Of a DNA stretch of 64,000 nt, positions 1 through 64,000 are shown piece after piece (position 1 is the first letter of the stretch; the number at the start of each line of letters is the position of its first letter). The DNA comes from Thermoleophilia bacterium. Lineage in GTDB: Bacteria > Actinomycetota > Thermoleophilia > Miltoncostaeales > Miltoncostaeaceae. The notes under the pieces are model-generated. The model searched no databases, had not been told where the DNA came from, and saw only the letters and a list, made by a program, of their open reading frames with translations. A program made the position numbers and the translations under genes. The stretch spans positions 1 to 64,000 of the forward strand of contig SHVE01000010.1 of assembly GCA_009694365.1 (NCBI GenBank), written 5' to 3'.

Positions 1-413
1 TCGATCTCCTCGATGCCGCCGGCATGGTGCTGGGAGACCACAGCCGCCCGCTGTTCTCACGCGAGGGTCGCGGCGGCAGTGGGGGCAGGCTTGCCACCCG
101 GAGCGTGCAGGGCATAGTGCACCGCACTGCCACCCATGCAGGGATCATGGGGAAGCGGTGTAGTCCCCACACACTGCGCCACCATACGCAATCCGGGCCC
201 TGCGAGCTGGTGTGGTACGCGGTCTGCTCATTCTTCGTCATCGGGTACGCCCCCCCTTATTGTGCTGACGTGAGCCCTATTTATGAGGACGGTTTCCTCC
301 ACCGCCGCGCCCATCGTCCAATATGCGTAGTCACCTACACGGTAATAGGCGTAAACCTTCCTATAGAACGGTCGCTTGAATCCGTTGTCGCGGATGAAGT
401 GGGTAGCGCTTGA
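1..413 (+). pseudogene. Tyrosine recombinase (XerC/D-type integrase) fragment, cut by the window edge
   Basis: The window opens inside a reading frame (from base 3) that resembles the C-terminal catalytic domain of tyrosine recombinases. A segment reading RSVQGIVHRTATHAGI is followed by PHTLRHH at bases 166-186, the HxLRH box that carries a catalytic His and Arg. After about base 190 the similarity stops: no later His/Trp box and no nucleophilic Tyr is visible before the stop at 411-413, and an opposite-strand frame overlaps the tail. I read it as an integrase interrupted after the HxLRH box. It sits about 1.7 kb from a tRNA-Ala gene, a common integration site, among other decayed mobile DNA. 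The part before base 1 is not visible, so the original length is unknown. Confidence 0.6.
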
Positions 414-602
414 GAACTCATCGCTATCACGCGACCTCTTCCTGACGAGATATGAATGCGGGATCCCTTTCATGGTATTCGCCACAACGAACTCATGGTC
501 CGTTACAAAGCCGGTAAAAGACGCCTCTTCCATTATCCGTCCAGTCGCGCGGTGATACGTGCAGGGAATGATGCTGGGTCTACCGAACGGAATCGCTCCC
601 AC
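228..602 (-). CDS. Hypothetical protein, 124 aa, in a lower-GC patch
   Basis: Not recognised. A GTG-started frame of 124 codons with a protein-like composition rich in aromatic and charged residues (stretches such as KVYAYYRVGDYAYW and TGFVTDHEFVVAN). No signal peptide, membrane segment or known motif is visible. Base composition from about 230 to 740 is clearly less GC-rich than the rest of the window, which fits recent transfer. A second short frame just upstream (533-691) reads in another phase and runs into this one, so the two may be halves of one gene broken by a frameshift near 585-600. The start codon is therefore uncertain. It overlaps the decayed end of the integrase frame on the other strand. 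Confidence 0.4.
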   Translation of the reverse strand: MGAIPFGRPSIIPCTYHRATGRIMEEASFTGFVTDHEFVVANTMKGIPHSYLVRKRSRDSDEFSSATHFIRDNGFKRPFYRKVYAYYRVGDYAYWTMGAAVEETVLINRAHVSTIRGGVPDDEE

Positions 603-691
603 ACCTTCACTTGGTCATTGTTATCAAACGTGACCTCAAACGTCATAGAGAATGAGAGCGAGGTTTCTAAGGACTGGATCATTTGGTCCAT
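533..691 (-). other. Short frame upstream of the 228-602 gene, possible 5' half of the same broken gene
   Basis: A 52-codon ATG-started frame containing SFSMTFEVTFDNNDQVKVWE, protein-like in composition. It overlaps the start of the 228-602 frame in a different phase. If one base was gained or lost near 585-600, the two would read as a single protein of about 155 residues. No ribosome binding site is evident and no family is recognised. Confidence 0.25.
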
Positions 692-726
692 ATCGTCGTA
701 GTCATACCCAGTTCCGTCCAGCGTGT

Positions 727-1223
727 TCAGTGATCCAAGGAGTGCGAGAAGCCGTTTTCATACAGCCAACCGCCACCCCAGACCCAATGCGTGATGGTGG
801 GATAGATGAACCCGACGAAGATGACGGCGAACGGGATGTAGGCGAGAAACCGTGCCCGGTCGAGCATCGTCCCCCAGACGATCGCCAATGCCACGGCGGC
901 GAACATCGCCTCAAAGAAAAATTTGGTGGGCTCATCGATTCCCGAGTACGCGAGTGAGGAAACGCCGTTGGCGTTGCCGACCTCAAGGAACCACCCGGTG
1001 GCCCCCGCGAACCCGCTGCCGTCGCCGAACGCTACGGCGTATCCGACGGCCCAGCACACCACGAGGGCCAAGGAGAAAAGTTGATGATGATCTTCGCGGC
1101 CACCGCGCCCGCGTTCTTCATACGCGAGAGGCCCATCTCAAGGGCGGCGAATCCGGCCTGCATCAGCAGTACCAAGCAGCCCGCCGCGATGACCCAGACC
1201 GTATCGATGGCAACGGCATTCAT
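727..1223 (-). pseudogene. amt: Ammonium transporter (Amt) fragment, frameshifted and truncated
   Basis: The ATG at 1223 is preceded by GGAGGG about ten bases upstream and opens a typical Amt N-terminus: VWVIAAGCLVLLMQAGFAAL, the first transmembrane helix, then ALEMGLSRMKNAGAV. Near 1073-1080 the phase changes; the next helix (LALVVCWAVGYAVAFGDGSG) continues in another frame. Similarity runs on through FFFEAMFAAVALAIV and HWVWGGGWLYE and stops at 727. About 165 of the usual 400 or more residues remain. The gate and pore residues of the second half are missing, so it cannot be a working ammonium channel. No partner P-II (glnK) gene is visible. Confidence 0.75.
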
Positions 1224-1499
1224 TCGGGGATTCCCTCCGGGAAAGGGTTCAGTGCCCCCGAGGCGGGGCTGCGCAAAGGTGTCACTCCGGATCACGCCAT
1301 CTCATGGTCCTCTGCACAATGGTCTTGAGATTCGTATGTGCACATGGATAAATCCGCACGCGGGGCGGGCCATGGAATCCAGCTCGAGATCCGGGATCCC
1401 CGACATCGAGCGTGGGGTCAGGACGTGTGGATGACAGCTATCGGAATCGAACCCGCGGCGAGTTATCCGCGCGCGGTGGGCCACACGACTATGGAAATG

Positions 1500-1836
1500 C
1501 CCATCGCGGTCGTACACGGACGCCCCGGGCACGTTCGGATGGTCGACGGATTCGAGATGACCGCCCACGCCCTTTGTGCCTGGGCGCGCATGGGAAACCG
1601 CGACAACCGGCGTCGAGCCGGGGAACCGTTGGCAGAACCCCTACGTCGAGAGTTCAGGCGCGCGGCTGCATGAAGGACGTCTGAACCAGAAGTGGTTGGA
1701 CTCGCGGCGGGGAGTCCAAGTGCTCGCCGAGGAGTGGCGGACCCTTTGCACCACCGTCCGACCACACAGCGCGCCTGATGGGCTCACCGCCACCGAGATC
1801 ACGCAACAGGTCACATCGATTCCCCCGCTCTCGTAG
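1500..1836 (+). pseudogene. IS3-family transposase remnant (C-terminal DDE region)
   Basis: Two reading frames together resemble the end of an IS3-family OrfB. The first gives HVRMVDGFEMTAHALCAWAR, a decayed form of the second catalytic-Asp region (usually DNGPEF). After a phase change near 1580-1600, the second gives EPGNRWQNPYVESSGARL, with the conserved glutamate of the DDE triad, and EEWRTLCTTVRPHSAPDGLT, the family's C-terminal signature. At least one frameshift and loss of the N-terminal half make it inactive. Its stop lies 36 bp from tRNA-Ala, so the right end of the element appears to abut that tRNA. Confidence 0.75.
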
Positions 1837-1839
1837 TGG

Positions 1840-1860
1840 GGGGATCGAAATGGGATCCCC
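1840..1860. terminator. Hairpin just downstream of tRNA-Ala
   Basis: GGGGATC and GATCCCC form a 7-bp stem with a 7-base loop. It lies 13 bp beyond the 3' end of the leftward tRNA-Ala gene, where a terminator would sit. No U-tract follows. It could equally be part of the end of the neighbouring IS remnant. Confidence 0.35.
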
Positions 1861-1872
1861 AGAACAGGGGTA

Positions 1873-1945
1873 TGGAGGATACCGGGATCGAACCGGTGAC
1901 CTCTACGCTGCCAGCGTAGCGCTCTCCCATCTGAGCTAATCCCCC
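1873..1945 (-). tRNA. tRNA-Ala (GGC)
   Basis: A cloverleaf can be folded by eye. Acceptor GGGGGAT pairs with ATCCTCC and contains G3-U70, the alanine identity pair. The D arm is AGCTCAGATGGGAGAGC, the anticodon loop CTGGCAG on a CTACG/CGTAG stem gives anticodon GGC, and the T arm contains GGTTCGATCCC. The discriminator is A and CCA is not encoded. It sits directly after rsfS in the same direction. Confidence 0.95.
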
Positions 1946-1971
1946 GGGAACGGGCGTGAGTATAGACGCCC

Positions 1972-2493
1972 TTAGATCTCGTCGGAGATCGCCACCGGAC
2001 CGTTCGGTGCGCCGTCCCCGTCGAAGCGTTCTCGTGGCGCATCCCGCCACAACCGGTCGAGACGGTAGAAGGCCCGCGTCTCCGGAGTGAACACATGCAC
2101 GACGATGTCAAGGGCGTCCACGAGGATCCAGTCACCTTCCTTCTGGCCCTCCACACGCTTCGGCGTCACGCCGTGTTCACTCTTGAGCCGAGACCGGAGA
2201 TCCTCCGCAATCGACTTCGTCTGTCGTGGGGTACGACCGGTGCAGATCACGAGGTGATCCGTGTAATCCACCAGTCCACGCATGTCGAGCAGCACGATGT
2301 CCTCCGCCTTCTTGTCGTAGGCGATGGCCGCGGCGCTCCGCGCGAGTTCCTTTGTGTCCGAGAGGTCCCCCCAGTCGACGAACGATCGTGGGTGAGGGTA
2401 GTCGTGCCTCCGCCCCTCATCAAGACGTGCGGTAGACATCGAGTAGATCAGCGACGACGACGCCACCGATGCCGAAACGGCATCCGGGCCCAT
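1972..2493 (-). CDS. rsfS: Ribosomal silencing factor RsfS
   Basis: RsfS (Iojap/DUF143 family) binds ribosomal protein L14 and blocks 30S-50S joining when translation should slow. The family core is clear: KKAEDIVLLDMRGLVDYTDH, VICTGRTPRQTKSIAEDL and EGQKEGDWILVDALDIVVHV. Last gene of the obg-proB-proA-nadD-rsfS run. The ATG at 2493 overlaps the nadD stop as TGATG, the coupling used elsewhere in this operon. A second in-frame ATG at 2439 lies in a duplicated copy of the nadD 3' end, and the first 20-40 residues are not conserved, so either start is possible. The core and C-terminal tail look intact. Confidence 0.93.
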   Translation of the reverse strand: MGPDAVSASVASSSLIYSMSTARLDEGRRHDYPHPRSFVDWGDLSDTKELARSAAAIAYDKKAEDIVLLDMRGLVDYTDHLVICTGRTPRQTKSIAEDLRSRLKSEHGVTPKRVEGQKEGDWILVDALDIVVHVFTPETRAFYRLDRLWRDAPRERFDGDGAPNGPVAISDEI

Positions 2494-2522
2494 CAAGAAG
2501 TGCGGTAGACCTCGAGCAGATC
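2418..2522. repeat. Near-direct repeat, 32 bp copies 73 bp apart (nadD 3' end / rsfS start)
   Basis: Bases 2418-2449 and 2491-2522 match at 29 of 32 positions (both contain GTGCGGTAGAC or its one-base variant). The right copy is the last ten codons and stop of nadD; the left copy lies inside the 5' end of rsfS. The 41-base spacer contains a GATGCCG-AAA-CGGCATC hairpin. The arrangement looks like a local tandem duplication of the nadD tail. Confidence 0.85.
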
Positions 2523-3080
2523 CGCAACCGGGGCGGGTACCAGATCACGAATGTCCGCTCCCGTTTCTAGGCGCTCACGCACGAGGGTGGACGAGATCGA
2601 GATCTCGGGCATATCCACACGGTCCACGCGGCCCCGGGCCACCGACAACTCCACATCGGTCACACTCCGGTCTCCCGTGCCGGGACGATGTGCCACTGCC
2701 AGCCGGGCAATGGTCACGATTCGCTCCGGACGGCTCCATGTGGCCAAACCCGCCAACTGATCGGCGCCCAGAATGAACCAGAGGTCCGCACCGGGATTCT
2801 CGGCCGCCACCCGCTCGAGGGTATCGGCGGTGTAGGAGGGTCCCGGGCGGTCCACCTCGATGCGGGAGACCACGAGATGTTCGTCGTTCTCCACCGCTGC
2901 CTCGACGAGGGCCACCCGGCGCTCCGCCGGAATTGTGCACCCGCGGGGTTTGTGGGGCGGAGATCCGGCCGGCACCAGCAGCACCTGATCGAGGCCCAGC
3001 TGACGCATCGCCTCACGGGCGAGAATCAGGTGGCCGTCGTGCGGCGGGTCGAAGCTCCCGCCCATCACGCCGATCCTCAC
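2493..3080 (-). CDS. nadD: Nicotinate-nucleotide adenylyltransferase NadD
   Basis: Transfers AMP from ATP to nicotinate mononucleotide, making deamido-NAD in NAD biosynthesis (cytosolic). The nucleotidyltransferase signature GVMGGSFDPPHDGHL is at the N-terminus. PAGSPPHKP, the FILGADQLAGLATW substrate-binding segment, and the C-terminal EISISSTLVRERL (the ISSTxxR motif) are all present. At 195 residues it has the usual family length. It starts at ATG 3080 just after proA (4-bp gap) and overlaps rsfS at its stop. Its last codons are duplicated downstream (see the repeat at 2418-2522). Confidence 0.97.
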   Translation of the reverse strand: MRIGVMGGSFDPPHDGHLILAREAMRQLGLDQVLLVPAGSPPHKPRGCTIPAERRVALVEAAVENDEHLVVSRIEVDRPGPSYTADTLERVAAENPGADLWFILGADQLAGLATWSRPERIVTIARLAVAHRPGTGDRSVTDVELSVARGRVDRVDMPEISISSTLVRERLETGADIRDLVPAPVADLLEVYRTS

Positions 3081-3084
3081 GGGA

Positions 3085-4350
3085 TCAGCGGGTGTGGCCG
3101 GTGCCCGTGACCAGGTACTTCACGGTCGTGAGGTCGGCGAGACCGATCGGTCCGCGGGCGTGCAACTTCTGCGTCGAGATTCCGATCTCCGCGCCCATTC
3201 CAAACTCGCCGCCGTCCGTGAAACGCGTGGACGCGTTGACGTACACCACCGCTGAATCAACGCCCTGCTGGAACGCCTGGGCCGCCGGGAGTGACTCGGT
3301 GATGATGGCCTCGCTGTGCCCCGAGCCGAAGTGGTTGATGTGGTCCACGGCCTCGTCCACCGATCCGACGATGGCCACCGATAGGACCAGGGCGAGAAAC
3401 TCCGTGGCGAAGTCCTTGTCGCTGGCCGCGACGGCCTGACCGGCGACGGCACCCAGATGCCCGCGCACCTCATCCGATACCCGGAGCTCCACGCCCTCGG
3501 CCAGCAGCGCTTCGGCAACGCGGGGCAGGAAGACCGGTGCCACCGCCCGATGCACAAGCAGGGTCTCACACGCATTGCAGACGCCCGGACGCTGCACCTT
3601 GGCGTTGATCGCAATGGCCAGTGCCGCGTCGAGATCGGCCGCAGCATCCACGAACACATGGCAGTTACCGGACGCCGCGTAGATCACGGGCACACGGGCG
3701 TTGTGCTGGAGGAATGCCTTGAGGTCGTCCCCTCCGCGCGGAATGACCAGATCTACCTTGCCGTCGGCCTGAATGAGGTGCAGCATCTCATCGCGATCGG
3801 TGCCGAGCATTGTCACGGCACCGTCGGGTACGCCGACGCCTCGGAGCGCCGACACCACCACATCCCCGAGTATCTCGTTCGACCGTGCGGCGATTCGGCT
3901 GCCACGCAGCACGATGGCGTTGCCACTCTTCAGCGCGAGGGCCGCGGAATCGGTCGTCACGTTGGGGCGCCCCTCGTAGATGACGCCGATCACTCCCAGC
4001 GGAACGCGCGTCGCCAAGATGTGGAGCCCGTTCGGCACCCGCCAGCCCGCCGTGACCACGCCCACCGGGTCGGGCAGATCCGCAACCACACGAATACCCG
4101 CGGCCATGGCTTCGAGACGGGCCTCGTCGAGGAACAGTCGATCAACCGTGGCGAGGGGTGCATCCGACCGACGCGCATCCCGCACATCCTCGGCATTCTC
4201 AGACAGGATCTCGCCCGAACGCGCGATGAGCGCGCTGGCCACCGCCTCAAGCGCCGCGGACTTCTCCCCCGGGCCCATGCGTGCGAGCACACGGCTCGCC
4301 GTGCGGGCGGCATCAAGCCGCGCGTCAAGGGATGCGTGGGTCGTGGTCAT
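3085..4350 (-). CDS. proA: Glutamate-5-semialdehyde dehydrogenase (gamma-glutamyl phosphate reductase) ProA
   Basis: Reduces gamma-glutamyl phosphate to glutamate 5-semialdehyde with NADPH, the second step of proline synthesis. An aldehyde-dehydrogenase-fold protein of 421 residues, normal for ProA. Visible family features include the PLGVIGVIYEGRPNVTTDSA cofactor segment, VIPRGGDDL, the catalytic cysteine in RPGVCNACETLLVH, and the C-terminal GEFGMGAEIGISTQKLHARG. It follows proB by 7 bp in the same direction; the pair acts as a kinase-reductase unit. No frameshift or unusual residue was noticed. Confidence 0.97.
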   Translation of the reverse strand: MTTTHASLDARLDAARTASRVLARMGPGEKSAALEAVASALIARSGEILSENAEDVRDARRSDAPLATVDRLFLDEARLEAMAAGIRVVADLPDPVGVVTAGWRVPNGLHILATRVPLGVIGVIYEGRPNVTTDSAALALKSGNAIVLRGSRIAARSNEILGDVVVSALRGVGVPDGAVTMLGTDRDEMLHLIQADGKVDLVIPRGGDDLKAFLQHNARVPVIYAASGNCHVFVDAAADLDAALAIAINAKVQRPGVCNACETLLVHRAVAPVFLPRVAEALLAEGVELRVSDEVRGHLGAVAGQAVAASDKDFATEFLALVLSVAIVGSVDEAVDHINHFGSGHSEAIITESLPAAQAFQQGVDSAVVYVNASTRFTDGGEFGMGAEIGISTQKLHARGPIGLADLTTVKYLVTGTGHTR

Positions 4351-4357
4351 CGACGCC

Positions 4358-5488
4358 TCACGCTATCGCACCGTCATCGCCGCGCCCTGTCTCATCGCCC
4401 ACGAGAGCGAGGCGATCGCGATGAATCACCTCACACGCACCGCCGGGCAGCACCTCGCTCACCTGCTCCGACCGCATGCCCTGAACCCGACGGATCTCAT
4501 CGGCCGACATGTCGACGATGCCCTTCCCCACGTCGTGCCCATTCGGACCCACCACGGTAACGGCATCACCCGCCGTGAACGTCCCCTCACACGACACCAC
4601 CCCCACCGGGAGCAGGGACGTGCCCTTACGCGTGATGGCATCGGCGGCCCCGGCGTCGACACACACACGGCCCTGGGAGGGCTTGGCGTGACGCAGCCAC
4701 AGTTTGAAGGCCCCCTCCGCACGACCGGACGGACGAAAGCGGGTGCCAACGGCCTCGCCGGCCGCCGCCCGCGTAATGACGCCCTCCTCAGTGCCGCTGG
4801 CGACGATGCACACGACACCGCACGCCGTGGCCATGCTGGCGGATGCGACCTTGCTGGCCACCCCCCCGCGCCCGTTCCCGGCTCCCGGCAGGTCCGCGAG
4901 AACGACATCGGCCGGGTCGGTTCCCTCCGCCACATCTGTGATGAGAACCGGCCCGTGCTCACCCGGGCCGTAGAGACCGTCCCGGTCGGTCAACAGCACC
5001 AGCACGCGTGCGCGCAGGAGAATCGCCACCTGTGCCGCCAGCACGTCGTTGTCACCGAAGGTCAGTTCGTCGGTGGCGGTGGTGTCGTTCTCGTTGATCA
5101 CGGGAACGACACCGAACGCCAAAAGACGTTCAAGCGTGTTCCGCGCGTTGAGGTACGACGCCCGGTGCTCGAGATCCGCCGAGGTCAGCAACACCTGACC
5201 GGGCACCACCCCGTGGAGGTGGAAACTGGCGATGTAGCGCGCGAACAGAACGCCCTGCCCCACGGCGGACGCGGCCTGCAAGTCGGGCAGGGCGGTCGGG
5301 CGGTCGCGCACCCCCAACCGACCGAGGCCACAGGCGATGGCGCCGCTCGTCACGAGCACAGGATGCATGCCGGCGGCCCGAAGACGCGCGACCTCCGCCA
5401 CGCGCTGAGACAGCACCTGCTCGCGCAGCGCGCCGTCCTCATCCACGAGGGTGGACGACCCGATCTTGATGACGATGACATCGCTCAT
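4358..5488 (-). CDS. proB: Glutamate 5-kinase ProB
   Basis: Phosphorylates glutamate to gamma-glutamyl phosphate, the first and feedback-regulated step of proline synthesis. The amino-acid kinase domain begins VIVIKIGSSTLVDEDG. Substrate motifs LVTSGAIACG, NENDTTATDE and LTDRDGLYG follow, then GAGNGRGGVASKV. The C-terminal third (about residues 275-376) has the character of a PUA domain, as in long ProB proteins. The start chosen is ATG 5488, which overlaps the obg stop by 4 bp (ATGA); the frame is open further upstream but that part is obg in another phase. 376 residues, normal length. Confidence 0.96.
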   Translation of the reverse strand: MSDVIVIKIGSSTLVDEDGALREQVLSQRVAEVARLRAAGMHPVLVTSGAIACGLGRLGVRDRPTALPDLQAASAVGQGVLFARYIASFHLHGVVPGQVLLTSADLEHRASYLNARNTLERLLAFGVVPVINENDTTATDELTFGDNDVLAAQVAILLRARVLVLLTDRDGLYGPGEHGPVLITDVAEGTDPADVVLADLPGAGNGRGGVASKVASASMATACGVVCIVASGTEEGVITRAAAGEAVGTRFRPSGRAEGAFKLWLRHAKPSQGRVCVDAGAADAITRKGTSLLPVGVVSCEGTFTAGDAVTVVGPNGHDVGKGIVDMSADEIRRVQGMRSEQVSEVLPGGACEVIHRDRLALVGDETGRGDDGAIA

Positions 5489-6414
5489 GACAGCCATCTG
5501 ATCAGTTCGGCGCGCAGGTCCGTGATCCCCTCCCCACTCTCCACCGATATCGCGTGATCGGCGCCTCGGGGCGGATCGGCAAGATCGCACTTCGTTGCCA
5601 CCACCACCTCACGGGCGCCCTCGGACATGTACCCGGCCACCCCGGCGCGCACGCGGGCGAGCCGATCGGCCGGATCTTCGGGGTCGGCCGCGTCGAGGCA
5701 GTGCACAACGACCGTGGCACGCTCTACCTGCCCGAGAGCTGCACCGCGCCGCTCGGTGCCGTCGGCCGCCAGGCCCGGCAAGTCGGCCACGATGTAGATC
5801 TCCTCGAACTCGCCCGTGAGGGTTGCGAGCGCGGGTTCGTTGGTGGTGTGGGAGTAGGGCTTGACCGGGTAGTCGGCGCCGGTGAGCGCGTTGAGCAGCG
5901 CGGTCTTGCCCGTGTTGGGCAAACCGACCAACGCCACGTCCACCGGTAGGCGCATCTCAAGGACGATCCACGCCTCCTCACCGTCCTCGCCCGGAACGGT
6001 TATCCGCGGGGCGCGCTGCGTGGACGACCGGAAGGCCCGGTTGCCCACCCCGCCACCGCCGCCACGAGCCACCGACACAACGTCGCCCGGGTCCATGAGC
6101 ATCGCAATCTCGTGGCCGTCGCGCAGCACGCGGGTACCAAGCGGTACGTGCACCGTGAGTGGATCACCGTTCCGGCCGTGGCGGTTTCGGCCCTCACCCT
6201 CGGAACCCGCACGGGCCGTGTGGTGAACGCGGGTGCGGAACGCCGTGAGATCGGTGATCTGCTCGTCGGCGAGCAGCAGCACATCTCCACCACGACCGCC
6301 GTTGCCCCCATCGGGGCCTCCGCGTGGTGTGTGTGCCTCCCGACGGAACGACAGGCAGCCATGGCCCCCGCGTCCCGCCTGAACGTGGATCTGGGCCCGG
6401 TCGGTGAATGACAT
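5485..6414 (-). CDS. obg: GTPase Obg/CgtA, short and divergent G domain
   Basis: Obg is a GTPase that binds the 50S subunit late in assembly. The glycine-rich Obg domain (residues 1-155) is clear: FRREAHTPRGGPDGGNGGRG, VPLGTRVLRDG, ARGGGGGVGNRAFRSSTQRA. The G domain has GLPNTGKTALLNALTG (P-loop; most Obgs have GxPNxGKS), VADLPGLAADG (switch II) and ATKCDLAD in place of NKxD. The helix after switch II that usually reads GLGHxFLxHIERT is shortened to AALGQVERAT. 309 residues with no C-terminal OCT domain. The start ATG 6414 fits MSFTDRAQIHVQAG. Placed after rpmA and rplU as in most bacteria. Confidence 0.93.
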   Translation of the reverse strand: MSFTDRAQIHVQAGRGGHGCLSFRREAHTPRGGPDGGNGGRGGDVLLLADEQITDLTAFRTRVHHTARAGSEGEGRNRHGRNGDPLTVHVPLGTRVLRDGHEIAMLMDPGDVVSVARGGGGGVGNRAFRSSTQRAPRITVPGEDGEEAWIVLEMRLPVDVALVGLPNTGKTALLNALTGADYPVKPYSHTTNEPALATLTGEFEEIYIVADLPGLAADGTERRGAALGQVERATVVVHCLDAADPEDPADRLARVRAGVAGYMSEGAREVVVATKCDLADPPRGADHAISVESGEGITDLRAELIRWLS

Positions 6415-6442
6415 AGTGCGCGACGCTAGGCCGCGCCCCGGC

Positions 6443-6709
6443 TTACGCCGCCGGGGTCTCCTCGGGGTGCACGAACACGCGACGCCCCTTGCGACCGTTG
6501 GTGAACTCCACGCGGCCCGACAGGGTCGCGAAGATGGTGTGGTCACGACCGATACCCGTGCCGTTGGCCGGGGTGAACACCGTGCCGCGTTGGCGGACGA
6601 TGATGGATCCCGCCGGCACAACCTGCCCGGAGAACACCTTCACTCCGAGACGCTGGGAGTTCGAATCACGACCGTTGCGGCTGGATCCGCCACCCTTCTT
6701 ATGCGCCAT
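6443..6709 (-). CDS. rpmA: 50S ribosomal protein L27
   Basis: L27 lies at the peptidyl-transferase centre of the large subunit. The 88-residue sequence is typical: [20 protein letters not shown] at the N-terminus, [20 protein letters not shown] in the middle, and [12 protein letters not shown]. There is no N-terminal extension needing protease cleavage (as in Firmicutes). It follows rplU with a 3-bp gap and precedes obg, the classic rplU-rpmA-obg arrangement. Confidence 0.98.
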
Positions 6710-6712
6710 TCC

Positions 6713-7009
6713 CTAACCCCCGATACCGGTGATCCGCACTCGCGAGAGACGCGAGCGGTGACCCATCTTGCGCTTGCTGTCCTTCTTCGCGCGATACGTG
6801 AGAACCGTGATCTTCGGACCGAGCACATGCTCCTCGACCTCAGCGGTCACGGTACCGCCATCACTGATGCCGTCGGCACCACCAATGGCCAGAACCTTTG
6901 GCGAGATGGACTCCCCGGGTTCCGCCGCAATGCGGTCCACGACGATGCGCTCACCCTCACGCACCCTGTATTGCTTGCCCCCGAGGGCGATCACAGCATA
7001 CTCAGCCAC
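6713..7009 (-). CDS. rplU: 50S ribosomal protein L21
   Basis: L21 binds 23S rRNA near L20. The 98-residue protein starts at GTG 7009 with GGAGAAG just upstream; the frame is open further but lacks similarity there. Family features are YAVIALGGKQYRVREGE, ILAIGG-type core (KVLAIGGADG), GPKITVLTYRAKKDSKRK and the basic tail GHRSRLSRVRITGI. First gene of the rplU-rpmA-obg-proB-proA-nadD-rsfS run, so a promoter is expected in the gap to its right. Confidence 0.97.
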   Translation of the reverse strand: MAEYAVIALGGKQYRVREGERIVVDRIAAEPGESISPKVLAIGGADGISDGGTVTAEVEEHVLGPKITVLTYRAKKDSKRKMGHRSRLSRVRITGIGG

Positions 7010-7423
7010 GGCTTCTCCACTGACGTCGGAACGCCCGGCTCCGGACGCGATCGGGGATAGTAGCGATACGTCCCGCCGGGCGCCACGTGACGGGGAGACA
7101 ACGACCACGGTCACACGTACCCCAGCCATCATCACCGCGGCCATCGCTCTCGCGGGCATGGGCGCGGGTGGCGCCACGGCCGCCGAACTCCGCGTGGAGG
7201 GCGGCCCCGATCCGGACGTCCTCGACCCCGCGCACGCACGTGACCAATGACGGGCCCGCATGGGTACGAGGTCGATGGGCCGGATGGAGTGGCCTTCGCG
7301 GTCGTAGAGGGTCCGGTGCAGCTCCTGGTTGAGGGAGGTCTGCCCCCGGCCTATTCGCTGTGCGTTACACCACTTGTAGCGACGTGACCTCCCGCTCGCA
7401 CAGTTCGAGGCCAACTACTACCA
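7010..7423. other. Intergenic region upstream of rplU
   Basis: About 414 bp with no recognised gene. The first 100 bp should hold the promoter of the ribosomal-protein operon, but I cannot identify -35/-10 boxes with confidence. A 46-codon frame on the plus strand (7247-7387) has GC-rich third positions and begins MTGPHGYEVDGPDGVAFAVV, but it has no recognisable ribosome binding site or family and may be another remnant. Confidence 0.5.
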
Positions 7424-7594
7424 TCAAAGAGTCTCCGAGTTCGGAGCATCGAGGCCCACGCCATCCCCGCAGGTGCCGCTTGTCCCGGTTTCGCTGATGC
7501 AGCCAGCGGTACCGGTCTTCTGGGTGAGGGCACCGGTGGTGGTGTTGCGATCGAACACCGTTACTGCGTCGCTGGTATTTGAGGCGACGAGCTC
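7424..7594 (-). pseudogene. Remnant of a beta-propeller (lactonase-like) repeat protein
   Basis: On the minus strand one frame reads ELVASNTSDAVTVFDRNTTT, then GALTQKTGTAGCISETGTSG and TCGDGVGLDAPNSET before a stop. This resembles one blade of YVTN/lactonase-type propeller proteins, in which units of the type AVxVFDRxxxTGALTQ recur. Only about 56 codons remain, with no start codon or signal peptide, so it is a gene relic. The 200 bp to its right (7595-7794) show nothing recognisable. Confidence 0.55.
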
Positions 7595-7794
7595 CCACCG
7601 AGTCGTGATTCCCCTGAAACGAATGGGGTGCCCCCCAAGATTGGTCCATCAGCACTCGAATGAGAGCCGCTCGTGGCCGGGCCGATCACGAGCGTGGTGA
7701 ATCCGGACCTCCCGAGTGCTTGGGCGTACGCACCGACGACAGCCCCGGATGGCCCGGCACGATCACATCTCGCACAGGTGCGTAAGGAGGAGTC

Positions 7795-9324
7795 CTAGGG
7801 CCTTGCCGCCGGCCGAGCGGTGCGCGACCGGGTGCGGGGGCGTGACGGACTCGGGTCAGACGCCGCCGCAGCCGCGGCAGCGCCCCCGATGCGGGCGCTG
7901 CCCGGAGCCATCGATCCGTCGCGCTCGAGAATGATCCTCACACCGAGGTCCTCCTCGATCTCTGAGAGCACGGCGCTGTCGTCGGCCTGAAGCACATCGG
8001 CCGCCGCCGGGTGCACGGCCACGGTGACCGGTGATTCAGCGGTTGCCTGAAGAGCCAAGCGAATCTGCCGCTCGGTGTCGATCGCGTGCGTCTCGGCACT
8101 CACCACGAAGCCCTGGCCGCCGCAGGTGGGGCAGTGCTCGGTCATGATCTCACGCGTGCCGTCGCTGATGTTCTGGCGCGTCATCTGCACCAGTCCCAGC
8201 GGGGAGATCTCGACCACGAAGGTCCGCGTGCGATCCTTCGCCAGCGCATCGTTCAGTGCTGCGGTCACCGCCCGGCGGTTCTTGGTGTCGTCCATATCGA
8301 TGAAGTCGATAACGATGATCCCGCCGATGTCACGCAGGCGCAGTTGGCGTACGACCTCCTCGGCGGCCTCGAGGTTGGTGCGCGTGATGGTCGCCTCGAG
8401 GTTGGTGTTGCCCCGACCCACGTTCTTGCCCGAGTTGACGTCGATGACCGTCATCGCCTCGGTGTCGTCAATGACCAGCGACCCCCCCGATTCGAGTGGA
8501 ACCCGGCGGCTCAGCGTCGAACGGATCGCCGCATCCACCCCATGGGTCTCCATGAGGGGCCGGGCGTCGTCGTAGAGCCGCACGCGGTCCGCCAGTTCGG
8601 GCGAGGTGCGCCGGAGAAAGCCCACGATGCGCTCATGCTGACGCGCGTCGTCGACAAGCACCTCGTCCACAGTGTCGTTGAGGATGTCGCGGATCACCTT
8701 GAGCGATGAGTCGGCCTCGCTGTACAGCAGTGCCGGCACGTCCACCTGCTCCGACCGCTCACGGATAGCGCGCCACAGAAGGTTGAGTGACGCGAGGTCA
8801 CGGGCCAGCTCGGTGGCCGATGCCCCTGCGGCCGCCGTCCGCACGATGATCCCCCCACCATCGATGGGCAGTTTCTTGCAGATGTCCCGTAGACGGTGGC
8901 GCTCGTCGTCGTCCAGGCGCTTGCTGATGCCGAGACCATCTCCAAACGGCACGTAAACCAGAAAGCGGCCGGCAAGCGACAGTTGCATGGAGAGCCGGGC
9001 GCCTTTGGTCCCCATGGGGTCCTTGAGAGCCTGCACGATGACCTCGTCACCCTTCTTCAACAGGTCAGCGATCAGGCGCTTGCGCTTGGGCACGCCCTCC
9101 GCCACGACGTCGTCCACGTGGAGGAACCCGCTCTTCCCGATCCCGACATCCACGAACGAGGCCTCCATCCCCGCAAGCACGCTCTCGACGCGGCCCTTCC
9201 AGATGTGGCCCACGACGGACCCCTTGCCGCGCCGCTCGATCTGTACCTCGGCAACACGACCGTCCTCTAAAATTGCCACGCGTGTCTCGGCGCGGTCAAC
9301 GGACACCAGTATCTGCTTGATCAG
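7795..9324 (-). CDS. rng: Ribonuclease G/E family endoribonuclease
   Basis: RNase E/G cuts single-stranded RNA in rRNA maturation and mRNA decay. Domains in order: N-terminal RNase-H-like part with an S1 insert (GHIWKGRVESVLAGMEASFV, FLHVDDV); catalytic DNase-I-like domain with the metal-binding aspartates in VIDVNSGK and VIDFIDMDD; the zinc-link motif CPTCGGQG; then a low-complexity Ala/Pro/Arg tail. About 509 residues, RNase G size, without the degradosome scaffold of long RNase E. No ATG/GTG/TTG start gives a full N-terminus: CTG 9324 overlaps the upstream stop as CTGA and yields LIKQILVSVDRAETRV; the first ordinary start is GTG 9306, which loses six residues of the first strand. Confidence 0.93.
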   Translation of the reverse strand: MIKQILVSVDRAETRVAILEDGRVAEVQIERRGKGSVVGHIWKGRVESVLAGMEASFVDVGIGKSGFLHVDDVVAEGVPKRKRLIADLLKKGDEVIVQALKDPMGTKGARLSMQLSLAGRFLVYVPFGDGLGISKRLDDDERHRLRDICKKLPIDGGGIIVRTAAAGASATELARDLASLNLLWRAIRERSEQVDVPALLYSEADSSLKVIRDILNDTVDEVLVDDARQHERIVGFLRRTSPELADRVRLYDDARPLMETHGVDAAIRSTLSRRVPLESGGSLVIDDTEAMTVIDVNSGKNVGRGNTNLEATITRTNLEAAEEVVRQLRLRDIGGIIVIDFIDMDDTKNRRAVTAALNDALAKDRTRTFVVEISPLGLVQMTRQNISDGTREIMTEHCPTCGGQGFVVSAETHAIDTERQIRLALQATAESPVTVAVHPAAADVLQADDSAVLSEIEEDLGVRIILERDGSMAPGSARIGGAAAAAAASDPSPSRPRTRSRTARPAARP

Positions 9325-10178
9325 TTCTTCCCCTTGCGCCTCAGGCGGGCGCGGACGAACGCCGTTACGGCGCTCTTCGAATCGAGTGAGTCGCCGCCCG
9401 TAGTCCGCGAGATGCGGTCCTGAGCGACGGCGAGTGCCACCGTAGACGCCCATGCAACCACGCCGCGCGTTATCCATCGGGGTACGGGGACCACATACGA
9501 CGCGCCGCGGGCGACGGCTGATATGACGAGACCGGTGCCGGTTGCGACAGCAACCTCGGGAACACGTGCCGCACTGAGGCCGCGACCCTCCACCGATCCC
9601 GAGCGAACCACCATGGCGAGTTGCGCCGCGGCGGCTCCGGGGAACCAGTTGATGGCACCAGCAACCGCCGACTCGCGGGCTGCGGAGACGACCACCTGCC
9701 GACGAACGGCAGGACGGAGCGCCGGATATCGGCGCGCCGCAGGAACCATCCGGGGCCCGAGGGCACGGATGATCCCGTCGGTAATCCGGACGACGGATGC
9801 GTCCGACTCGAAATCGTGCGCGAAGACCAGATCGCCAATGGTCACATCGGGATCGGCAAGGATCTCCGCTTCCCGCCGACCCCGGAGGTGATCGGGTGCG
9901 ACCACCACAATCAGCGTGCGGCGGTTCTGCCGCGCGCGCGCGGCGGTCTCACGGGAGGCGACGCGGGCATCATCGGTCATCCCCAGCGGGATGACCACAA
10001 GGTCCGCCGACGGCCGATCACCCACCGGGATTCCGAGACGGGATGAGAGACGCTCGGTGAGGACCGGATCGCCGGGCAGCAGCACGACGGTGCCACCGTC
10101 GAGGGCCTCCTCGTGGTACCCCTTGGTGTCCTTCGCGAGAGTGGTGACGCGCTTCGCGAGGGTGAGGATGGCCCCCAC
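9321..10178 (-). CDS. Unknown membrane-associated protein, DUF697-like C-terminus
   Basis: Function unknown. 285 residues from GTG 10178. The N-terminal half (about 25-140) looks like a degenerate nucleotide-binding Rossmann fold (GGTVVLLPGDPVLTERL, LVVIPLGMTDDARVA, RTLIVVVAPDHL) without a visible P-loop. The C-terminal half contains SAVAGAINWFPGAAAAQLAM and two hydrophobic stretches (GTGLVISAVARGASYVVPVP; GVVAWASTVALAVA), a pattern like the DUF697 domain found behind YcjF-type and small GTPases. It lies between rodA and rng in the wall operon and overlaps the presumed rng start, so it is probably co-expressed with both. The DUF697 match is by eye only. Confidence 0.7.
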   Translation of the reverse strand: MGAILTLAKRVTTLAKDTKGYHEEALDGGTVVLLPGDPVLTERLSSRLGIPVGDRPSADLVVIPLGMTDDARVASRETAARARQNRRTLIVVVAPDHLRGRREAEILADPDVTIGDLVFAHDFESDASVVRITDGIIRALGPRMVPAARRYPALRPAVRRQVVVSAARESAVAGAINWFPGAAAAQLAMVVRSGSVEGRGLSAARVPEVAVATGTGLVISAVARGASYVVPVPRWITRGVVAWASTVALAVAQDRISRTTGGDSLDSKSAVTAFVRARLRRKGKN

Positions 10179-10180
10179 CG

Positions 10181-11356
10181 TCAGCCCGCTCCGGCCCCGG
10201 GGTCGCGCCCACGCATGCCGATGCGAAGGAGGACGCCGACGGCGACGAGGTTGGTCAGTGTGTGGCTCCCGCCGTACGACATGAAAGGCAACGGGATTCC
10301 AGTGATCGGCATGATCCCCACGTTCATCCCGATGTTAACGAACACCTCGAACGCCAGCATCGCCGTAAGCCCTGCGGCCATCAGTCGCTCGAGTTCACTG
10401 GGAGCTCGTCGCATGATCACGATGGCCCGCCAGATGATGATGAAGTAGACCCCGATCAGAAACCCGGCTCCGAGGAATCCGAACATCTCTGCGACCACGG
10501 CGAAGATGAAGTCGGTGTGGTGTTCGGGGAGGAAGTCGTTGATCGTCTGGGTCGCGCCATCCGGCCCCTTACCGAACGCACCGCCCGATCCGATAGCCGT
10601 CTTGCTCTGATCCAGTTGATATCCGGTCTGAGACCGATCGCTTCCAGAGTCGACGAACGCCGTGAGGCGGTCCACCTGATACGGCCGCAGCACGTTGAGC
10701 CCGGCCGCCGGCAGCAGGTACAGCACGACGGCCGCGAGAGTCACGACCACTACACCACACATGACGAAGTGGGAGATGGGCTGCCCCGCCACCCACAGGA
10801 TTACGAGGGCGATCGCGGCGTACACAAGTGACGTCCCGAGATCGGGTTGTAAGAACACGATCACGGCGGGTACGGCGGCGACCCCGGCGATCAGCCGCGA
10901 CAGTCGTCCGGGTTCGATTTTCCGGACGCGCTCCACGACCAACGCTGCAATGACGAACGCGATGACCAACTTGCCGAGTTCTGACGGCTGCAACCGGATC
11001 GGTCCGAACTCGATCCACCGGGTGGACCCCCGTGCGGACGCGCCGAGCACGAGGACCGAGCCCACGGCGGCGATGAGGATGGCGTAGAGCGTCCACAGGT
11101 ACTTCACGAGGCGCTCGAGATCGAGGCGCAGGGTGACGACAAGCGCGACGATCCCAATGATCGTGTACGCCACCTGCCGAGTGAAGAAAAACCCGGGGTC
11201 CGCTGCGATGTCGCTCTCGGTGGCCGCCCGCACCACGTAGACCCCGAAACCCGAGATACACAGGACCGCCCCGAGAAGCCACCAGTCGAAACCGGCGAGC
11301 GACGTCGCACGACGGATGGCGGATACTCGGTGCATCCTCCCCGGGACGGTCGCCAT
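10181..11356 (-). CDS. rodA: Peptidoglycan glycosyltransferase RodA (SEDS family)
   Basis: RodA polymerises lipid II into glycan strands together with a class B PBP during elongation. 391 residues with about ten membrane segments. SEDS signatures are present: RWIEFGPIRLQPSELGKL, VFLQPDLGTSLVY, PEHHTDFIFAVVAEMFGF and MPITGIPLPFMSYGGS. The start ATG 11356 overlaps the PBP2 stop as TGATG. It directly follows its partner transpeptidase, as expected for an elongasome operon. Confidence 0.96.
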   Translation of the reverse strand: MATVPGRMHRVSAIRRATSLAGFDWWLLGAVLCISGFGVYVVRAATESDIAADPGFFFTRQVAYTIIGIVALVVTLRLDLERLVKYLWTLYAILIAAVGSVLVLGASARGSTRWIEFGPIRLQPSELGKLVIAFVIAALVVERVRKIEPGRLSRLIAGVAAVPAVIVFLQPDLGTSLVYAAIALVILWVAGQPISHFVMCGVVVVTLAAVVLYLLPAAGLNVLRPYQVDRLTAFVDSGSDRSQTGYQLDQSKTAIGSGGAFGKGPDGATQTINDFLPEHHTDFIFAVVAEMFGFLGAGFLIGVYFIIIWRAIVIMRRAPSELERLMAAGLTAMLAFEVFVNIGMNVGIMPITGIPLPFMSYGGSHTLTNLVAVGVLLRIGMRGRDPGAGAG

Positions 11357-13293
11357 CAGTTGACCTTGGCCCCGGTGCCGCACCGCGACTCAAAGAAGCC
11401 CAGCGACGCCGCTATGGTCCGGCACGCGGCCGGTGCCGCGGAGTTGGCACCCTGCCCACCGCGCTCCACCACCACGGCAACCACGATTCTCGGGTTGTCG
11501 GCAGGCGCGTACCCCACGTACCACGCGTGATCCACACCGCTCGGGTTCTCGGCGGTACCGGTTTTGCCCGCAACGCGGAACGCCACGGGAAGTCCACCGA
11601 ACACCGGCGCCGCGGTCCCCGCGTTGCCATTGGCCGCTCGCACAAGCCCGGTCCGGATGAGTGCGAGGTGGGGCGCTGCGAGACCCAGCGACCTCGTGGC
11701 CCGGGCACTGACGAGGTCGCGCAGCACCTTCCCATCGGCGTCCACAACTGCCTTTCCGAGCGTCGGTGTCACCACCGTGCCGCCATTGGCAAGCGCCGCG
11801 TAGGCCACCGCCATTTGGATGGGAGTCACCAACACGTTGCCCTGCCCGATCGACATGTTTATCGAGTCACCCGGTCGCCATGAGCAGTCAATCGGGTCGA
11901 CCGAGGAGTCACACGTCCGACGTTTGTACGCCAGGTCGGGCACAAGGCCCGCACTCTCGCCCTCGGTGAGATCGATGCCGGTCGGGCGGCCCAAGCCGAA
12001 GCGACGTGACCACTCCTGCATCGGCCACCCACGCGTGCGATACGTCCGGTCACCCAGACTGTAGAAGAAGGTGTCGCTCGACACCTCAAGTGCCTGCGGG
12101 AGGGTGAGTATCCCATGGGCGGTGTTGTTGAAACCATGGAATCGCGTCTTGTAGAAGACCAGCGATCCCGGCGAGTCGAGCCGTTCACCGGCCGTGTAGA
12201 GGCCACTCGACAGGGCGGCGGCGGCAGTGATCGCCTTGAACGTGGATGCCGCCGGGTACTCCCCGGCGATCGCCCGATCGAGCAGGGGGTGGCTCGGGCT
12301 CGTGAGCACGCGCCGTACATCGCGGGCCGTTCCCGACTCGAACACCGAAGGGTCGTAGGTCGGGAAGGACGCCATTGCGAGCACGGCGCCCGTCCGGGGA
12401 TCGAGGGCGACGCCTGCGGCGCCCGTGGACGTACCGGACCACGCCATCTCATCCCGCAGAGCGGACTCAAGCGCCCTCTGCACCGGAAGGTCGATGGAGA
12501 GTTGCAGCGTTTCGCCGGACCGTGGCGGCGTCTGCGAGAGCACCCCACGCCCCACGATCTCCCCGCGCGCATCCACCTCCACCTGCTCGCGCCCCGCGAT
12601 GCCGCGCAGATACTGCTCGTACTGGGCCTCGATGCCCGCACGCCCGACCGTCTCGTTGCCCAGGTAACCCGTGTCGTGGTACTGCTCGGCGTGCTCGATG
12701 GGAATCGGACCCACGTACCCGAGCACGTGGGCGGCAACCGTGCCCACGGGGTAGTCGCGCACGTACGCGGCCTGCAAACCAACGCCGGTGAGTTGGGACC
12801 TACGCTCCTCCACATACGCCTTCAGCTCTGGGGAGACCTCCTCCTCCAGCACCACGGCCTCGAACGGGCTGACCTTGGACACCCGGTTCACCTTGGCAAC
12901 GAAATAGCCGGGCGGGTGCCCAAGTGCCCGGGACAGACGCCGCAGTGTGCGTTGTCCCTCCTCTCCCGCCAGTTCCTGCGGGGTGGCGACGAGGTTGAGC
13001 ACCTCCCTGCTGGTGACGAGTGCCGTGCCGTTGCGGTCGGTGATCGCGCCGCGGGGCGCCTCGGTGATGACGGTGCGCAGGCGGTTCGACTCGGCACGTT
13101 CCTGATACCCCGCGCCACCGATGACCTGCAGAAACCACAGACGCGCCACGAGCACCACGAACAGGACCATCACGGTGGCCGAGAACGATGCCATGCGGAG
13201 GACCGACCGCGGTGGACGCGACCTGCGAGGGCGCGGTGGACGCGGGGTATCGCTCGAGGGCAGGTCCGGAGGCAGCGGGGTCGTGGTGCTCAC
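11356..13293 (-). CDS. mrdA: Penicillin-binding protein 2 (elongation-specific transpeptidase)
   Basis: Class B PBP that crosslinks peptidoglycan synthesised by RodA. A short cytoplasmic Pro/Arg-rich N-terminus is followed by one membrane anchor (MASFSATVMVLFVVLVARLW), the pedestal domain, and the transpeptidase domain with active-site serine in PAASTFKAITA (SxxK), SSDTFFYSLGDR (SxD/N position) and AGKTGTAENP (KTG). 645 residues, normal size. Starts at GTG 13293, overlapping the mreD stop as GTGA; the upstream extension of the frame is mreD in another phase. It overlaps rodA downstream. Confidence 0.95.
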   Translation of the reverse strand: MSTTTPLPPDLPSSDTPRPPRPRRSRPPRSVLRMASFSATVMVLFVVLVARLWFLQVIGGAGYQERAESNRLRTVITEAPRGAITDRNGTALVTSREVLNLVATPQELAGEEGQRTLRRLSRALGHPPGYFVAKVNRVSKVSPFEAVVLEEEVSPELKAYVEERRSQLTGVGLQAAYVRDYPVGTVAAHVLGYVGPIPIEHAEQYHDTGYLGNETVGRAGIEAQYEQYLRGIAGREQVEVDARGEIVGRGVLSQTPPRSGETLQLSIDLPVQRALESALRDEMAWSGTSTGAAGVALDPRTGAVLAMASFPTYDPSVFESGTARDVRRVLTSPSHPLLDRAIAGEYPAASTFKAITAAAALSSGLYTAGERLDSPGSLVFYKTRFHGFNNTAHGILTLPQALEVSSDTFFYSLGDRTYRTRGWPMQEWSRRFGLGRPTGIDLTEGESAGLVPDLAYKRRTCDSSVDPIDCSWRPGDSINMSIGQGNVLVTPIQMAVAYAALANGGTVVTPTLGKAVVDADGKVLRDLVSARATRSLGLAAPHLALIRTGLVRAANGNAGTAAPVFGGLPVAFRVAGKTGTAENPSGVDHAWYVGYAPADNPRIVVAVVVERGGQGANSAAPAACRTIAASLGFFESRCGTGAKVN

Positions 13294-13883
13294 CCGGCGA
13301 GCATCCCCGGTTGCACCACTACCGGTGCTCCGAGAAGGCGCCGCGCGATAACGAGCACCAGCGGGGCGATGAGGGCGGTGAGCACGATGGTGGGGACGAT
13401 CATGCGACCCGCGACGGCCGACACGGCGATCTCCGTCCCGAGCAGCAACTGGAAAACCGCGTAGCCCACTTGCACGAAGAGGGCCGCAGCGACCACGAGA
13501 CCGAGCGGCAGGCCGAGGGTCTGGGCCTCGGGGCGATCGGCGAAACGACCGCACCACCATCCCACGAGCAGGTAGAGCAGTGCGAGCACCCCGAGGGTGC
13601 CCATCGGGCTCGTGATCTCCACGAGGAATCCGGAGCCGAACCCAGCGACCGCCCCCACGAAGGGACCACGCAGCACGGCCACGATCACCACGAGCGTCAC
13701 GACGATGTCCGGACAGCCGTCGGCCACCGTGATGTATGGCATGAGGGTGATCTGCAGGAGCACGGCGACCGCCGCCATGAGCCCCACGCGCCCGAGTCCG
13801 CTCGGTCGGTCGGGAAGTTCACGCACGCGCCCGACGGGGAGGGAGCGGACCGGGCCGGTGTCGCCCGTTACGGGCTCGCTCAC
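13290..13883 (-). CDS. mreD: Rod shape-determining protein MreD
   Basis: MreD is an inner-membrane component of the elongasome. 197 residues from GTG 13883, with a polar N-terminus of about 30 residues and five or six hydrophobic segments (VGLMAAVAVLLQITLMPYI; DIVVTLVVIVAVLRGPFVGA; LGVLALLYLLVGWWCG; GLPLGLVVAAALFVQVGYAV; PTIVLTALIAPLVLVIARRL). The GAVAGFGSGFLVEITSPMG loop matches the usual MreD GFxxGLLxD region. Overlaps both mreC and mrdA by 4 bp (GTGA), indicating tight translational coupling. Confidence 0.9.
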   Translation of the reverse strand: MSEPVTGDTGPVRSLPVGRVRELPDRPSGLGRVGLMAAVAVLLQITLMPYITVADGCPDIVVTLVVIVAVLRGPFVGAVAGFGSGFLVEITSPMGTLGVLALLYLLVGWWCGRFADRPEAQTLGLPLGLVVAAALFVQVGYAVFQLLLGTEIAVSAVAGRMIVPTIVLTALIAPLVLVIARRLLGAPVVVQPGMLAG

Positions 13884-14833
13884 CCCTCCGCCCTCCGTCG
13901 CGCGGCGGCCGAGCGAGGGGCGAGCACCGCGACCGAGGCGAGCGAGCGTACGTCCACGTACGGGGTCACCTGAATCGTCTGGAAGGTGTCGACGTCACGC
14001 GATCCCGCGCCGACCACCTGGCCCACAGGGATTCCCCGCGGAAACACCGACGGCAACCGCATGTCGGCAACGAACCCCGCCGTACGGACCACGGACCCCG
14101 GGCGGACGCGGAACTCACGCGGTACCCCGTCCAGCGTCAACTGGCCGGCCACCGTCGGGCGCAACACGCCGAGCGCACCGCCGGAGCCGTCAACCGTGGA
14201 ACCCACGCGGACGGACGAGTCGGTGATGAACGTGACCACCGAACTCCCGCGTGACACCGACGAGATGACCCCGATGAGCGACGACCCAGGCTCCCCGGCG
14301 GCCACCACCGGACTGTTGACCACGATCCCGTCCGACGTTCCCGCATCGAGCCGGGCACGGGAGTACCAATTAGTGGGCGAGCGTCCGATGATCGACGTCA
14401 TCACGGCCGTGTAGCCGGTGGGAACACTGTCGTCGATGCGCAGCAGGGCGCGAAGGCGCGCGACCTCAGCCCTCTGATCAGATAGCGAGAGCACCTTGGC
14501 CCGAAGCGCGGCGTTCTCCTCCGTGAGGCGATCGTTCTCGCCACGGGCATCGAAGAGACCCGCCACCCAGTCCCAGCCGTCACGGAACGGCTGCACGATA
14601 CGACTGCCCACGGATTGCAGGGGTGCCACCGCACCGCCCGCCAACTTCTGCGCACCATGCATGGGGCCGCCGGTGCTCTCGCGGAAGTACGCGGTGAACA
14701 CGAGCAGACACAGCACCACGAGACCGCCGACCACAGTCCGACGGATCAGTGTGCGACGCCTCTCGATGTCATCTCTACGCGGGGATTCGGGGATCTCGGG
14801 TCCTCCTCGGGACGCTCCGGTCGTGGGCTCCAC
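13880..14833 (-). CDS. mreC: Rod shape-determining protein MreC
   Basis: MreC is a bitopic protein that links the cytoplasmic MreB filament to periplasmic PBP2. 317 residues: cytoplasmic basic N-terminus, one membrane helix (TVVGGLVVLCLLVFTAYF), a coiled-coil region with heptad character (GENDRLTEENAALRAKVLSL), then the beta-rich domain (SIIGRSPTNWYSRARLDAG; SSVRVGSTVDGSGGALGVLR; GIPVGQVVGAGSRDVDTFQT). 48 bp separate it from mreB upstream; it overlaps mreD downstream. Confidence 0.93.
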   Translation of the reverse strand: MEPTTGASRGGPEIPESPRRDDIERRRTLIRRTVVGGLVVLCLLVFTAYFRESTGGPMHGAQKLAGGAVAPLQSVGSRIVQPFRDGWDWVAGLFDARGENDRLTEENAALRAKVLSLSDQRAEVARLRALLRIDDSVPTGYTAVMTSIIGRSPTNWYSRARLDAGTSDGIVVNSPVVAAGEPGSSLIGVISSVSRGSSVVTFITDSSVRVGSTVDGSGGALGVLRPTVAGQLTLDGVPREFRVRPGSVVRTAGFVADMRLPSVFPRGIPVGQVVGAGSRDVDTFQTIQVTPYVDVRSLASVAVLAPRSAAARRRAEG

Positions 14834-14881
14834 GATATGTCACCCACACGACATGACACATGGACCCGGGGCCGCCGGCAC

Positions 14882-16209
<1,328 letters not shown>

Positions 16210-16779
16210 CTACGGGCGGAGGCCCGCCGCGACCAGCAGGGCGGTGACCTCGGCGGTCGGCAACCCAATCACAGTCGTCGCGTCACCCACTAGGCGCGCG
16301 ATCAAATCGCTGCCCCGGCCCTGCACCGCGTATGAGCCCGCACGGCCCTGCCACTCCCCCGCGTCGAGGTAGCGGGCGATGCACGCGTCGTCCATCTCGT
16401 GCATGTGCACCTCGGCGTGCGCCAGGGCGTCGGTCTCCCCCCCATCAGTGATGAGTACGACCGCCGTCATCACCGCATGTGCGCGTCCCGACAGGGAACG
16501 CAACATCGCGGCCGCCTCGTCGCGGCCGGTGGCCTTTCCACACACTCGACCGTCCAGCACGACCTCGGTGTCGACGCCCAGCACTCCTCCGCCGTCGGGG
16601 ATCCCCACACGCTCCGCCACCTCGCGCGCCTTGCCCCGTGCGTGGGCCATGACCCGCTCGGCAGGAGGTAGGGCGGGGTCAGTGTCCTCCGCCTCACGCG
16701 AGGCGACAACACGAAAGGTCACGCCAAGTGCCCCCAGCAAGCCACGTCGCTGGGGGGAGCGCGAGGCGAGGATGATCAG
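16210..16779 (-). CDS. maf: Maf/YhdE family nucleotide pyrophosphatase
   Basis: Maf proteins hydrolyse non-canonical or canonical NTPs to NMP and are linked to division arrest. Core features: GVLGVDTEVVLDGRVCGKA (catalytic Asp region), SGRAHAVMTAVVLI and EWQGRAGSYAVQGRGSDLIA. The obligatory N-terminal substrate motif (ASRSPRR in the family; here ILASRSPQRRGLLG) is encoded only upstream of the first TTG (16740), and no ATG/GTG/TTG precedes it. The only sensible start is CTG 16779, which overlaps the ndk stop as CTGA and gives 189 residues, the normal Maf length. A non-standard start is therefore inferred. Confidence 0.88.
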   Translation of the reverse strand: MIILASRSPQRRGLLGALGVTFRVVASREAEDTDPALPPAERVMAHARGKAREVAERVGIPDGGGVLGVDTEVVLDGRVCGKATGRDEAAAMLRSLSGRAHAVMTAVVLITDGGETDALAHAEVHMHEMDDACIARYLDAGEWQGRAGSYAVQGRGSDLIARLVGDATTVIGLPTAEVTALLVAAGLRP

Positions 16780-17195
16780 CCGAGGATCTCGGCGCCGGTG
16801 AAGTGGATTCCAAGTTCGCGGACCGCGGACTCGGTGCCGTCGGATCCGTGGATCACGTTCTGGCCGAGATCCAGTGCGTAGTCACCGCGGATGGTGCCGG
16901 GTGCGCTATCCCGGGGGTTGGTGGTGCCCATCATCATGCGACAGGCGCCGATGGCGCCCTCACCGCGAATGGCCATCATCACGACCGGCCCGGAGGTGAT
17001 GAACTCCACCAAATCTGCGAAGAACGGCCTGTCGCAGTGCTCGGAGTAATGCTCCTCGGCCGCATCCCGCGACATCACGACCTTTTTCAGACCGACGACG
17101 TCGAATCCGCGCCGCTCAAAGCGGGCGAGGATCTCGCCGGAGAGGTTGCGGGCAACCGCGTCGGGCTTCACCATCACGAAGGTGGTCTCGATCAT
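16776..17195 (-). CDS. ndk: Nucleoside diphosphate kinase
   Basis: Transfers the gamma-phosphate between nucleoside triphosphates and diphosphates through a phosphohistidine. 139 residues, normal. FVMVKPDAVARNLSGEILAR opens the fold; MMGTTNPRDSAPGTIRGDYA and the catalytic histidine in NVIHGSDGTESA are present. It overlaps the upstream zinc-ribbon gene by 4 bp (ATGA) and the maf start downstream, so folC, the zinc-ribbon gene, ndk and maf are probably translated together. Confidence 0.98.
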   Translation of the reverse strand: MIETTFVMVKPDAVARNLSGEILARFERRGFDVVGLKKVVMSRDAAEEHYSEHCDRPFFADLVEFITSGPVVMMAIRGEGAIGACRMMMGTTNPRDSAPGTIRGDYALDLGQNVIHGSDGTESAVRELGIHFTGAEILG

Positions 17196-17734
17196 GGTCT
17201 GAGGGGCTCCGCGTCGGGGATGAGGTCGTCACGGGATACCCGCGTCACACGGGTGGACTGGGAGGCGCTGGGTGACGGGGCCGCAGGGGCCGCACAGTAC
17301 GGGCACACACGCCACGCCGGCTCGAGTGCCTCACTGCAGCGGCGGCAGGGCTGGCGAAGCGAGGTGGTACACGTGGGGCACACGAGGAACTTCGGCCCCA
17401 CGGTGGCGTCGCACTCCGGGCACCGGAGGCCGTACACCTGCGCCTCGAGCGCCAAGGTCTCGATCTCGCGATCGTGGGCGTCGGTGAGGTACTCCGGCGG
17501 TCGGATGAACAGGTACACGAGCGCGCCGAGGAAGGGGATGATCAGCGCGATGGCCGTGGATCCTGCGACGACGTTGGCGCTCTCGGAGCGACGGCGGGCG
17601 TCTTGGTACACCCAATAGGCGAGCGCCAGCCAGAGGGCGATGGCGAAAACCTGGAACATGACGAGTGCGATCGACCAGAGAGTCGACCCGAAAAAACTCG
17701 ATACCGACCCGAGCGGGCCACTTCCTGAACTCAT
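17192..17734 (-). CDS. Membrane protein with PLDc_N-like helices and double zinc ribbon
   Basis: Function unknown. Starting at ATG 17734 (overlapping folC as ATGA) it has 180 residues. Two membrane segments occupy the first half: SIALVMFQVFAIALWLALAYWVYQ and, after a polar loop, ALIIPFLGALVYLFIRP, similar in style to the PLDc_N membrane module. The second half has four pairs of CxxC: CPECD, CPTCT, CRRC and CPYCAAP, a double zinc-ribbon pattern. A Ser/Pro-rich tail follows. Perhaps a membrane-anchored sensor or adaptor, but nothing shows its partner. It overlaps ndk by 4 bp. Confidence 0.8.
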   Translation of the reverse strand: MSSGSGPLGSVSSFFGSTLWSIALVMFQVFAIALWLALAYWVYQDARRRSESANVVAGSTAIALIIPFLGALVYLFIRPPEYLTDAHDREIETLALEAQVYGLRCPECDATVGPKFLVCPTCTTSLRQPCRRCSEALEPAWRVCPYCAAPAAPSPSASQSTRVTRVSRDDLIPDAEPLRP

Positions 17735-19074
17735 CGCGCCCCCCATACGGTCGCGGCGTGGACACTCTGCCCTCGGGCGGCGGCGAGTGTACCACCGGTA
17801 CCGCCATGCACCCGCGCCCCCACGATGGGCTGGAGGTCGGAGAGCAGATGCAGCGATCCGGCCACTAAAACCGCCCCATCTGGGCCGGCCTCGGCGCACG
17901 CCCGTTCGAAGGCGCGCGTGGGCCCGGGAACAACATCGGCGGGAACCCCGCGGCCGGTGAACAGACGTGCGATGGGCTCGGGACGCATGGCCCGTCCGGT
18001 GGATGCCCGGGTCACATGCGCGCTGTGGATCACCGGGGCGAGGGCGTCGCAGATTCCGGCGGCGTCCTTGTCGGCCATCATCCCGATAACGGCCACGGGA
18101 CGGACGTCGCCCAGTATCTCGGGAAGGGCCTCGGCCAGCGCGCGTGCACCCGCCGGGTTGTGTGCGCCGTCCAGCACGATGACCGGTGAACCGGGGATCA
18201 CCTGGAGGCGTCCGGGGTTTGCCACACGGGCGATCCCCTCCTCCACCACGTCGGGATCGAGGCCATGGCCCAACATCCGCTCCGCGGCGGCGACCGCCAC
18301 GGCCATGTTGTCGCGCTGCCACGCGCCCAGAACCTCCGCGTGGACCTCAACCGTGCCGTTGGGAGTGCGGATTGTCATGGGGAACCGGTTTCCGGGTGAG
18401 ACCTCGATCTCCTGCCCAACCCGCCATCCGCTCATCCCCCTAGCGGATATCGCGGCGCGCACGCCGGGCCCGGTGCGGTCGTCGAGTCGGCCCACTACGA
18501 GACCGTCGAACGCGTCCGGCGCCACACCAAGCTTCTCGGCCGCGATCAGTTCGACCGTGTCCCCGAGCAGATCCACGTGATCGAGGTCCACTCCGGTCAA
18601 CGCCACCACGGAGGCGCCGATAACGTTGGTGGCGTCGAGCCGACCGCCGAGACCCGCTTCGACGACTACGGCGTCCGCTCCCGCAGCGGCGAGGGCATCG
18701 AGCGCAAGCACCGTGAGGGCCTCGAACTGCGTGATGGCCCCCTCGGGAATGCTCGGAACCGCGCGACGGACCCGGGTGGCCGCCACGGCGAACGCCTGGG
18801 GGGTGATGTCGTGGCCGTCCAGTGCGACGCGCTCCCGCCACCCCGTGACATGGGGCGACACGTACGCACCGGTGCGCAGGCCCGACGCGGTGAGGAAGGC
18901 CGCCGCCATGCGCGTGACCGACGTCTTACCGTTGGTACCCACCACGTGGATGGACGGGACGCTGCGGCACGGCTGCCCCAGCGCCTGCATGAGCGCACTC
19001 ACACGATCGAGGCCGAACCTCATTCCCATGAGGTCGAGCTCCGCAATCCACTGCTCAGCGGCCTCCGGGGTCAC
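17731..19074 (-). CDS. folC: Folylpolyglutamate synthase / dihydrofolate synthase
   Basis: Adds glutamate to dihydropteroate and then to folates, using ATP (Mur-ligase superfamily). 447 residues. MGMRFGLDRVSALMQALGQP, the P-loop HVVGTNGKTSVTRM, TGWRERVALDG, the DAVVVEAGLGGRLDATNV magnesium/ATP segment, and the C-terminal VIVLDGAHNPAGARAL are all present. Follows valS with a 6-bp gap, the common valS-folC order. The last approximately 25 residues are poorly conserved. Confidence 0.95.
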   Translation of the reverse strand: MTPEAAEQWIAELDLMGMRFGLDRVSALMQALGQPCRSVPSIHVVGTNGKTSVTRMAAAFLTASGLRTGAYVSPHVTGWRERVALDGHDITPQAFAVAATRVRRAVPSIPEGAITQFEALTVLALDALAAAGADAVVVEAGLGGRLDATNVIGASVVALTGVDLDHVDLLGDTVELIAAEKLGVAPDAFDGLVVGRLDDRTGPGVRAAISARGMSGWRVGQEIEVSPGNRFPMTIRTPNGTVEVHAEVLGAWQRDNMAVAVAAAERMLGHGLDPDVVEEGIARVANPGRLQVIPGSPVIVLDGAHNPAGARALAEALPEILGDVRPVAVIGMMADKDAAGICDALAPVIHSAHVTRASTGRAMRPEPIARLFTGRGVPADVVPGPTRAFERACAEAGPDGAVLVAGSLHLLSDLQPIVGARVHGGTGGTLAAARGQSVHAATVWGAR

Positions 19075-19080
19075 GAACGA

Positions 19081-21627
19081 CTACTCCAGCGCGTCGAGGC
19101 GCGCGGTGATCTCATCGGCCTCCACGGTGAAGCGCCCGACCTTCTCGCGCTCGGCCTCCACGAGGTGCGCGGGCGCACGGCTCGCGAACCGCTCATTCCG
19201 AAGTTGCGTCTCGGCCCGAGCGAGTTCCGTGCGGGCGATCGCGAGCGCGGCCTCGAGGCGTGCCCGGTCGGCGCCCGCATCCACTTCGGGGGCCTGCACG
19301 AGGAGGTGTCCGAATGCCGTGGGAACCACGAGGGCCGTACGTCCGGGATCGCCCACCTCCACACCGGCGATTGCCGCGAGGGCGTCGACGGGCACCACGT
19401 CAGGGCCGTCGCTCACGATGGCCACCAGCAGCAGCGTCCGAGGGGAGATGCCGTGCTCGGCCCGCACCGACCGAATCGCCTGCACACACTCTCGCAGCGC
19501 CACCATGGCGGCCTCGGCCTCGGGGTCGCGCGGACCGGGAGCCAGGGCCGGGGCGTGCGTGAGCATGAGCCCGTCCGAGCCGGGGAGACGACTCCAACAT
19601 TCCTCGGTGGTGAACGGGATGACCGGATGCGCCATGGCGAGCACCTGCTCGAGCGCGGCACCAGCGAACTCCGGCGTGGCGAGAGAGGTTTTCAGAAGTT
19701 CCAGATACCAGTCGCACAGGTCATCGAAGATGAGGTGGTAGAGGTGATCGGCGAACTGACTGAAGTCGAAGGCCTCGACCGACGTGCGGGACTCCTCGAT
19801 GGCGTTGCCGATGACCGAGGCGATCCAGCGATCCCCGAGCGTCGTGGGCTCGGCCACACTGCCGGCACGGCCTCCGCGTTCCACCACGAGGCGCGTGGCG
19901 TTCCAGAGCTTGGTGACCAGTTGGCGCCCCTGGCGGATGCGATCCTCGCTGAACCGCACGTCCTGGGTAGATGTGATCATGAGGAGGCCAAACCGAAGGG
20001 CATCGGCGCCGTCACGGTCCACCACCTCGAGCGGATCAATGCCCGTGCCGAGACTCTTGCTCATGCGACGACCGTCGGTGGCCTGAACCACGGAGTGGAT
20101 GTAGACGTCGCGAAACGGCACCTCGTCCATGTACTCGAGGCCCATCATCACCATGCGCGCCACCCACAGGAAGATGATCTCCCGGGCGGTCGAGAGCACG
20201 CTGGTCGGATAGAACCGCGCCAGTTCGGGAGACTGATCGGGCCAGCCGAGCGTGGCGAAGGGCCAGAGCGCCGAACTGAACCATGTATCGAGCACATCGG
20301 GGTCGCGTTCCCAGCCGTCGCCCTCGGGGGCGTCGAGCCCCACGTACACCTCATCCCCCCGGTACCACACCGGTAACTGGTGCCCCCACCACAACTGGCG
20401 GGAGAGGCACCAGGGGCGGATCTCCGACAGCCAGTCCTGACACACCCGGCCCCACGTCGGCGGAGTGAACCGCACACGACCGTCGCGCACGGCCGCAATC
20501 GCCGGCACGGCCAACGCCTCCATGGCGCAGAACCACTGGAGCGAGAGGAGCGGCTCGACGCGCGCGCCCGAGCGGTGCGAGAAGGGCACCGTGTGCAGGT
20601 AGTCCTCACTCCCCCGAATCAGGCCCGCCGCCGCGAGGTCCGCCACCACACGTGTCTGTGCCTCAGCCACGGTGAGGCCCCGGTAGGCCTCCGGAGCATT
20701 GGCGGTCATGCGGCCGTCCTCACCGATGACCTGAATCGCCTCGAGATCGTGGCGCCGCATGATCTCGAAATCGTTGGGATCGTGCGCCGGGGTCACCTTG
20801 AGCGCGCCCGTGCCAAACGACGGGTCCACATGCTCATCCGCGATGATCGGAATCTCACGGCCCGAGAGCGGCAGGGTGACGGTCCTCCCCACCAGCCCAC
20901 GGTAGCGCTCATCAGTGGGATTGACGGCCACGGCTGTGTCTCCCAGCATTGTCTCCGCCCGCACGGTTGCCACAACGATCTCGCCCGACCCATCCGTGAG
21001 CGGATACGCGATACGCACCAGGGTGTCGGTGACCTCGCGGTTCTCCACCTCGAGGTCCGAGATCGCCGAGCCGAGGCCCGGGTCCCAGTTCACGAGATAC
21101 GTGTCGCGATAGATGTACCCCTTCTCGTACAGATCGCAGAAGACCCGCACCACGGCCCGGGCATAGCCGTCGTCCATGGTGAACCGCTCTCGTGAGAAGT
21201 CCATGGTGCAGCCGAGGCGTGTGAACTGCTGGACGATTCGCCCGCCGTACTCGGCCTTCCACTTCCACACGCGCTCGAGGAACGCCTCCCGCCCGAGGTC
21301 GGTTCGCCGCACGCCGTCCTTCGCCAGATCCTTCTCCACCACCGCCTGCGTGGCGATGCCCGCGTGATCGGTACCGCAGATCCACTCGGTCTCGTAGCCC
21401 GCCATTCGGTGGCGACGGATCAATACGTCTTGGATGGTGCCGTTGAGCGCATGGCCCATGTGCAGCGCACCGGTGACGTTGGGGGGCGGAACGGCGATGA
21501 CGTACGGTGGCCGCGGGCTCGCGGGGTCACCCCGCTGAACACCCGACTCCCTCCACGCGATAACCCACCGCGCCTCGACCTCGTGGGGATCGAGGCGGGC
21601 CGGCCAGGCGCCTGCCTCCTCGGGCGT
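19081..21627 (-). CDS. valS: Valyl-tRNA synthetase
   Basis: Charges tRNA-Val and edits misactivated threonine. Class I synthetase: HMGH (HIGH motif, inside ALHMGHALNG), a CP1 editing domain, the KMSKS motif in RRMSKSLGTG, an anticodon-binding domain and a C-terminal coiled-coil arm (RARLEAALAIARTELARAE). The first in-frame ATG (21459) is the Met of the HMGH motif itself, so the gene must begin upstream. The frame upstream encodes a good ValRS N-terminus (RLDPHEVEARW, PPPNVTGAL) back to the clpX stop but contains no ATG, GTG, TTG or CTG; ACG at 21627 (with GGGGAG 11 bases upstream) is the best guess. Length from there is 848 residues, normal. Confidence 0.93.
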   Translation of the reverse strand, partial: TPEEAGAWPARLDPHEVEARWVIAWRESGVQRGDPASPRPPYVIAVPPPNVTGALHMGHALNGTIQDVLIRRHRMAGYETEWICGTDHAGIATQAVVEKDLAKDGVRRTDLGREAFLERVWKWKAEYGGRIVQQFTRLGCTMDFSRERFTMDDGYARAVVRVFCDLYEKGYIYRDTYLVNWDPGLGSAISDLEVENREVTDTLVRIAYPLTDGSGEIVVATVRAETMLGDTAVAVNPTDERYRGLVGRTVTLPLSGREIPIIADEHVDPSFGTGALKVTPAHDPNDFEIMRRHDLEAIQVIGEDGRMTANAPEAYRGLTVAEAQTRVVADLAAAGLIRGSEDYLHTVPFSHRSGARVEPLLSLQWFCAMEALAVPAIAAVRDGRVRFTPPTWGRVCQDWLSEIRPWCLSRQLWWGHQLPVWYRGDEVYVGLDAPEGDGWERDPDVLDTWFSSALWPFATLGWPDQSPELARFYPTSVLSTAREIIFLWVARMVMMGLEYMDEVPFRDVYIHSVVQATDGRRMSKSLGTGIDPLEVVDRDGADALRFGLLMITSTQDVRFSEDRIRQGRQLVTKLWNATRLVVERGGRAGSVAEPTTLGDRWIASVIGNAIEESRTSVEAFDFSQFADHLYHLIFDDLCDWYLELLKTSLATPEFAGAALEQVLAMAHPVIPFTTEECWSRLPGSDGLMLTHAPALAPGPRDPEAEAAMVALRECVQAIRSVRAEHGISPRTLLLVAIVSDGPDVVPVDALAAIAGVEVGDPGRTALVVPTAFGHLLVQAPEVDAGADRARLEAALAIARTELARAETQLRNERFASRAPAHLVEAEREKVGRFTVEADEITARLDALE

Positions 21628-21629
21628 GG

Positions 21630-22934
21630 CTACGCCGACTCCCCGGCCTCTGCGAGGGGGAGATGCTCATCGGCGGCGTCGCGGTCGTCTTGGGAGGCTT
21701 CGGTGACCAATGTCGGCCGAAGGCCCTTCTCGATCGTCTCGCGGGTGACCACACACTTACGCACGTCATTGCGTGATGGCAGCTCGAACATGACGTCGAG
21801 GAGCGCCGTCTCGATGATGGACCGCAGACCCCGGGCGCCGGTCTTGCGCTTCAGCGCGCGGTCGGCGATGGCGTAGAGCGAATCCTCGCTGAACACCAGT
21901 TCGGCGTCGTCGAGCGAGAAAAACCGCTGATACTGGCGGGTCAGCGCGTTCTTCGGCTCGGTAAGGATGGTGACCAGATCATCACGGGTGAGTTGATGCA
22001 CGGCGCTGACGATGGGGAGGCGGCCGATGAACTCGGGGATGAGGCCGTAGTGGACGAGATCCTCGGGCAGCACCTGGCCGAAGAGATCCGTTCCGTCCGC
22101 CGTGGTGGTACGGGGAAGCTCAGCGGCGAACCCGACGCCCTTTCTGCCGATGCGCTTGTCGATGACCTTCTCGATATCGGCGAACGCACCACCACAGATG
22201 AACAGGATGTTGGTGGTGTCAATGGTGAGGAACTCCTGATGCGGGTGCTTGCGCCCGCCCTGCGGTGGCACGGAGGCCACTGTCCCCTCAAGGATCTTGA
22301 GGAGCGCCTGCTGCACGCCCTCGCCCGAGACGTCACGCGTGATGGACGGGTTGTCGCTCTTGCGGGCAATCTTGTCGACCTCGTCGATGTAGATGATCCC
22401 GGTCTCGGCACGCTTGATGTCGAAGTCGGCGGCCTGGATCAGCTTGAGGAGGATGTTCTCGACGTCCTCGCCCACATATCCGGCTTCGGTGAGCGCCGTG
22501 GCGTCCGCGATGGCGAACGGCACGTTGATGATGCGTGCAAGGGTCTGCGCCAGCAGCGTCTTGCCGCACCCGGTGGGGCCGAGGAGCAGGATGTTGCTCT
22601 TGTGGAGTTCCACGTCGGAATCGCCGGATTCGGCCACCTGAACACGCTTGTAGTGGTTGTACACGGCGACCGAGAGGATCCTCTTGGCCTCCTCCTGCCC
22701 CACCACGTAGTCGTTCAAGACGGCGTAGATCTCGCGCGGGCGCGGGAGGGTGCCGGCCTCGATCGCCGTGGGGGTCGCGACGACCTCCTCGTCGATGATC
22801 TCGTTGCAGAGATCAATGCACTCGTCACAGATGTAGACGCCGGGGCCGGCGATGAGCTTCTTGACCTGACGCTGAGACTTCCCGCAGAAACTGCACAGGA
22901 GCTGCTCGCCGGTATCACTGGTGCTTTCGGACAT
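21630..22934 (-). CDS. clpX: ATP-dependent Clp protease ATP-binding subunit ClpX
   Basis: AAA+ unfoldase that feeds substrates to ClpP. The N-terminal zinc domain has CSFCGKSQ and CDECIDLC. The AAA+ module has the P-loop [10 protein letters not shown], the GYVGEDVEN pore loop, Walker [11 protein letters not shown], and sensor 2 in [10 protein letters not shown]. The IGF-type ClpP-docking loop is represented by [10 protein letters not shown]-adjacent sequence but I could not identify it with certainty. 434 residues. Starts at ATG 22934, 35 bp after tig. No clpP lies between tig and clpX, although tig-clpP-clpX is the usual order. Confidence 0.96.
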
Positions 22935-22969
22935 CTCCGCCTTCGTGCGCTCGGGAGCCCCGCCTCAGA

Positions 22970-24793
22970 TCACGGGGCGCTGGGCGTCGTTGCCGTCGGC
23001 GTCTTCGCCGCTGACGTCTTTGGGGTCGGTTTCTTCGCCGTGCCCTCTGCTGCGGGCGTCTTCTTCGCCGCGGCGGTCCCGCTCCCCTTCGCACTCGACG
23101 TTGCAGGCTTCGTCACGGCGGCCGTCTTCGCGGCAGGCTCCTTGGCGACGGGCTTCTTCGCAGCGGGTTCCTTCACGACGGGCGTCGTTGCGACGGACTT
23201 CGTCGCGGCGGACTTCGTCGCGGCGGGCTTCGTTGCGGCGGGCTTCGTTGCGACGGGCTTCGTTGCGGCGGGCTTCGTTGCGACGCGCTTCGTTGCGGCG
23301 GGTTCCTTCGCGACGGGCTTCTTCGCGGCGGGTTCCTTCGCGACGGGCTTCGTTGCGACGGGCTTCTTCGCGGCGGGTTCCTTCGCGACGGGCTTCTTCG
23401 CGGCGGGCTTCGTCGCAGCGGGTTCCTTCGCGACGGGCTTCGTTGCGACGGGCTTCGTTGCGACGGGTTCCTTCGCGGCGACGGCGATCCGCTGCTCCCC
23501 TTCCTCGGGGGTGATGTCCTTGGAAGATGTGACGATGAGATCCACCGCACGCTCCACACGAAGGTCTTGCCGGAGGCTGTCCCAGCCGCCAGCGCCCTTG
23601 AGTGCCGCGATCAGCTCATCGGCATCTCGACCGGCTTCGGTGGCGTCGGTACGCACGCGCTCTTCGATCTCGGCGTCGGTCAGCTCAATCTTCTCAGCAT
23701 CGGCAATCGCCTCCACCACCATTTCACGCCGGATCGACATCTGCGCGTCCTCGCGCAGCGAATCACGGGCCTGATCCATGGTCTGCCCCTGCATCGCCAG
23801 AAACTGCTCCAAGCTCACGCTCTTCGGCAGTTGGTGCGAGGTGTCGTGGAGGATCGAGTCGATACGACGGTCGATCAAAACCCCCGGGACCTCGAGTTCT
23901 GCGGCCAGCACCGCGGCGTCGATGGCCCGACGACGATAACGCTCCGTGACCGTGCGCTCCATGGCGGCGGCGAGGTGTACCTCAGTCTCGGCCCGCAGTT
24001 CGGCGGCGCTCGCGAACCCGACCGATTCGGCAAAGGCGTCGTCCATCTCGGGCAGCACTTTCTCCTGAACCGTCTGCACCGTGACGGCGTACGCGACCCT
24101 CTTCCCCCGAACCTCGTCACGGGCGTCGTCGTCGGGGTATGCGAAATCGATGGTCACCTTGTCCCCGGCCGTCGTGCCGAGGAGGCCGGCGGTGAACTCG
24201 GGGAGGATCCGCTCGCCGCCCAACTCGACGAGCTGGCCGCGCGAGCTGGCCTCCGGGACCGGCGTGCCGTCGGCGACGGCGTCGTAGTCGATGAGCACGA
24301 AGTCGCCCTCGGCGGCCGTGCGGTCGGTCTGCTCGAGGCGGGCGGACTGTTCCCGGATGCGACGGAGTTCCTCATCCACCGCACCCTCGGGAATCTCCGC
24401 CGACTCGCGGATGACCTCGAGGCCCGTGTACTGACCCAACGTCGCCGTCGGGGGCACGCGCACCGTTACCGAGAAGGTGACACCCGTTTCCGCCGCGTCG
24501 CCCATTTCCATGTCCGGCGAATCGATGGGGGCAACATCGGTGATGGCCAGCGCCTCGCGATACCACCCGTCGATGGCACGATCGAGAGTCTCGGACAGCA
24601 GCGCCTCACGCCCCACGCGCCGAATCACCACGTTGGCGGGCACCTTCCCCGGACGGAAACCCGGTAGGCGCATGCGACCGGACGTCCCCTTGACCGTGCG
24701 GTCGAACTCCTTGCGCACGTCGTCCTCGGGGATCGTTACGGCGATACGGACGAGATCGCCCGGGAGATAGGTGGCTTCAGCGGTTACGGGCAT
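22970..24793 (-). CDS. tig: Trigger factor with long Lys/Ala/Pro-rich repeat tail
   Basis: Ribosome-associated chaperone and prolyl isomerase. Residues 1-150 form the ribosome-binding domain with MRLPGFRPGKVPANV (the GFRxxKxP signature that docks on L23). The FKBP-type domain follows (AEGDFVLIDYDAVADG; GERILPEFTAGLLGTTAGDK). The helical chaperone arms run to about residue 430 (SLEQFLAMQGQTMDQARDSL). Residues about 440-560 then consist of pentads of the type KEPAA, TKPVA, KKPVA, about 24 in a row, followed by a Thr/Lys/Pro-rich end. Usual trigger factors are 430-480 residues; this one is 607. The tail resembles histone H1-like low-complexity tails and would be strongly basic. Confidence 0.95.
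   Translation of the reverse strand: MPVTAEATYLPGDLVRIAVTIPEDDVRKEFDRTVKGTSGRMRLPGFRPGKVPANVVIRRVGREALLSETLDRAIDGWYREALAITDVAPIDSPDMEMGDAAETGVTFSVTVRVPPTATLGQYTGLEVIRESAEIPEGAVDEELRRIREQSARLEQTDRTAAEGDFVLIDYDAVADGTPVPEASSRGQLVELGGERILPEFTAGLLGTTAGDKVTIDFAYPDDDARDEVRGKRVAYAVTVQTVQEKVLPEMDDAFAESVGFASAAELRAETEVHLAAAMERTVTERYRRRAIDAAVLAAELEVPGVLIDRRIDSILHDTSHQLPKSVSLEQFLAMQGQTMDQARDSLREDAQMSIRREMVVEAIADAEKIELTDAEIEERVRTDATEAGRDADELIAALKGAGGWDSLRQDLRVERAVDLIVTSSKDITPEEGEQRIAVAAKEPVATKPVATKPVAKEPAATKPAAKKPVAKEPAAKKPVATKPVAKEPAAKKPVAKEPAATKRVATKPAATKPVATKPAATKPAATKSAATKSVATTPVVKEPAAKKPVAKEPAAKTAAVTKPATSSAKGSGTAAAKKTPAAEGTAKKPTPKTSAAKTPTATTPSAP
23115..23473 (-). repeat. 15-bp tandem repeats coding the trigger factor tail
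   Basis: About 24 imperfect 15-bp units encode the pentads of the trigger factor tail. Units differ mainly at the first codon (AAG or ACG/ACC), at Pro and at the Val/Ala codon. Near-identical longer blocks recur, pointing to unit duplication. The repeats keep the frame throughout, so selection or recent expansion has preserved the coding phase. Confidence 0.9.
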
Positions 24794-24830
24794 GGCGACT
24801 CGCGAACGGGACTCGGGGTGGACAGATAAG

Positions 24831-24912
24831 TGCGGGTGAGAGGACTCGAACCTCCACGGGTTACCCCACCAGGACCTAAACCTGGCGCGTCTACCAGTTC
24901 CGCCACACCCGC
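24831..24912 (-). tRNA. tRNA-Leu (TAG)
   Basis: An 82-base class II tRNA. Acceptor GCGGGTG pairs with CACCCGC, the discriminator is A, and the anticodon loop TTTAGGT on a CCAGG/CCTGG stem gives anticodon TAG. There is a long variable arm (TGGGGTAACCCG) and a T arm with GGTTCGAGTCC. It lies 38 bp upstream of the trigger factor start in the same direction, just after tRNA-His. Confidence 0.95.
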
Positions 24913-24935
24913 ACGAGTCGAAACAGAGCAGACAG

Positions 24936-25009
24936 GGTGAGCGATGGGACTCGAACCCACGACCGCCTGGACCACAACCAGGAGCTCTACCAACTGAGCT
25001 ACGCCCACC
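24936..25009 (-). tRNA. tRNA-His (GTG)
   Basis: Acceptor GTGGGCG pairs with CGCTCAC, and an extra G precedes it opposite discriminator C, the G-1:C73 identity pair of tRNA-His. The anticodon loop TTGTGGT on a CCTGG/CCAGG stem gives anticodon GTG. The T arm contains GGTTCGAGTCC. CCA is not encoded. Confidence 0.95.
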
Positions 25010-25120
25010 ACGTCGTCCAGATTCGTATCCGGACCGGGGCAGGATAGCGCACTCCCAAATCGCAGAACGCGCATTCCGGCCCCGTCCGGACGACCTGAGG
25101 ACGGGGCCGGACGGACGGCG

Positions 25121-26716
25121 TTAGTCGATCTGCTCATACGCCGGCAGTGTGAGGAAGTCCACGAACTCCTCGGTGGCGGTGATCTCGTCGAAGAGCCGGG
25201 CGCCACGCTCGTAGTAGCCAGCAGCGCCAAACTGCTCCTTCACCTTCGCGAGTTCCTCAGCAAGAACGGTGTGGAAAAGGGCCACGTCAATGTCGCGTCC
25301 GTCCTCGAGGCGTCCCTTCGGTGAGCGGATCCACTGCCACACCTGTGAGCGGGAGATCTCCGCCGTGGCGGCGTCCTCCATCAGGTTGTTGATCGGCACG
25401 CAGCCCATTCCCGCGAGCCATGCGCCCAAGTACTGAATGCCCACATTGATGTTGGTACGCAGACCCTGCTCGGTGATGGGGCCGTCGGGCTCGAACGTGA
25501 GAAGGTCGGCGGCCGTCACGTGCACGTCATCGCGCTGGCGGTCCACCTGATTGGGCCGGTCGCCGAGGACGGCGTCGAACGCCTCCATGGCGATCGGCAC
25601 GAGTCCCGGGTGTGCCACCCACGTGCCGTCATGGCCGTCGCCGGCCTCACGCTGCTTGTCGGCACGCACCTTGTCGAGGGCGGCCTCATTGGCGTCGGGG
25701 TCGTTCTTGATCGGGATCTGGGCCGCCATGCCGCCCATCGCATGCGCGCCACGCCGGTGGCACGTCTTGATGGCGAGCAGCGAATACGAACGCAGGAAGT
25801 GGGTGGTCATGGTCACCAGCACGCGATCGGCCAACACGAAGTCGGGATCGCGACGGAACTTCTTGATGCACGAGAAGATGTAGTCCCAGCGACCGCAGTT
25901 GAGGCCCGCCGAGTGGTCGCGCAACTCGTAGAGAATCTCCTCCATCTCGAACGCCGCGAGGATCGTCTCGATGAGGACGCAGCCCTTGATCGATCCCTGC
26001 GGCACGCCCAGTTCATCCTGCGCTGTGACGAAGATGTCGTTCCAGAGGCGGGCCTCGAGGTGGCTCTCCATCTTCGGCAGGTAGAAGTACGGGCCGGTCC
26101 CTCGGCGAAGTTGCTCCTTCGCGTTGTGGAAGAAGAAGAGACCGAAGTCGAAGATCCCGGCCGAAATCCGCTCGCCGTCCACTAGCACGTGCTTCTCGGC
26201 GAGGTGCCAACCGCGGGGGCGCACGAGCAGGGTCGCGATCTCATCCTTGAGCGCGTACTGCTTACCCTCGGGCGACGCGAACGAGATGGACCGGTCCACG
26301 GCGTCGCGGAGGTTGATCTGCCCCTGGATGGTGTTGTGCCAGGTCGGGGTGTTGGAGTCCTCGAAGTCCGACATGAACATCTTGGCGCCCGAGTTGAGGG
26401 CGTTGATGACCATCTTGCGATCAACCGGGCCGGTGATCTCCACACGGCGATCCTGCAGGTCGGCCGGGACCGGGGCAACTCGCCAGGAGGGGTCGTCCCG
26501 GATGTGCTGGGTCTCGGGCAGGAAGTCGGGGCGCTCACCGGCCTCGAAGGCGTCCTGACGCCCGGCGCGCGCGGCGAGCAGTTCCGCGCGACGGCTACGG
26601 AATTTGCGGTGGAGCGCGACGACGAACGACACCGCCTCCGGGGTGAGGATCGACGCCATCTCGGGCGAGATGACCTCGAGGATCTCGACTCCTGCCGGAA
26701 ACTGCTGCTCGGACAT
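25121..26716 (-). CDS. aceB: Malate synthase A
   Basis: Condenses glyoxylate with acetyl-CoA to malate, the second glyoxylate-shunt step. 531 residues from ATG 26716 with GGAGG seven bases upstream. Family features: [69 protein letters not shown] (acid residue region), [17 protein letters not shown] and the C-terminal region around [18 protein letters not shown] single-domain A-type enzyme, not the 720-residue G type. No isocitrate lyase is in this window. It is not operonic: the neighbours are tRNAs downstream and a dehydrogenase 100 bp upstream. Confidence 0.95.
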
Positions 26717-26816
26717 TGGTCCTCCATGACCGTGAATCGGAATACGCCACCGTGGCGCCGGGCGCCCGGATGGCGCGCGGGGGAACCCTACCCGCCCGGG
26801 CGCGGCGGGCGCGGGG

Positions 26817-27824
26817 TCACCCGAACTCGACAACCACCTTCAGTGCCTCACCGGTGCGCGCGAGCCGGAAGGCCTCGCCCACCTCCTCAAATGGCACGTG
26901 ATGTGTGACGACCGAATCGCACCGCATGCGTCCGGTCGCGAGGAGGTCGAGCGCATCGCGAATGTCGGCGGGCCCGGCCGAGTACGTGGATTGCATCTCG
27001 ACCTCGCGCCAGAACACCGCACCGAGGTCGATGGGGACCATCTCACCCGGCGGTGTCGGCGCGAAGTACTGCACCACGCCGGCGGGGGCCGCGAGGTACA
27101 GGGCATCGTTCATGGCTCCGGGGTGATGCGTGCACACGATGACCTGATCCGCGAGGCGCCCCCCGAGGGCAGCGTGTACCGCGCTTCGCGAGCACGACGA
27201 CAGCACGGTCGCCCCGAGCGCCGCCGCCGCCGGGCGCCGCGCGGCATCGGGCTCAATCACGATCACCCGCGCGGCCCCAAGTACCAGTGCGAGTTCGGCC
27301 TCCATCAGCCCCATCGATCCGGCGCCGACGATGACCACGTGCGACCCCTCCCCCACGCCCGCCCGTCGCTGACCGCGAAGGACGCACGCGAGGGGTTCGA
27401 TCAGGGTCCCGGTGGCGTCGCTCATGCCCTCGGGAAGGACGTGGACATCGAGCGCCACGTTCTCGGCCGGCACACGGATAAGTTCGGCGAGCCCCCCGGG
27501 GTCGATGCGCGTGCGCCGAAACGTCTCACACAGCGTGTCGCGACCCCTCCGGCACAGGTCGCACTCGAGGCAGGGCACGTGGTGGTGCACAAACACCCGG
27601 TCACCCACCGCGAACGGCGCGCCCTCCCCCACCGCAACCACGTCGCCCACGGGCTCGTGGCCAAGGACCACCGGGGCCCTCGTGTCTTGGTACCACGCCA
27701 TAAGATCGGTACCGCAGATACCGCACGCGCGCGTGCGGATGAGGATCTCACCTGCCCCTGCCGTGGGGTCGGGGTGCTCCTCAATCGACAGACGCCCCGC
27801 GCCGTGGTAGATCACCGCCTTCAC
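26817..27824 (-). CDS. Zinc-dependent medium-chain dehydrogenase
   Basis: A member of the alcohol/sorbitol/threonine dehydrogenase (MDR) superfamily, oxidising a secondary alcohol or polyol with NAD(P); the substrate cannot be read from sequence. Catalytic zinc ligands are in ACGICGTDL and GHEPVGDV; the structural zinc lobe has the four-Cys pattern [15 protein letters not shown]; the Rossmann motif is [15 protein letters not shown]. 335 residues, full length. Upstream (right) lies a strong hairpin and a duplicated lipoprotein region. Confidence 0.88.
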
Positions 27825-27886
27825 GGCCGCGATGCTACCGGGGGACGATCAACCGGTCAGGCCGTGGCGGTGTCACCATGGTGTTG

Positions 27887-27929
27887 GTGACGTACACCCC
27901 CCGGGAGCCACCCGGGGGGTGTACGTCAC
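27887..27929. terminator. Perfect 19-bp hairpin
   Basis: GTGACGTACACCCCCCGGG and its exact reverse complement flank a 5-base loop (AGCCA). It lies 27 bp beyond the stop of the leftward lipoprotein gene (27956) and about 60 bp before the dehydrogenase start, so it is well placed as a terminator. No clear T-run follows, as is common in high-GC actinobacteria. The second duplication copy lacks an equivalent. Confidence 0.7.
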
Positions 27930-27955
27930 CACGGACCGAACCGTCACCCGATCGG

Positions 27956-28462
27956 CTAACCGGCGCTGTCGCTATCCACACAGTCAGTGAGGCCGAGTTC
28001 CGTGGCAGTGGCGTCCGTGTCGGCCTCGAGGGCCGTGAATTCGGCCGACGTCAACTCGGAGACGACCGCGACGAAATCGGCGCCATCGGTGGCCGTGGCT
28101 TCGATCTTCGTGAGCAGCGCGATCTGCTGGGTCATCTGAGCAATCCACGTCGTATTCGCGGCGACGAGTTCCTCTGGAGGGTTCAGGGCGGCCATATCAT
28201 CCACGACCCCCTGCCCGATGGTGATCGACATCGTCAGCAACGCCCTGAGGGATGCGACATCCGTCGGGATCTCCGTCGCATCAATCGTTTCATTGGCGTC
28301 GCGGCAGAGGGTGTTACCGGCCGTGACGTACTCCTCGACCGTCATCCGGGTCTCCCCGGCGGCGGTTGCCGCCCTCTTTTCCGACCCACCGCAACCGGCG
28401 AGGCCGCCGGCCGTGAGAAGTGCCGCGGCGGCGAACAACGCCGCCGTGCGTGAGCGATTCAT
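27956..28462 (-). CDS. Small lipoprotein of unknown function, copy A
   Basis: 168 residues from ATG 28462 with CGGAGGACAG directly upstream. A signal peptide (MNRSRTAALFAAAALLTAG) ends in the lipobox LAGC. The mature part is acidic and mostly helical (MTVEEYVTAGNTLCRDANET; LNPPEELVAANTTWIAQM; TATELGLTDC), with two further cysteines that could form a disulfide. The function is not recognised; the pattern resembles small exported helical-bundle proteins. It is a paralogue of the gene at 29113-29601, created by the tandem duplication here, and ends with a strong hairpin. Confidence 0.85.
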   Translation of the reverse strand: MNRSRTAALFAAAALLTAGGLAGCGGSEKRAATAAGETRMTVEEYVTAGNTLCRDANETIDATEIPTDVASLRALLTMSITIGQGVVDDMAALNPPEELVAANTTWIAQMTQQIALLTKIEATATDGADFVAVVSELTSAEFTALEADTDATATELGLTDCVDSDSAG

Positions 28463-28507
28463 CTGTCCTCCGAGAGTTCGGGGTACGCCCACGACAACCG
28501 GGGCGCA

Positions 28508-28611
28508 CCGAGGTGATTACCGATCATCAGCGGCGATTATACAGGCGGCAGACGGGATGCACCTCTACGCGCTCGCCGACCCGAGGCGATTACCGACCAT
28601 CAGTGGCGATT
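28508..28611. repeat. Near-direct repeat, 31 bp copies 73 bp apart
   Basis: 28508-28538 and 28581-28611 match at 28 of 31 positions (core GATTACCGAYCATCAG). Both copies are in the leader of lipoprotein A. The equivalent region before lipoprotein B (about 29650-29680) has one copy only, so this small duplication arose after the larger one or was lost there. Confidence 0.85.
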
Positions 28612-28685
28612 CTCCCGGGCAGCGGGTCGGTGACCTCGCCACTGCCCGGGGCAAGCAGGATACGCGACCCGGGCGCAGCGGGGTA

Positions 28686-28972
28686 CTACCCGCGATCGAC
28701 GCCCGTGACCTCGACGGAGCCGAACACCCGCTCCTCACCGTCCACGGCGATGACCAGGTGTCCGAACGCATCGATCCCACATCCGGTGCCGACGACCACG
28801 CCGCCCGGCGTGCCCAAGGTCACGCGCCCAGCTGCCAGATGATCGCGACGTCCGAACGCGGCCACGATGCCCCCGTGCCGTACTCCAACCAGACCGCGTA
28901 CCGACGACCGATGGCCCCGAGGGTGGCACCCAGCAGGTCGCCGCGGCGCGGACGCACGCCGAGCGCCGCGAC
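28686..28972 (-). pseudogene. 3' fragment of birA left by the tandem duplication
   Basis: Matches the last 95 or so codons of the intact birA (29762-30754): VAALGVRPRRGDLLG, LGAIGRRYAVWLEYG, then after a one-base frameshift near 28870 the remainder to the equivalent stop at 28686. It has no start codon and no catalytic part. It covers only the segment behind the catalytic core and cannot work alone. Confidence 0.85.
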
Positions 28973-29112
28973 GTTACCGGGGGACGAACAACCGATCGAT
29001 CGGCGACGTCGGCCGCGGTGCCGGGAACGCACCCGGTGCACCCGGGATCTGCCCCAGGTGCACCACGTCGCCATGAAACGGACCTCACCCGATCGGCTTT
29101 CCGGCGCTGTCC

Positions 29113-29601
29113 CTATCGGCAGTCGGTGAGACCGAGTTCCGTGGCAGTGGCGTCAATGTCCGCCGCGAGTGCCCTAACGTCGGGCGACAACAACTCGCGT
29201 GTAAGCGCGACGAAATCGGATCCTTCGGTTGCGGCGGCCGCGATCTCCGTGAGCACCCCGATCTGCTCGGCCATTTGATCAACGAGTTGCTGATTCGCGT
29301 CGGCGAGTTCCTCCGGGGGATTGAGACCGGACAGGCCATCCACGACCCCCTGCCCGATGGTGGTCGCGGTGGTCAGCACCACCGTGAGGGATGCGATATC
29401 CGTCGGGGTCCCCAGCGCATCGACCGTACCCTCGGCCTCGCGGCAGATGGTGTTACCGGCCGTGACGTACCCCTCGACCGTCATCCGGGTCTCCCCGGCG
29501 GCGGTTGCCGCCCTCGGTTCCGACCCACCGCAACCGGCGAGGCCGCCGGCCGTGAGGAGTGCTACTGCGACCAGCAGGGCCGACGTGCGTGAGCGATTCA
29601 T
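29113..29601 (-). CDS. Small lipoprotein of unknown function, copy B
   Basis: 162 residues from ATG 29601 with GGAGGACGG upstream. Signal peptide MNRSRTSALLVAVALLTAG and lipobox LAGC; mature part with MTVEGYVTAGNTICREAEGT, LNPPEELADANQQLVDQM and ATELGLTDC at the end. By eye well over half of positions match copy A, with signal peptide and C-terminus nearly identical, and both cysteines kept. Intact frames in both copies suggest both are still used. Lies directly downstream of birA (160 bp) in the same direction. Confidence 0.85.
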   Translation of the reverse strand: MNRSRTSALLVAVALLTAGGLAGCGGSEPRAATAAGETRMTVEGYVTAGNTICREAEGTVDALGTPTDIASLTVVLTTATTIGQGVVDGLSGLNPPEELADANQQLVDQMAEQIGVLTEIAAAATEGSDFVALTRELLSPDVRALAADIDATATELGLTDCR

Positions 29602-29761
29602 CCGTCCTCCACGGGAGATGGATACGCCCACGACAACCGGGGCGCGCCTTCGCGATTACCGACCATCAACAGCGACTCTACAAGCCAGCGGGTCGGTGAC
29701 CTCCCCACTGGCCGGGGCAGGCCGGATGCGGGACCGTGCGCGACTTGGGCACAGCGGCGTA

Positions 29762-30754
29762 CTACCCGCGATCGACGCCCGTCACCTCGCCGGAGCCGAA
29801 CACCCGCTCCTCACCGTCCACGGCGATGACGAGGCGTCCGAACGCATCGATCCCACATCCGGTGCCGACGACCATGCCGCCCGGCGTGCCGAGGGTCACG
29901 CGCCCACCCGCCAGATGATCGCGACGTCCGAACGCGGCCACGATGCCCCCCGCGCCGTGCTCCAACCACGCCGCGTACCGACGACCGATCGCCCCGAGGG
30001 CGGCAACCAGCAGGTCGCCGCGGCGCGGACGCACGCCGAGGGCCGCGAGTGACCCGGGCGTCCAGCGCGATCCCGGCACATCCGGAACCGGGCCGACGTT
30101 GATTCCCATCCCCGCCACTGCCCACGTCACCCGTTCCTGATCGGCCGACATCTCGCAGAGAATCCCCGCCACCTTGGTACCCCTCGCGAGGATGTCGTTG
30201 GGCCAGGCGATCTCGACATCGGACACCCCGATGGCCTCCAGTGCGTCGGCGAGCCCCACCGCGACGACGAGCGGCAGCATGCCGACATCGATGGGGCTGA
30301 CCCTCGGCCTCAGGATGATGGTGAACATCAGCGCCTCACCGGGGAGATCGAGCCATGCGCGGCCCCGGCGGCCACGACCGGCGGTCTGGTGATCCGTGCC
30401 GACGACCGTGCCCTCGATCGCGCCCTCCCGCGCACGACGGGATGCCTCGTCGTTCGTCGACGAGGTCTCGGGTGTCCACGTGACCGGCCCTGCCAACGGA
30501 TCGGTCAGCAGCGGCATGATCGCCGCGGGAATGACCGGGTCGGCCGACGGGTCGAGCACGTATCCGGCCCGCGTAGCCTCGATCGGCACGCCAGTGGCCC
30601 TCAGGGCGTCCACGTGGCGATGGACCGCCGCACGCGAGCACCCCAGTTCGCGCGCAAGTGCGCCGCCCGATACCCGCTTGCCGGCACGGGCCGCCAGCGC
30701 CACGAGAATCCTCTCGCGACGCTCGACGATCTCATCATGCGATGCGCCCCTCAT
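29762..30754 (-). CDS. birA: Biotin--[acetyl-CoA-carboxylase] ligase, with HTH domain
   Basis: Activates biotin with ATP and attaches it to the carboxyl carrier protein; the HTH version can also repress biotin genes. 330 residues. N-terminal winged helix (RRERILVALAARAGKRVSGG, LGCSRAAVHRHVDALRATG), catalytic domain with ETSSTNDEASRRAREGA, the ATP loop in TAGRGRRGRAWLDLPG (GRGRxGR) and WPNDILARGTKVAGILCEM, then a C-terminal SH3-like domain. No biotin operon gene is visible here, so any repressor role is untested. Its 3' third has been duplicated downstream. Confidence 0.94.
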   Translation of the reverse strand: MRGASHDEIVERRERILVALAARAGKRVSGGALARELGCSRAAVHRHVDALRATGVPIEATRAGYVLDPSADPVIPAAIMPLLTDPLAGPVTWTPETSSTNDEASRRAREGAIEGTVVGTDHQTAGRGRRGRAWLDLPGEALMFTIILRPRVSPIDVGMLPLVVAVGLADALEAIGVSDVEIAWPNDILARGTKVAGILCEMSADQERVTWAVAGMGINVGPVPDVPGSRWTPGSLAALGVRPRRGDLLVAALGAIGRRYAAWLEHGAGGIVAAFGRRDHLAGGRVTLGTPGGMVVGTGCGIDAFGRLVIAVDGEERVFGSGEVTGVDRG

Positions 30755-30995
30755 TGGGGCAAGCGTAGTGCCACGGACGCGTTGCCTCCCCGGTGGCCGC
30801 CGACGGGAACGGAGGGGCCAAGTTCACCGTACGTACCGAGGTCGACGACACGATCCGCATCCCGGCGGCGGCGAGGTGTGCGGGGATCCGCCACTGGCAC
30901 TCGACCTCTGCCCCCCGCGGTTCTGAGCGATTGTCGAGAGTCCCCGTCGACGAGTGGACCACGAGGAATGGCCCGCGCTCGTCCCCGGTGACCAA
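30735..30995 (-). CDS. Possible small protein overlapping the birA start
   Basis: An 86-codon frame with a TTG start and strongly GC-rich third positions. It includes ECQWRIPAHLAAAGMRIVSS and RTVNLAPPFPSAATGEATRP. Its end overlaps the birA start by 20 bp. No signal peptide, domain or ribosome binding site is recognised. The codon bias favours a real gene, but it could be chance in GC-rich DNA. If not coding, 30755-31081 is simply the birA promoter region. Confidence 0.3.
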   Translation of the reverse strand: MVTGDERGPFLVVHSSTGTLDNRSEPRGAEVECQWRIPAHLAAAGMRIVSSTSVRTVNLAPPFPSAATGEATRPWHYACPNEGRIA

Positions 30996-31081
30996 GTTCC
31001 GGGGTAATCCACCGCATCTCCATCGCGGCGTGGCCGTGCCTCGACGAGCGGGACCCCACTCGCGGCGCGAGGTCCCGGCAG

Positions 31082-31155
31082 TGCGCCCGGCTGGATTCGA
31101 ACCAGCGACCGTCGGATTAGAAGTCCGGTGCTCTATCCAGCTGAGCTACGGGCGC
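31082..31155 (-). tRNA. tRNA-Arg (TCT)
   Basis: Acceptor GCGCCCG pairs with CGGGCGC, discriminator A. D arm GCTCAGCTGGATAGAGC, anticodon loop CTTCTAA gives TCT, T arm GCTGG/CCAGC with TTCGAAT. The outer pair of the anticodon stem is C27-A43, a mismatch. CCA is not encoded. Confidence 0.93.
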
Positions 31156-31542
31156 CGAGTGCGGCCAGCCTAGCCGGATCGGTGCCCGCGCCCGAGGCGT
31201 CCATCTGCTCGAACGCCGGGGCGCCGGGACGATCGCGGATCGTGGATACCCACAGTTACCCGGGTCGGGGTGTCGGTGTGCCTGACGCCGTGCACGTTCG
31301 GCCGACTCCCGCCAACGACGACGGTTGGTCACCGCTGCCCGTCTCCGTCACCGTCCCGGTGGCCTCCCAAAGGATGCGGACCGTACGCCGTACGACGATG
31401 TGGTCACCGCCGCCGCGATGGACAACGTCCGATCAGTGACACGGCGGCGGCCCACACGGCAACTACTCGCGCGGACGTCCGCCCGCTACGGATGGAGCGT
31501 CCCCACCTCGCAGGCTTCCGCCGGGCATGGCACCGGAACGAC
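31156..31542. other. Intergenic region without a recognisable gene
   Basis: About 390 bp between tRNA-Arg and the terminator of the nitroreductase-like gene. Several overlapping frames are open on the plus strand, but none has a start with a ribosome binding site or a protein-like sequence. The right part is probably untranscribed spacer; the left part should carry the tRNA-Arg promoter. Confidence 0.5.
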
Positions 31543-31576
31543 ACGGGCCCCGCCACCCGAAGGCGACGGGGCCCGT
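31543..31576. terminator. Hairpin terminator of the nitroreductase-like gene
   Basis: ACGGGCCCCG and CGGGGCCCGT form a perfect 10-bp stem around a 14-base loop. It lies 26 bp past the stop codon of the leftward gene ending at 31602. No T-run follows. Confidence 0.65.
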
Positions 31577-31601
31577 GAGGACCATCCCGATGAAGCAGGG
31601 A

Positions 31602-32609
31602 CTACGAGAGGTACTTACTCGCGTCGATGCCGTGCTCGGTCATAAGCTTCTCGAAGGTCTCGCGCATCTCAGCCGGGTATTCCGGGAGGTCGCCCGAGGC
31701 GAGAACCGTCTTGGCCTGCTCGCGGATGTTGGGGCCGAAGTCCCAATCGTCGTCGTTCATGAGCCGCTCGATCTCCTTGGCGGGCCAGGACACGACACCC
31801 GGGTCACGGGAGAACTCGGCCGCGAGGCGGTCGATCTCCTCGTAACGGCCCGGAAGCGGAGCCTGCTCCTGAATCATGTTCTTGCCGCGGAGGGCCTCCT
31901 CGAGACCGTCGGCCATGGCGAGGGGCTTGCCGTGCTCCTGATCGTGGAACAGGCGGTCGAACTTGAGACGGGGACGCTGGCCACCGGCCTTAATGTCCTC
32001 GAGCGGATAGCCGACGGCGTGGCCCCACGTGAAGCGGTAGTGCGGTGGCAGGTTGAAGGCCTTGTCGATACCGCCCGGCTTGCGACCGAAGGCGATGAGG
32101 ATCGAACCGACACCGAGTGAGACACCGGCGAGCATCGACTGGGCAACGGCCTGACCTGACTCGAAGCGGAGGAAGTTCTCCGTGCGCTCGGTCGGGAAGC
32201 TCATAAGACGCGGAACGGTTTGCGTCATCGTGAACTCGTAGTTCCAGCCGTGGTACTTGGTGAGGGCACCGGACAGGGCGAGGGTCGAAAGACCGTCGTT
32301 GGCGCGGCCGTACCAAGCGTTGAGGTTGGTGAGCCAGAAGATGAGGTGCGACGACTGATTGATGATCTGGACGTTGAATCCAGAGACGCACTCCTCGATC
32401 TCATCCCAAAGATCGGAATCCTTGGTGACGACGATCGCCTCAGTGGCGTTGATGTTTCCCTGGCAGGACGCGAGGCGTCCCGCCTGCAGCATTGTGTGGA
32501 TCTTCCAGTCCTCGACCGTACGAGACGGGTCGTAGTACCGGAAAGATCGACGATTCCCAATCGCCTCGAGGACGGAGACGTCGGGGATGTCGGAGGCGTT
32601 GACGGCCAT
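31602..32609 (-). CDS. Nitroreductase-fold protein with extra C-terminal region
   Basis: 335 residues from ATG 32609 with GGGAGAG about ten bases upstream. The first 190 residues look like the FMN-binding nitroreductase fold: SVLEAIGNRRSFRYYDPSRT (the RRSxRxF phosphate-binding start), QAGRLASCQGNINATEAIVV, GQAVAQSMLAGVSLGVGSIL and GHAVGYPLED. A further 100 or so residues follow, rich in charged and Trp/Pro residues (GRYEEIDRLAAEF, WDFGPNIREQ), not typical of the short family. Substrate and partner unknown. It stands alone between a terminator and a divergent small gene. Confidence 0.75.
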   Translation of the reverse strand: MAVNASDIPDVSVLEAIGNRRSFRYYDPSRTVEDWKIHTMLQAGRLASCQGNINATEAIVVTKDSDLWDEIEECVSGFNVQIINQSSHLIFWLTNLNAWYGRANDGLSTLALSGALTKYHGWNYEFTMTQTVPRLMSFPTERTENFLRFESGQAVAQSMLAGVSLGVGSILIAFGRKPGGIDKAFNLPPHYRFTWGHAVGYPLEDIKAGGQRPRLKFDRLFHDQEHGKPLAMADGLEEALRGKNMIQEQAPLPGRYEEIDRLAAEFSRDPGVVSWPAKEIERLMNDDDWDFGPNIREQAKTVLASGDLPEYPAEMRETFEKLMTEHGIDASKYLS

Positions 32610-32825
32610 GGATCGAACTCTCCCTGATCTGGCGGGCGTTGACATTCGAGCGGCACCCATGCCGCGGTATCGGTCAATCTACACATGAGACCGGTGTGTT
32701 GCATAGGTCACGAACTCAACCCGCTTCGCCCGGAGGGATGAGCGCAGAAATGGACCCGTTCATCCCAGGGGAATCGGTGCGATTGACCGGGCATGGCACG
32801 AGCCCCGATGTCTAGCCTGCCCGCC

Positions 32826-33185
32826 ATGCCCAATCTACTGTTCGTCACCGTTCCCACCGATGAGGTCCTCACCAAGGAGGGCAAGGTCCGCTTCCCCGGC
32901 ACGGACGCCGCGGTTGCCGCCCTCACCGACGACGGCTGGACCGTCGAGGTCATCGACCCACTCTGGCCCGGCCCGCTTCATCGCGTGGAGGAGGGTGGCG
33001 TGGATGCCGTCCTCGTGTCGTGCTTCAAGGCCGTACCGCGCTCGCGTGACGCCGCATCCATGCTCTCCCGCATGGCCGAGGTCCCCGTCTTCACGGTGGG
33101 AGTTCTCCAGAAGGACGACGCCTTCCGCACCATGGCCCCGGACGTCGGTGTACTGCGCAACATCGGAGAACTCCCGCAGGGCTGA
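32826..33185 (+). CDS. Small alpha/beta protein of unknown function
   Basis: 119 residues from ATG 32826. Alternating beta/alpha pattern (NLLFVTVPTDEVLTKEGKVR; WTVEVIDPLWPG; GVDAVLVSCFKAV; VPVFTVGVLQKDD) suggests a small Rossmann-like fold, but no binding motif is identifiable. It is transcribed away from the nitroreductase-like gene and converges on mutS2 with 88 bp between stops. Confidence 0.65.
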   Translation: MPNLLFVTVPTDEVLTKEGKVRFPGTDAAVAALTDDGWTVEVIDPLWPGPLHRVEEGGVDAVLVSCFKAVPRSRDAASMLSRMAEVPVFTVGVLQKDDAFRTMAPDVGVLRNIGELPQG

Positions 33186-33273
33186 TTCCCCCGGGGCGGG
33201 CCATCGCCCGGACAGCGGTTCGTCCGGAGCGGTGGCCCATCACCCGCGTTGCGAACATCCCGAGGCACACCAC

Positions 33274-35625
33274 CTAGAGGCTGGCGATGGTCGCGCCGTC
33301 GCCGCCATCCTGCGGACCCGCGAGTTCGGCCGACGCGACCAGCGGATGAGCAGCCAACTCCTCGCGGATCGACTCCCGAAGTGCCCCGGTACCCCGGCCA
33401 TGGATGATGCGCACCGTCTCGAGGCCCGCCTGGGCCGCCATGTCGATGTGATCACGTACCGCCCGCCGCGCCGCATCGGCACGTTGGCCGCGCACATCCA
33501 CCTCCGACGCAATCGGCGCGAGCACGGGACGTAGCTCGGCGCGCGGTGCGGGCCGGGCCGTTGCCGCGGGCGTGGGGTCCCGTGCCAGACGCGACAGCGG
33601 CACGCGTACCCGTATCGATGGACCCTGAAGTTCCGCGTGCCCGCCCTCGATACTGATGACAATCCCCCGCACCCCAAGGGCGACATCGACGGCGGCCTCT
33701 CCCACCTCGGGCGTGCGGCCGGGGGGGACGGGCTCCGCCATCCCCGACAGGCGATCGGTGGCCCGGCGGGCCACCTCGTCGGCGGCGCCCAGACGGCGGT
33801 CCCGGTCCTTCTGGTGATCTCCTGATCGGCGGTCGCGATCCTCGAGCCGGCGGCCCGCCGCGATATCCCGTCGCAGCGCAGCAAGATCACCCCGGAGTTC
33901 CGTCAGTTCGGCCTCCACCTCGGCACGCAGACGGATTCGCTCGGTGTCCGCCCGAGCGCGGAGCGTCTCACGCTCAACCTCGGCGTCGTGTCGCTCACGC
34001 TCGGCGCACGCACGAGCCTCGGCGGCGATCGCGCGGTCGCTCTCGGCCTCCGCCCGTGCCCTCTCGGCGTCCTCGGTGAGCCCGTCCAACGCATTGCGCT
34101 CCGCGCCGAGGGCGTCCCGTGCGCGGTCCAGAACGTGTGGGGGCATACCCAACCGTTCCGCGATCCCAATGGCGTGCGACCCACCCGGATCGCCCACCAC
34201 AAGGCGGTACGTGGGTCCGAGCGTATCGGGGTCGAGCCCCACGGCCGCGTTGCTCGCGCCATCCGTGGCGACGGCCCACGACTTGACCTCGGGCGAGTGC
34301 GTCGTGGCAAGGACCCGGGTGCCGCGCCCGAGCAGTTCGCCCAACACGGCCTGTGCGATGGCGGCGCCCTCCGAGGGGTCGGTACCCGCGCCCACCTCGT
34401 CCAGCAGGACAAGGGACTGGGGCCCGGCGTCGGCGAGCACACCGATGAGGGTGCGCATATGCGCCGAGAACGTGGAGAGACTCTCCGCGATCGACTGCTC
34501 GTCGCCGATGTCGGCGATAACCGCGTCGAACACCGGAAGCCGTACACGATCGGCAGGGGGCTCCAGTCCGCACTGGTGGAGCAGAGCGAAGAGCCCGAGG
34601 GTCTTGAGCGCCACGGTCTTGCCGCCGGTGTTGGGCCCACTCACCACGAGGGTTCGGATTCCCGCGAGGTCAAGACTGATCGGCACGGCGCGGACCGGAT
34701 CGAGCAGCGGATGTCGGGCATTCACCAACAGAGGTTCGCCGGGTTCCACCGGGGCCCCGCGCCACGCGCGTGAGAGTGACGCCCGAGCGAGACGGAGGTC
34801 AATTTCGGCGAGAGCCTCCGTCGCCGCATCGAGCGCATGCCCTCTCTCGTCCACCATCGCGGCGAGAGCGGCGAGGATGGCCGCCACTTCCTCGCGCTCC
34901 CGCGACACGGCCTCGCGCACGCGGTTGCCGGCCTCCACGACCACGAGGGGCTCGATGAACAACGTCGCGCCGGAATCACTGGTGTCGTGCACGATGCCCG
35001 GAATCGCCGACCGCGATGACGCCTTGACGGCCAGCACCGGACGGCCCGCGCGCTCGGTGATGAACCCCTCCTGGAGGTGCGTGCGGGACGCCTGGGCGAT
35101 CTCGCGAAGGGCCTCCTGAGCCTGCCGCGTGAGTTCGGCCACGTCGCGTCGCGCACGCGTAAGTACGGGGGAGGCATCATCGCGAATGCCACCGCGGCCA
35201 TCGAGGCACGCGTCGAGACGCACGACAATGCGCTGCAGAGTTCCGACCTCGATCCTGCCGGCAACCGCGGTGGCGAGCGGAGCAACGTCGGCGTGCTCGG
35301 CGAGCGCCGCCTGTACCTCCCCCGCCACCTCAGCCGTGGCGCGAATGCGTTCGAGCGCCGCGATCTCGATCCCAGCCCCGCGCCGGGCATCGGCCACGTC
35401 GGGCCGGATGTCGTAGGCCCCACCCGGTCCGTTGACCCCGAGTTCCCAGAGTTCGACGGCCTCGCGCGTGATGGCCCGCAGATCGGCCACCTCGTCCGCG
35501 TCCGCCGTCGGCATGATCTCGCGGGCACGGGCGGCCCCGCCCGGAAACGCGGCGAGTCCGGCGAGTCGCTCCCGGATGGCCGGCAGTTCAAGCAGATCAA
35601 TGGTGTGGAGGTCCACGGCGTGCAT
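33274..35625 (-). CDS. mutS2: Endonuclease MutS2
   Basis: A MutS-family ATPase with a C-terminal Smr nuclease domain; family members act on recombination intermediates or on collided ribosomes. 783 residues from ATG 35625 (MHAVDLHTIDLLELPAIRER). ATPase motifs: VSGPNTGGKTVALKTLGL (Walker A), LVLLDEVGAGTDPSEGAAIA (Walker B), VLATTHSPEVKSW. A long charged coiled coil (ERERHDAEVERETLRARADT) precedes the KOW-like and Smr domains; the Smr motif IIHGRGTGALRESIRE is present. An upstream in-frame ATG (35673) is possible but not conserved. Alone on its strand. Confidence 0.95.
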   Translation of the reverse strand: MHAVDLHTIDLLELPAIRERLAGLAAFPGGAARAREIMPTADADEVADLRAITREAVELWELGVNGPGGAYDIRPDVADARRGAGIEIAALERIRATAEVAGEVQAALAEHADVAPLATAVAGRIEVGTLQRIVVRLDACLDGRGGIRDDASPVLTRARRDVAELTRQAQEALREIAQASRTHLQEGFITERAGRPVLAVKASSRSAIPGIVHDTSDSGATLFIEPLVVVEAGNRVREAVSREREEVAAILAALAAMVDERGHALDAATEALAEIDLRLARASLSRAWRGAPVEPGEPLLVNARHPLLDPVRAVPISLDLAGIRTLVVSGPNTGGKTVALKTLGLFALLHQCGLEPPADRVRLPVFDAVIADIGDEQSIAESLSTFSAHMRTLIGVLADAGPQSLVLLDEVGAGTDPSEGAAIAQAVLGELLGRGTRVLATTHSPEVKSWAVATDGASNAAVGLDPDTLGPTYRLVVGDPGGSHAIGIAERLGMPPHVLDRARDALGAERNALDGLTEDAERARAEAESDRAIAAEARACAERERHDAEVERETLRARADTERIRLRAEVEAELTELRGDLAALRRDIAAGRRLEDRDRRSGDHQKDRDRRLGAADEVARRATDRLSGMAEPVPPGRTPEVGEAAVDVALGVRGIVISIEGGHAELQGPSIRVRVPLSRLARDPTPAATARPAPRAELRPVLAPIASEVDVRGQRADAARRAVRDHIDMAAQAGLETVRIIHGRGTGALRESIREELAAHPLVASAELAGPQDGGDGATIASL

Positions 35626-35665
35626 TGTGACGCGCTGGGACAATCGGCGTGATACGAACCCCGGC

Positions 35666-35929
35666 GTGCTCATCGTATCCACGCGCACCGTCGCCGCCCG
35701 GATCCCCACGCGCTCCGACCTGGCCGCGATTGTCAGGCTGCGCTCAGGCGACCGGTCCCACCTCACCGCCAACGTGCACCACAGGCTCGGGGACGCCCGT
35801 GGTCGCGGTGAGATGGACGGCCTGCGTCCGCATCACCGGTGGCGTGTGTGCACCGACCATATGGCCGGCACCTGCGTGAAGATCGATATCGCCGACCCCG
35901 AGATGGCCCTGTTGGGCATGGTCGACTGA
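35666..35929 (+). CDS. Small protein of unknown function upstream of an SDR gene
   Basis: 87 codons from GTG 35666 with GC-rich third positions, ending TGA one base before the start of the SDR gene. Sequence includes TRSDLAAIVRLRSGDRSHLT and CTDHMAGTCVKIDIADPEMA. No domain recognised. It is divergent from mutS2 (41 bp apart) and probably co-transcribed with the SDR gene. The coding nature is inferred from codon bias and tight spacing only. Confidence 0.45.
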   Translation: MLIVSTRTVAARIPTRSDLAAIVRLRSGDRSHLTANVHHRLGDARGRGEMDGLRPHHRWRVCTDHMAGTCVKIDIADPEMALLGMVD

Positions 35930-35930
35930 C

Positions 35931-36836
35931 ATGGCGAACCCCGGAACAATCCTCGTGACCGGCGCATCGAGTGGCATCGGCCGTGACGCCGCGCTCCATC
36001 TCAACGCCGAGGGATACACCGTCATCGGAACAGTGCGGACGCCCGGCGACGCCGAGTCGTTGTGTGACGACGCCGCGCGCCAGGGGGCGATGCATGCGAT
36101 CCACTGCGATGTGACATCGGACGCCGATGTGGCCCACCTCGCCGACCAGGTGCGCATCATCGCCGGGGATACGGGCCTCACCGCCATGTTCAGCAACGCC
36201 GGTGTGGCGAACATGTCCGGCGACGTCACGGCCGAGGGATGTCCCGTGCACACCCTCGCGCGTCTGATGGAGATCAACTACCTCGGGTCCGTGCGGGTGA
36301 TCCAAGCCCACCTCCCCCTCCTCCGCGCATCAACGGGAACGCTCGTTATCAACTCGGCGCTCATGGCCCGTACGGTGATGCCCTACAACGGTGGATACGC
36401 GGCGTCGAAGGCAGCACTCGAGGCGTGGGCCGATCAACTCCGCCGCGAAATCCGTCCCCACGGAGTCCGCGTGGTGTGCATCCGGGCCGCGGCAATCGCC
36501 ACCCCCCTCGAGACGAAGCAGAACGCCGCAAGCGTTCCCGCCGACGGGCCCTACCCGGAACAGCACGCGTTCGTCGAGGGTGGCCTCACCCTCATGCGTC
36601 GGAGTGCGGCGAAGACCACCGTGCAGCCCCGGCGTGTGTCGGAACTCGTGCAAACCGTCATCGAACGGCGCCGTCCACCCCTCAAGCCGATCGTGGGTGG
36701 AATGGCGCGACCGATCTGGCTGCTCGGGGGGCTCCCCGAGCGCATCCAAGACGCCGTCATCGCCCAGATGATCACGCGCATGGTGAGGGCGGGCGATTCC
36801 CCTCCGGCGACTGATCGAACCATCGTCACGCCGTAA
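35931..36836 (+). CDS. Short-chain dehydrogenase/reductase
   Basis: 301 residues. SDR landmarks: cofactor loop ILVTGASSGIGRDAALHL, NAG motif AMFSNAGVANM, and the Ser/Tyr/Lys triad in LVINSALMARTVMPYNGGYAASK. The Gly-rich loop is the classical TGxxxGIG type; acidic/basic selectivity for NAD or NADP is not obvious. The C-terminal 60 residues (RPIWLLGGLPERIQDAVIAQ) are longer than in the shortest family members. Substrate unknown. It follows a small gene by one base. Confidence 0.88.
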   Translation: MANPGTILVTGASSGIGRDAALHLNAEGYTVIGTVRTPGDAESLCDDAARQGAMHAIHCDVTSDADVAHLADQVRIIAGDTGLTAMFSNAGVANMSGDVTAEGCPVHTLARLMEINYLGSVRVIQAHLPLLRASTGTLVINSALMARTVMPYNGGYAASKAALEAWADQLRREIRPHGVRVVCIRAAAIATPLETKQNAASVPADGPYPEQHAFVEGGLTLMRRSAAKTTVQPRRVSELVQTVIERRRPPLKPIVGGMARPIWLLGGLPERIQDAVIAQMITRMVRAGDSPPATDRTIVTP

Positions 36837-37216
36837 CGCGAGCGCCCGCGCCCGTGGACCGCGGGAACGAACGGAGGGTGGAGGGTGAATGGGGATGGGT
36901 CCCGCCTCGAGGATGAGGCGGTGTTTCCCGGGGGCGACGGGAGGTGGAGGGTGACTCGGGATCGGTCCCGTCCCTCGGCGCCCTTCCGGACCCCATCTCG
37001 GGGAGTGAACCGACGGTGCACGGGGCACCACCGCGACGTGTCCGAGGAAGCGCCAGTGGAGCCACAGCGCCGAAATCGCTATGGTCCCGCCGTCGCTCGG
37101 CCTCCGCCGGCGACGAGGTTCGCTTCCTTCGGTCCTGCCGTCATGGTGGTTCGGGTGAGAGCAGTGCCTCCCCAACCGTCCGCGCCCATATGGCGCCGAC
37201 ACACCCAGGAGTAACC
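36837..37216 (+). promoter_or_regulatory. Long leader of the DEAD-box helicase gene with a near-direct repeat
   Basis: 380 bp without a convincing gene between the SDR stop and the helicase start. 36877-36904 and 36943-36970 are near-direct copies (25 of 28 positions, core GGTGGAGGGTGA) 66 bp apart; the spacer contains a CCGCCTC-GAGGAT-GAGGCGG hairpin. Long structured 5' leaders are known for cold-induced DEAD-box helicase genes; here a regulatory role is only inferred. The frame in phase with the helicase is open through much of it, but the strong ribosome binding site (AGGAG) sits just before ATG 37217. Confidence 0.4.
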
Positions 37217-38458
37217 ATGTCTGACCCCTCGTTCGCCGATCTCGGCGTGTCGAACGCCGTCGTCGGGGCCCTCACCGCCCGCGGCTTCACCACCCCATTC
37301 GCAATCCAGACCAAGGTCATCGGAGACGTTCTTGACGGCCGTGACGTGCTCGCCAAGTCACCCACGGGATCGGGCAAGACCCTGGCCTTCATGGTGCCGC
37401 TGATCGACCGCACCGCCGCCGAGGCCCGCCGGCCCGCCGCGCTCGTGCTGGCCCCGACCCGCGAACTCGCGACCCAGATCGTGGAGGCCGCCTACCCCCT
37501 CGCCCACGCCCGAGCGCTCCGGATCTGCGCGGTGTATGGCGGCGTGGGGCTCCAGAAGCAAGCACGGGACGCCGCCACCGCTCACATCGTGGTGGCCACT
37601 CCGGGACGTCTGGAGGACCTGCTCGCACGCCGGGCCCTTTCGCTCGAAAACGTGAAGGTCCTCGTACTGGACGAGGCCGACCGGATGCTCGACATGGGAT
37701 TTCGCCCCGCCGTGGACCGGATCGTCGCTGCGTGCCCGCGTGACCGCCAGACGCTCTTCTTCTCGGCCACGCTCGACGGCGGGGCCGGGCGGATCGCCGA
37801 AAAGTACACCGTGGACGGAGTCCGGCACGAGCACCTGCCACCACCGCGCACGGCCGCCCCGGTCGAGCACAGGTTCGTGCGTGTGGAGAAGGATGGCCGC
37901 ATGGGCGAGTTGGTACGGGAGATCGGCCACGGCACCGATCTCAGCCTGGTGTTCGTGCGCACCAAGCATGGGGCCGACCGCCTAGTGCGCCACCTCAAGG
38001 ACGAGCGCGTGACCGCCGTTGCCATGCACGGCAACAAGACGCAGCGGCAGCGTGAGCGCGCGCTCGCCGACTTCGAGAGCGGACGGGTGACCACTCTCGT
38101 CGCCACCGACGTCGCCGCCCGCGGAATCCACGTGGATAACGTGGCCAAGGTCATCAACTTCGACCCACCCGGACTGGCCGAGGATTACGTGCACCGTACG
38201 GGGCGCACGGGACGGGCCGGCGAGACCGGCGTGGCCGTGACCTTCATCGGCACCGAGCACGTGGGTGACATGCGCACGATGGCACGCACGCTCAAGCTCG
38301 AGGACCAGTTCGCGAAGGCCGCCGGCGCCGACCACACACCCGTATCGCGGAGTGGCGGACACGGTGGTGGCACCGCACCTAGTGCTGGTCGCACGAGTAA
38401 GGCACGCCGTCAGCGCAGGTCGTCGGATGGCCGACCGCGCAGCGGATCGTCACGCTGA
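37217..38458 (+). CDS. DEAD-box ATP-dependent RNA helicase
   Basis: Unwinds RNA duplexes, probably in ribosome assembly or cold adaptation. 413 residues from ATG 37217 with AGGAG six bases upstream. Motifs in order: Q motif GFTTPFAIQ, motif I SPTGSGKT, Ia APTRELATQ, Ib VVATPGRLEDL, II VLDEADRMLDMG, III FFSATL, IV LVFVRTKHGADR, V ATDVAARGIHV, VI HRTGRTGRAG. A short basic Ser/Arg/Gly-rich tail (GRTSKARRQRRSSDGRPRSG) follows, as in RhlE-like proteins. The specific RhlE/CsdA/DbpA assignment is not possible by eye. Confidence 0.95.
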   Translation: MSDPSFADLGVSNAVVGALTARGFTTPFAIQTKVIGDVLDGRDVLAKSPTGSGKTLAFMVPLIDRTAAEARRPAALVLAPTRELATQIVEAAYPLAHARALRICAVYGGVGLQKQARDAATAHIVVATPGRLEDLLARRALSLENVKVLVLDEADRMLDMGFRPAVDRIVAACPRDRQTLFFSATLDGGAGRIAEKYTVDGVRHEHLPPPRTAAPVEHRFVRVEKDGRMGELVREIGHGTDLSLVFVRTKHGADRLVRHLKDERVTAVAMHGNKTQRQRERALADFESGRVTTLVATDVAARGIHVDNVAKVINFDPPGLAEDYVHRTGRTGRAGETGVAVTFIGTEHVGDMRTMARTLKLEDQFAKAAGADHTPVSRSGGHGGGTAPSAGRTSKARRQRRSSDGRPRSGSSR

Positions 38459-38539
38459 GATCGAGGTTCTTCACACGGCCGCCAATCGCCCCCAGGTGAG
38501 GTGAGGGGACCACATTTGTCGGTCCCGATCTGGGCGACA

Positions 38540-38555
38540 TCTCACCCGGGTGAGA
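38540..38555. repeat. Perfect 16-bp palindrome in the helicase/membrane-protein gap
   Basis: TCTCACCCGGGTGAGA is its own reverse complement. It lies 83 bp after the helicase stop and about 190 bp before the next gene, in an otherwise featureless 285-bp gap (38459-38743). It could be an operator or part of a terminator; a weaker GGGACC/GGTCCC stem is at about 38507-38525. Confidence 0.4.
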
Positions 38556-38743
38556 GCGGGCGCGGCGCGGGATACCGCGGTGCCCATCCGCTGGGAAGGG
38601 CCAGGCGGTCGCTGCGGTGGTGCCCGGGCCACTTCCATCCTCGCCTGCGTGCGATCACGGATACCCCGACGATACATTCCCTGCCGTCTGTGATCCCAAC
38701 CACCGGTGGCGAGGAAGGGGAGAGTGGGCGGAGGGGCGTCACG

Positions 38744-39484
38744 ATGACCCCGACACCCGAAGTACGGGTCGCCGAAGGACGCGCCGACCCATCGCGGCGG
38801 GCCGCGGGGGCCCCGCGGATCGGCCTCTGGCACAGATCATCCCCCGGGCTCCGGGGGGCCGCCAGACGTCAGTGGATGTGCTACAAAAATGACATAATAA
38901 TTCGCCAGATCATCGTTTGGGCGCTTCTCGTGGCGCTGCTGACAGCCGCGCTCACCGGACTTGTCCTGCTATTCATCGGCGGCCACGACGACGTTCTCAA
39001 GGTGCTCCTCTCCGTGCTGATCTTCGCAGGGGCACTTGTGCTGACACTGCCGGCGCAGATCCACCAACCCGTCTGGGTACAGGTCGGCACAGCAGCGCTG
39101 TGCGGTGCCGATGCGGTGCTCGCGTGGATTCTCATCTGGCTTCCCGTGGGCTCCGGCACGGGCGTGGCCATCGGCCGGGGCGCGGGCATGATCACCGCAC
39201 TGCTAATCGTGGTGGGCGTCGCGCTCCTTGTACGCGCCATGGTGCTGGGGCCCGGCCTACGCGCGGCCCGCGCGGCCGCTTGGGTCAGCCACTCCACGGG
39301 CATCACCCTGCTCGCCATGGTGTGGGTGGCGATCCTCAGCGACGGCGAGGTGACGGCCCCCGGGCGAGTGGTCGCCGGTCTCGCCATCATCTACATCACG
39401 TCATCTCTGGTGGCAATACTCATCGCGCTGATGCGTCGCTACACGGTGGTACCACGCGAGCTCGGCACGAACACGCGCGGCTGA
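38744..39484 (+). CDS. Six-helix membrane protein of unknown function
   Basis: 246 residues if started at ATG 38744, which has GGAGGGG seven bases upstream; a later ATG (38876) would remove a polar Arg/Pro-rich N-terminus. Six hydrophobic segments follow, such as IIVWALLVALLTAALTGLVL, VLLSVLIFAGALVLTLP, ADAVLAWILIWLPVG, ALLIVVGVALLVRAMVLG and VVAGLAIIYITSSLVAIL. The bases around 38880-38905 are unusually AT-rich (an AAAAATGACATAATAATT stretch). No family is recognised. It could be a small sensor or transporter subunit. Confidence 0.65.
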   Translation: MTPTPEVRVAEGRADPSRRAAGAPRIGLWHRSSPGLRGAARRQWMCYKNDIIIRQIIVWALLVALLTAALTGLVLLFIGGHDDVLKVLLSVLIFAGALVLTLPAQIHQPVWVQVGTAALCGADAVLAWILIWLPVGSGTGVAIGRGAGMITALLIVVGVALLVRAMVLGPGLRAARAAAWVSHSTGITLLAMVWVAILSDGEVTAPGRVVAGLAIIYITSSLVAILIALMRRYTVVPRELGTNTRG

Positions 39485-39565
39485 GCAGTCGGGCCGGTGG
39501 TACGCGGTGATCGTCTCCTCGGTGACCACGGCATCGACTGGACCATCCTGGAGAACGATCCGCCG

Positions 39566-39594
39566 GATTCGGGGTAGTTCAACTACCCCGAATC
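39566..39594. repeat. Perfect inverted repeat, 14-bp arms with a one-base centre
   Basis: GATTCGGGGTAGTT and its exact reverse complement surround a single C. It is 81 bp past the stop of the membrane protein and just before the hipA remnant. It could be a terminator, an operator of the lost hipBA locus, or the end of an inserted element. Confidence 0.6.
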
Positions 39595-39603
39595 TCCTCG
39601 GCG

Positions 39604-40062
39604 TTGCGACGTTCGCAAGACGCCACCCCATCGCTCTCATGCCTCAGTCGACGTGACCGGTTCCGGCCTCACGACCTCCAAGAACCGTGGCGGCGCATCG
39701 CGTTCTCGATCCTCATCTCGAACACGGATGACCACTTGTGTAACCACGGCTTCCTGCGCGACGGCCCCGGCGGGACGCTGTCTCCGGCGTTCGACATCAA
39801 TCCCGCCCCGGATACGGCGGGCAGGATGAGCACCGCGATCGCCGACCCGCATGATCGACGTGCGGACATCGATGTGCTTGTCAACGCTGCCCCGTACTAC
39901 CGCATCGCCGATCCGCACAGCGAACTCGCTCGGCAACTTGAGGCCACGGAGATGTGGACCACACTCGCTGAACGCTACGAGGTCGCCCGTGAAATCGATC
40001 GACTTCACCCCGCCTTCGATCACCCCCAAGGCACGCGCGCGGAGGAACTCCTACGCACGTGA
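39604..40062 (+). pseudogene. hipA: HipA-type toxin kinase fragment
   Basis: The middle of this frame matches the C-terminal kinase half of HipA toxins: LQEPWRRIAFSILISNTDDH carries the catalytic Asp loop (N-x-DDHxxN), followed by NHGFL and LSPAFDINPAP, the DFG-equivalent metal-binding segment. The part after about residue 70 is only loosely similar (DVLVNAAPYYRIAD). The N-terminal kinase lobe with the glycine-rich loop and the antitoxin gene hipB are missing. About 150 of the usual 400 or more codons remain, so this is a toxin-antitoxin relic and inactive. Confidence 0.7.
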
Positions 40063-40260
40063 CCCCCTCATCCCGTCGAGGACGTGCCCCGGGGATCATG
40101 CTCCGGAGGTGGCTATCGACGGGACGGACACCAACCCCATCTCGGCCATCCCGTCCCCGCACCGCTGCACACGTGCGGTCAACGGGCACCTCCCCCACCA
40201 CCGACCCCTCCCGACAGCGAATTCCCGCGTACGTCAGACCTCGCCCCCGACGAGGCCATA

Positions 40261-40334
40261 TCGGGACGGCGGGATTTGAACCCGCGACCCCCTGCTCCCA
40301 AAGCAGGTGCGCTACCAAGCTGCGCTACGTCCCG
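40261..40334 (-). tRNA. tRNA-Pro (TGG)
   Basis: Acceptor CGGGACG pairs with CGTCCCG; discriminator A. D arm GCGCAGCTTGGTAGCGC, anticodon loop TTTGGGA on CCTGC/GCAGG gives TGG, T arm GCGGG/CCCGC with TTCAAAT. CCA is not encoded. Confidence 0.95.
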
Positions 40335-40380
40335 TCACTACGAGGCTAGCAATGCGACCGGGCGGGTCGGCCTCATCCCC

Positions 40381-40854
40381 TTACGATCGCCCGCCGCCCG
40401 TGATCGAGCGGTGGGCACCGGCGACGCTGATGTCGGCCCCCAGAACGTCGAAGCGCCTCGTGAGACGAGTCAGGACCACGGCGGCCTCACCCGACCCGTC
40501 GGGGCCGGAGATGACGGTGTCTACGGTGACCTGCCCCGCGGCGACGCCCACGGCGGAAATGGTGGTGATCGTCACGCGCACGGGACCGCCGACCATCTCC
40601 GCCACTTCACGGCTGTTCATGAGGAACTCCTGCGCCACGGGCCCCGGCTGCGTCCGGCGCCGGCGCTCGGTGAGCCACAGCAGCAGCACACACATGACGA
40701 AGGCGTACCCCATGATCGCCGCGGTCGCCGCCTGGGCATCGCCGTTGCCCGTCTTGCCCTCGATCACCGCAACGATGCCGTACACGACCATGAGCCCGGC
40801 GCCGAGCAACAGCACGGCGCGACCGAGCCCACCGGCGAGCAGCCGACGCCCCAT
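40381..40854 (-). CDS. Small membrane protein, Coa1/Tim21-like C-terminal fold suspected
   Basis: 157 residues from ATG 40854, which overlaps the gltX stop as TGATG. Two N-terminal membrane helices (RAVLLLGAGLMVVYGIVAVI; AIMGYAFVMCVLLLWLTE) are followed by a soluble domain: REVAEMVGGPVRVTITTIS, then AVVLTRLTRRFDVLGADISV. The spacing (xGxPV..., G-x-G-x-A-x-V strand, final V-x-xxHRSI) recalls the cytochrome oxidase assembly factor 1 domain, but this is a pattern judgement only. Likely co-transcribed with gltX. Confidence 0.7.
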   Translation of the reverse strand: MGRRLLAGGLGRAVLLLGAGLMVVYGIVAVIEGKTGNGDAQAATAAIMGYAFVMCVLLLWLTERRRRTQPGPVAQEFLMNSREVAEMVGGPVRVTITTISAVGVAAGQVTVDTVISGPDGSGEAAVVLTRLTRRFDVLGADISVAGAHRSITGGGRS

Positions 40855-42329
40855 CAGGCGCCACCCTCCCACGACTCGGCGAGCCGTCCGAGTGCCTGGC
40901 GATACCGCCGCACGGCCTCGTCGCGGCCGATGAGCTCTAGGCTCTCGTAGATCCCCGTGGAGATGGTCTGGCCGGTGATCGCAGTGCGCTGGGGCTCGAG
41001 GAACTCCCGGGCCGTGAGCCCTTGCACGTGCAGTTGGTCGGACAGGGCGTCCTTGATCTGGTCGAGTGTGAACTCGTCGAGCACCTCGAGGCGGCCGAGC
41101 CCGCCGCCGATCGTCTGGATGGACAGCTTGACGTCGCCCGCGAGGAACGCCCAGGCCTCCGGCGCGAACTCGAGCGGACGGAAGAGCCACCCGGCCAGAG
41201 CGTCGTACTCGGAGAGGCGGCTCATCTTGCGCTGCACCAGAGGGGCGCTGCGGCGGGCGAGACCCCGGGCGCCCGCGTCCTTGACGTCGAAGTACCCGGT
41301 AGCACTCAGAAAGCCCATGAGCATGTCGGCGAAGTCCGCCGGGTCGAGCGTACGCAGGTAGCGCCCGCTCATCACCTCGAGTTTCCTCAGATCGAACACC
41401 GCCGGGCTCTTGGACACCCGCGCGATGTCAAACTTCTCGACGAGGTCGTCGAGGGTGAATGTGGTGGTCTTGTCATCGTACGACCACCCGAGCAGCGCCA
41501 GCGCGTTCCGCACCGGCTGCGGCAGGAACCCGTCGGCCTCGAGTTCCTCCACCGACGCCGCGCCGTGGCGTTTGGAGAGGCGCTTCTTGTCGGTGCCAAG
41601 GATGAGCGGCACGTGGGCGTACTGCGGCGAATCGCCACCCAGCGCACGGATGACCAGCATCTGCTTGGGCGTGTTGCTGATGTGGTCCTCACCGCGGATG
41701 ACCCGGGTGATACCCATGTCCATGTCGTCCACGGCGGCCGCAAGGTTGTACGTGGGCGTGCCGTCGCTGCGGGCCACCACGAAGTCCTCGATCTGGGCGT
41801 GGTCGAATGTGACCGTGCCCCGGATCAGGTCCTCGATGACCGTGGCGCCCGGCAGCGGCACGGCGAAGCGCCACACGGGGGTGCGGCCCTCGGCCCGAAA
41901 CGCCGCGATCTCCTCGGGTGTGTGGTCACGCCTGCCGCGCACCACGGGCGCGCTCCTGGTGGCCCGGGCCTCCGCCCGCATGGCCTCGACCTCCTCGGCC
42001 GTCTCCCACGCCGCGTACACCGCACCGGCCGCCGTTAGGCGTTCGAGGCAGCCCCGGTAGAGATCGTCGCGCTCACTCTGGCGGAACGGGCCCTCGTCCC
42101 AGTCGAGGCCCATCCACGTGAGCACCCGCAGGATCTCGGCTTCGCTCTCCGGTGTGGAGCGCTCGCGATCGGTGTCCTCCATACGCAGGATGAAGGTGCC
42201 ACCAGCGTGTCGCGCGGCCAGCCAGTTGAACAGCGCCGTGCGGGCTCCCCCCACATGGAGCGAACCGGTCGGGCTGGGCGCGAACCGCACGCGAAGTGGG
42301 CTGGTCAGGTCGGGTCCGGCGTCGGGCAC
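40854..42329 (-). CDS. gltX: Glutamyl-tRNA synthetase
   Basis: Charges tRNA-Glu (and tRNA-Gln in organisms that use the amidotransferase route). 491 residues. Class I motifs: RFAPSPTGSLHVGGARTALF (HIGH region) and DKKRLSKRHGAASVEE (KMSKS region); between them FNWLAARHAGGTFILRMEDT. C-terminal anticodon-binding region ends with VRRYRQALGRLAESWEGG. Starts at ATG 42329, divergent from nfo with about 60 bp between starts, where both promoters must lie. A membrane protein gene overlaps its stop. Confidence 0.97.
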   Translation of the reverse strand: MPDAGPDLTSPLRVRFAPSPTGSLHVGGARTALFNWLAARHAGGTFILRMEDTDRERSTPESEAEILRVLTWMGLDWDEGPFRQSERDDLYRGCLERLTAAGAVYAAWETAEEVEAMRAEARATRSAPVVRGRRDHTPEEIAAFRAEGRTPVWRFAVPLPGATVIEDLIRGTVTFDHAQIEDFVVARSDGTPTYNLAAAVDDMDMGITRVIRGEDHISNTPKQMLVIRALGGDSPQYAHVPLILGTDKKRLSKRHGAASVEELEADGFLPQPVRNALALLGWSYDDKTTTFTLDDLVEKFDIARVSKSPAVFDLRKLEVMSGRYLRTLDPADFADMLMGFLSATGYFDVKDAGARGLARRSAPLVQRKMSRLSEYDALAGWLFRPLEFAPEAWAFLAGDVKLSIQTIGGGLGRLEVLDEFTLDQIKDALSDQLHVQGLTAREFLEPQRTAITGQTISTGIYESLELIGRDEAVRRYRQALGRLAESWEGGA

Positions 42330-42388
42330 GCGCGGAAGGATAGCGGCACCCCGGTGGCTACCCGGCCCATCCGCATAGGATGGACAAC

Positions 42389-43291
42389 ATGAGATTCGGA
42401 GCGCACGTGTCGAGCAGCGGGGGTATCAGTAACGCCATCCCGAGGGGTCAGGCCATCGGGTGCGAGAGCCTTCAGGTGTTCACCCACAACCCCCGCACCT
42501 GGAAGCCCATCAACCACACGCCCGAGGAGATCGCGGCCTTCCGCACGCTCGCCGCCGAGGCGGACATGGGGCCCATGGTGAGCCACGGGCTGTACCTCAT
42601 GAATCTGGGTGCCCCCGACCGGGAGGTTCCCACGGGCCCGCCAGCCAAGCGAACGATGCGCAACATCTACCGAACGTCGGTAGAGAGCCTCATCCAGCAC
42701 CTCCGGATCGGCGAGCAGTTGGGGCTCGCCGGCGTGGTCTTGCACGTGGGGTCGAGCAAGGGCAGCACCACCGACGAGGCCACCGAGCGAATCGCTGCTG
42801 GCATCGCCGAGGCGCTGGACACCGTTCCGGGGACGTGCTCGGTCTACCTCGAGAACACCGCCGGTGCCGGCGACACGATCGGTCGTACCTTCGAGCAACT
42901 GCGCGCTGTGGCCGACCTCGCGGGGCGCGAGGACCGCGTGGGCGTCTGCCTCGACACCCAGCACCTGTTCGCCTCCGGGTTCCCCATCCACGAGGAGGGG
43001 GGCATCGACCAAGTGCTTGCCGACTTCGACCGCGCCGTCGGTCTCGACCGCCTGAGGGCGCTCCACCTCAACGACAGCAAAACGGAGTTCGCAAGCAATC
43101 GTGACCGGCACGAGAACATCGGCGAGGGACTCATCGGTGAGGACGGCTTCCGCCGCATTCTCGGCCACCCCGCCCTTCAGGGGCTTCCGGTCATCCTCGA
43201 GGTCCCCGGAGAGGAGGGCATGGGTCCGGACGCTGTCAACATGGACCGCGCCCGCCGGTTACAGCAGGAGGGGCTCGCCCTCCGGGCGTAG
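42389..43291 (+). CDS. nfo: Endonuclease IV (AP endonuclease)
   Basis: Cuts 5' of abasic sites in base-excision repair, using three zinc ions. 300 residues from ATG 42389 with AGGATGG upstream (an ATG at 42380 is also in frame). Metal ligands appear in the expected order: FGAHVSSSGG, VSHGLYLMNLG, VVLHVGSSKG, SVYLENTAGAG, VGVCLDTQHLFASG, LRALHLNDSK, RDRHENIGEG and VILEVPGE. Normal length. Divergent from gltX. Confidence 0.96.
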   Translation: MRFGAHVSSSGGISNAIPRGQAIGCESLQVFTHNPRTWKPINHTPEEIAAFRTLAAEADMGPMVSHGLYLMNLGAPDREVPTGPPAKRTMRNIYRTSVESLIQHLRIGEQLGLAGVVLHVGSSKGSTTDEATERIAAGIAEALDTVPGTCSVYLENTAGAGDTIGRTFEQLRAVADLAGREDRVGVCLDTQHLFASGFPIHEEGGIDQVLADFDRAVGLDRLRALHLNDSKTEFASNRDRHENIGEGLIGEDGFRRILGHPALQGLPVILEVPGEEGMGPDAVNMDRARRLQQEGLALRA

Positions 43292-44002
43292 CGGGGGGTG
43301 AGGGCGAGCGATGGTGCGACTCACCGCCACAGTGGGCAGGAGATCCAGACCCGGGTGATCCGCCGACAGTCCTGTCGTGACCCAGGTCGGTGACGACAGC
43401 ACCGGGTGAATAACGTGTTGGCGCCTCACAGCTAGGTGTCCGAAATCGCCACCACCATCGTGGCCACCCGATGACCATCACGGAGTCGCACGAAATCGAT
43501 AACCACTCCGACGGCGAGACGGCGATTGTGCACCTCGCACGGTGACCGGTGGGGTGGGTGGCACTGGCGAGCGGTCCGTGTCCGCCCCCGTTGCCGACTG
43601 ACCGATCGCTGCTCGCCGCACCCGGTGGGATGCCTAGTGCCTTCCGTGCTCCGGGGTGACGTGGTGGCTTGTACGATGGACAAACCCCCACCATCTGCTC
43701 CGCAGGCACCCGCGCGAGTGACCCGGTGGCGGGGTTCGCATGCACGGGGTCCCGGGTGATGCGCTCGGCATTCACGGTAACGCCGCGCCACGCACGGTTC
43801 CCGTCACACGAATCCGCCCCGGGGCCAGTTCGGTGGGGGCGACGCCGCCGGCTCACCGGGGACAGGGGTCTACGCCCTCGGGCCAAACGACACCCACCGC
43901 TACGGGCGACGGATGCGCGTGAGTCGTCCGACGGGACGCCTGATCCTGCCGCCTGCCCCGCCGGGGTTCACATGCCCGAAGCGGCTATCCTGCCGACCGC
44001 AC
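43292..44002. other. Intergenic region of about 700 bp, no recognisable gene
   Basis: Long frames are open on both strands but none reads as a convincing protein. The best candidate is a 33-codon minus-strand frame ending at 43432 (LAVGVVIDFVRLRDGHRVAT), too short to judge. The right end should hold the promoter for tRNA-Gly. I see no direct repeats or perfect hairpins here. Confidence 0.5.
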
Positions 44003-44073
44003 GCGGGTGTAGCTCAATGGTAGAGCAGAAGCCTTCCAAGCTCCTGATGGCGGTTCGATTCCGCTCACCCGCT
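44003..44073 (+). tRNA. tRNA-Gly (TCC)
   Basis: 71 bases. Acceptor GCGGGTG pairs with CACCCGC; discriminator T. D arm AGCTCAATGGTAGAGC, anticodon loop CTTCCAA gives TCC, T arm GGCGG/CCGC with TTCGATT. The anticodon stem GAAGC/GCTCC contains an A28-C42 mismatch. Confidence 0.93.
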
Positions 44074-44281
44074 CTTGGCCTCGGCTGCTTTCCCGTCGGG
44101 GGTGAGCAAACCTCGCTCACCTCAATCCGTTCCAGGGCTCGCAGAGCCCGGACGACCCGACGACACGGGACGCCACGGAACCTGATGTGCCGGGAGGAAG
44201 GGTCCGTGGTGGTGGCAGCCGCCGCTACCACCACCCGAAAGCGAGCGAGTGGCGGGACGGTTGCAGTCCTGATGCCCCCGG

Positions 44282-44321
44282 GAGCATGCCGTCCGGTGTC
44301 GTTCCCACGGACCGCATGCTC
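44282..44321. repeat. Long imperfect hairpin upstream of the cyclophilin gene
   Basis: GAGCATGC and GCATGCTC close a stem that continues inward with CGTCCGGTG against CACGGACC (one mismatch, one bulge). It lies 58 bp upstream of the cyclophilin start. A second imperfect stem (GGTGGTGGCAGC / GCTACCACCACC) is at about 44208-44237. The 305-bp gap 44074-44378 otherwise holds nothing recognisable; the hairpins may end tRNA-Gly transcription or act in the leader. Confidence 0.4.
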
Positions 44322-44378
44322 TCTCCTCCCGGACCCCCACCCGGGGGTGCCGACGGCGTGACAGGTATCCTCAGGACT

Positions 44379-45032
44379 ATGAGACGCCTCCTTGCCACCA
44401 CCGCGATCGCGGTCCTTGCGATCACCCCGATCATCGCCGGTTGCGGGTCATCCGACTCGCCATCCACCACTGCGACCACCACAACGACGACCGCGGCAAC
44501 TACCACTGCCGCCACGTCCTGGGCGGCGGCGCCGGCCCAGACGATCGACGTCCACGCGACGTACACCGCTGTCCTTCGGACGTCCATGGGCGACATCACC
44601 ATCACCCTCGACCCGACTGCGGCCCCGGTCACGGTGAACAACTTCGTGTTTCTCGCGAGACAGGGCTTCTACGACGGCCTCACGTTTCACCGCGTCATCC
44701 CCGGGTTCATCATCCAGGGCGGTGACCCCGAGGGGACCGGTGGCGGCGGTCCCGGCTACCAGTTCCCCGACGAGCTGCCGGAACAGGGCACCTACACGGT
44801 CGGCTCGGTGGCGATGGCCAACACGGGCCCCGACACCAACGGATCGCAGTTCTTCATCATCACCGGCCCTCAGGGTGTGCAACTGCCGCCGAACTACTCG
44901 CTGTTCGGGCAGGTGACGATGGGCCAGGAGGTGGCCGTCGCGATCTCCACCACCGCACCCACGGGGTCGGAGGCACCCGACCCACCCGTGACCATCGAAC
45001 AGGTGACGATCACGGAGACGGGCGGGGCGTGA
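44379..45032 (+). CDS. Cyclophilin-type peptidyl-prolyl isomerase, lipoprotein
   Basis: Catalyses cis/trans isomerisation of Xaa-Pro bonds in exported proteins. 217 residues. A signal peptide with lipobox (LAITPIIAGCGSS) is followed by a Thr/Ala linker (residues about 27-50) and the cyclophilin domain: ITITLDPTAAPVTVNNFVFL, GLTFHRVIPGFIIQGGDPEG (catalytic Arg and Gln region), ANTGPDTNGSQFFIITGP. Anchored outside the membrane. The dehalogenase-like gene overlaps its stop as GTGA, so the two are co-translated although no functional link is obvious. Confidence 0.93.
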   Translation: MRRLLATTAIAVLAITPIIAGCGSSDSPSTTATTTTTTAATTTAATSWAAAPAQTIDVHATYTAVLRTSMGDITITLDPTAAPVTVNNFVFLARQGFYDGLTFHRVIPGFIIQGGDPEGTGGGGPGYQFPDELPEQGTYTVGSVAMANTGPDTNGSQFFIITGPQGVQLPPNYSLFGQVTMGQEVAVAISTTAPTGSEAPDPPVTIEQVTITETGGA

Positions 45033-45907
45033 CCCCGCTGGCCGGATTCGCGCGATCGACCGTCGCGACGGCCGAAACCGACATCGCAGTGGCAGTGGCA
45101 GGCACCGGTCCGCCGCTGCTGCTGCTACACGGGTTTCCCCAGACGATGGCCATGTGGCATGCCGTGGCGCCCGTGTTGGCGGAGCACTTCACGGTGGTCT
45201 GTGCCGACCTGCGCGGGTACGGCGCCAGCGGTCGCCCCCTGTCGGGAGAGGACCATGCCGGGTACTCCAAGCGCGCGATGGCATGCGACCAAGTAGAGGT
45301 GATGGAGGCCCTCGGGTTCGACCGCTTCGCCGTCGCCGGCCACGACCGTGGCGGTCGCGTGGCCCGGCGCATGGCGCTCGACCACCCCGACCGGGTGTCG
45401 GCACTCGCAGTGCTCGACATCGTGCCAACGGCGACGGTATTCGCGACCACCGACCACGCACTGGCGACTGCGTACTACCACTGGTTCTTCCTCATCCAGC
45501 CCGACGGCCTGCCCGAACGCATGATCGGGGCCGACCCCCGGTGGTGGCTGGGCGAGACGCTCCGACGCTGGGCGGCACCGGGATTCGCATTCGACCCGGC
45601 GGCGCTCACCGCGTACGAGGACGCCTTCGACGACCCAGCGACCATCCACGCACAGTGCGAGGACTACCGTGCCGCGGCCACCATCGACCTCGCGCACGAC
45701 GTGGTGGATGCCGGGGTGCCGATCGGCTGCCCCCTTCTTGTGCTGTGGGGCGAACAGGGGGCGATGCACCGCATCTACGACGTCCTTGGTGCGTGGACGA
45801 ACGAAGGCACCGACGTGCGCGGCGGCGCCATCGCCTCGGGGCACTTCCTCGCCGAGGAAGCACCGGAGGCCACGGCGCGAGAGTTGTTGGGGCTCCTGTC
45901 AGCCTGA
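45029..45907 (+). CDS. Alpha/beta hydrolase of the fluoroacetate dehalogenase type
   Basis: Haloacetate dehalogenases cleave the carbon-halogen bond of 2-haloacetates, including C-F. 292 residues from GTG 45029. The residues used by characterised fluoroacetate dehalogenases are present in order: nucleophile Asp106 with Arg107 and Arg110 (AGHDRGGR, carboxylate binding), Asp130 (LAVLDIVPT), His151 and Trp152 (YYHWFFLIQP, halide pocket), Tyr213 (CEDYRAAATID) and His272 (SGHFLAEE). Other landmarks: LLLLHGFPQTMAMWH and CADLRGYGASGRP. The defluorination-active subset cannot be separated from chloroacetate or epoxide-type relatives without assay. A broken exported-protein gene overlaps its stop. Confidence 0.88.
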   Translation: MTPLAGFARSTVATAETDIAVAVAGTGPPLLLLHGFPQTMAMWHAVAPVLAEHFTVVCADLRGYGASGRPLSGEDHAGYSKRAMACDQVEVMEALGFDRFAVAGHDRGGRVARRMALDHPDRVSALAVLDIVPTATVFATTDHALATAYYHWFFLIQPDGLPERMIGADPRWWLGETLRRWAAPGFAFDPAALTAYEDAFDDPATIHAQCEDYRAAATIDLAHDVVDAGVPIGCPLLVLWGEQGAMHRIYDVLGAWTNEGTDVRGGAIASGHFLAEEAPEATARELLGLLSA

Positions 45908-46419
45908 AAAGCGGGGGGGGCGCCCTCGCAGCCGCCATCGGCATCGCAGTGATTGCCGCGCTCCCGGTGACGGCTGCGGCCGGCCCTGAGTTCCTGTTCT
46001 CCCAGTCGGCGGGACAGGTGACCACGACCGGCTCGGGTCGAACCTCCGGAAACCTGGTCTGCGCACTGCCCACCGCCCGCTCATCGCCTTCGAGCAACGA
46101 CCGGGGCGCCGCACGGCCACCCTGAGCGAGCGCGACTTCATCGGGCTCTGGCGCGGGACCTTCCGCACTGACCCAACCCAACGCCATCCTCACCGGCATG
46201 GACGCTCAGGGGCGCAACCATCGCTCCGTCGTCCTAATCACGGGTGCCACCCGCACCACGGACGGCGTGCGCTACCGCGTGCGAACGCTACGCGGTGTAA
46301 TCCCGAAGGCCCTCTCCCCGGCCTACTGCCCGGCCGCCGTCTGCACCACGTCCGTCACCATCACCAACGTCTCCGCCGCACCGGTGACTCTGACAAACGT
46401 GCAATTTTCCGTGGGGTGA
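45904..46419 (+). pseudogene. Exported protein of unknown function, broken by two frameshifts
   Basis: CTG 45904 overlaps the dehalogenase stop (CTGA) and begins LKSGGGALAAAIGIAVIAAL, a good signal peptide, then GPEFLFSQSAGQVTTTGSG. Near 46055-46080 the meaningful phase shifts (LIAFEQRPGRRTATLSERDF), and again near 46165-46180 (NAILTGMDAQGRNHRSVVLI) before ending with CPAAVCTTSVTITNVSAAPV. In a single phase the gene stops early. Either a real pseudogene or two sequencing errors. The reconstructed protein would be about 170 residues, periplasmic or secreted, with a beta-rich end. No family is recognised. Confidence 0.55.
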
Positions 46420-46823
46420 CCCCTGCGCGGGTTCGCTGGGTTGGAGGCACCAAGGTCCCTGATCGCCCGTGGAGGACCCACGGGGATGTCGTCACCACCA
46501 CCCAGGTGACGTCCTTCTCGACCACGGCGGGGTGGGTCTCGGGGTCCGTCGTGGGCGTGTGCAACGCGATGGCCGGCACTGCGCACCCGGTCGCGTACTG
46601 GCCCCCACCGGCAGACACCGGTGAGGCACCACATCGGTCGCCCGTCTCCACAGCGCGCCCTCCGGAATCGTCCCGAGTGACGGGGACGCTGCCCGGTCCC
46701 CACGACACTCCGGGCGCTGTCACGGAAATTCCGCGTGCAGCACGGAATCGGCAGACGCGATTGATCAGACCCGGACCTTTTCGCGCCCGGCGGTCGCCGT
46801 GCATGATGAGGTCCCTCCCGACG
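46420..46823. other. Intergenic region without a convincing gene
   Basis: About 400 bp. A plus-strand frame starting GTG 46416 overlaps the previous stop and stays open to 46922, but runs antisense into the 46824-47102 gene and has no recognisable sequence; I do not accept it. Nothing else is visible. Confidence 0.45.
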
Positions 46824-47102
46824 CTAGATCGAGGCGGCGGCGTCCAACATGGGGGCAGCGACAATCCGCCCGCGCACCTCGTCCAACTCGCCGCGCACGA
46901 TGCACGCGCCGAGTGCCCGTAGAACGCGATCGGGATCGGGAGCGGACGCACTCGGATCGAGATCCGCCAGACGCGCCGCGACGGCCGCCCAGAGAACGCT
47001 ACGGGGGATTCCGCCCGCCACCACGGAGACCTCGAGCACGGCGATCTCGACGAGGTCGGGAGTGCGTGTGTGCGGACGCATGGGTGCATGGGATTGCAGC
47101 AT
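46824..47102 (-). CDS. Small helical protein of unknown function
   Basis: 92 codons from ATG 47102 (or 85 from ATG 47081), with clearly GC-rich third positions. Sequence includes DLVEIAVLEVSVVAGGIPRS and ADLDPSASAPDPDRVLRALG. It looks soluble and alpha-helical. No family recognised, and no good ribosome binding site. Coding status rests on codon bias. Confidence 0.5.
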   Translation of the reverse strand: MLQSHAPMRPHTRTPDLVEIAVLEVSVVAGGIPRSVLWAAVAARLADLDPSASAPDPDRVLRALGACIVRGELDEVRGRIVAAPMLDAAASI

Positions 47103-47200
47103 GGGCGAGGCACGGTAGAGGGTCTCGCGCCGTCACGCCGGACCAGATGGCCTGCGACCACCGGTCCCATACCCTAAAGATGAGAGTGAGGGTATGGGAC

Positions 47201-47425
47201 TCACGTCGCTGCGAAGGGTCCGGTACCGCCATCCGACGGGGGTGCGCACGAGGGCCGTGGCCGGGGGCGTGGGGGCGCCGCAGCGCGTAGCGCCGTGAGT
47301 TCCACCAGCCAGCGTGAGTCCTCATCGAGCACCCGGGTGACGATTTGACCGTCCGCATCCCGTGAGACGTGGCCCACCACGATGCCCTGGGAATTGCGGA
47401 CCACGATCTCGAATACCCCATCCAT
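47201..47425 (-). CDS. Small protein of unknown function
   Basis: 74 codons from ATG 47425: FEIVVRNSQGIVVGHVSRDA, DGQIVTRVLDEDSRWLVELT, then an Ala/Pro/Arg-rich tail. The frame remains open upstream with GC-biased codons to ATG 47677, which would give 158 residues; that extension is rich in Trp, Arg and Cys and less protein-like. No domain recognised. Confidence 0.5.
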   Translation of the reverse strand: MDGVFEIVVRNSQGIVVGHVSRDADGQIVTRVLDEDSRWLVELTALRAAAPPRPRPRPSCAPPSDGGTGPFAAT

Positions 47426-48016
47426 AAACGCGACCGTAGCGCAGGCCTCACCGCAGAGGCTCGGGACATGGCACACGAGGTGACGGCGGAGTGCACCGCT
47501 CCGTTCAACCACCACCCACGCTGTGCCGAGATCGGTCCGGCATCTCGTGGTGAGCGGCAAGGGCGACCGGACGCCTCGGCCGATCCGGTGCCACCCCGAC
47601 CTGCGCCACGTGCCCATGGACCAAGCGACGGCGATCACCGGGGGTTCGTGTGGCCCCAGCACCATGCGGCCGACCATGCACGTACCCGTCGCCGATGAGG
47701 AGGTGGTACCGAGCCTGTGCGCGGTCCGCGCCGGTGGGCGCTGCGGATACCCCTCCTCGGAGGACCTGCCGACGCCGCCCGAGGCGTCAGGCCCCATGCG
47801 GGGGGATCCCACCCCGTGGGCCCCGCCTCGTGCGCCGACCCCGGCTCGGGTATCCGAGATCGGTGATCGCGGGTGGACAGATACCGGGCGTGCTCCCGAC
47901 GACGGGCACACCGCCGCACGTGGTGTGACGACCCGCCACGCCTACTCACGTGCCGTTGTGATGCCCATCGCGCCCCCATGGGGGATGCCGCACGACGACC
48001 GCGTACCCTAGGCGTG
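47426..48016. other. Poorly understood region upstream of the enolase-superfamily gene
   Basis: About 590 bp. On the minus strand the frame of the small gene ending at 47201 is open through to 47677. On the plus strand a frame ending at 48011 contains MHVPVADEEVVPSLCAVRAG and proline-rich sequence. Neither has a ribosome binding site or recognisable family. The promoter of the gene starting at 48017 should be at the right end. Confidence 0.35.
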
Positions 48017-49063
48017 ATGTATGACCTGATCCGCGACATGCCCCTCGTTATTGACGACGTCGCGCTGGAGCGGCTCGACTTGGCCGAGGCACCCGGGTTT
48101 GCGCGCATCAGCACCGTCGTCCACCTCATCGGCCGCGGTCATGAGGGACTCGGTGAAGACGTGACCTACGAGTCCACCGAAGTGGTGGCATTCCACATCA
48201 CGGGTCCACCGGACCTCCGCGGGACGTGGACCATCCACTCCCTCTCGCAGGCCCTGGTGGCGATGGACCTGTTCACCATCCCACCCACGTGGGCGCCGAG
48301 CCGCGGGTACCGTCGGTGGGCGTTCGAGGCCGCTGCCCTCGACCTCGCGCTGCGCCAGGCCGGTGAGCCGCTGTGGCGCGTGATGGGCATCGACCCCCGT
48401 CCCGTGGAGTTCGTTATCTCGACCGAACTGGGCGACCCCCCCGACCCGGCGCGCGTGCTCCGCTGGGCCGAGGCAATGCCCGGGATCGGCTTCAAGGTGG
48501 ACGCGACCTCCGCGTGGACGCGCGACACCGCAACCGCGCTCGCCGACGGGGCGGACGTGCTGGTGGTCGATCTGAAGGGGCACTACGCCGGGACGGCAAT
48601 GGATGTGGGCGCCGATGCCGGCCTCTACGCGATGGTTGCCGAGGAGTTCCCCAACGCGTGGATCGAGGACCCGCATGTGGATGCTCGCACGCGCATCGCG
48701 CTGGCTGGCGCGGAGGACCGCATCACATGGGATGCCCCCATCCACTCGGCCGACGACATCGGGCGGCAGGCGATCGCCGCGCGCACGATCAACGTCAAGC
48801 CGTCGCGCATCGGATCACTCGAGGGCCTCCTCGCCGTGTACGACGCCGTCCGCGCGCAGGGCCTCGGCGCATATGGCGGCGGCCAGTTCGAACTGGGGCC
48901 GGGGCGTGGACAGATCCAGTATCTGGCGTCGCTGTTTCACCCCGACGCGCCGAACGACACATCACCCGTGGCATTCCACGGACCTGTGCGCTCCGGACTG
49001 CCCACCTCCCCGCTGGAGCCCGCCGCGTCGGCGACGGGGTTCCGCTGGGGACCCGACGACTAG
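48017..49063 (+). CDS. Enolase-superfamily protein (MR/MLE-like)
   Basis: 348 residues with the pattern of the mandelate racemase / muconate-lactonizing / OSB synthase group, which abstract a proton alpha to a carboxylate with Mg2+. Likely metal ligands: Asp in DVLVVDLKGHY, Glu in NAWIEDPHVDA, Asp in RITWDAPIHSA; a general-base candidate Lys lies in RTINVKPSRIGS and another in IGFKVDATSAW. The N-terminal capping domain is shorter than usual and the metal-site spacing looks atypical. Substrate unknown; no menaquinone or sugar-acid genes are nearby. The stop overlaps the opposite-strand gene by 4 bp. Confidence 0.75.
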   Translation: MYDLIRDMPLVIDDVALERLDLAEAPGFARISTVVHLIGRGHEGLGEDVTYESTEVVAFHITGPPDLRGTWTIHSLSQALVAMDLFTIPPTWAPSRGYRRWAFEAAALDLALRQAGEPLWRVMGIDPRPVEFVISTELGDPPDPARVLRWAEAMPGIGFKVDATSAWTRDTATALADGADVLVVDLKGHYAGTAMDVGADAGLYAMVAEEFPNAWIEDPHVDARTRIALAGAEDRITWDAPIHSADDIGRQAIAARTINVKPSRIGSLEGLLAVYDAVRAQGLGAYGGGQFELGPGRGQIQYLASLFHPDAPNDTSPVAFHGPVRSGLPTSPLEPAASATGFRWGPDD

Positions 49064-49257
49064 GGAGTTACGGGTGCGGGTTCGACGAGCGCGCGCACGG
49101 CCACGAGGCGATCCCAAGCGGTCTCCTCGGCACGCAGGTGCTCGTCCTCACTGGCGTAGAGGTGTGCTCCCCGCGATACGCACAGGTAATCGGCCATCGC
49201 GCGCTCGAGCTCCTCATCGGGGCTCAAGTGACGCCGAGTGGGAACTTCGCTGCTCAC
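49060..49257 (-). CDS. Small acidic protein of unknown function
   Basis: 65 residues from GTG 49257 with a near-consensus GGAGGTGA about six bases upstream, the best ribosome binding site in this part of the window. Sequence contains RRHLSPDEELERAMADYLCV and HLRAEETAWDRLVAVRALVE, an alpha-helical, acidic protein without motifs. Convergent with the enolase-superfamily gene (4-bp stop overlap). Confidence 0.65.
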   Translation of the reverse strand: MSSEVPTRRHLSPDEELERAMADYLCVSRGAHLYASEDEHLRAEETAWDRLVAVRALVEPAPVTP

Positions 49258-49337
49258 CACGTCACCTCCTGACCGGTTAGGGATTACGGTAGCGCGACGT
49301 CCGGACCGATGCCCATCCCACAGTTCCCCGGAGGGCG

Positions 49338-49438
49338 CGACGGGGGCCACCATGGCGCTGGCGACGATGCCCGTGGTGCCGCGGGGGCAGGATCCGCCGC
49401 TACGACGGGGGCCACCAGGGCGCTGGTGATGATGCCCG
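49338..49438. repeat. Near-direct repeat, 36 bp copies 65 bp apart
   Basis: 49338-49373 and 49403-49438 match at 33 of 36 positions (core CGACGGGGGCCACCA). The 29-base spacer carries a weak GCCGC/GCGGC-type self-complementarity. The repeat lies in the short gap between two small genes and is not clearly coding. Confidence 0.85.
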
Positions 49439-49493
49439 CCACTACCGCGCCTACCACTGACGCGCCGTATCCCAACCCACGTCGCCGCGATCG

Positions 49494-49712
49494 TTGCCCG
49501 ACGTCGTGTCGTTTCTGTGTCGGGCGGTATCCAACCCCCGCCTCATCGTGGGCAACCTGCTCGTCGGGATGCGCACCACCGCGGAGAGCACCAACGGATT
49601 CGTGGTGGCCGCACTGGTGGCGCAGGAGCAGATGGAACTGCGAAGCACCATCTCCGGCGACTGGGGAACGACTCAAGGGGACCCGTTTGTTTGGGAACAC
49701 ATGTTCCCCTAG
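49494..49712 (+). CDS. Small protein of unknown function
   Basis: 72 codons from TTG 49494 with GC-rich third positions: FLCRAVSNPRLIVGNLLVGM, NGFVVAALVAQEQMELRSTI, SGDWGTTQGDPFVWEHMF. No ribosome binding site, membrane segment or known motif; an ATG at 49569 is a later alternative. It ends 12 bp before the next small gene, which may be in the same transcript. Confidence 0.45.
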   Translation: MPDVVSFLCRAVSNPRLIVGNLLVGMRTTAESTNGFVVAALVAQEQMELRSTISGDWGTTQGDPFVWEHMFP

Positions 49713-49724
49713 AGTGCTCCGGCC

Positions 49725-50021
49725 ATGGGCGACGGGGTCGAGGACATCATTCGCGTGGCATCCCTCACTATGAGCGACGATCAGGCGGACCGACTCATCG
49801 GGTGGATCGCACTCCGCACGGGGCGCAGTAAGGCTCTGACAACCGGCGACGACACCATCGCGCGCCTGCGCCACGTGGCGGAAAACTGGATGGACGACGA
49901 CCAACGACGTCGCTTGGCCGAATGGATCGCCCGGCGGGTGGCGCGGGGCGAGGACCCCGTGCCGTCGTCGCCCACTGCGGTTCGGCGTGCGAACAGGGAG
50001 CCGTGGACCCTGCCCGCATGA
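49725..50021 (+). CDS. Small helical protein of unknown function
   Basis: 98 residues from ATG 49725. Two similar segments, MSDDQADRLIGWIALRTGR and MDDDQRRRLAEWIARRVAR, suggest an internal duplication of a helical unit of about 45 residues. Acidic/basic helices, no cysteines, no signal. A further 37-codon frame overlaps its stop as ATGA (50018-50131, MNTLTTPLTHLLGIPTFAGI), but that is too short to call. Confidence 0.55.
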   Translation: MGDGVEDIIRVASLTMSDDQADRLIGWIALRTGRSKALTTGDDTIARLRHVAENWMDDDQRRRLAEWIARRVARGEDPVPSSPTAVRRANREPWTLPA

Positions 50022-50160
50022 ACACCCTCACCACGCCGCTCACACACCTCCTCGGCATTCCGACGTTCGCGGGAATCCGCCTCATCACAGTGGGGCCAAC
50101 TCAGACCATCATTCCCAGAAGCGGATTGTGACCGTCCACAGCACCCGGTGTCGAGGTTCC

Positions 50161-50219
50161 GGTGCCTGACACCTCACAATCGGGGATCGCCGCACACTAG
50201 GCCGCTGGTGTCTGACACC
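50161..50219. repeat. Two GGTGYCTGACACC palindromes downstream of dnaE
   Basis: GGTGCCTGACACC at 50161-50173 and GGTGTCTGACACC at 50207-50219 are 13-base near-palindromes. Related elements occur on the other side of dnaE (53891-54118). The stretch 50022-50391 holds no convincing gene, and these are its only distinct features. They resemble small dispersed REP-like intergenic repeats. Confidence 0.75.
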
Positions 50220-50391
50220 AGACGATGGAGAGAAACACACGGTTCGTCGCCCTAGCCGTGCGCTTCCGGCGCACCGCGCGTATGCGACATGGGTACGTGC
50301 CCGACATGGGCCGTCGGGACCGACGCCCGTCACACACCGGACGACCACCTGCGCACCCACACCCGACCACGCCCCGAACCGACGGCGGGGA

Positions 50392-53300
50392 TCAGACGAC
50401 CGCCCGCTCCCCGAACATCGACTTGAGCGTCGCGAGGAGGCTGCGATCTGTGGGGTCGACGGCGTACTCGCTTCCGAGGCGCATGCGGGTCTCGCCCTCG
50501 GGCGTACGAAGCGCCACGATGACGCATGCCTCGCCGGGATGATCGGTGAACAACCGCTTGAGCATCGCCATGTCGGTCATGGCGAATCGGGACGCGTCGA
50601 CTTCGAGGAGCAGGCGATCCTCCTCATCGGCCGGATCGGGCACGAACGGCTCCACCGTGGAGGCCACAAGCTTGATCTCGCTCTCGCTCTTGCGATCAAT
50701 GCGTCCGGTAATGACGACGAGGGCATCGACGGTGAGCACGTCACGACGGGCGGCCAGCACCTGGGGTACCACCACCACCTCGATGGACCCCTCCAGATCG
50801 TCGAACTGCACGAACGCCATGGGCTCACCACGCTTGGTGGTGATGCTCTTGACCGCGCTGACAATGCCGCCGAGCGTCACCATCTGGCCATCGGCGCACC
50901 GCTCTATCTCGCCGATGGTGACGGTGGTGATGCGCCGTAACTGCCGGCGGCAGTCGGCCAGCGGGTGACTCGACACGTAGAGACCGATCGCCTCCTTCTC
51001 TCCGGCGAGAAACTGGTCCTTGTCCATCTCCGGCATGGTGATGGGCGGATCCTGCTCCAGTGACCCGCTGCTGGAGTCGTCGAGCATGCCGAAGAGCGAC
51101 TCCTGGCCGACGGCCTGGTCGTTGCGTCGCTTCACCGCCCGGCCCACAGCGGCCGGGAGAGCATCGAGCATGCCGGCGCGTGTGGCTCCGGTGCAGTCGA
51201 GCGCCCCGCCACGCACCAGACTTTCCAGCGCACGCTTGTTGATTTGTACAGGGTCGATGCGGCGACACAGGTCCCAGATCGACGTGTACGGACCGCCGCT
51301 CGCGCGCTCTTCGATGAGGGCGCTGACGGCTCCCTCCCCCACCCCTTTGACGGCCGTGAGCCCGAACCGGATCTCGCGGTCACCGGTGACGGCGAATCCG
51401 GAACCCGACTCGTTGACGTCGGGCGGCAGAACCTCCATGCCCATGTCGGAGCTGGCCGCCACATAGACGGGCACGCGGTCCTTGGTGTCCATGACCGACG
51501 TCAGCACTGCCGCCATGTACGCCGCCGGATGATTGGCCTTGAGGTAGGCCGTTCGGTAGGACACGAGGGCGTAACAGGCCGCGTGGCTCTTGTTGAACGA
51601 GTAGTCGCCGGCGGCTTCGCAGAGACCCCAGAGATCCTGAGCCACGCGCGGGTCGGTGCCCGAGTCGATACACCCTTGGATGAACAGGTCCGACAACGAC
51701 GCCATGAGGTCCTTGTCCTTCTTGCCCACCGCCTTCCGCAGGTCGTCCGCGCGCGCCGGTGAGAACCCCGCGATGGTGCGCGAGATCTGCATCAACTGCT
51801 CCTGGTACACGGCGACGGAGTACGTCGGTCCCGTGATGGGCTCCAGCCGCGGGTCGGCGAACCTCACGCGGCGGGGATCGCGCTTGTTCTGCGCGTACGT
51901 GGAGATGAAGGCCATCGGGCCCGGCCGATAGAGGGCCACCAGCGCGATGAGGTCGGCGAACTCGGTGGGACGCACCTCGCGCAACGCCTCGCGCATGCCG
52001 GACGACTCGAACTGGAACACTCCGATGGCATCCCCCTTCGCAAGCATCCGATACGTGGCAGGGTCGTCCATGGGGATGGTCTCGATATCGAGATCCGCAC
52101 CCGTGGTCTCGTGAATCAGGCGAAGCGCATCCTCGATGATGTCGAGGTTGCGCAGGCCCAGGAAGTCCATCTTCAGAAGTCCGAGGGCCTCTACGTCGTG
52201 GTCGGGAACCTGTGTGACCAGGGCGCCCTCGTCGTCCACGCGCACGGGAAGGAAGTCGGTAACCGCGCCCGGTGCGATGACCACCCCGGCCGCGTGGACG
52301 CCCTCATTACGGACCAGCCCCTCGAGCGGGCGAGCCACCTCCATGATGCGCTTGGCACCCTCGTCCGCCTCAACATGGGCGGCCAACTCGCTCCCGGGCG
52401 CCAATGCCTGCTCGAGATTGATGCCGACGCGCTCAGGCACGAGCTTGGCGATGCGGTCCACCTGGGCGTAGGGAATCCCGAGCACCCGACCGGAGTCGCG
52501 TACCACCGCGCGGGCCATCAACTTGCCAAAGGTGCCAATGCGGGCAACCGCGTTGCCACCGTACTTCTGCGTGACGTAGGCCACGACGCGATCACGGCCA
52601 CCCACCGAGAAGTCGGTGTCGATGTCGGGCAGGCTCTTGCGACCCGGGTTGAGGAAGCGTTCGAACAGCAGCCCGTGTTCGAGAGGATCGAGATCGGTGA
52701 TACGTAGCGAGAAGGCGACGAGCGACCCCGCGGCCGATCCGCGCCCCGGTCCCACGGCCACGCCATTCTCGCGTGACCACGTGATGTAGTCCCACACGAT
52801 GAGGAAGTACGACGAGAAACCCATCTCCTGGATGGTGGTGATCTCGAACTTGAGGCGCTCGTCGGCGTCCGTGGGCCAGTGCCCCTCGCCGTACCGGCGA
52901 TCGAGGCCGTCGTGACAGAGCCGCTCCAGGTACACGTCGTCCGACTCCCCGGTGGGCACCGGGAACACCGGCAACTTGATGTCCCCCAACGGGAGGTTGA
53001 GACCCGCGCACCGCGCGACGATCTCCATGGTTGTCGGGATGGAACCTGGGAAGTCCGGGAGCGCGGCGAGCATCTCGTCGGCCGACTTGATGAAGAACTC
53101 CTGCGTGTCGAACTTGAAGCGATTGGGGTTCGACAGCAGGTCACGGGTTTGGATGGCCAGTAGGGCGTCGTGGCTTTCGGCGTCTTGGTGACACACGTAG
53201 TGCACGTCGCCGGTCGCCACCATCGTGCGACCGGTCTCCGTGGCGAGAGTGCCCAAGTGCTGGTTGATGCGCTTCTGGCTCTCGATGCCGGAGTCCTGAA

Positions 53301-53823
53301 GCTCGAGGTACACGTCGTCCGGCCCAAAGATCTGGCAAAGCGTGTCGAGCTCCTGCCGTGCGCCCGCGAGGTCCTCGTCGGCAAGTCGCGAGCAGATGGT
53401 GCCTGAGAGGCATCCCGACAGGACGATGATGCCGTCGGCGTAACGGCTCATCAGTTCGTGATCGATGCGCGGACGGCGGTGATAGCCCTCGATGTAGCCG
53501 GCCGAGCACAAGCGGATGAGGTTGTAATAGCCCTCAGTGCTCTCCGCGAGCAATGTGAGGTGGTTGCGCTTCTCGCGCCCGGGTCGCTCGCGGTGGTCGG
53601 GGACGACGTACGCCTCAAGCCCCACGATGGGCGTGATACCGCGCTTCGTGGCCTCACGGTAGAGCTCCACCGCGCCGCTCATCACTCCGTGATCGGTGAG
53701 GGCCACCGCGCTCTGGCCCAGTTCCTCCACCCGGTCGAGCAGTCGCGGGATCTTGCACGCGCCGTCCAGAATCGAGTAGTCCGAGTGGACATGGAGATGC
53801 GCGAAGGGAGTACTGCTGCTCAC
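50392..53823 (-). CDS. dnaE: DNA polymerase III subunit alpha
   Basis: Replicative polymerase catalytic subunit. 1143 residues from GTG 53823; upstream in-frame sequence is not conserved. Domains in order: PHP domain (FAHLHVHSDYSILDGACK; ALTDHGVMSGAVELY), polymerase core with catalytic aspartates in KSLPDIDTDFSVGGRD and fingers AVGPGRGSAAGSLVAF, the helix-hairpin-helix region (KGVGEGAVSALIEERASGGP), and an OB fold (VTLGGIVSAVKSITTKRGEP). It belongs to the DnaE1 type. Flanked on both sides by GGTGYCTGACACC-like repeats. Transcribed alone, with argG 330 bp upstream in the same direction. Confidence 0.97.
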   Translation of the reverse strand: MSSSTPFAHLHVHSDYSILDGACKIPRLLDRVEELGQSAVALTDHGVMSGAVELYREATKRGITPIVGLEAYVVPDHRERPGREKRNHLTLLAESTEGYYNLIRLCSAGYIEGYHRRPRIDHELMSRYADGIIVLSGCLSGTICSRLADEDLAGARQELDTLCQIFGPDDVYLELQDSGIESQKRINQHLGTLATETGRTMVATGDVHYVCHQDAESHDALLAIQTRDLLSNPNRFKFDTQEFFIKSADEMLAALPDFPGSIPTTMEIVARCAGLNLPLGDIKLPVFPVPTGESDDVYLERLCHDGLDRRYGEGHWPTDADERLKFEITTIQEMGFSSYFLIVWDYITWSRENGVAVGPGRGSAAGSLVAFSLRITDLDPLEHGLLFERFLNPGRKSLPDIDTDFSVGGRDRVVAYVTQKYGGNAVARIGTFGKLMARAVVRDSGRVLGIPYAQVDRIAKLVPERVGINLEQALAPGSELAAHVEADEGAKRIMEVARPLEGLVRNEGVHAAGVVIAPGAVTDFLPVRVDDEGALVTQVPDHDVEALGLLKMDFLGLRNLDIIEDALRLIHETTGADLDIETIPMDDPATYRMLAKGDAIGVFQFESSGMREALREVRPTEFADLIALVALYRPGPMAFISTYAQNKRDPRRVRFADPRLEPITGPTYSVAVYQEQLMQISRTIAGFSPARADDLRKAVGKKDKDLMASLSDLFIQGCIDSGTDPRVAQDLWGLCEAAGDYSFNKSHAACYALVSYRTAYLKANHPAAYMAAVLTSVMDTKDRVPVYVAASSDMGMEVLPPDVNESGSGFAVTGDREIRFGLTAVKGVGEGAVSALIEERASGGPYTSIWDLCRRIDPVQINKRALESLVRGGALDCTGATRAGMLDALPAAVGRAVKRRNDQAVGQESLFGMLDDSSSGSLEQDPPITMPEMDKDQFLAGEKEAIGLYVSSHPLADCRRQLRRITTVTIGEIERCADGQMVTLGGIVSAVKSITTKRGEPMAFVQFDDLEGSIEVVVVPQVLAARRDVLTVDALVVITGRIDRKSESEIKLVASTVEPFVPDPADEEDRLLLEVDASRFAMTDMAMLKRLFTDHPGEACVIVALRTPEGETRMRLGSEYAVDPTDRSLLATLKSMFGERAVV

Positions 53824-53890
53824 CCCCCCAACGTACCCGCTGCCGCCGACGGCGTGGTATCGCCCGCCGCGTTCCACCCCGCCGTCGTCA

Positions 53891-54118
53891 CGTGGCGGAC
53901 ACCGACGGCCGGTGTTAGGCACCGGAGGCGATCGGCGCAGAGTCAGCCCCTCCGGGGTGCGGCGTCGATTGTTACGTGTCAGACACCGACGGTCAGAGGC
54001 CGTGCGTCATTGGCGCGGTGGATGACACAGGTAGCGACACCGTTGGCGCGACCCAAGAAATCGTGGCGCGCCACAGGACATCGTGATGCGCCGGATGGAT
54101 TGTGAAGTGTCTGACACC
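53891..54118. repeat. Cluster of GTGTCAGACACC-type palindromic repeats upstream of dnaE
   Basis: Four related elements: GTGGCGGACACCGACGG at about 53892, GGTGTTAGGCACC at 53911-53923, GTGTCAGACACC at 53976-53987 and GTGTCTGACACC at 54107-54118. Two share a longer context (GACACCGACGGYC). The gap 53824-54155 contains no gene; the dnaE promoter should be within it. Similar elements lie beyond the dnaE stop (50161-50219). Confidence 0.7.
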
Positions 54119-54155
54119 GGTGGGGTGGTGAGACACCCGTGGCGATCGCCGTGGG

Positions 54156-55409
54156 TCAGCCCTTCTTGTGCGCCTCACTGATCCGGTACGCCATCCGACT
54201 CTGCAGGCTGAAAATCTCGATGAAGCCCGGGCTCGCGTTCTGCGAGAAGGTGGAGTCGGCGTCGAAGGTGGCGAGCGTGCGGTCGTAGAGCGCGAGGGGG
54301 CTGTCACGAGTGACGACGGAGGCCGAGCCCTTGTACAGGCGAACCGTGATCGTTCCCTCCACCTTGGCGTTCACGGTGTCCATGAAGGCGTTGAGGTCCT
54401 GGAGGAGCGGCTCGTACCACAGACCCTCGTACACGAGCTGTGCCCACAGAGCGTCGAGGTTGGGCTTGAGCGCGTTCTCCCGCCCGGTGCACACCAACTT
54501 CTCGAGTTCCCGGTGGGCCGTGAGGACAACCGTGGCGGCCGGCACCTCATAGACATCACGCACCTTCAACCCCACCACACGGTCCTCGATGTGATCCACG
54601 ATTCCCACGCCATTGCGGCATGCGATCTCGGCCACAGCGGGGATGAGATCGACGAGGGCCATCTCCGTGCCGTTCAGGCTCACGGGAAGCCCCTCGCGGA
54701 ACCCGAGCACGACATCCTCCGGACGGTCGGGGGCCCTGCCCGGCGGCGTCACGAGTTGGAACACGTCGTCGGGCACCGCCTGCGTGATGTCTTCAATAAC
54801 CCCGCCCTCGCTGGAGCGCCCCCAGAGGTTGTCGTCGATCGAATAGGGCCGCTCGACACTCGACGCCACCGGGATTCCGTGCTCCTTCGCGTACGCGATC
54901 TCCTCGTCACGGCCCATCTGCCACTCGCGCACCGGTGCGATGACCTTGAGATCGGGCGCGATGGTGGCGATGGTCGCCTCGATGCGGACCTGGTCGTTCC
55001 CCTTCCCCGTGCAGCCGTGGGCAATGGTGTCGCAGCCGTGGCGGCGCGCCTCGTCGACGGCGAGCTTCGCGATGAGCGGGCGACCGAGCGACGTGAACAG
55101 CGGGTAGCCGCCCTGATAGCGCGCGTTTGCACGGATGGCAGGAGCCACGTAGTCGCGAACGAACTCCTCGCGGGCGTCGATCACCAAGCTCTCGATGGCG
55201 CCGAGGGTGGTCGCCTTGTCGAGAATTTCCGTGAAGTCGTCCGTGGGCTGACCCAGATTGATGCAGAGGGCCACGACCTCCGCGTTGTACTTGTCCTGGA
55301 TCCACTTGAGCATGACCGACGTATCGAGACCACCGGAGTAGAGCAGCAGCACGCGGTGCACCTCGTGGGGCTCGGCCAAGTACTGGGCGGTCTTCGGGGC
55401 GGGCGGCAT
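54156..55409 (-). CDS. argG: Argininosuccinate synthase
   Basis: Joins citrulline and aspartate with ATP in arginine synthesis. 417 residues from ATG 55409. Motifs: LLLYSGGLDTSVMLKWIQDK (PP-loop), TTLGAIESLVIDAREEFVRD, GCTGKGNDQVRIEATIA and SVERPYSIDDNLWGRSSEGG (citrulline/aspartate site). Normal length. No argH follows; downstream is the repeat-bearing gap and dnaE. The frame extends far upstream without similarity. Confidence 0.97.
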   Translation of the reverse strand: MPPAPKTAQYLAEPHEVHRVLLLYSGGLDTSVMLKWIQDKYNAEVVALCINLGQPTDDFTEILDKATTLGAIESLVIDAREEFVRDYVAPAIRANARYQGGYPLFTSLGRPLIAKLAVDEARRHGCDTIAHGCTGKGNDQVRIEATIATIAPDLKVIAPVREWQMGRDEEIAYAKEHGIPVASSVERPYSIDDNLWGRSSEGGVIEDITQAVPDDVFQLVTPPGRAPDRPEDVVLGFREGLPVSLNGTEMALVDLIPAVAEIACRNGVGIVDHIEDRVVGLKVRDVYEVPAATVVLTAHRELEKLVCTGRENALKPNLDALWAQLVYEGLWYEPLLQDLNAFMDTVNAKVEGTITVRLYKGSASVVTRDSPLALYDRTLATFDADSTFSQNASPGFIEIFSLQSRMAYRISEAHKKG

Positions 55410-55811
55410 CTGGGACAACGAGCGGAGTCCTTGGGTCGCGATTCTGACGGCCCGCAGTCTAGGGGTACGACACCGGACACCGTAGGACGCCACGGGCACG
55501 ATCATCTCCGACACATCCCCCCAACGCCAGCCCCCGGTCGCCGGTGACCACCACGCCGCCGCCGCCGCCGGGCGTCGCTCTGACTCCGTCCGACCCGATT
55601 CCCCATTCCGTGCAACCGGTGACGGACACCCGAACCTCCCGTGGGCACCACACGGGGTCCGGTCAGAGCGGAGTAGCGACCGACAACTCGTGTCGAGCGA
55701 CCCTCGCACAGACCCGGGGCACGGCACGGTCGCGCGTCCCGGGGGGCTACCCGCGCTTGACGGGGTCCACGGCAGCCGCGGCGCCGGGGCCAACCGATCC
55801 TGGCCGGGGAG
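55410..55811. other. Intergenic region with duplicated peptidase 3' end
   Basis: About 400 bp between the argG start and the M23 peptidase stop. The left half should contain the argG promoter; no boxes could be assigned. The right end holds a copy of the last codons of the peptidase gene (next entry). No gene is visible. Confidence 0.5.
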
Positions 55812-55837
55812 CTACCTGCGCTTGACGGGGTCCACGG
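55746..55837. repeat. Near-direct repeat, 27 bp copies 65 bp apart (peptidase 3' end)
   Basis: 55746-55772 and 55811-55837 are identical except one base (core GCGCTTGACGGGGTCCACGG). The right copy is the last codons and stop of the M23 peptidase gene; the left copy lies just downstream, outside it. The 38-base spacer contains a GGCCA/TGGCC stem. The geometry matches the nadD repeat at 2418-2522. Confidence 0.88.
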
Positions 55838-56738
55838 TGGACAGATCGCTGAACGGATTGATTGACGATCCACCCCCCAACCGGATCTCGAAGTGCAGGT
55901 GGGGAGTGGTACCACGGGCGTCGCCGGTGTCGCCGACGGCGCCGATGGGCTGCCCCACCACCACGCGCTGCCCGGCCTCGAGGCCCGGGGTGATCGCACT
56001 CAGGTGCGCGTAGTAGTACTCATGGCCCGCCGCATCGACGAGCCACACCCAGATCCCGCCCAGACCGGTCTCGACGCGGGTGAGGCGCTGGACCCACCCA
56101 TCGACGACCGCCACAACCGGAGTGCCCTCGGCCGCGTGGATGTCAATGCCATCGTGCGTTCCCTGGTGGCGGGGATCGCCAAAGTCGTCCCCGTAGGCGT
56201 AGGTGCCCACGACCGGGAACGTTGTGAGGTACTGCGCGACGGGAACCACCGGAGGGGGAGGGGAGGGCTGCGGGGGCGGCGTACTGGCAACGACGCGGAC
56301 TTTGATGCCGAGCTTCCGGAGGAGCGTGACGTTTACCCGCCCCGTAACCGCCACCTTCAGCCTGCGCTGCAGGATGCGCACGCCAGCCCGGGTGCGGGGG
56401 CCAAAGGTGCCGTTGACCGGCACCTTGATGCCGCGCACGCGCAACTTCCGCTGCAGCACCCTGACGTCACTGTCACTCGATTCCGGCGTGATGCCGACGC
56501 CGACCGTGACGGGAGTACCCGGAGTGATGGGCATTGCGGGACTGGCCGGTGTGGAGGCCACGTGCGCCGGTACGCTTCCCGGAGCCGCGGGGGGCGAACT
56601 GACACCGGCACCCGGGAGCCTCGTCGGCATGGGCGTCGGGACCGCCCCAGCGGGCGCCGCGATACCCAAGACGAGGAGAGCCACGATCCCCACCGCCCTG
56701 CGACGAGGGCGGATGCGGTCACTCCGGGCACTGCACAA
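55812..56738 (-). CDS. Secreted M23-family peptidase with peptidoglycan-binding domain
   Basis: Zinc endopeptidase that cuts cell-wall peptides. 308 residues from TTG 56738: basic n-region, signal peptide helix (VGIVALLVLGIAAPAGA), a Pro/Ala linker, a PG_binding_1-like domain of two repeats (SDVRVLQRKLRVRGIKV; AGVRILQRRLKVAVTG), a Pro-rich hinge, then the LytM domain with HQGTHDGIDIHAAEGTPVVA (HxxxD zinc ligands), YYAHLS and TTPHLHFEIRLGG (HxH). The complete metal site suggests an active enzyme. The start is uncertain: GTG codons inside the signal peptide are alternatives. It follows a perfect hairpin. Confidence 0.92.
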   Translation of the reverse strand: MCSARSDRIRPRRRAVGIVALLVLGIAAPAGAVPTPMPTRLPGAGVSSPPAAPGSVPAHVASTPASPAMPITPGTPVTVGVGITPESSDSDVRVLQRKLRVRGIKVPVNGTFGPRTRAGVRILQRRLKVAVTGRVNVTLLRKLGIKVRVVASTPPPQPSPPPPVVPVAQYLTTFPVVGTYAYGDDFGDPRHQGTHDGIDIHAAEGTPVVAVVDGWVQRLTRVETGLGGIWVWLVDAAGHEYYYAHLSAITPGLEAGQRVVVGQPIGAVGDTGDARGTTPHLHFEIRLGGGSSINPFSDLSTVDPVKRR

Positions 56739-56805
56739 CTGGTCGATGATCCTGAGTCCCTTTCCGTCGGCGATCCTGGAGGTCCAGGGCGAATTCGTCG
56801 GCTGC

Positions 56806-56849
56806 GGGTCACACGGTGCACCGACGAATGTCGGTGCACCGTGTGACCC
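56806..56849. promoter_or_regulatory. Perfect 20-bp hairpin upstream of the M23 peptidase
   Basis: GGGTCACACGGTGCACCGAC and its exact reverse complement flank a GAAT loop. It lies 68 bp upstream of the TTG 56738 start and 227 bp past the stop of the upstream lipoprotein gene. It could be a terminator placed late, a cis-acting leader structure or a small mobile repeat. The rest of the gap (56850-57075) shows nothing. Confidence 0.6.
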
Positions 56850-57075
56850 TCGGAGGTCATTGGCCACGGCTGACCTTAGCGACGTGTGCGGCAGAGTCAA
56901 CCCCTGCCGTTGTCGGGTCCCGACGTCGTTCATCGTGTCGTCGGACCATCATCACCGTTCCGGTGGCGGCCGGTGAGGCACCGTGCGACAACCGACGACG
57001 GGCCACCTCCCGGCGTCGATTGTGTCCTCGAGCACGCATCTTCAGATCAGACGCGCCCGATCCGCCCGTGTTCGA

Positions 57076-58044
57076 TCATGCTCCGGGTGACCCCGTTGCC
57101 CGGCGTCGAGTCACCGTGCGCCACCCGAATACCAGAATGAGGAAGAGGAGTGCTGCCCCGATGATGACGCCGTTGACGAAGCGTCCGTCCTCGGCTCCGA
57201 GGGACGACAGGTCCATGAGCGGGCACGCCCCATACGAGATCGTCCAGGTAGCGCCGTACTGCGAATCGGACAGCCGTGCTCCCGTCGAGGAGACGGAGAT
57301 GGCCGACGGCATTCCCCACCGGTACGTGAGATCGAGCCCATCGACGAGCGCCGTGTCCGCACGGGTTGCATCCACCCGTTTACTCGTGGGGTTGCAGGTG
57401 GCATCGAGGACATCGCCCACCCCGCCCCGCGATGCCAGCGAAAACGTCGCAGAGACCATCCCGCCGGCGTCGTCGGTGGAGACGGGCGTGAACTCGCTTG
57501 TGAGGAGCGCCTGCAGGGGAACCCGCGTTGGGAGCCCCGTGATGCCGGCCTGCGCCTCACCCCCGGGTGCCGTACCCGATGTGGGCTGGGTGCGCGTCGG
57601 AGTTGCGGGATCACCGGGTCCGGGGGCGGCCCAGTAGCCACCCGTCGCCTCGAGGATCGGCTGCAGCGGGCGCAGTACGCCGAGAGCGCTCTTCAGGTCG
57701 TCCAACTGCGAGGTACCCGCCCGCAGACGGCGCACCGACGTAAGAACGACCGTCCCGTCGGCCTCGGTGCGCTGGAGGAACGGCAACGACTGGTTGCCCG
57801 GTGCCCCCCAGTGCTCGTCGCGCGCATTGAGGAACTCCTCGAACGTCCCGGCCGAGAGTTGCGCCGGGAGGTCCAGCGCACGCTGCGCGGCCGGATCCAT
57901 CCGCAGTTCGAGCCCGAGGTTGCCGCCGCCATCGGGCGCGATGTCGATGAACTGCGAGAGTTGCGCGCTGCACCCCGAGAGCACGGGGACAATCAGAACG
58001 GACGCGACCGCGGACGCGATGCGGCGCGCTCTGCGGGAGGTCAC
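57076..58044 (-). CDS. LppM-like lipoprotein with C-terminal membrane anchor
   Basis: 322 residues. N-terminal signal with lipobox (IVPVLSGCSAQ), a soluble extracellular domain (SQFIDIAPDGGGNLGLELRM; LPFLQRTEADGTVVLTSVRR; VVLTSVR-type beta strands) with a Pro/Thr-rich insertion near residues 145-170, and a C-terminal membrane helix (VNGVIIGAALLFLILVFGW) with a short basic tail. The lipobox-plus-TM layout resembles the actinobacterial LppM/DUF3153 group; function unknown. It overlaps the CcmI-like gene upstream, so it may be co-expressed with cytochrome c maturation. Confidence 0.75.
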   Translation of the reverse strand: MTSRRARRIASAVASVLIVPVLSGCSAQLSQFIDIAPDGGGNLGLELRMDPAAQRALDLPAQLSAGTFEEFLNARDEHWGAPGNQSLPFLQRTEADGTVVLTSVRRLRAGTSQLDDLKSALGVLRPLQPILEATGGYWAAPGPGDPATPTRTQPTSGTAPGGEAQAGITGLPTRVPLQALLTSEFTPVSTDDAGGMVSATFSLASRGGVGDVLDATCNPTSKRVDATRADTALVDGLDLTYRWGMPSAISVSSTGARLSDSQYGATWTISYGACPLMDLSSLGAEDGRFVNGVIIGAALLFLILVFGWRTVTRRRATGSPGA

Positions 58045-58325
58045 GCCGACTCCCGTTCGGTCATCTCGTCACGGCGGCGGATCAGACCGACGGCATGGGC
58101 GCGGCCGTCGCGATCGAGCGTCGCGAAGTCCTCGTGTGAGAGGTTGCCGGCGCGATGGTCCATCTCAACTTCCCGGATGGCATCGAGTGCCTGCCAGAGG
58201 TCGTCCTCCACCGCGCGACGATCATCCGACCACGCGGAGGTGGGGGCGGGGGATCTGACGATGAGTGGCCATGCGACCAGCGCCACGAGGCCGACGCTGA
58301 GGATGGCGATGAGTGCGTAGGCCAT
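58041..58325 (-). CDS. CcmI-like small membrane protein
   Basis: 94 residues: one N-terminal membrane helix (YALIAILSVGLVALVAWPLI), then a soluble part with DDLWQALDAIREVEMDHRAG and NLSHEDFATLDRD. The last segments match the conserved start of CcmI-type proteins (EixxxxDxxxGKLSEEDY). It follows ccmF by 12 bp, supporting a role in presenting apocytochrome to the haem ligation complex. Shorter than proteobacterial CcmI: the TPR domain is absent. Confidence 0.75.
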   Translation of the reverse strand: MAYALIAILSVGLVALVAWPLIVRSPAPTSAWSDDRRAVEDDLWQALDAIREVEMDHRAGNLSHEDFATLDRDGRAHAVGLIRRRDEMTERESA

Positions 58326-58337
58326 CGCTGCGCGAGG

Positions 58338-60332
58338 CTACTCGCGCACCCCGTCGTCGGCCCGCGCCGGAGCCGGAATGACGGCATCACGCGGACGTCG
58401 GGGTGGCCAGACAGCAACGAGGGACCCGGCGAGCATGATGAGTCCGCCGACCCAGATCCACATCATCATCGGGTTGACGAACACGCTGATCCGCGCGAGG
58501 CCATCCGGTGTGAGCCCCACCAGCACCACGTACACGTCGCGCAGTGGTGAGGAGTCGATGGCCACCTCGGTGGATCGCTGCATCTGCGCGGTGAACATGT
58601 CCACTCGGGGCACCAGCGTTGCGACGCGCGCGCCTCCCTCCGACACCGCCAGCGTCACGCCCACGCTCATCGTGTGATCTCCTTGGGTACGAGTTCCGCC
58701 CTCGTTAGTGAACGTGTAGCCCGAGACCTCGCCACTCGCTCCCAAACGCAGCGCCAGATCACCCTGGGAGGAGAACGCGCCCTGACAGGCGATGGCCACG
58801 ATCAGGGACACCACGCCCAGATGTACGACGTACCCGCCGTAGCGGCGACGGTTTCGCACGAACAACTGCCCAAGCGTAGCCGGCCAGGACACGTCGCCCA
58901 ACTGGCGACGCACCGCCACCCCGCGCCAGTACTCCCCGATGATGCACGCGACCGTGAAGGCGGCGAGGACGATGGCCGCAGCAGCCCACCAGTGCGATCC
59001 GTCCTGGGCCACGCCCACCGCGGGGATGACCGCGATGATGGCGACCACGAGGGGGGGACCGAAGCGACGTCGCAGCTCAGCCGGTGACACCGTCCGCCAC
59101 GGAATGAGCGGCCCGACCCCGGTGAAAAACAGCAGCGCGAGCCCGACCGGGGCGGCCACTTGGTTGAAGAATCCCTGTCCCACGGTGATCCGGTCGCCGC
59201 GCACGACCTCCGACAGCACCGGGAAGATCGTCCCCCAGAATACGGCGAATGCGAGTCCTACGAGCAGGAGGTTGTTGTAGAGGAAGATCGCCTCCCGGCT
59301 GATGTAACTCTCGAGGGAATTTTCGCTCCGCAGTAACGGCAGTCGCGTAACGAGCAGGGCGAACGACCCCACGAGGATCGCCACGATGAAGGCGAGGAAG
59401 TACGGCCCGAGCGTGCTCTCACCAAAGGCGTGCACCGACGACAGGATCCCCGACCGGGTGAGGAACGTGCCGAACAGCGCCAACGTGAACGTGAGGATGA
59501 TGAGCACCATGTTCCAGATGCGCAGCATTCCCCGACGTTCTTGGACCATGACCGAATGGAGAAACGCCGTCGCCACGAGCCACGGCATGAGCGCGGCGTT
59601 CTCCACCGGATCCCAGGCCCAGTACCCGCCCCACCCGAGTTCCTCGTAGGCCCAGCGCGATCCGAGGATTATCCCGAGGGTAAGGAACAGCCACGAGACG
59701 ACGGTCCAGCGCCTCACCGATGTGATCCACGTGGAGTCGAGACGACGGGTCACCAACGCGGCGATCGCGAACGCGAACGGCACCGACAGCCCCACATACC
59801 CGATGTAGAGCAGCGGTGGATGACTCTCCATGTAGACGTTCTGCAACAGCGGATTGAGGCCACGACCGTTCACGGGCACCGGCGACACCGTGGCGAACGG
59901 GCTCGTCACGAACGACAGCACGCTGGTAAAGAACGCCGACGTGCCCATGAGCACCGCGATAACCACGGGCATGAGCTGGCGATTGCGGCGACGGTTGGTG
60001 ACGACCACCAGCACCGCGACCAGCGAGATCAGCCACGCCCAGAGCAGGAGCGACCCGGCTTGGCTGCCCCACAGGGCGGTGAGTTTGTACCGCCACCCGA
60101 GCGTGCGATCGGAGTACCCCGCAACGTTTGCGATGTCGAAGCGATCGGTGAGCAGGGCCACCCACATGGCCACCGCCGCCGTCGTGGTGGCGATGCCCAC
60201 AGCCCACACCGCACGCTCGGCGGATGGGAGAAACCGACGTCGACCGGGCCGACGCGACCAAAGCGCGGCCCCGACTGCGTAGAGCGCAGCCGCGAACGCC
60301 AGCAGGAGCACGCCGCGGCCGAGGAGGGTCAC
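58338..60332 (-). CDS. ccmF: Haem lyase CcmF (cytochrome c maturation, System I)
   Basis: Attaches haem from CcmE to apocytochrome c at the outer face of the membrane. 664 residues, about 15 membrane helices. The tryptophan-rich WWD-type signature is present (WGGYWAWDPVENAALMPWLV), preceded by LWAWLISLVAVLVV and a periplasmic loop PLLQNVYMESHPPLLYIGY with a conserved His. The start GTG 60332 overlaps the ccmE stop as GTGA. A CcmI-like gene and a lipoprotein follow. Confidence 0.93.
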   Translation of the reverse strand: MTLLGRGVLLLAFAAALYAVGAALWSRRPGRRRFLPSAERAVWAVGIATTTAAVAMWVALLTDRFDIANVAGYSDRTLGWRYKLTALWGSQAGSLLLWAWLISLVAVLVVVTNRRRNRQLMPVVIAVLMGTSAFFTSVLSFVTSPFATVSPVPVNGRGLNPLLQNVYMESHPPLLYIGYVGLSVPFAFAIAALVTRRLDSTWITSVRRWTVVSWLFLTLGIILGSRWAYEELGWGGYWAWDPVENAALMPWLVATAFLHSVMVQERRGMLRIWNMVLIILTFTLALFGTFLTRSGILSSVHAFGESTLGPYFLAFIVAILVGSFALLVTRLPLLRSENSLESYISREAIFLYNNLLLVGLAFAVFWGTIFPVLSEVVRGDRITVGQGFFNQVAAPVGLALLFFTGVGPLIPWRTVSPAELRRRFGPPLVVAIIAVIPAVGVAQDGSHWWAAAAIVLAAFTVACIIGEYWRGVAVRRQLGDVSWPATLGQLFVRNRRRYGGYVVHLGVVSLIVAIACQGAFSSQGDLALRLGASGEVSGYTFTNEGGTRTQGDHTMSVGVTLAVSEGGARVATLVPRVDMFTAQMQRSTEVAIDSSPLRDVYVVLVGLTPDGLARISVFVNPMMMWIWVGGLIMLAGSLVAVWPPRRPRDAVIPAPARADDGVRE

Positions 60333-60787
60333 GTGCCCGGGGACTCCGCGGGCGTGCCGCCCGGCATGGTCGCGCCCTGGTCTGCCTGCTCCTGCATAAA
60401 CTTGGACGGACACAGGGTGATGAGCGTCCCGCGATCGGCCACGAAGACGCCACTCTCCATGTGACCGGTCACCACGATCTCCCGCCCCACCGTGAAGGCA
60501 TCGGGGACGCTGCCGCGGTAGGCCACCACCACGCTCGCCGCGGGCCGGTCCTTGTCACGCACCACAAACCTCACTCCCGCCGCCGACTGAGCACGCTCAG
60601 CGGCGTCCACCGGGGCCCCCGGCCCCACAGTGCCGTTGAGGCGGTACGTCGTGCCATTCGCGGTCGTCATCAGACCCGACGGGCTGGTGTAGGTCTCAAT
60701 GCTGCCGCCGATGCTCGTCCAGATGAGCCATCCACCGAGGAGGACGGCAAGCGTGAGCGCGAGTGCGAAGCGGAATCGGGACTTCAT
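60329..60787 (-). CDS. ccmE: Haem chaperone CcmE, Cys-type variant
   Basis: Carries haem from CcmC/D to CcmF. 152 residues: membrane anchor (FALALTLAVLLGGWLIWTSI) and a beta-barrel OB fold (TTYRLNGTVGPGA; VRFVVRDKDRPAASVVVAY; EIVVTGHMESGVFVAD). In the classical protein haem binds covalently to His in an HxxxY motif; here the position reads LCPSKF, a cysteine version in which even the Tyr is Phe. Cys-type CcmE proteins (CxxxY) are known from some bacteria and archaea. No ccmA, B, C or D gene is in the window. Confidence 0.88.
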   Translation of the reverse strand: MKSRFRFALALTLAVLLGGWLIWTSIGGSIETYTSPSGLMTTANGTTYRLNGTVGPGAPVDAAERAQSAAGVRFVVRDKDRPAASVVVAYRGSVPDAFTVGREIVVTGHMESGVFVADRGTLITLCPSKFMQEQADQGATMPGGTPAESPGT

Positions 60788-60961
60788 GATCGACGTCCGA
60801 GGGTATCAGTGGTGCGGGATCCTGCGCGATGACACGGGACACCGCCCCGACCTGTCACACGCCCCTGCCATGATCAACCCTACGGGTACTCCGCGACGTG
60901 CTCCATGTACCTGCCACCCTATCCCGAGCGGTCTCGGCAACCCCGACGAAGGAGAACCACG

Positions 60962-61378
60962 GTGTCACGTACGACGAACGCGGACGACGCGAACTACCGC
61001 GCGACGTTGACCGACATGCAGTTCCACGTGACCCGCGAGGCGGGCACCGAGGCTCCCTTTTCGGGTGTCTACTGGGACCACCACGACGACGGAATGTACC
61101 GCTGCATCTGCTGCGACGCTCCGCTGTTCGACTCCGCGCAGAAGTTCGAATCGGGCAGCGGATGGCCCAGTTACACGGCACCGGTGACCCCGGACTCGGT
61201 CATCGAGAACGCGGACGACTCCATGTCCATGCGACGCATCGAGGTGCGCTGCGCGATCTGTGACGCCCACCTCGGCCACGTGTTCCCCGACGGACCCGGA
61301 CCGAACGGCCAGCGGTACTGCATCAACTCGGCCTCGCTGGCGTTCGGTGGCCGCCCGGACGGAGCGGCGTCCGACTAA
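60962..61378 (+). CDS. msrB: Peptide-methionine (R)-S-oxide reductase MsrB
   Basis: Reduces R-methionine sulfoxide in proteins. 138 residues from GTG 60962 with GGAGAA eight bases upstream. Zinc-binding cysteine pairs CICCD and CAICD, the [12 protein letters not shown] substrate segment, HLGHVFPDG and the catalytic cysteine in [13 protein letters not shown] are all present. Divergent from ccmE. No msrA is nearby. Confidence 0.96.
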
Positions 61379-61639
61379 ACCCGAGTCGTCGGCCATCCAG
61401 CCTCGGCCGGTGGACGCCGGGCGTGGACGGCGGGGCGTCATCACGGGCCCACGGGGGTGCGGGTAGGCGGCTCCATCTCCTGCCCCGCACGATCGTCCCG
61501 AGCCGTGGCGGGAAGGCCTCACCCCGCCACGCGTGGGACGGGCGCCACGTCCCCACCGGCAGGCGCGCCGGAACCGTCATCGTAAAGGTCCCGTAAGTCT
61601 CACCAAGAACTCCTCGGACGTCGCCTACCATCATCCATC

Positions 61640-62782
61640 GTGCACCTTCGGACCACACTCGCCGTCGCCACGGTGCTCGCCCTCCCGACGGGCCTTCTGG
61701 CCCAGGCCCAACCGTCCGCCCCCGTCGTCGGGACCACCCCGACGACCCCGGCCAAACCCGCTCCGGCGACGCCCCGCGACGTCACACCGATTATGGGGCA
61801 ATCACGGCTCTCGGGCGACCAGATCGCGGCGTGGTTCGCCCGGCAGGGGGTCGCGCCCGCCATCACCATCTCCATCCTCGACCTCGCCCGCATTTTCGTG
61901 GACGAGGGCAATGCGCAGAACGTCCGTGGCGACCTGGCATTCGCCCAGTCGATCATCGAGACCGGGTGGTTCACGTACGCGGGCTCAATGGTCCGACGCG
62001 GCGACAACAACTACTCCGGGCTCGGCGCGTGCGACACCTGCAACCGGGGGAACATCTTCGCCACCCCGAACGAGGGCGCCCGAGCGCAGATCCAGCACCT
62101 CTGGGCGTACGCCGACCCCACCGCATCGGTGCTCCGCGTCGCGCGACCCTTGACGGACAAGCGCTTCACCGCCGTTCACCCCGTCGGGAAGGCGCCCGCG
62201 TGGGAGGACATGGGCAACGGCAACTGGGCCAGCGACACGGGGTACCCCGCGAAGATTCTCGCCCATTACGCGTCAATGCTCCGGTTCAACGGGCTGCAGC
62301 CCGAGTTGAGCACGGGGGCGGAGCCATCGGATACCCCAACGGGCCCACTCCCCGTGCTGGTCACGCGATCGGGTGGGGTGCGTCTGGGAACCCTGACGGG
62401 TGCCAGCGGAACCCTTGCGAATGCGACGGCCGCCTTCGGATCGGAGGGCAGGACGCGCGCCGCCTACGGCACCTGCCACGTGACCTGGGCCACGCTTGGT
62501 GCCGTCATGACATTCGCACCCGGTACCTCCGGGACGTGCGCCGATGATGCCCGACTCCGTTCGGCGGTTCTCACGGGCAACCACTGGGTCACCGGAACGG
62601 GCGTCAGGCCCGGCGCATCGGTCGCCACGCTGAGGAAGGCCTATCGGCTGAGGCCCACCCCGAAGATCACGACAGGCACCCTGCCGCTCGTGACGGGTGC
62701 CCGAGGCGCCCGGCTCACCGCACGCGTCGGTGAGGGTGTGGTCAAAGCGCTCATCGTCCGGGTGCCCGCCCACCCCTCGTAG
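61640..62782 (+). CDS. Secreted N-acetylglucosaminidase-domain protein
   Basis: A wall hydrolase candidate that would cleave the glycan strand. 380 residues from GTG 61640: signal peptide (TTLAVATVLALPTGLLAQAQ), a Pro/Thr linker, then a glucosaminidase (PF01832-like) domain with LAFAQSIIETGWFTYAGSM containing the probable catalytic Glu, and RRGDNNYSGLGACDTCNRGN. The C-terminal 160 residues hold a second region with repeated GxxxxT patterns (LVTRSGGVRLGTLTGAS; VTGTGVRPGASVATLRKAYR), perhaps a wall- or lipoprotein-binding domain. Alone between msrB and tRNA-Gly. Confidence 0.85.
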   Translation: MHLRTTLAVATVLALPTGLLAQAQPSAPVVGTTPTTPAKPAPATPRDVTPIMGQSRLSGDQIAAWFARQGVAPAITISILDLARIFVDEGNAQNVRGDLAFAQSIIETGWFTYAGSMVRRGDNNYSGLGACDTCNRGNIFATPNEGARAQIQHLWAYADPTASVLRVARPLTDKRFTAVHPVGKAPAWEDMGNGNWASDTGYPAKILAHYASMLRFNGLQPELSTGAEPSDTPTGPLPVLVTRSGGVRLGTLTGASGTLANATAAFGSEGRTRAAYGTCHVTWATLGAVMTFAPGTSGTCADDARLRSAVLTGNHWVTGTGVRPGASVATLRKAYRLRPTPKITTGTLPLVTGARGARLTARVGEGVVKALIVRVPAHPS

Positions 62783-62876
62783 CACGGTGACCTAAGTGCA
62801 GCGGGTCGGACGATTCGCCGGGGACCCTCACGACTGCCGTGCACGTGACACCGAACGACGCAGGGGGACGGTACGA

Positions 62877-62949
62877 AGCGGGCGACCGGACTCGAACCGG
62901 CGACCCTCAGCTTGGGAAGCTGATGCTCTACCAACTGAGCTACACCCGC
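62877..62949 (-). tRNA. tRNA-Gly (CCC)
   Basis: Acceptor GCGGGTG pairs with CGCCCGC (one G-U pair); discriminator T. D arm AGCTCAGTTGGTAGAGC, anticodon loop TTCCCAA on TCAGC/GCTGA gives CCC, T arm GCCGG/CCGGT with TTCGAGT. CCA is not encoded. Just after argS in the same direction. Confidence 0.95.
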
Positions 62950-62975
62950 AGGTCGTCCCAAGGGTAGCGCACGGT

Positions 62976-64000
62976 CTACATACGGTCCGGGGCCTCCACG
63001 CCGACCAGATCGAGTCCGGTCCGAAGAACCGATGCCGTCGCGCACAGCAGATCGAGGCGATAGGCCACCACCTCGGGCTCTTCCCCCACCACACGACAAC
63101 GGTGGTAGAAGGCGTGGAAGTCCCGGGCCAAGTCCATGAGGTACGCGACCACGCGATGTGGGGAACGACGGCTCTCTGCCTCCGCCACGGCATCGGGCCA
63201 GCCGCACAGGGTGAGCAGCAGGGCGCGCTCGGAGGGATCGAGAACCGTCGGCGCGGCCACATCCGCGGGGGCGTCGGGCTTGTGAGCGAGGATCCCGGCG
63301 ATGCGTGCGTGCGCGTACTGCACGTAGTAGACGGGGTTCTCATTGCTCTGGGCACGGGCCGTGTCGAGATCGAGATCGAAGGCCGTCTCGTGGCTGCGCT
63401 GCACTAGGAAGAACCGAGCGGCGTCCACCCCGATGTCGTCGATGAGTTCGCCGAGGGTGACCAGTGTGCCCGCGCGCTTGCTCATCTTCTTCGCCTCGCC
63501 GCCCTCGATGAGCGACACCAGTTGGACGATGGGCACCTCGAGCATGTCGGGGTCGTAGCCCCCCGACGCGATGACCGCGCGCAGACGCGCGACGTACCCG
63601 TGGTGATCGGCGCCCAGAACGTCGAGCAGCCGGTCATCGCCGCGGCCGGCCTTGTGGAGGTGGTATGCCACGTCGGAGGCGAGGTACGTGGTGGATCCAT
63701 CGGACCGGCGCAGCACGCGGTCCTTCTCATCGCCGTACGCCGTGGTACGGAACCACAGGGCGCCATCGTGCTCATACGCATCACCCGATGCGACGAGCGC
63801 GTCGAGGCCCTCCGCTACGGCACCGCCCTCATGCAGAGTGGTCTCACTAACAAACGCATCGAATCGCACGCGGAAGCGCGCGAGTTCCGTGGTCATGGCC
63901 TCAAGCATGAGCACCTGACCACGACCCGAGAACAGGGAGAGGGTCTTGGCATCCGGCGGATCGACACGCGTGGCGAGGGTCTCCCCTACCTCGTCGCGCA
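62976..64000 (-). CDS. argS: Arginyl-tRNA synthetase, C-terminal part (runs off the window)
   Basis: Charges tRNA-Arg. The visible 341 codons include the class I landmarks LLDVLGADHHGYVARLRAVI, the KMSKS-equivalent GGEAKKMSKRAGTLVTL, DAARFFLVQRSHETAFDLDL and NENPVYYVQYAHARIAGIL (anticodon domain start), then the C-terminal helical DALR domain ending VLRTGLDLVGVEAPDRM. The frame is open to base 64000, so the HIGH motif and N-terminal domain lie outside. tRNA-Gly(CCC) follows 26 bp downstream. Confidence 0.95.
   Translation of the reverse strand, partial: RDEVGETLATRVDPPDAKTLSLFSGRGQVLMLEAMTTELARFRVRFDAFVSETTLHEGGAVAEGLDALVASGDAYEHDGALWFRTTAYGDEKDRVLRRSDGSTTYLASDVAYHLHKAGRGDDRLLDVLGADHHGYVARLRAVIASGGYDPDMLEVPIVQLVSLIEGGEAKKMSKRAGTLVTLGELIDDIGVDAARFFLVQRSHETAFDLDLDTARAQSNENPVYYVQYAHARIAGILAHKPDAPADVAAPTVLDPSERALLLTLCGWPDAVAEAESRRSPHRVVAYLMDLARDFHAFYHRCRVVGEEPEVVAYRLDLLCATASVLRTGLDLVGVEAPDRM

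Follow-up and report, generated by a model that had tools for sequence, protein, structure and literature searches.

The clpX-valS junction

The window analysed here was a 64,000-nucleotide stretch of a Thermoleophilia bacterium from the family Miltoncostaeaceae (contig SHVE01000010.1, positions 1 to 64,000), and all the features of the valS locus described below were located on its minus strand. The upstream gene was clpX (ORF 21630-22934, identified as ClpX by the NCBIfam model NF003745), which ended with the stop codon TAG at 21630..21632. It was preceded by another ORF (22970-24793) that we take to be, probably, the trigger factor gene, given its place and its features. The protein encoded by this ORF had a long repetitive C-terminal tail rich in Lys, Ala, Pro and Thr (window 22970-23500). 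The downstream gene was valS, which occupied 19081..21633 from its proposed GTA start to its stop. Its product matched the TIGR00422 profile with 881.7 bits against the curated cut-off of 612.1, position 4 of the profile corresponding to residue 13 counted from the GTA, and carried the HIGH motif (HMGH, 21451..21462). There was one TIGR00422 match above the cut-off in this genome of 1.5 Mb, and therefore valS should be essential. Taken together, the match above the cut-off, the HIGH motif and the single such match in the genome identified the gene as encoding valyl-tRNA synthetase (ValRS).

Read codon by codon, the valS frame was TGA GCA TCT CCC CCT CGC AGA GGC CGG GGA GTC GGC GTA GCC ACG CCC GAG ... 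CTG CAC ATG GGC CAT. The TGA at 21667..21669 barred any start further upstream, and no in-frame ATG, GTG or TTG was present between it and the HIGH-motif Met at 21459. As the initial annotation of this DNA had pointed out, the first in-frame ATG (21459-21457) was the Met of HMGH, and a conserved ValRS N-terminus was encoded upstream of the motif, which agreed with the profile match from residue 13 onward. The same annotation had stated that ATG, GTG, TTG and CTG were all missing before the HIGH motif. This was correct for the first three codons and incorrect for CTG, which was found at 21465-21463; since this codon encodes the Leu of LHMGH, within the HIGH motif, it cannot be the valS start. 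Runs of 57 codons lacking ATG, GTG and TTG were not rare in the coding sequences of this genome (115 of 4994 windows). What is notable about the run in valS is that it lies where the gene begins and that it is conserved.

The proposed GTA start (21631..21633) shared bases with the clpX stop, forming a four-base stop-start overlap, GTAG (21633-21630), with valS in the -1 frame. The end of clpX in this genome read GGGGAGTCGGC GTAG, and a Shine-Dalgarno-like GGGGAG was located within clpX at 21639..21644, 5 bases before the GTA.

Conservation of the junction and the choice of the valS start

The comparison covered 42 family genomes, and 20 of these (including the genome under study) belonged to the same genus, which is represented here solely by MAGs. 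The N-terminal part of valS was found in 39 of the 42 family genomes and in 17 of the 20 genus genomes. These 17 genomes, together with G028 from another genus, gave 18 aligned junctions. In every one of them, the valS frame opened with RTA placed on the clpX stop (R-TAG), as GTA in 11 cases and as ATA in 7, and the four-base overlap in the -1 frame was retained, its start codon always being GTA or ATA rather than NTG. The GGAG located 5 bases before the RTA was invariant as well. All 18 clpX genes ended with G, R, the invariant GGAGTCGGC and then RTAG CC. Counted from the RTA, a conserved Trp codon of valS came after 8, 9 or 10 codons, and its frame relation to the clpX stop never changed, indicating that insertions had respected this relation. 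No ATG, GTG or TTG occurred between the RTA and the Trp codon in the 18 junctions, and none preceded the conserved valS N-terminus near the clpX stop in the 17 genus genomes. Thus, valS had no canonical codon available at its beginning while a non-NTG codon was kept in its relatives, as expected for a conserved non-canonical start. In other genera, the clpX-valS junction contained a GTGA overlap or an ATG or GTG further on.

Three synonymous clpX positions over the GGAG were invariant, and the last clpX codon was GCG or GCA in all 18 junctions, whereas GCC was the commonest Ala codon at the last position of genes in the genome under study (98 GCC, 92 GCG, 56 GCA and 10 GCT). Since the 18 junctions are related, this pattern should be considered as support and not as a probability.

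Overall, the data were best explained by translation of valS from the GTA at 21633-21631, which is replaced by ATA in certain sister species, a reading in which we have considerable confidence, with initiation occurring by what we infer to be reinitiation after clpX. The initial annotation had proposed either a rare start or an assembly base error and had suggested a check of valS starts in sister genomes. This comparison revealed RTA on the clpX TAG in G028 and in every genus genome that contained the region, which favored the rare start. The codon favored by that annotation was a different one, namely the ACG at 21625..21627, whose distance of 11 bases from GGGGAG (21644-21639) was given correctly; yet the same stretch lies just 5 bases from the GTA. 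It appears improbable that this ACG or another nearby weak codon, such as the GTC in the region 21642-21640 or a GCC, starts valS. ACG is a near-cognate codon, but it was not conserved among the sister genomes, where its position was occupied by ACC, GCC or GCT, and by GGC in G028, while the RTA two codons upstream was kept in all of them. The GTC and GCC were conserved in the 18 junctions; however, the GTC shares bases with the Shine-Dalgarno-like GGGGAG itself, and at least two mismatches separate GCC from ATG.

A start at a distant GTG inside clpX, producing a long overlap, was hardly credible. An in-frame GTG was indeed present deep within clpX, 33-40 codons upstream of the RTA, in 7 of the 18 junctions, but the other 11 contained an in-frame stop, 3 to 14 codons before the RTA, that barred an earlier start. 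This distance was 3 codons in G009 and G016 (both with ATA) and 11 codons in the genome under study, where the stop was the TGA mentioned above. Loss of a valS ATG or GTG through an assembly or sequencing error had nothing in its favor beyond the view from a single genome, and it was refuted, to the extent that we give it almost no weight, by the presence of the same feature in G028 and in each of the 17 genus genomes that contain the region. Moreover, the parallel case of tatD described below included the one-contig genome G030 and the three-contig genome G063. Finally, the location of valS in the -1 frame of clpX, a relation kept in all 18 junctions, could point to a ClpX-ValRS fusion produced by -1 frameshifting at the clpX stop. 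We consider this very unlikely because no slippery sequence common to the junctions was found: at the five junctions with RTA (valS, tatD, adk, gmk and panB), a one-base back-slip would change the P-site codon from GCG to GGC, ACG to GAC, CAA to CCA, CGG to CCG and GAG to CGA, respectively, with no -1 re-pairing. In addition, the genes upstream of the RTA starts were unrelated to one another, and the ATA of rplJ, which involved no overlap, also argued against frameshifting. Thus, translation of valS from the RTA on the clpX stop remained the preferred reading.

Probable unusual starts in other genes

The genome under study was assembled from fetched stretches and compared with approximately 1.16 Mb of the sister species G018, which gave 808 reciprocal best hits with a median identity of 74%. 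There were 426 junctions in the genome under study where the downstream frame was at -1, including 378 NTGA and 48 NTAG or NTAA. Among the latter 48, valS alone lacked ATG, GTG and TTG over the whole interval between -90 and +120 bases. A search for RTA kept in both genomes without a usable NTG returned tatD, adk and gmk, with panB as a less certain case. A separate comparative scan of the 808 ortholog pairs, based on this one pair of genomes, flagged 29 genes. We retained valS, tatD, gmk, rplJ and two further genes (on C11- and C5+) from this set; DedA, the G018 coaE and one C6 gene were neither retained nor dropped, and the rest were discarded by eye. The adk and panB cases came from the former search and not from the scan of ortholog pairs. 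A stricter filter flagged 3 genes and missed valS. Scans of a single genome by coding score produced many false leads; apart from the genes mentioned in this text, those listed were judged by eye to be leaders, antisense frames or contig-end frames. As a side observation, the G018 coaE (D1+ 188385 frame) and the C6+ 89354 frame of the genome under study had conserved N-termini, with neither NTG nor RTA present close to where the start would be expected.

The strongest sister case of an RTA start on an upstream stop is tatD, where the upstream gene matched MetRS. The tatD RTA coincided with position 1 of the TatD profile (position 1 being residue 1), and GGAGGTG preceded it at a good Shine-Dalgarno spacing. 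In G018, the tatD frame opened with TGA GGT GAC CGC GTA GTC GAC TCG CAC, and since its in-frame TGA was 3 codons before the GTA, nothing else can start the frame before HxH. Similarly, the open-frame lengths permitted just 3 codons upstream of the RTA in six genus genomes. We searched the family (42 genomes) and the class (399 genomes) for a tatD sequence pattern with the RTA fixed. This pattern was found in 29 of the 42 family genomes, and each time it coincided with the beginning of the tatD match. Of the 17 genus genomes in which this match covered the N-terminus, 15 had the pattern, as did 14 of the 20 other family genomes with tatD. The gene was present in 38 family genomes, 9 of which did not match the pattern. 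Class-wide, 30 of the 399 genomes matched it, comprising these 29 and one of the 357 genomes outside the family.

Like tatD, the adk and gmk genes opened with RTA on the upstream stop both in the genome under study and in G018. The adk RTA, preceded by secY, occurred in every one of the 17 genus genomes containing adk (as ATA in 16 and as GTA in 1) while the adjacent codons drifted, and position 1 of the Adk profile corresponded to residue 3 counted from the RTA. The adk pattern was absent from the other 22 genomes of the family. For gmk, a strict pattern detected the RTA in 13 of the 19 genus genomes with this gene, and the non-matches may reflect the strictness of the pattern. No Shine-Dalgarno-like stretch was found close to the gmk RTA, and the small protein encoded before gmk had no profile match at the threshold used. 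Judging by its sequence in the genome under study and G018, panB probably also opens with RTA on the upstream stop, in this case that of PanC-PanD. This case was weaker because a GTG was located four codons upstream in both genomes. It may be that in some genomes adk and panB have a longer overlap from an upstream NTG. In the genome under study (C5-), PanC and PanD were apparently fused into a protein of 434 residues, followed by panB.

Apparent unusual starts were also found outside the RTA overlaps. In the genome under study, the rplJ gene (ribosomal protein L10; C1+ 100032) read TGA GGA GGT GAG GAA ATA GAC AGG, with AGGAGGTG at an ideal spacing; its apparent start is this ATA, preceded by a perfect Shine-Dalgarno sequence. 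The L10 profile began at residue 4, the next NTG was a TTG 16 codons later, and G018 had CTG in place of the ATA. Two genes of unknown family, in the C11- 38452 and C5+ 45724 frames, had apparent ATC starts behind a good Shine-Dalgarno sequence, the former being ATA in G018. Another group of genes had apparent CTG starts on the upstream TGA (CTGA), with profiles beginning just after them, namely lysS (C14+ 17115), miaA (C11- 21116), ribBA (C13+ 27214), glmM (C12+ 21255) and dnaJ (C1+ 160627), given as strand-wise offsets in the genome under study. CTGA accounted for 85 of the 426 junctions in the -1 frame, many of them with an adjoining ATG.

Possible mechanism and known systems

The position of the RTA, its conservation, the obstacles to alternative starts found in several genomes and its recurrence in unrelated genes were read directly from the sequences, and initiation of valS at this codon probably proceeds by termination-reinitiation from clpX. 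Ribosomes finishing clpX at UAG would be held by GGGGAG, step back one base to place RUA in the P site, and restart there, using the ordinary initiator tRNA (fMet) in spite of the third-base A-C mismatch. The output of ValRS would thereby be tied to that of ClpX, probably at a low ratio. The location of valS, tatD, adk, gmk and probably panB on RTA suggests that the third-base choice of the start codon is relaxed in this lineage.

We looked for a cause of this tolerance in the initiator tRNA and IF3 and set aside a modification of these two components as an explanation, since both the tRNA, with its CAU anticodon, and IF3 looked ordinary. ARAGORN identified three tRNA-Met(CAU) genes in the genome under study, including one ordinary initiator. 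Solved IF3 chains could be aligned with the IF3 of this genome over its length, a GTG was present close to the beginning of its frame, and no obvious change explaining RTA tolerance was found in either component. In the fetched DNA of this genome, ARAGORN reported no tRNA-Val(UAC) and no tRNA-Glu(UUC), which could lie in DNA that was not read. The GTA codon was used 6.9 times per 1000 codons.

We slightly favor a model where RUA serves the ribosomes of the Miltoncostaeaceae as a regular, if minor, start codon. According to it, RTAG/RTAA would form a second class of four-base overlaps besides ATGA/GTGA, whose stop codon imposes a start lacking a third-base G; a few genes (rplJ and two others) would start at ATA or ATC away from such overlaps, and the third-base fidelity would be relaxed family-wide by some change. 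At the least, the gene of an essential enzyme and a few others seem to start at GTA or ATA in this actinobacterial family, mostly on an upstream stop. Essential or core genes of one bacterial family appear to break the NTG rule, GTA included. If this is true, then the N-termini of proteins made from RTA starts are misannotated, stop-start overlaps include one more class that has escaped notice, and studies of how start-codon fidelity can be relaxed have a natural test case in this family.

NTG starts are taken for granted both by gene finders and in work on overlapping genes, and RTA starts are missed by standard gene finders. The -4 overlap has been defined as ATGA/GTGA, with every start codon said to have G at the third position (PMC10666635), or as NTGA (PMC12548453). 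The valS junction resembled the NTGA overlaps with termination-reinitiation in that its start was on the upstream stop, with the -4 spacing and a Shine-Dalgarno-like stretch in the upstream gene. The RTA overlaps differed from them in their stop, which was TAG or TAA; a four-base overlap on such a stop necessarily has RTA in place of NTG as its start.

Conserved non-NTG codons at true gene starts have precedents, one of them being the AUU start of E. coli infC. AUA starts have been described for infC and ccpN of Staphylococcus aureus, and a title cited in the same paper reports an AUU start for E. coli pcnB (PMC13009471). These cases were limited to a few regulatory genes with ordinary sites, while here GTA was involved as well, the genes encoded a synthetase and core enzymes, and the starts were mostly on an upstream stop. 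In reporters, non-canonical starts gave about 10%, and up to 30%, of the AUG level (PMC13009471), and weak third-base pairs were disfavored by IF3 in vitro (PMC10158994). GTA and ATA were poor starts in model bacteria (PMC13009471, PMC2268962), which counts against the RTA reading, as do the ordinary initiator tRNA and IF3, the gmk RTA with no Shine-Dalgarno-like stretch close by, the 9 family genomes whose tatD fell outside the pattern and the possible longer overlaps of adk and panB. No description of a natural, conserved bacterial GUA start was found in the literature searched on non-canonical starts and gene overlaps, and natural clade-conserved GTA starts appear to be undescribed there. 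One close known case was a GUA start mutation in E. coli recJ, which was apparently coupled to an upstream ORF and had its expression raised by IF3 mutations (PMC2268962). Like valS, recJ combined a GUA start with apparent coupling to an upstream ORF by reinitiation; the GUA of recJ was a mutation, while in valS it is natural and conserved.
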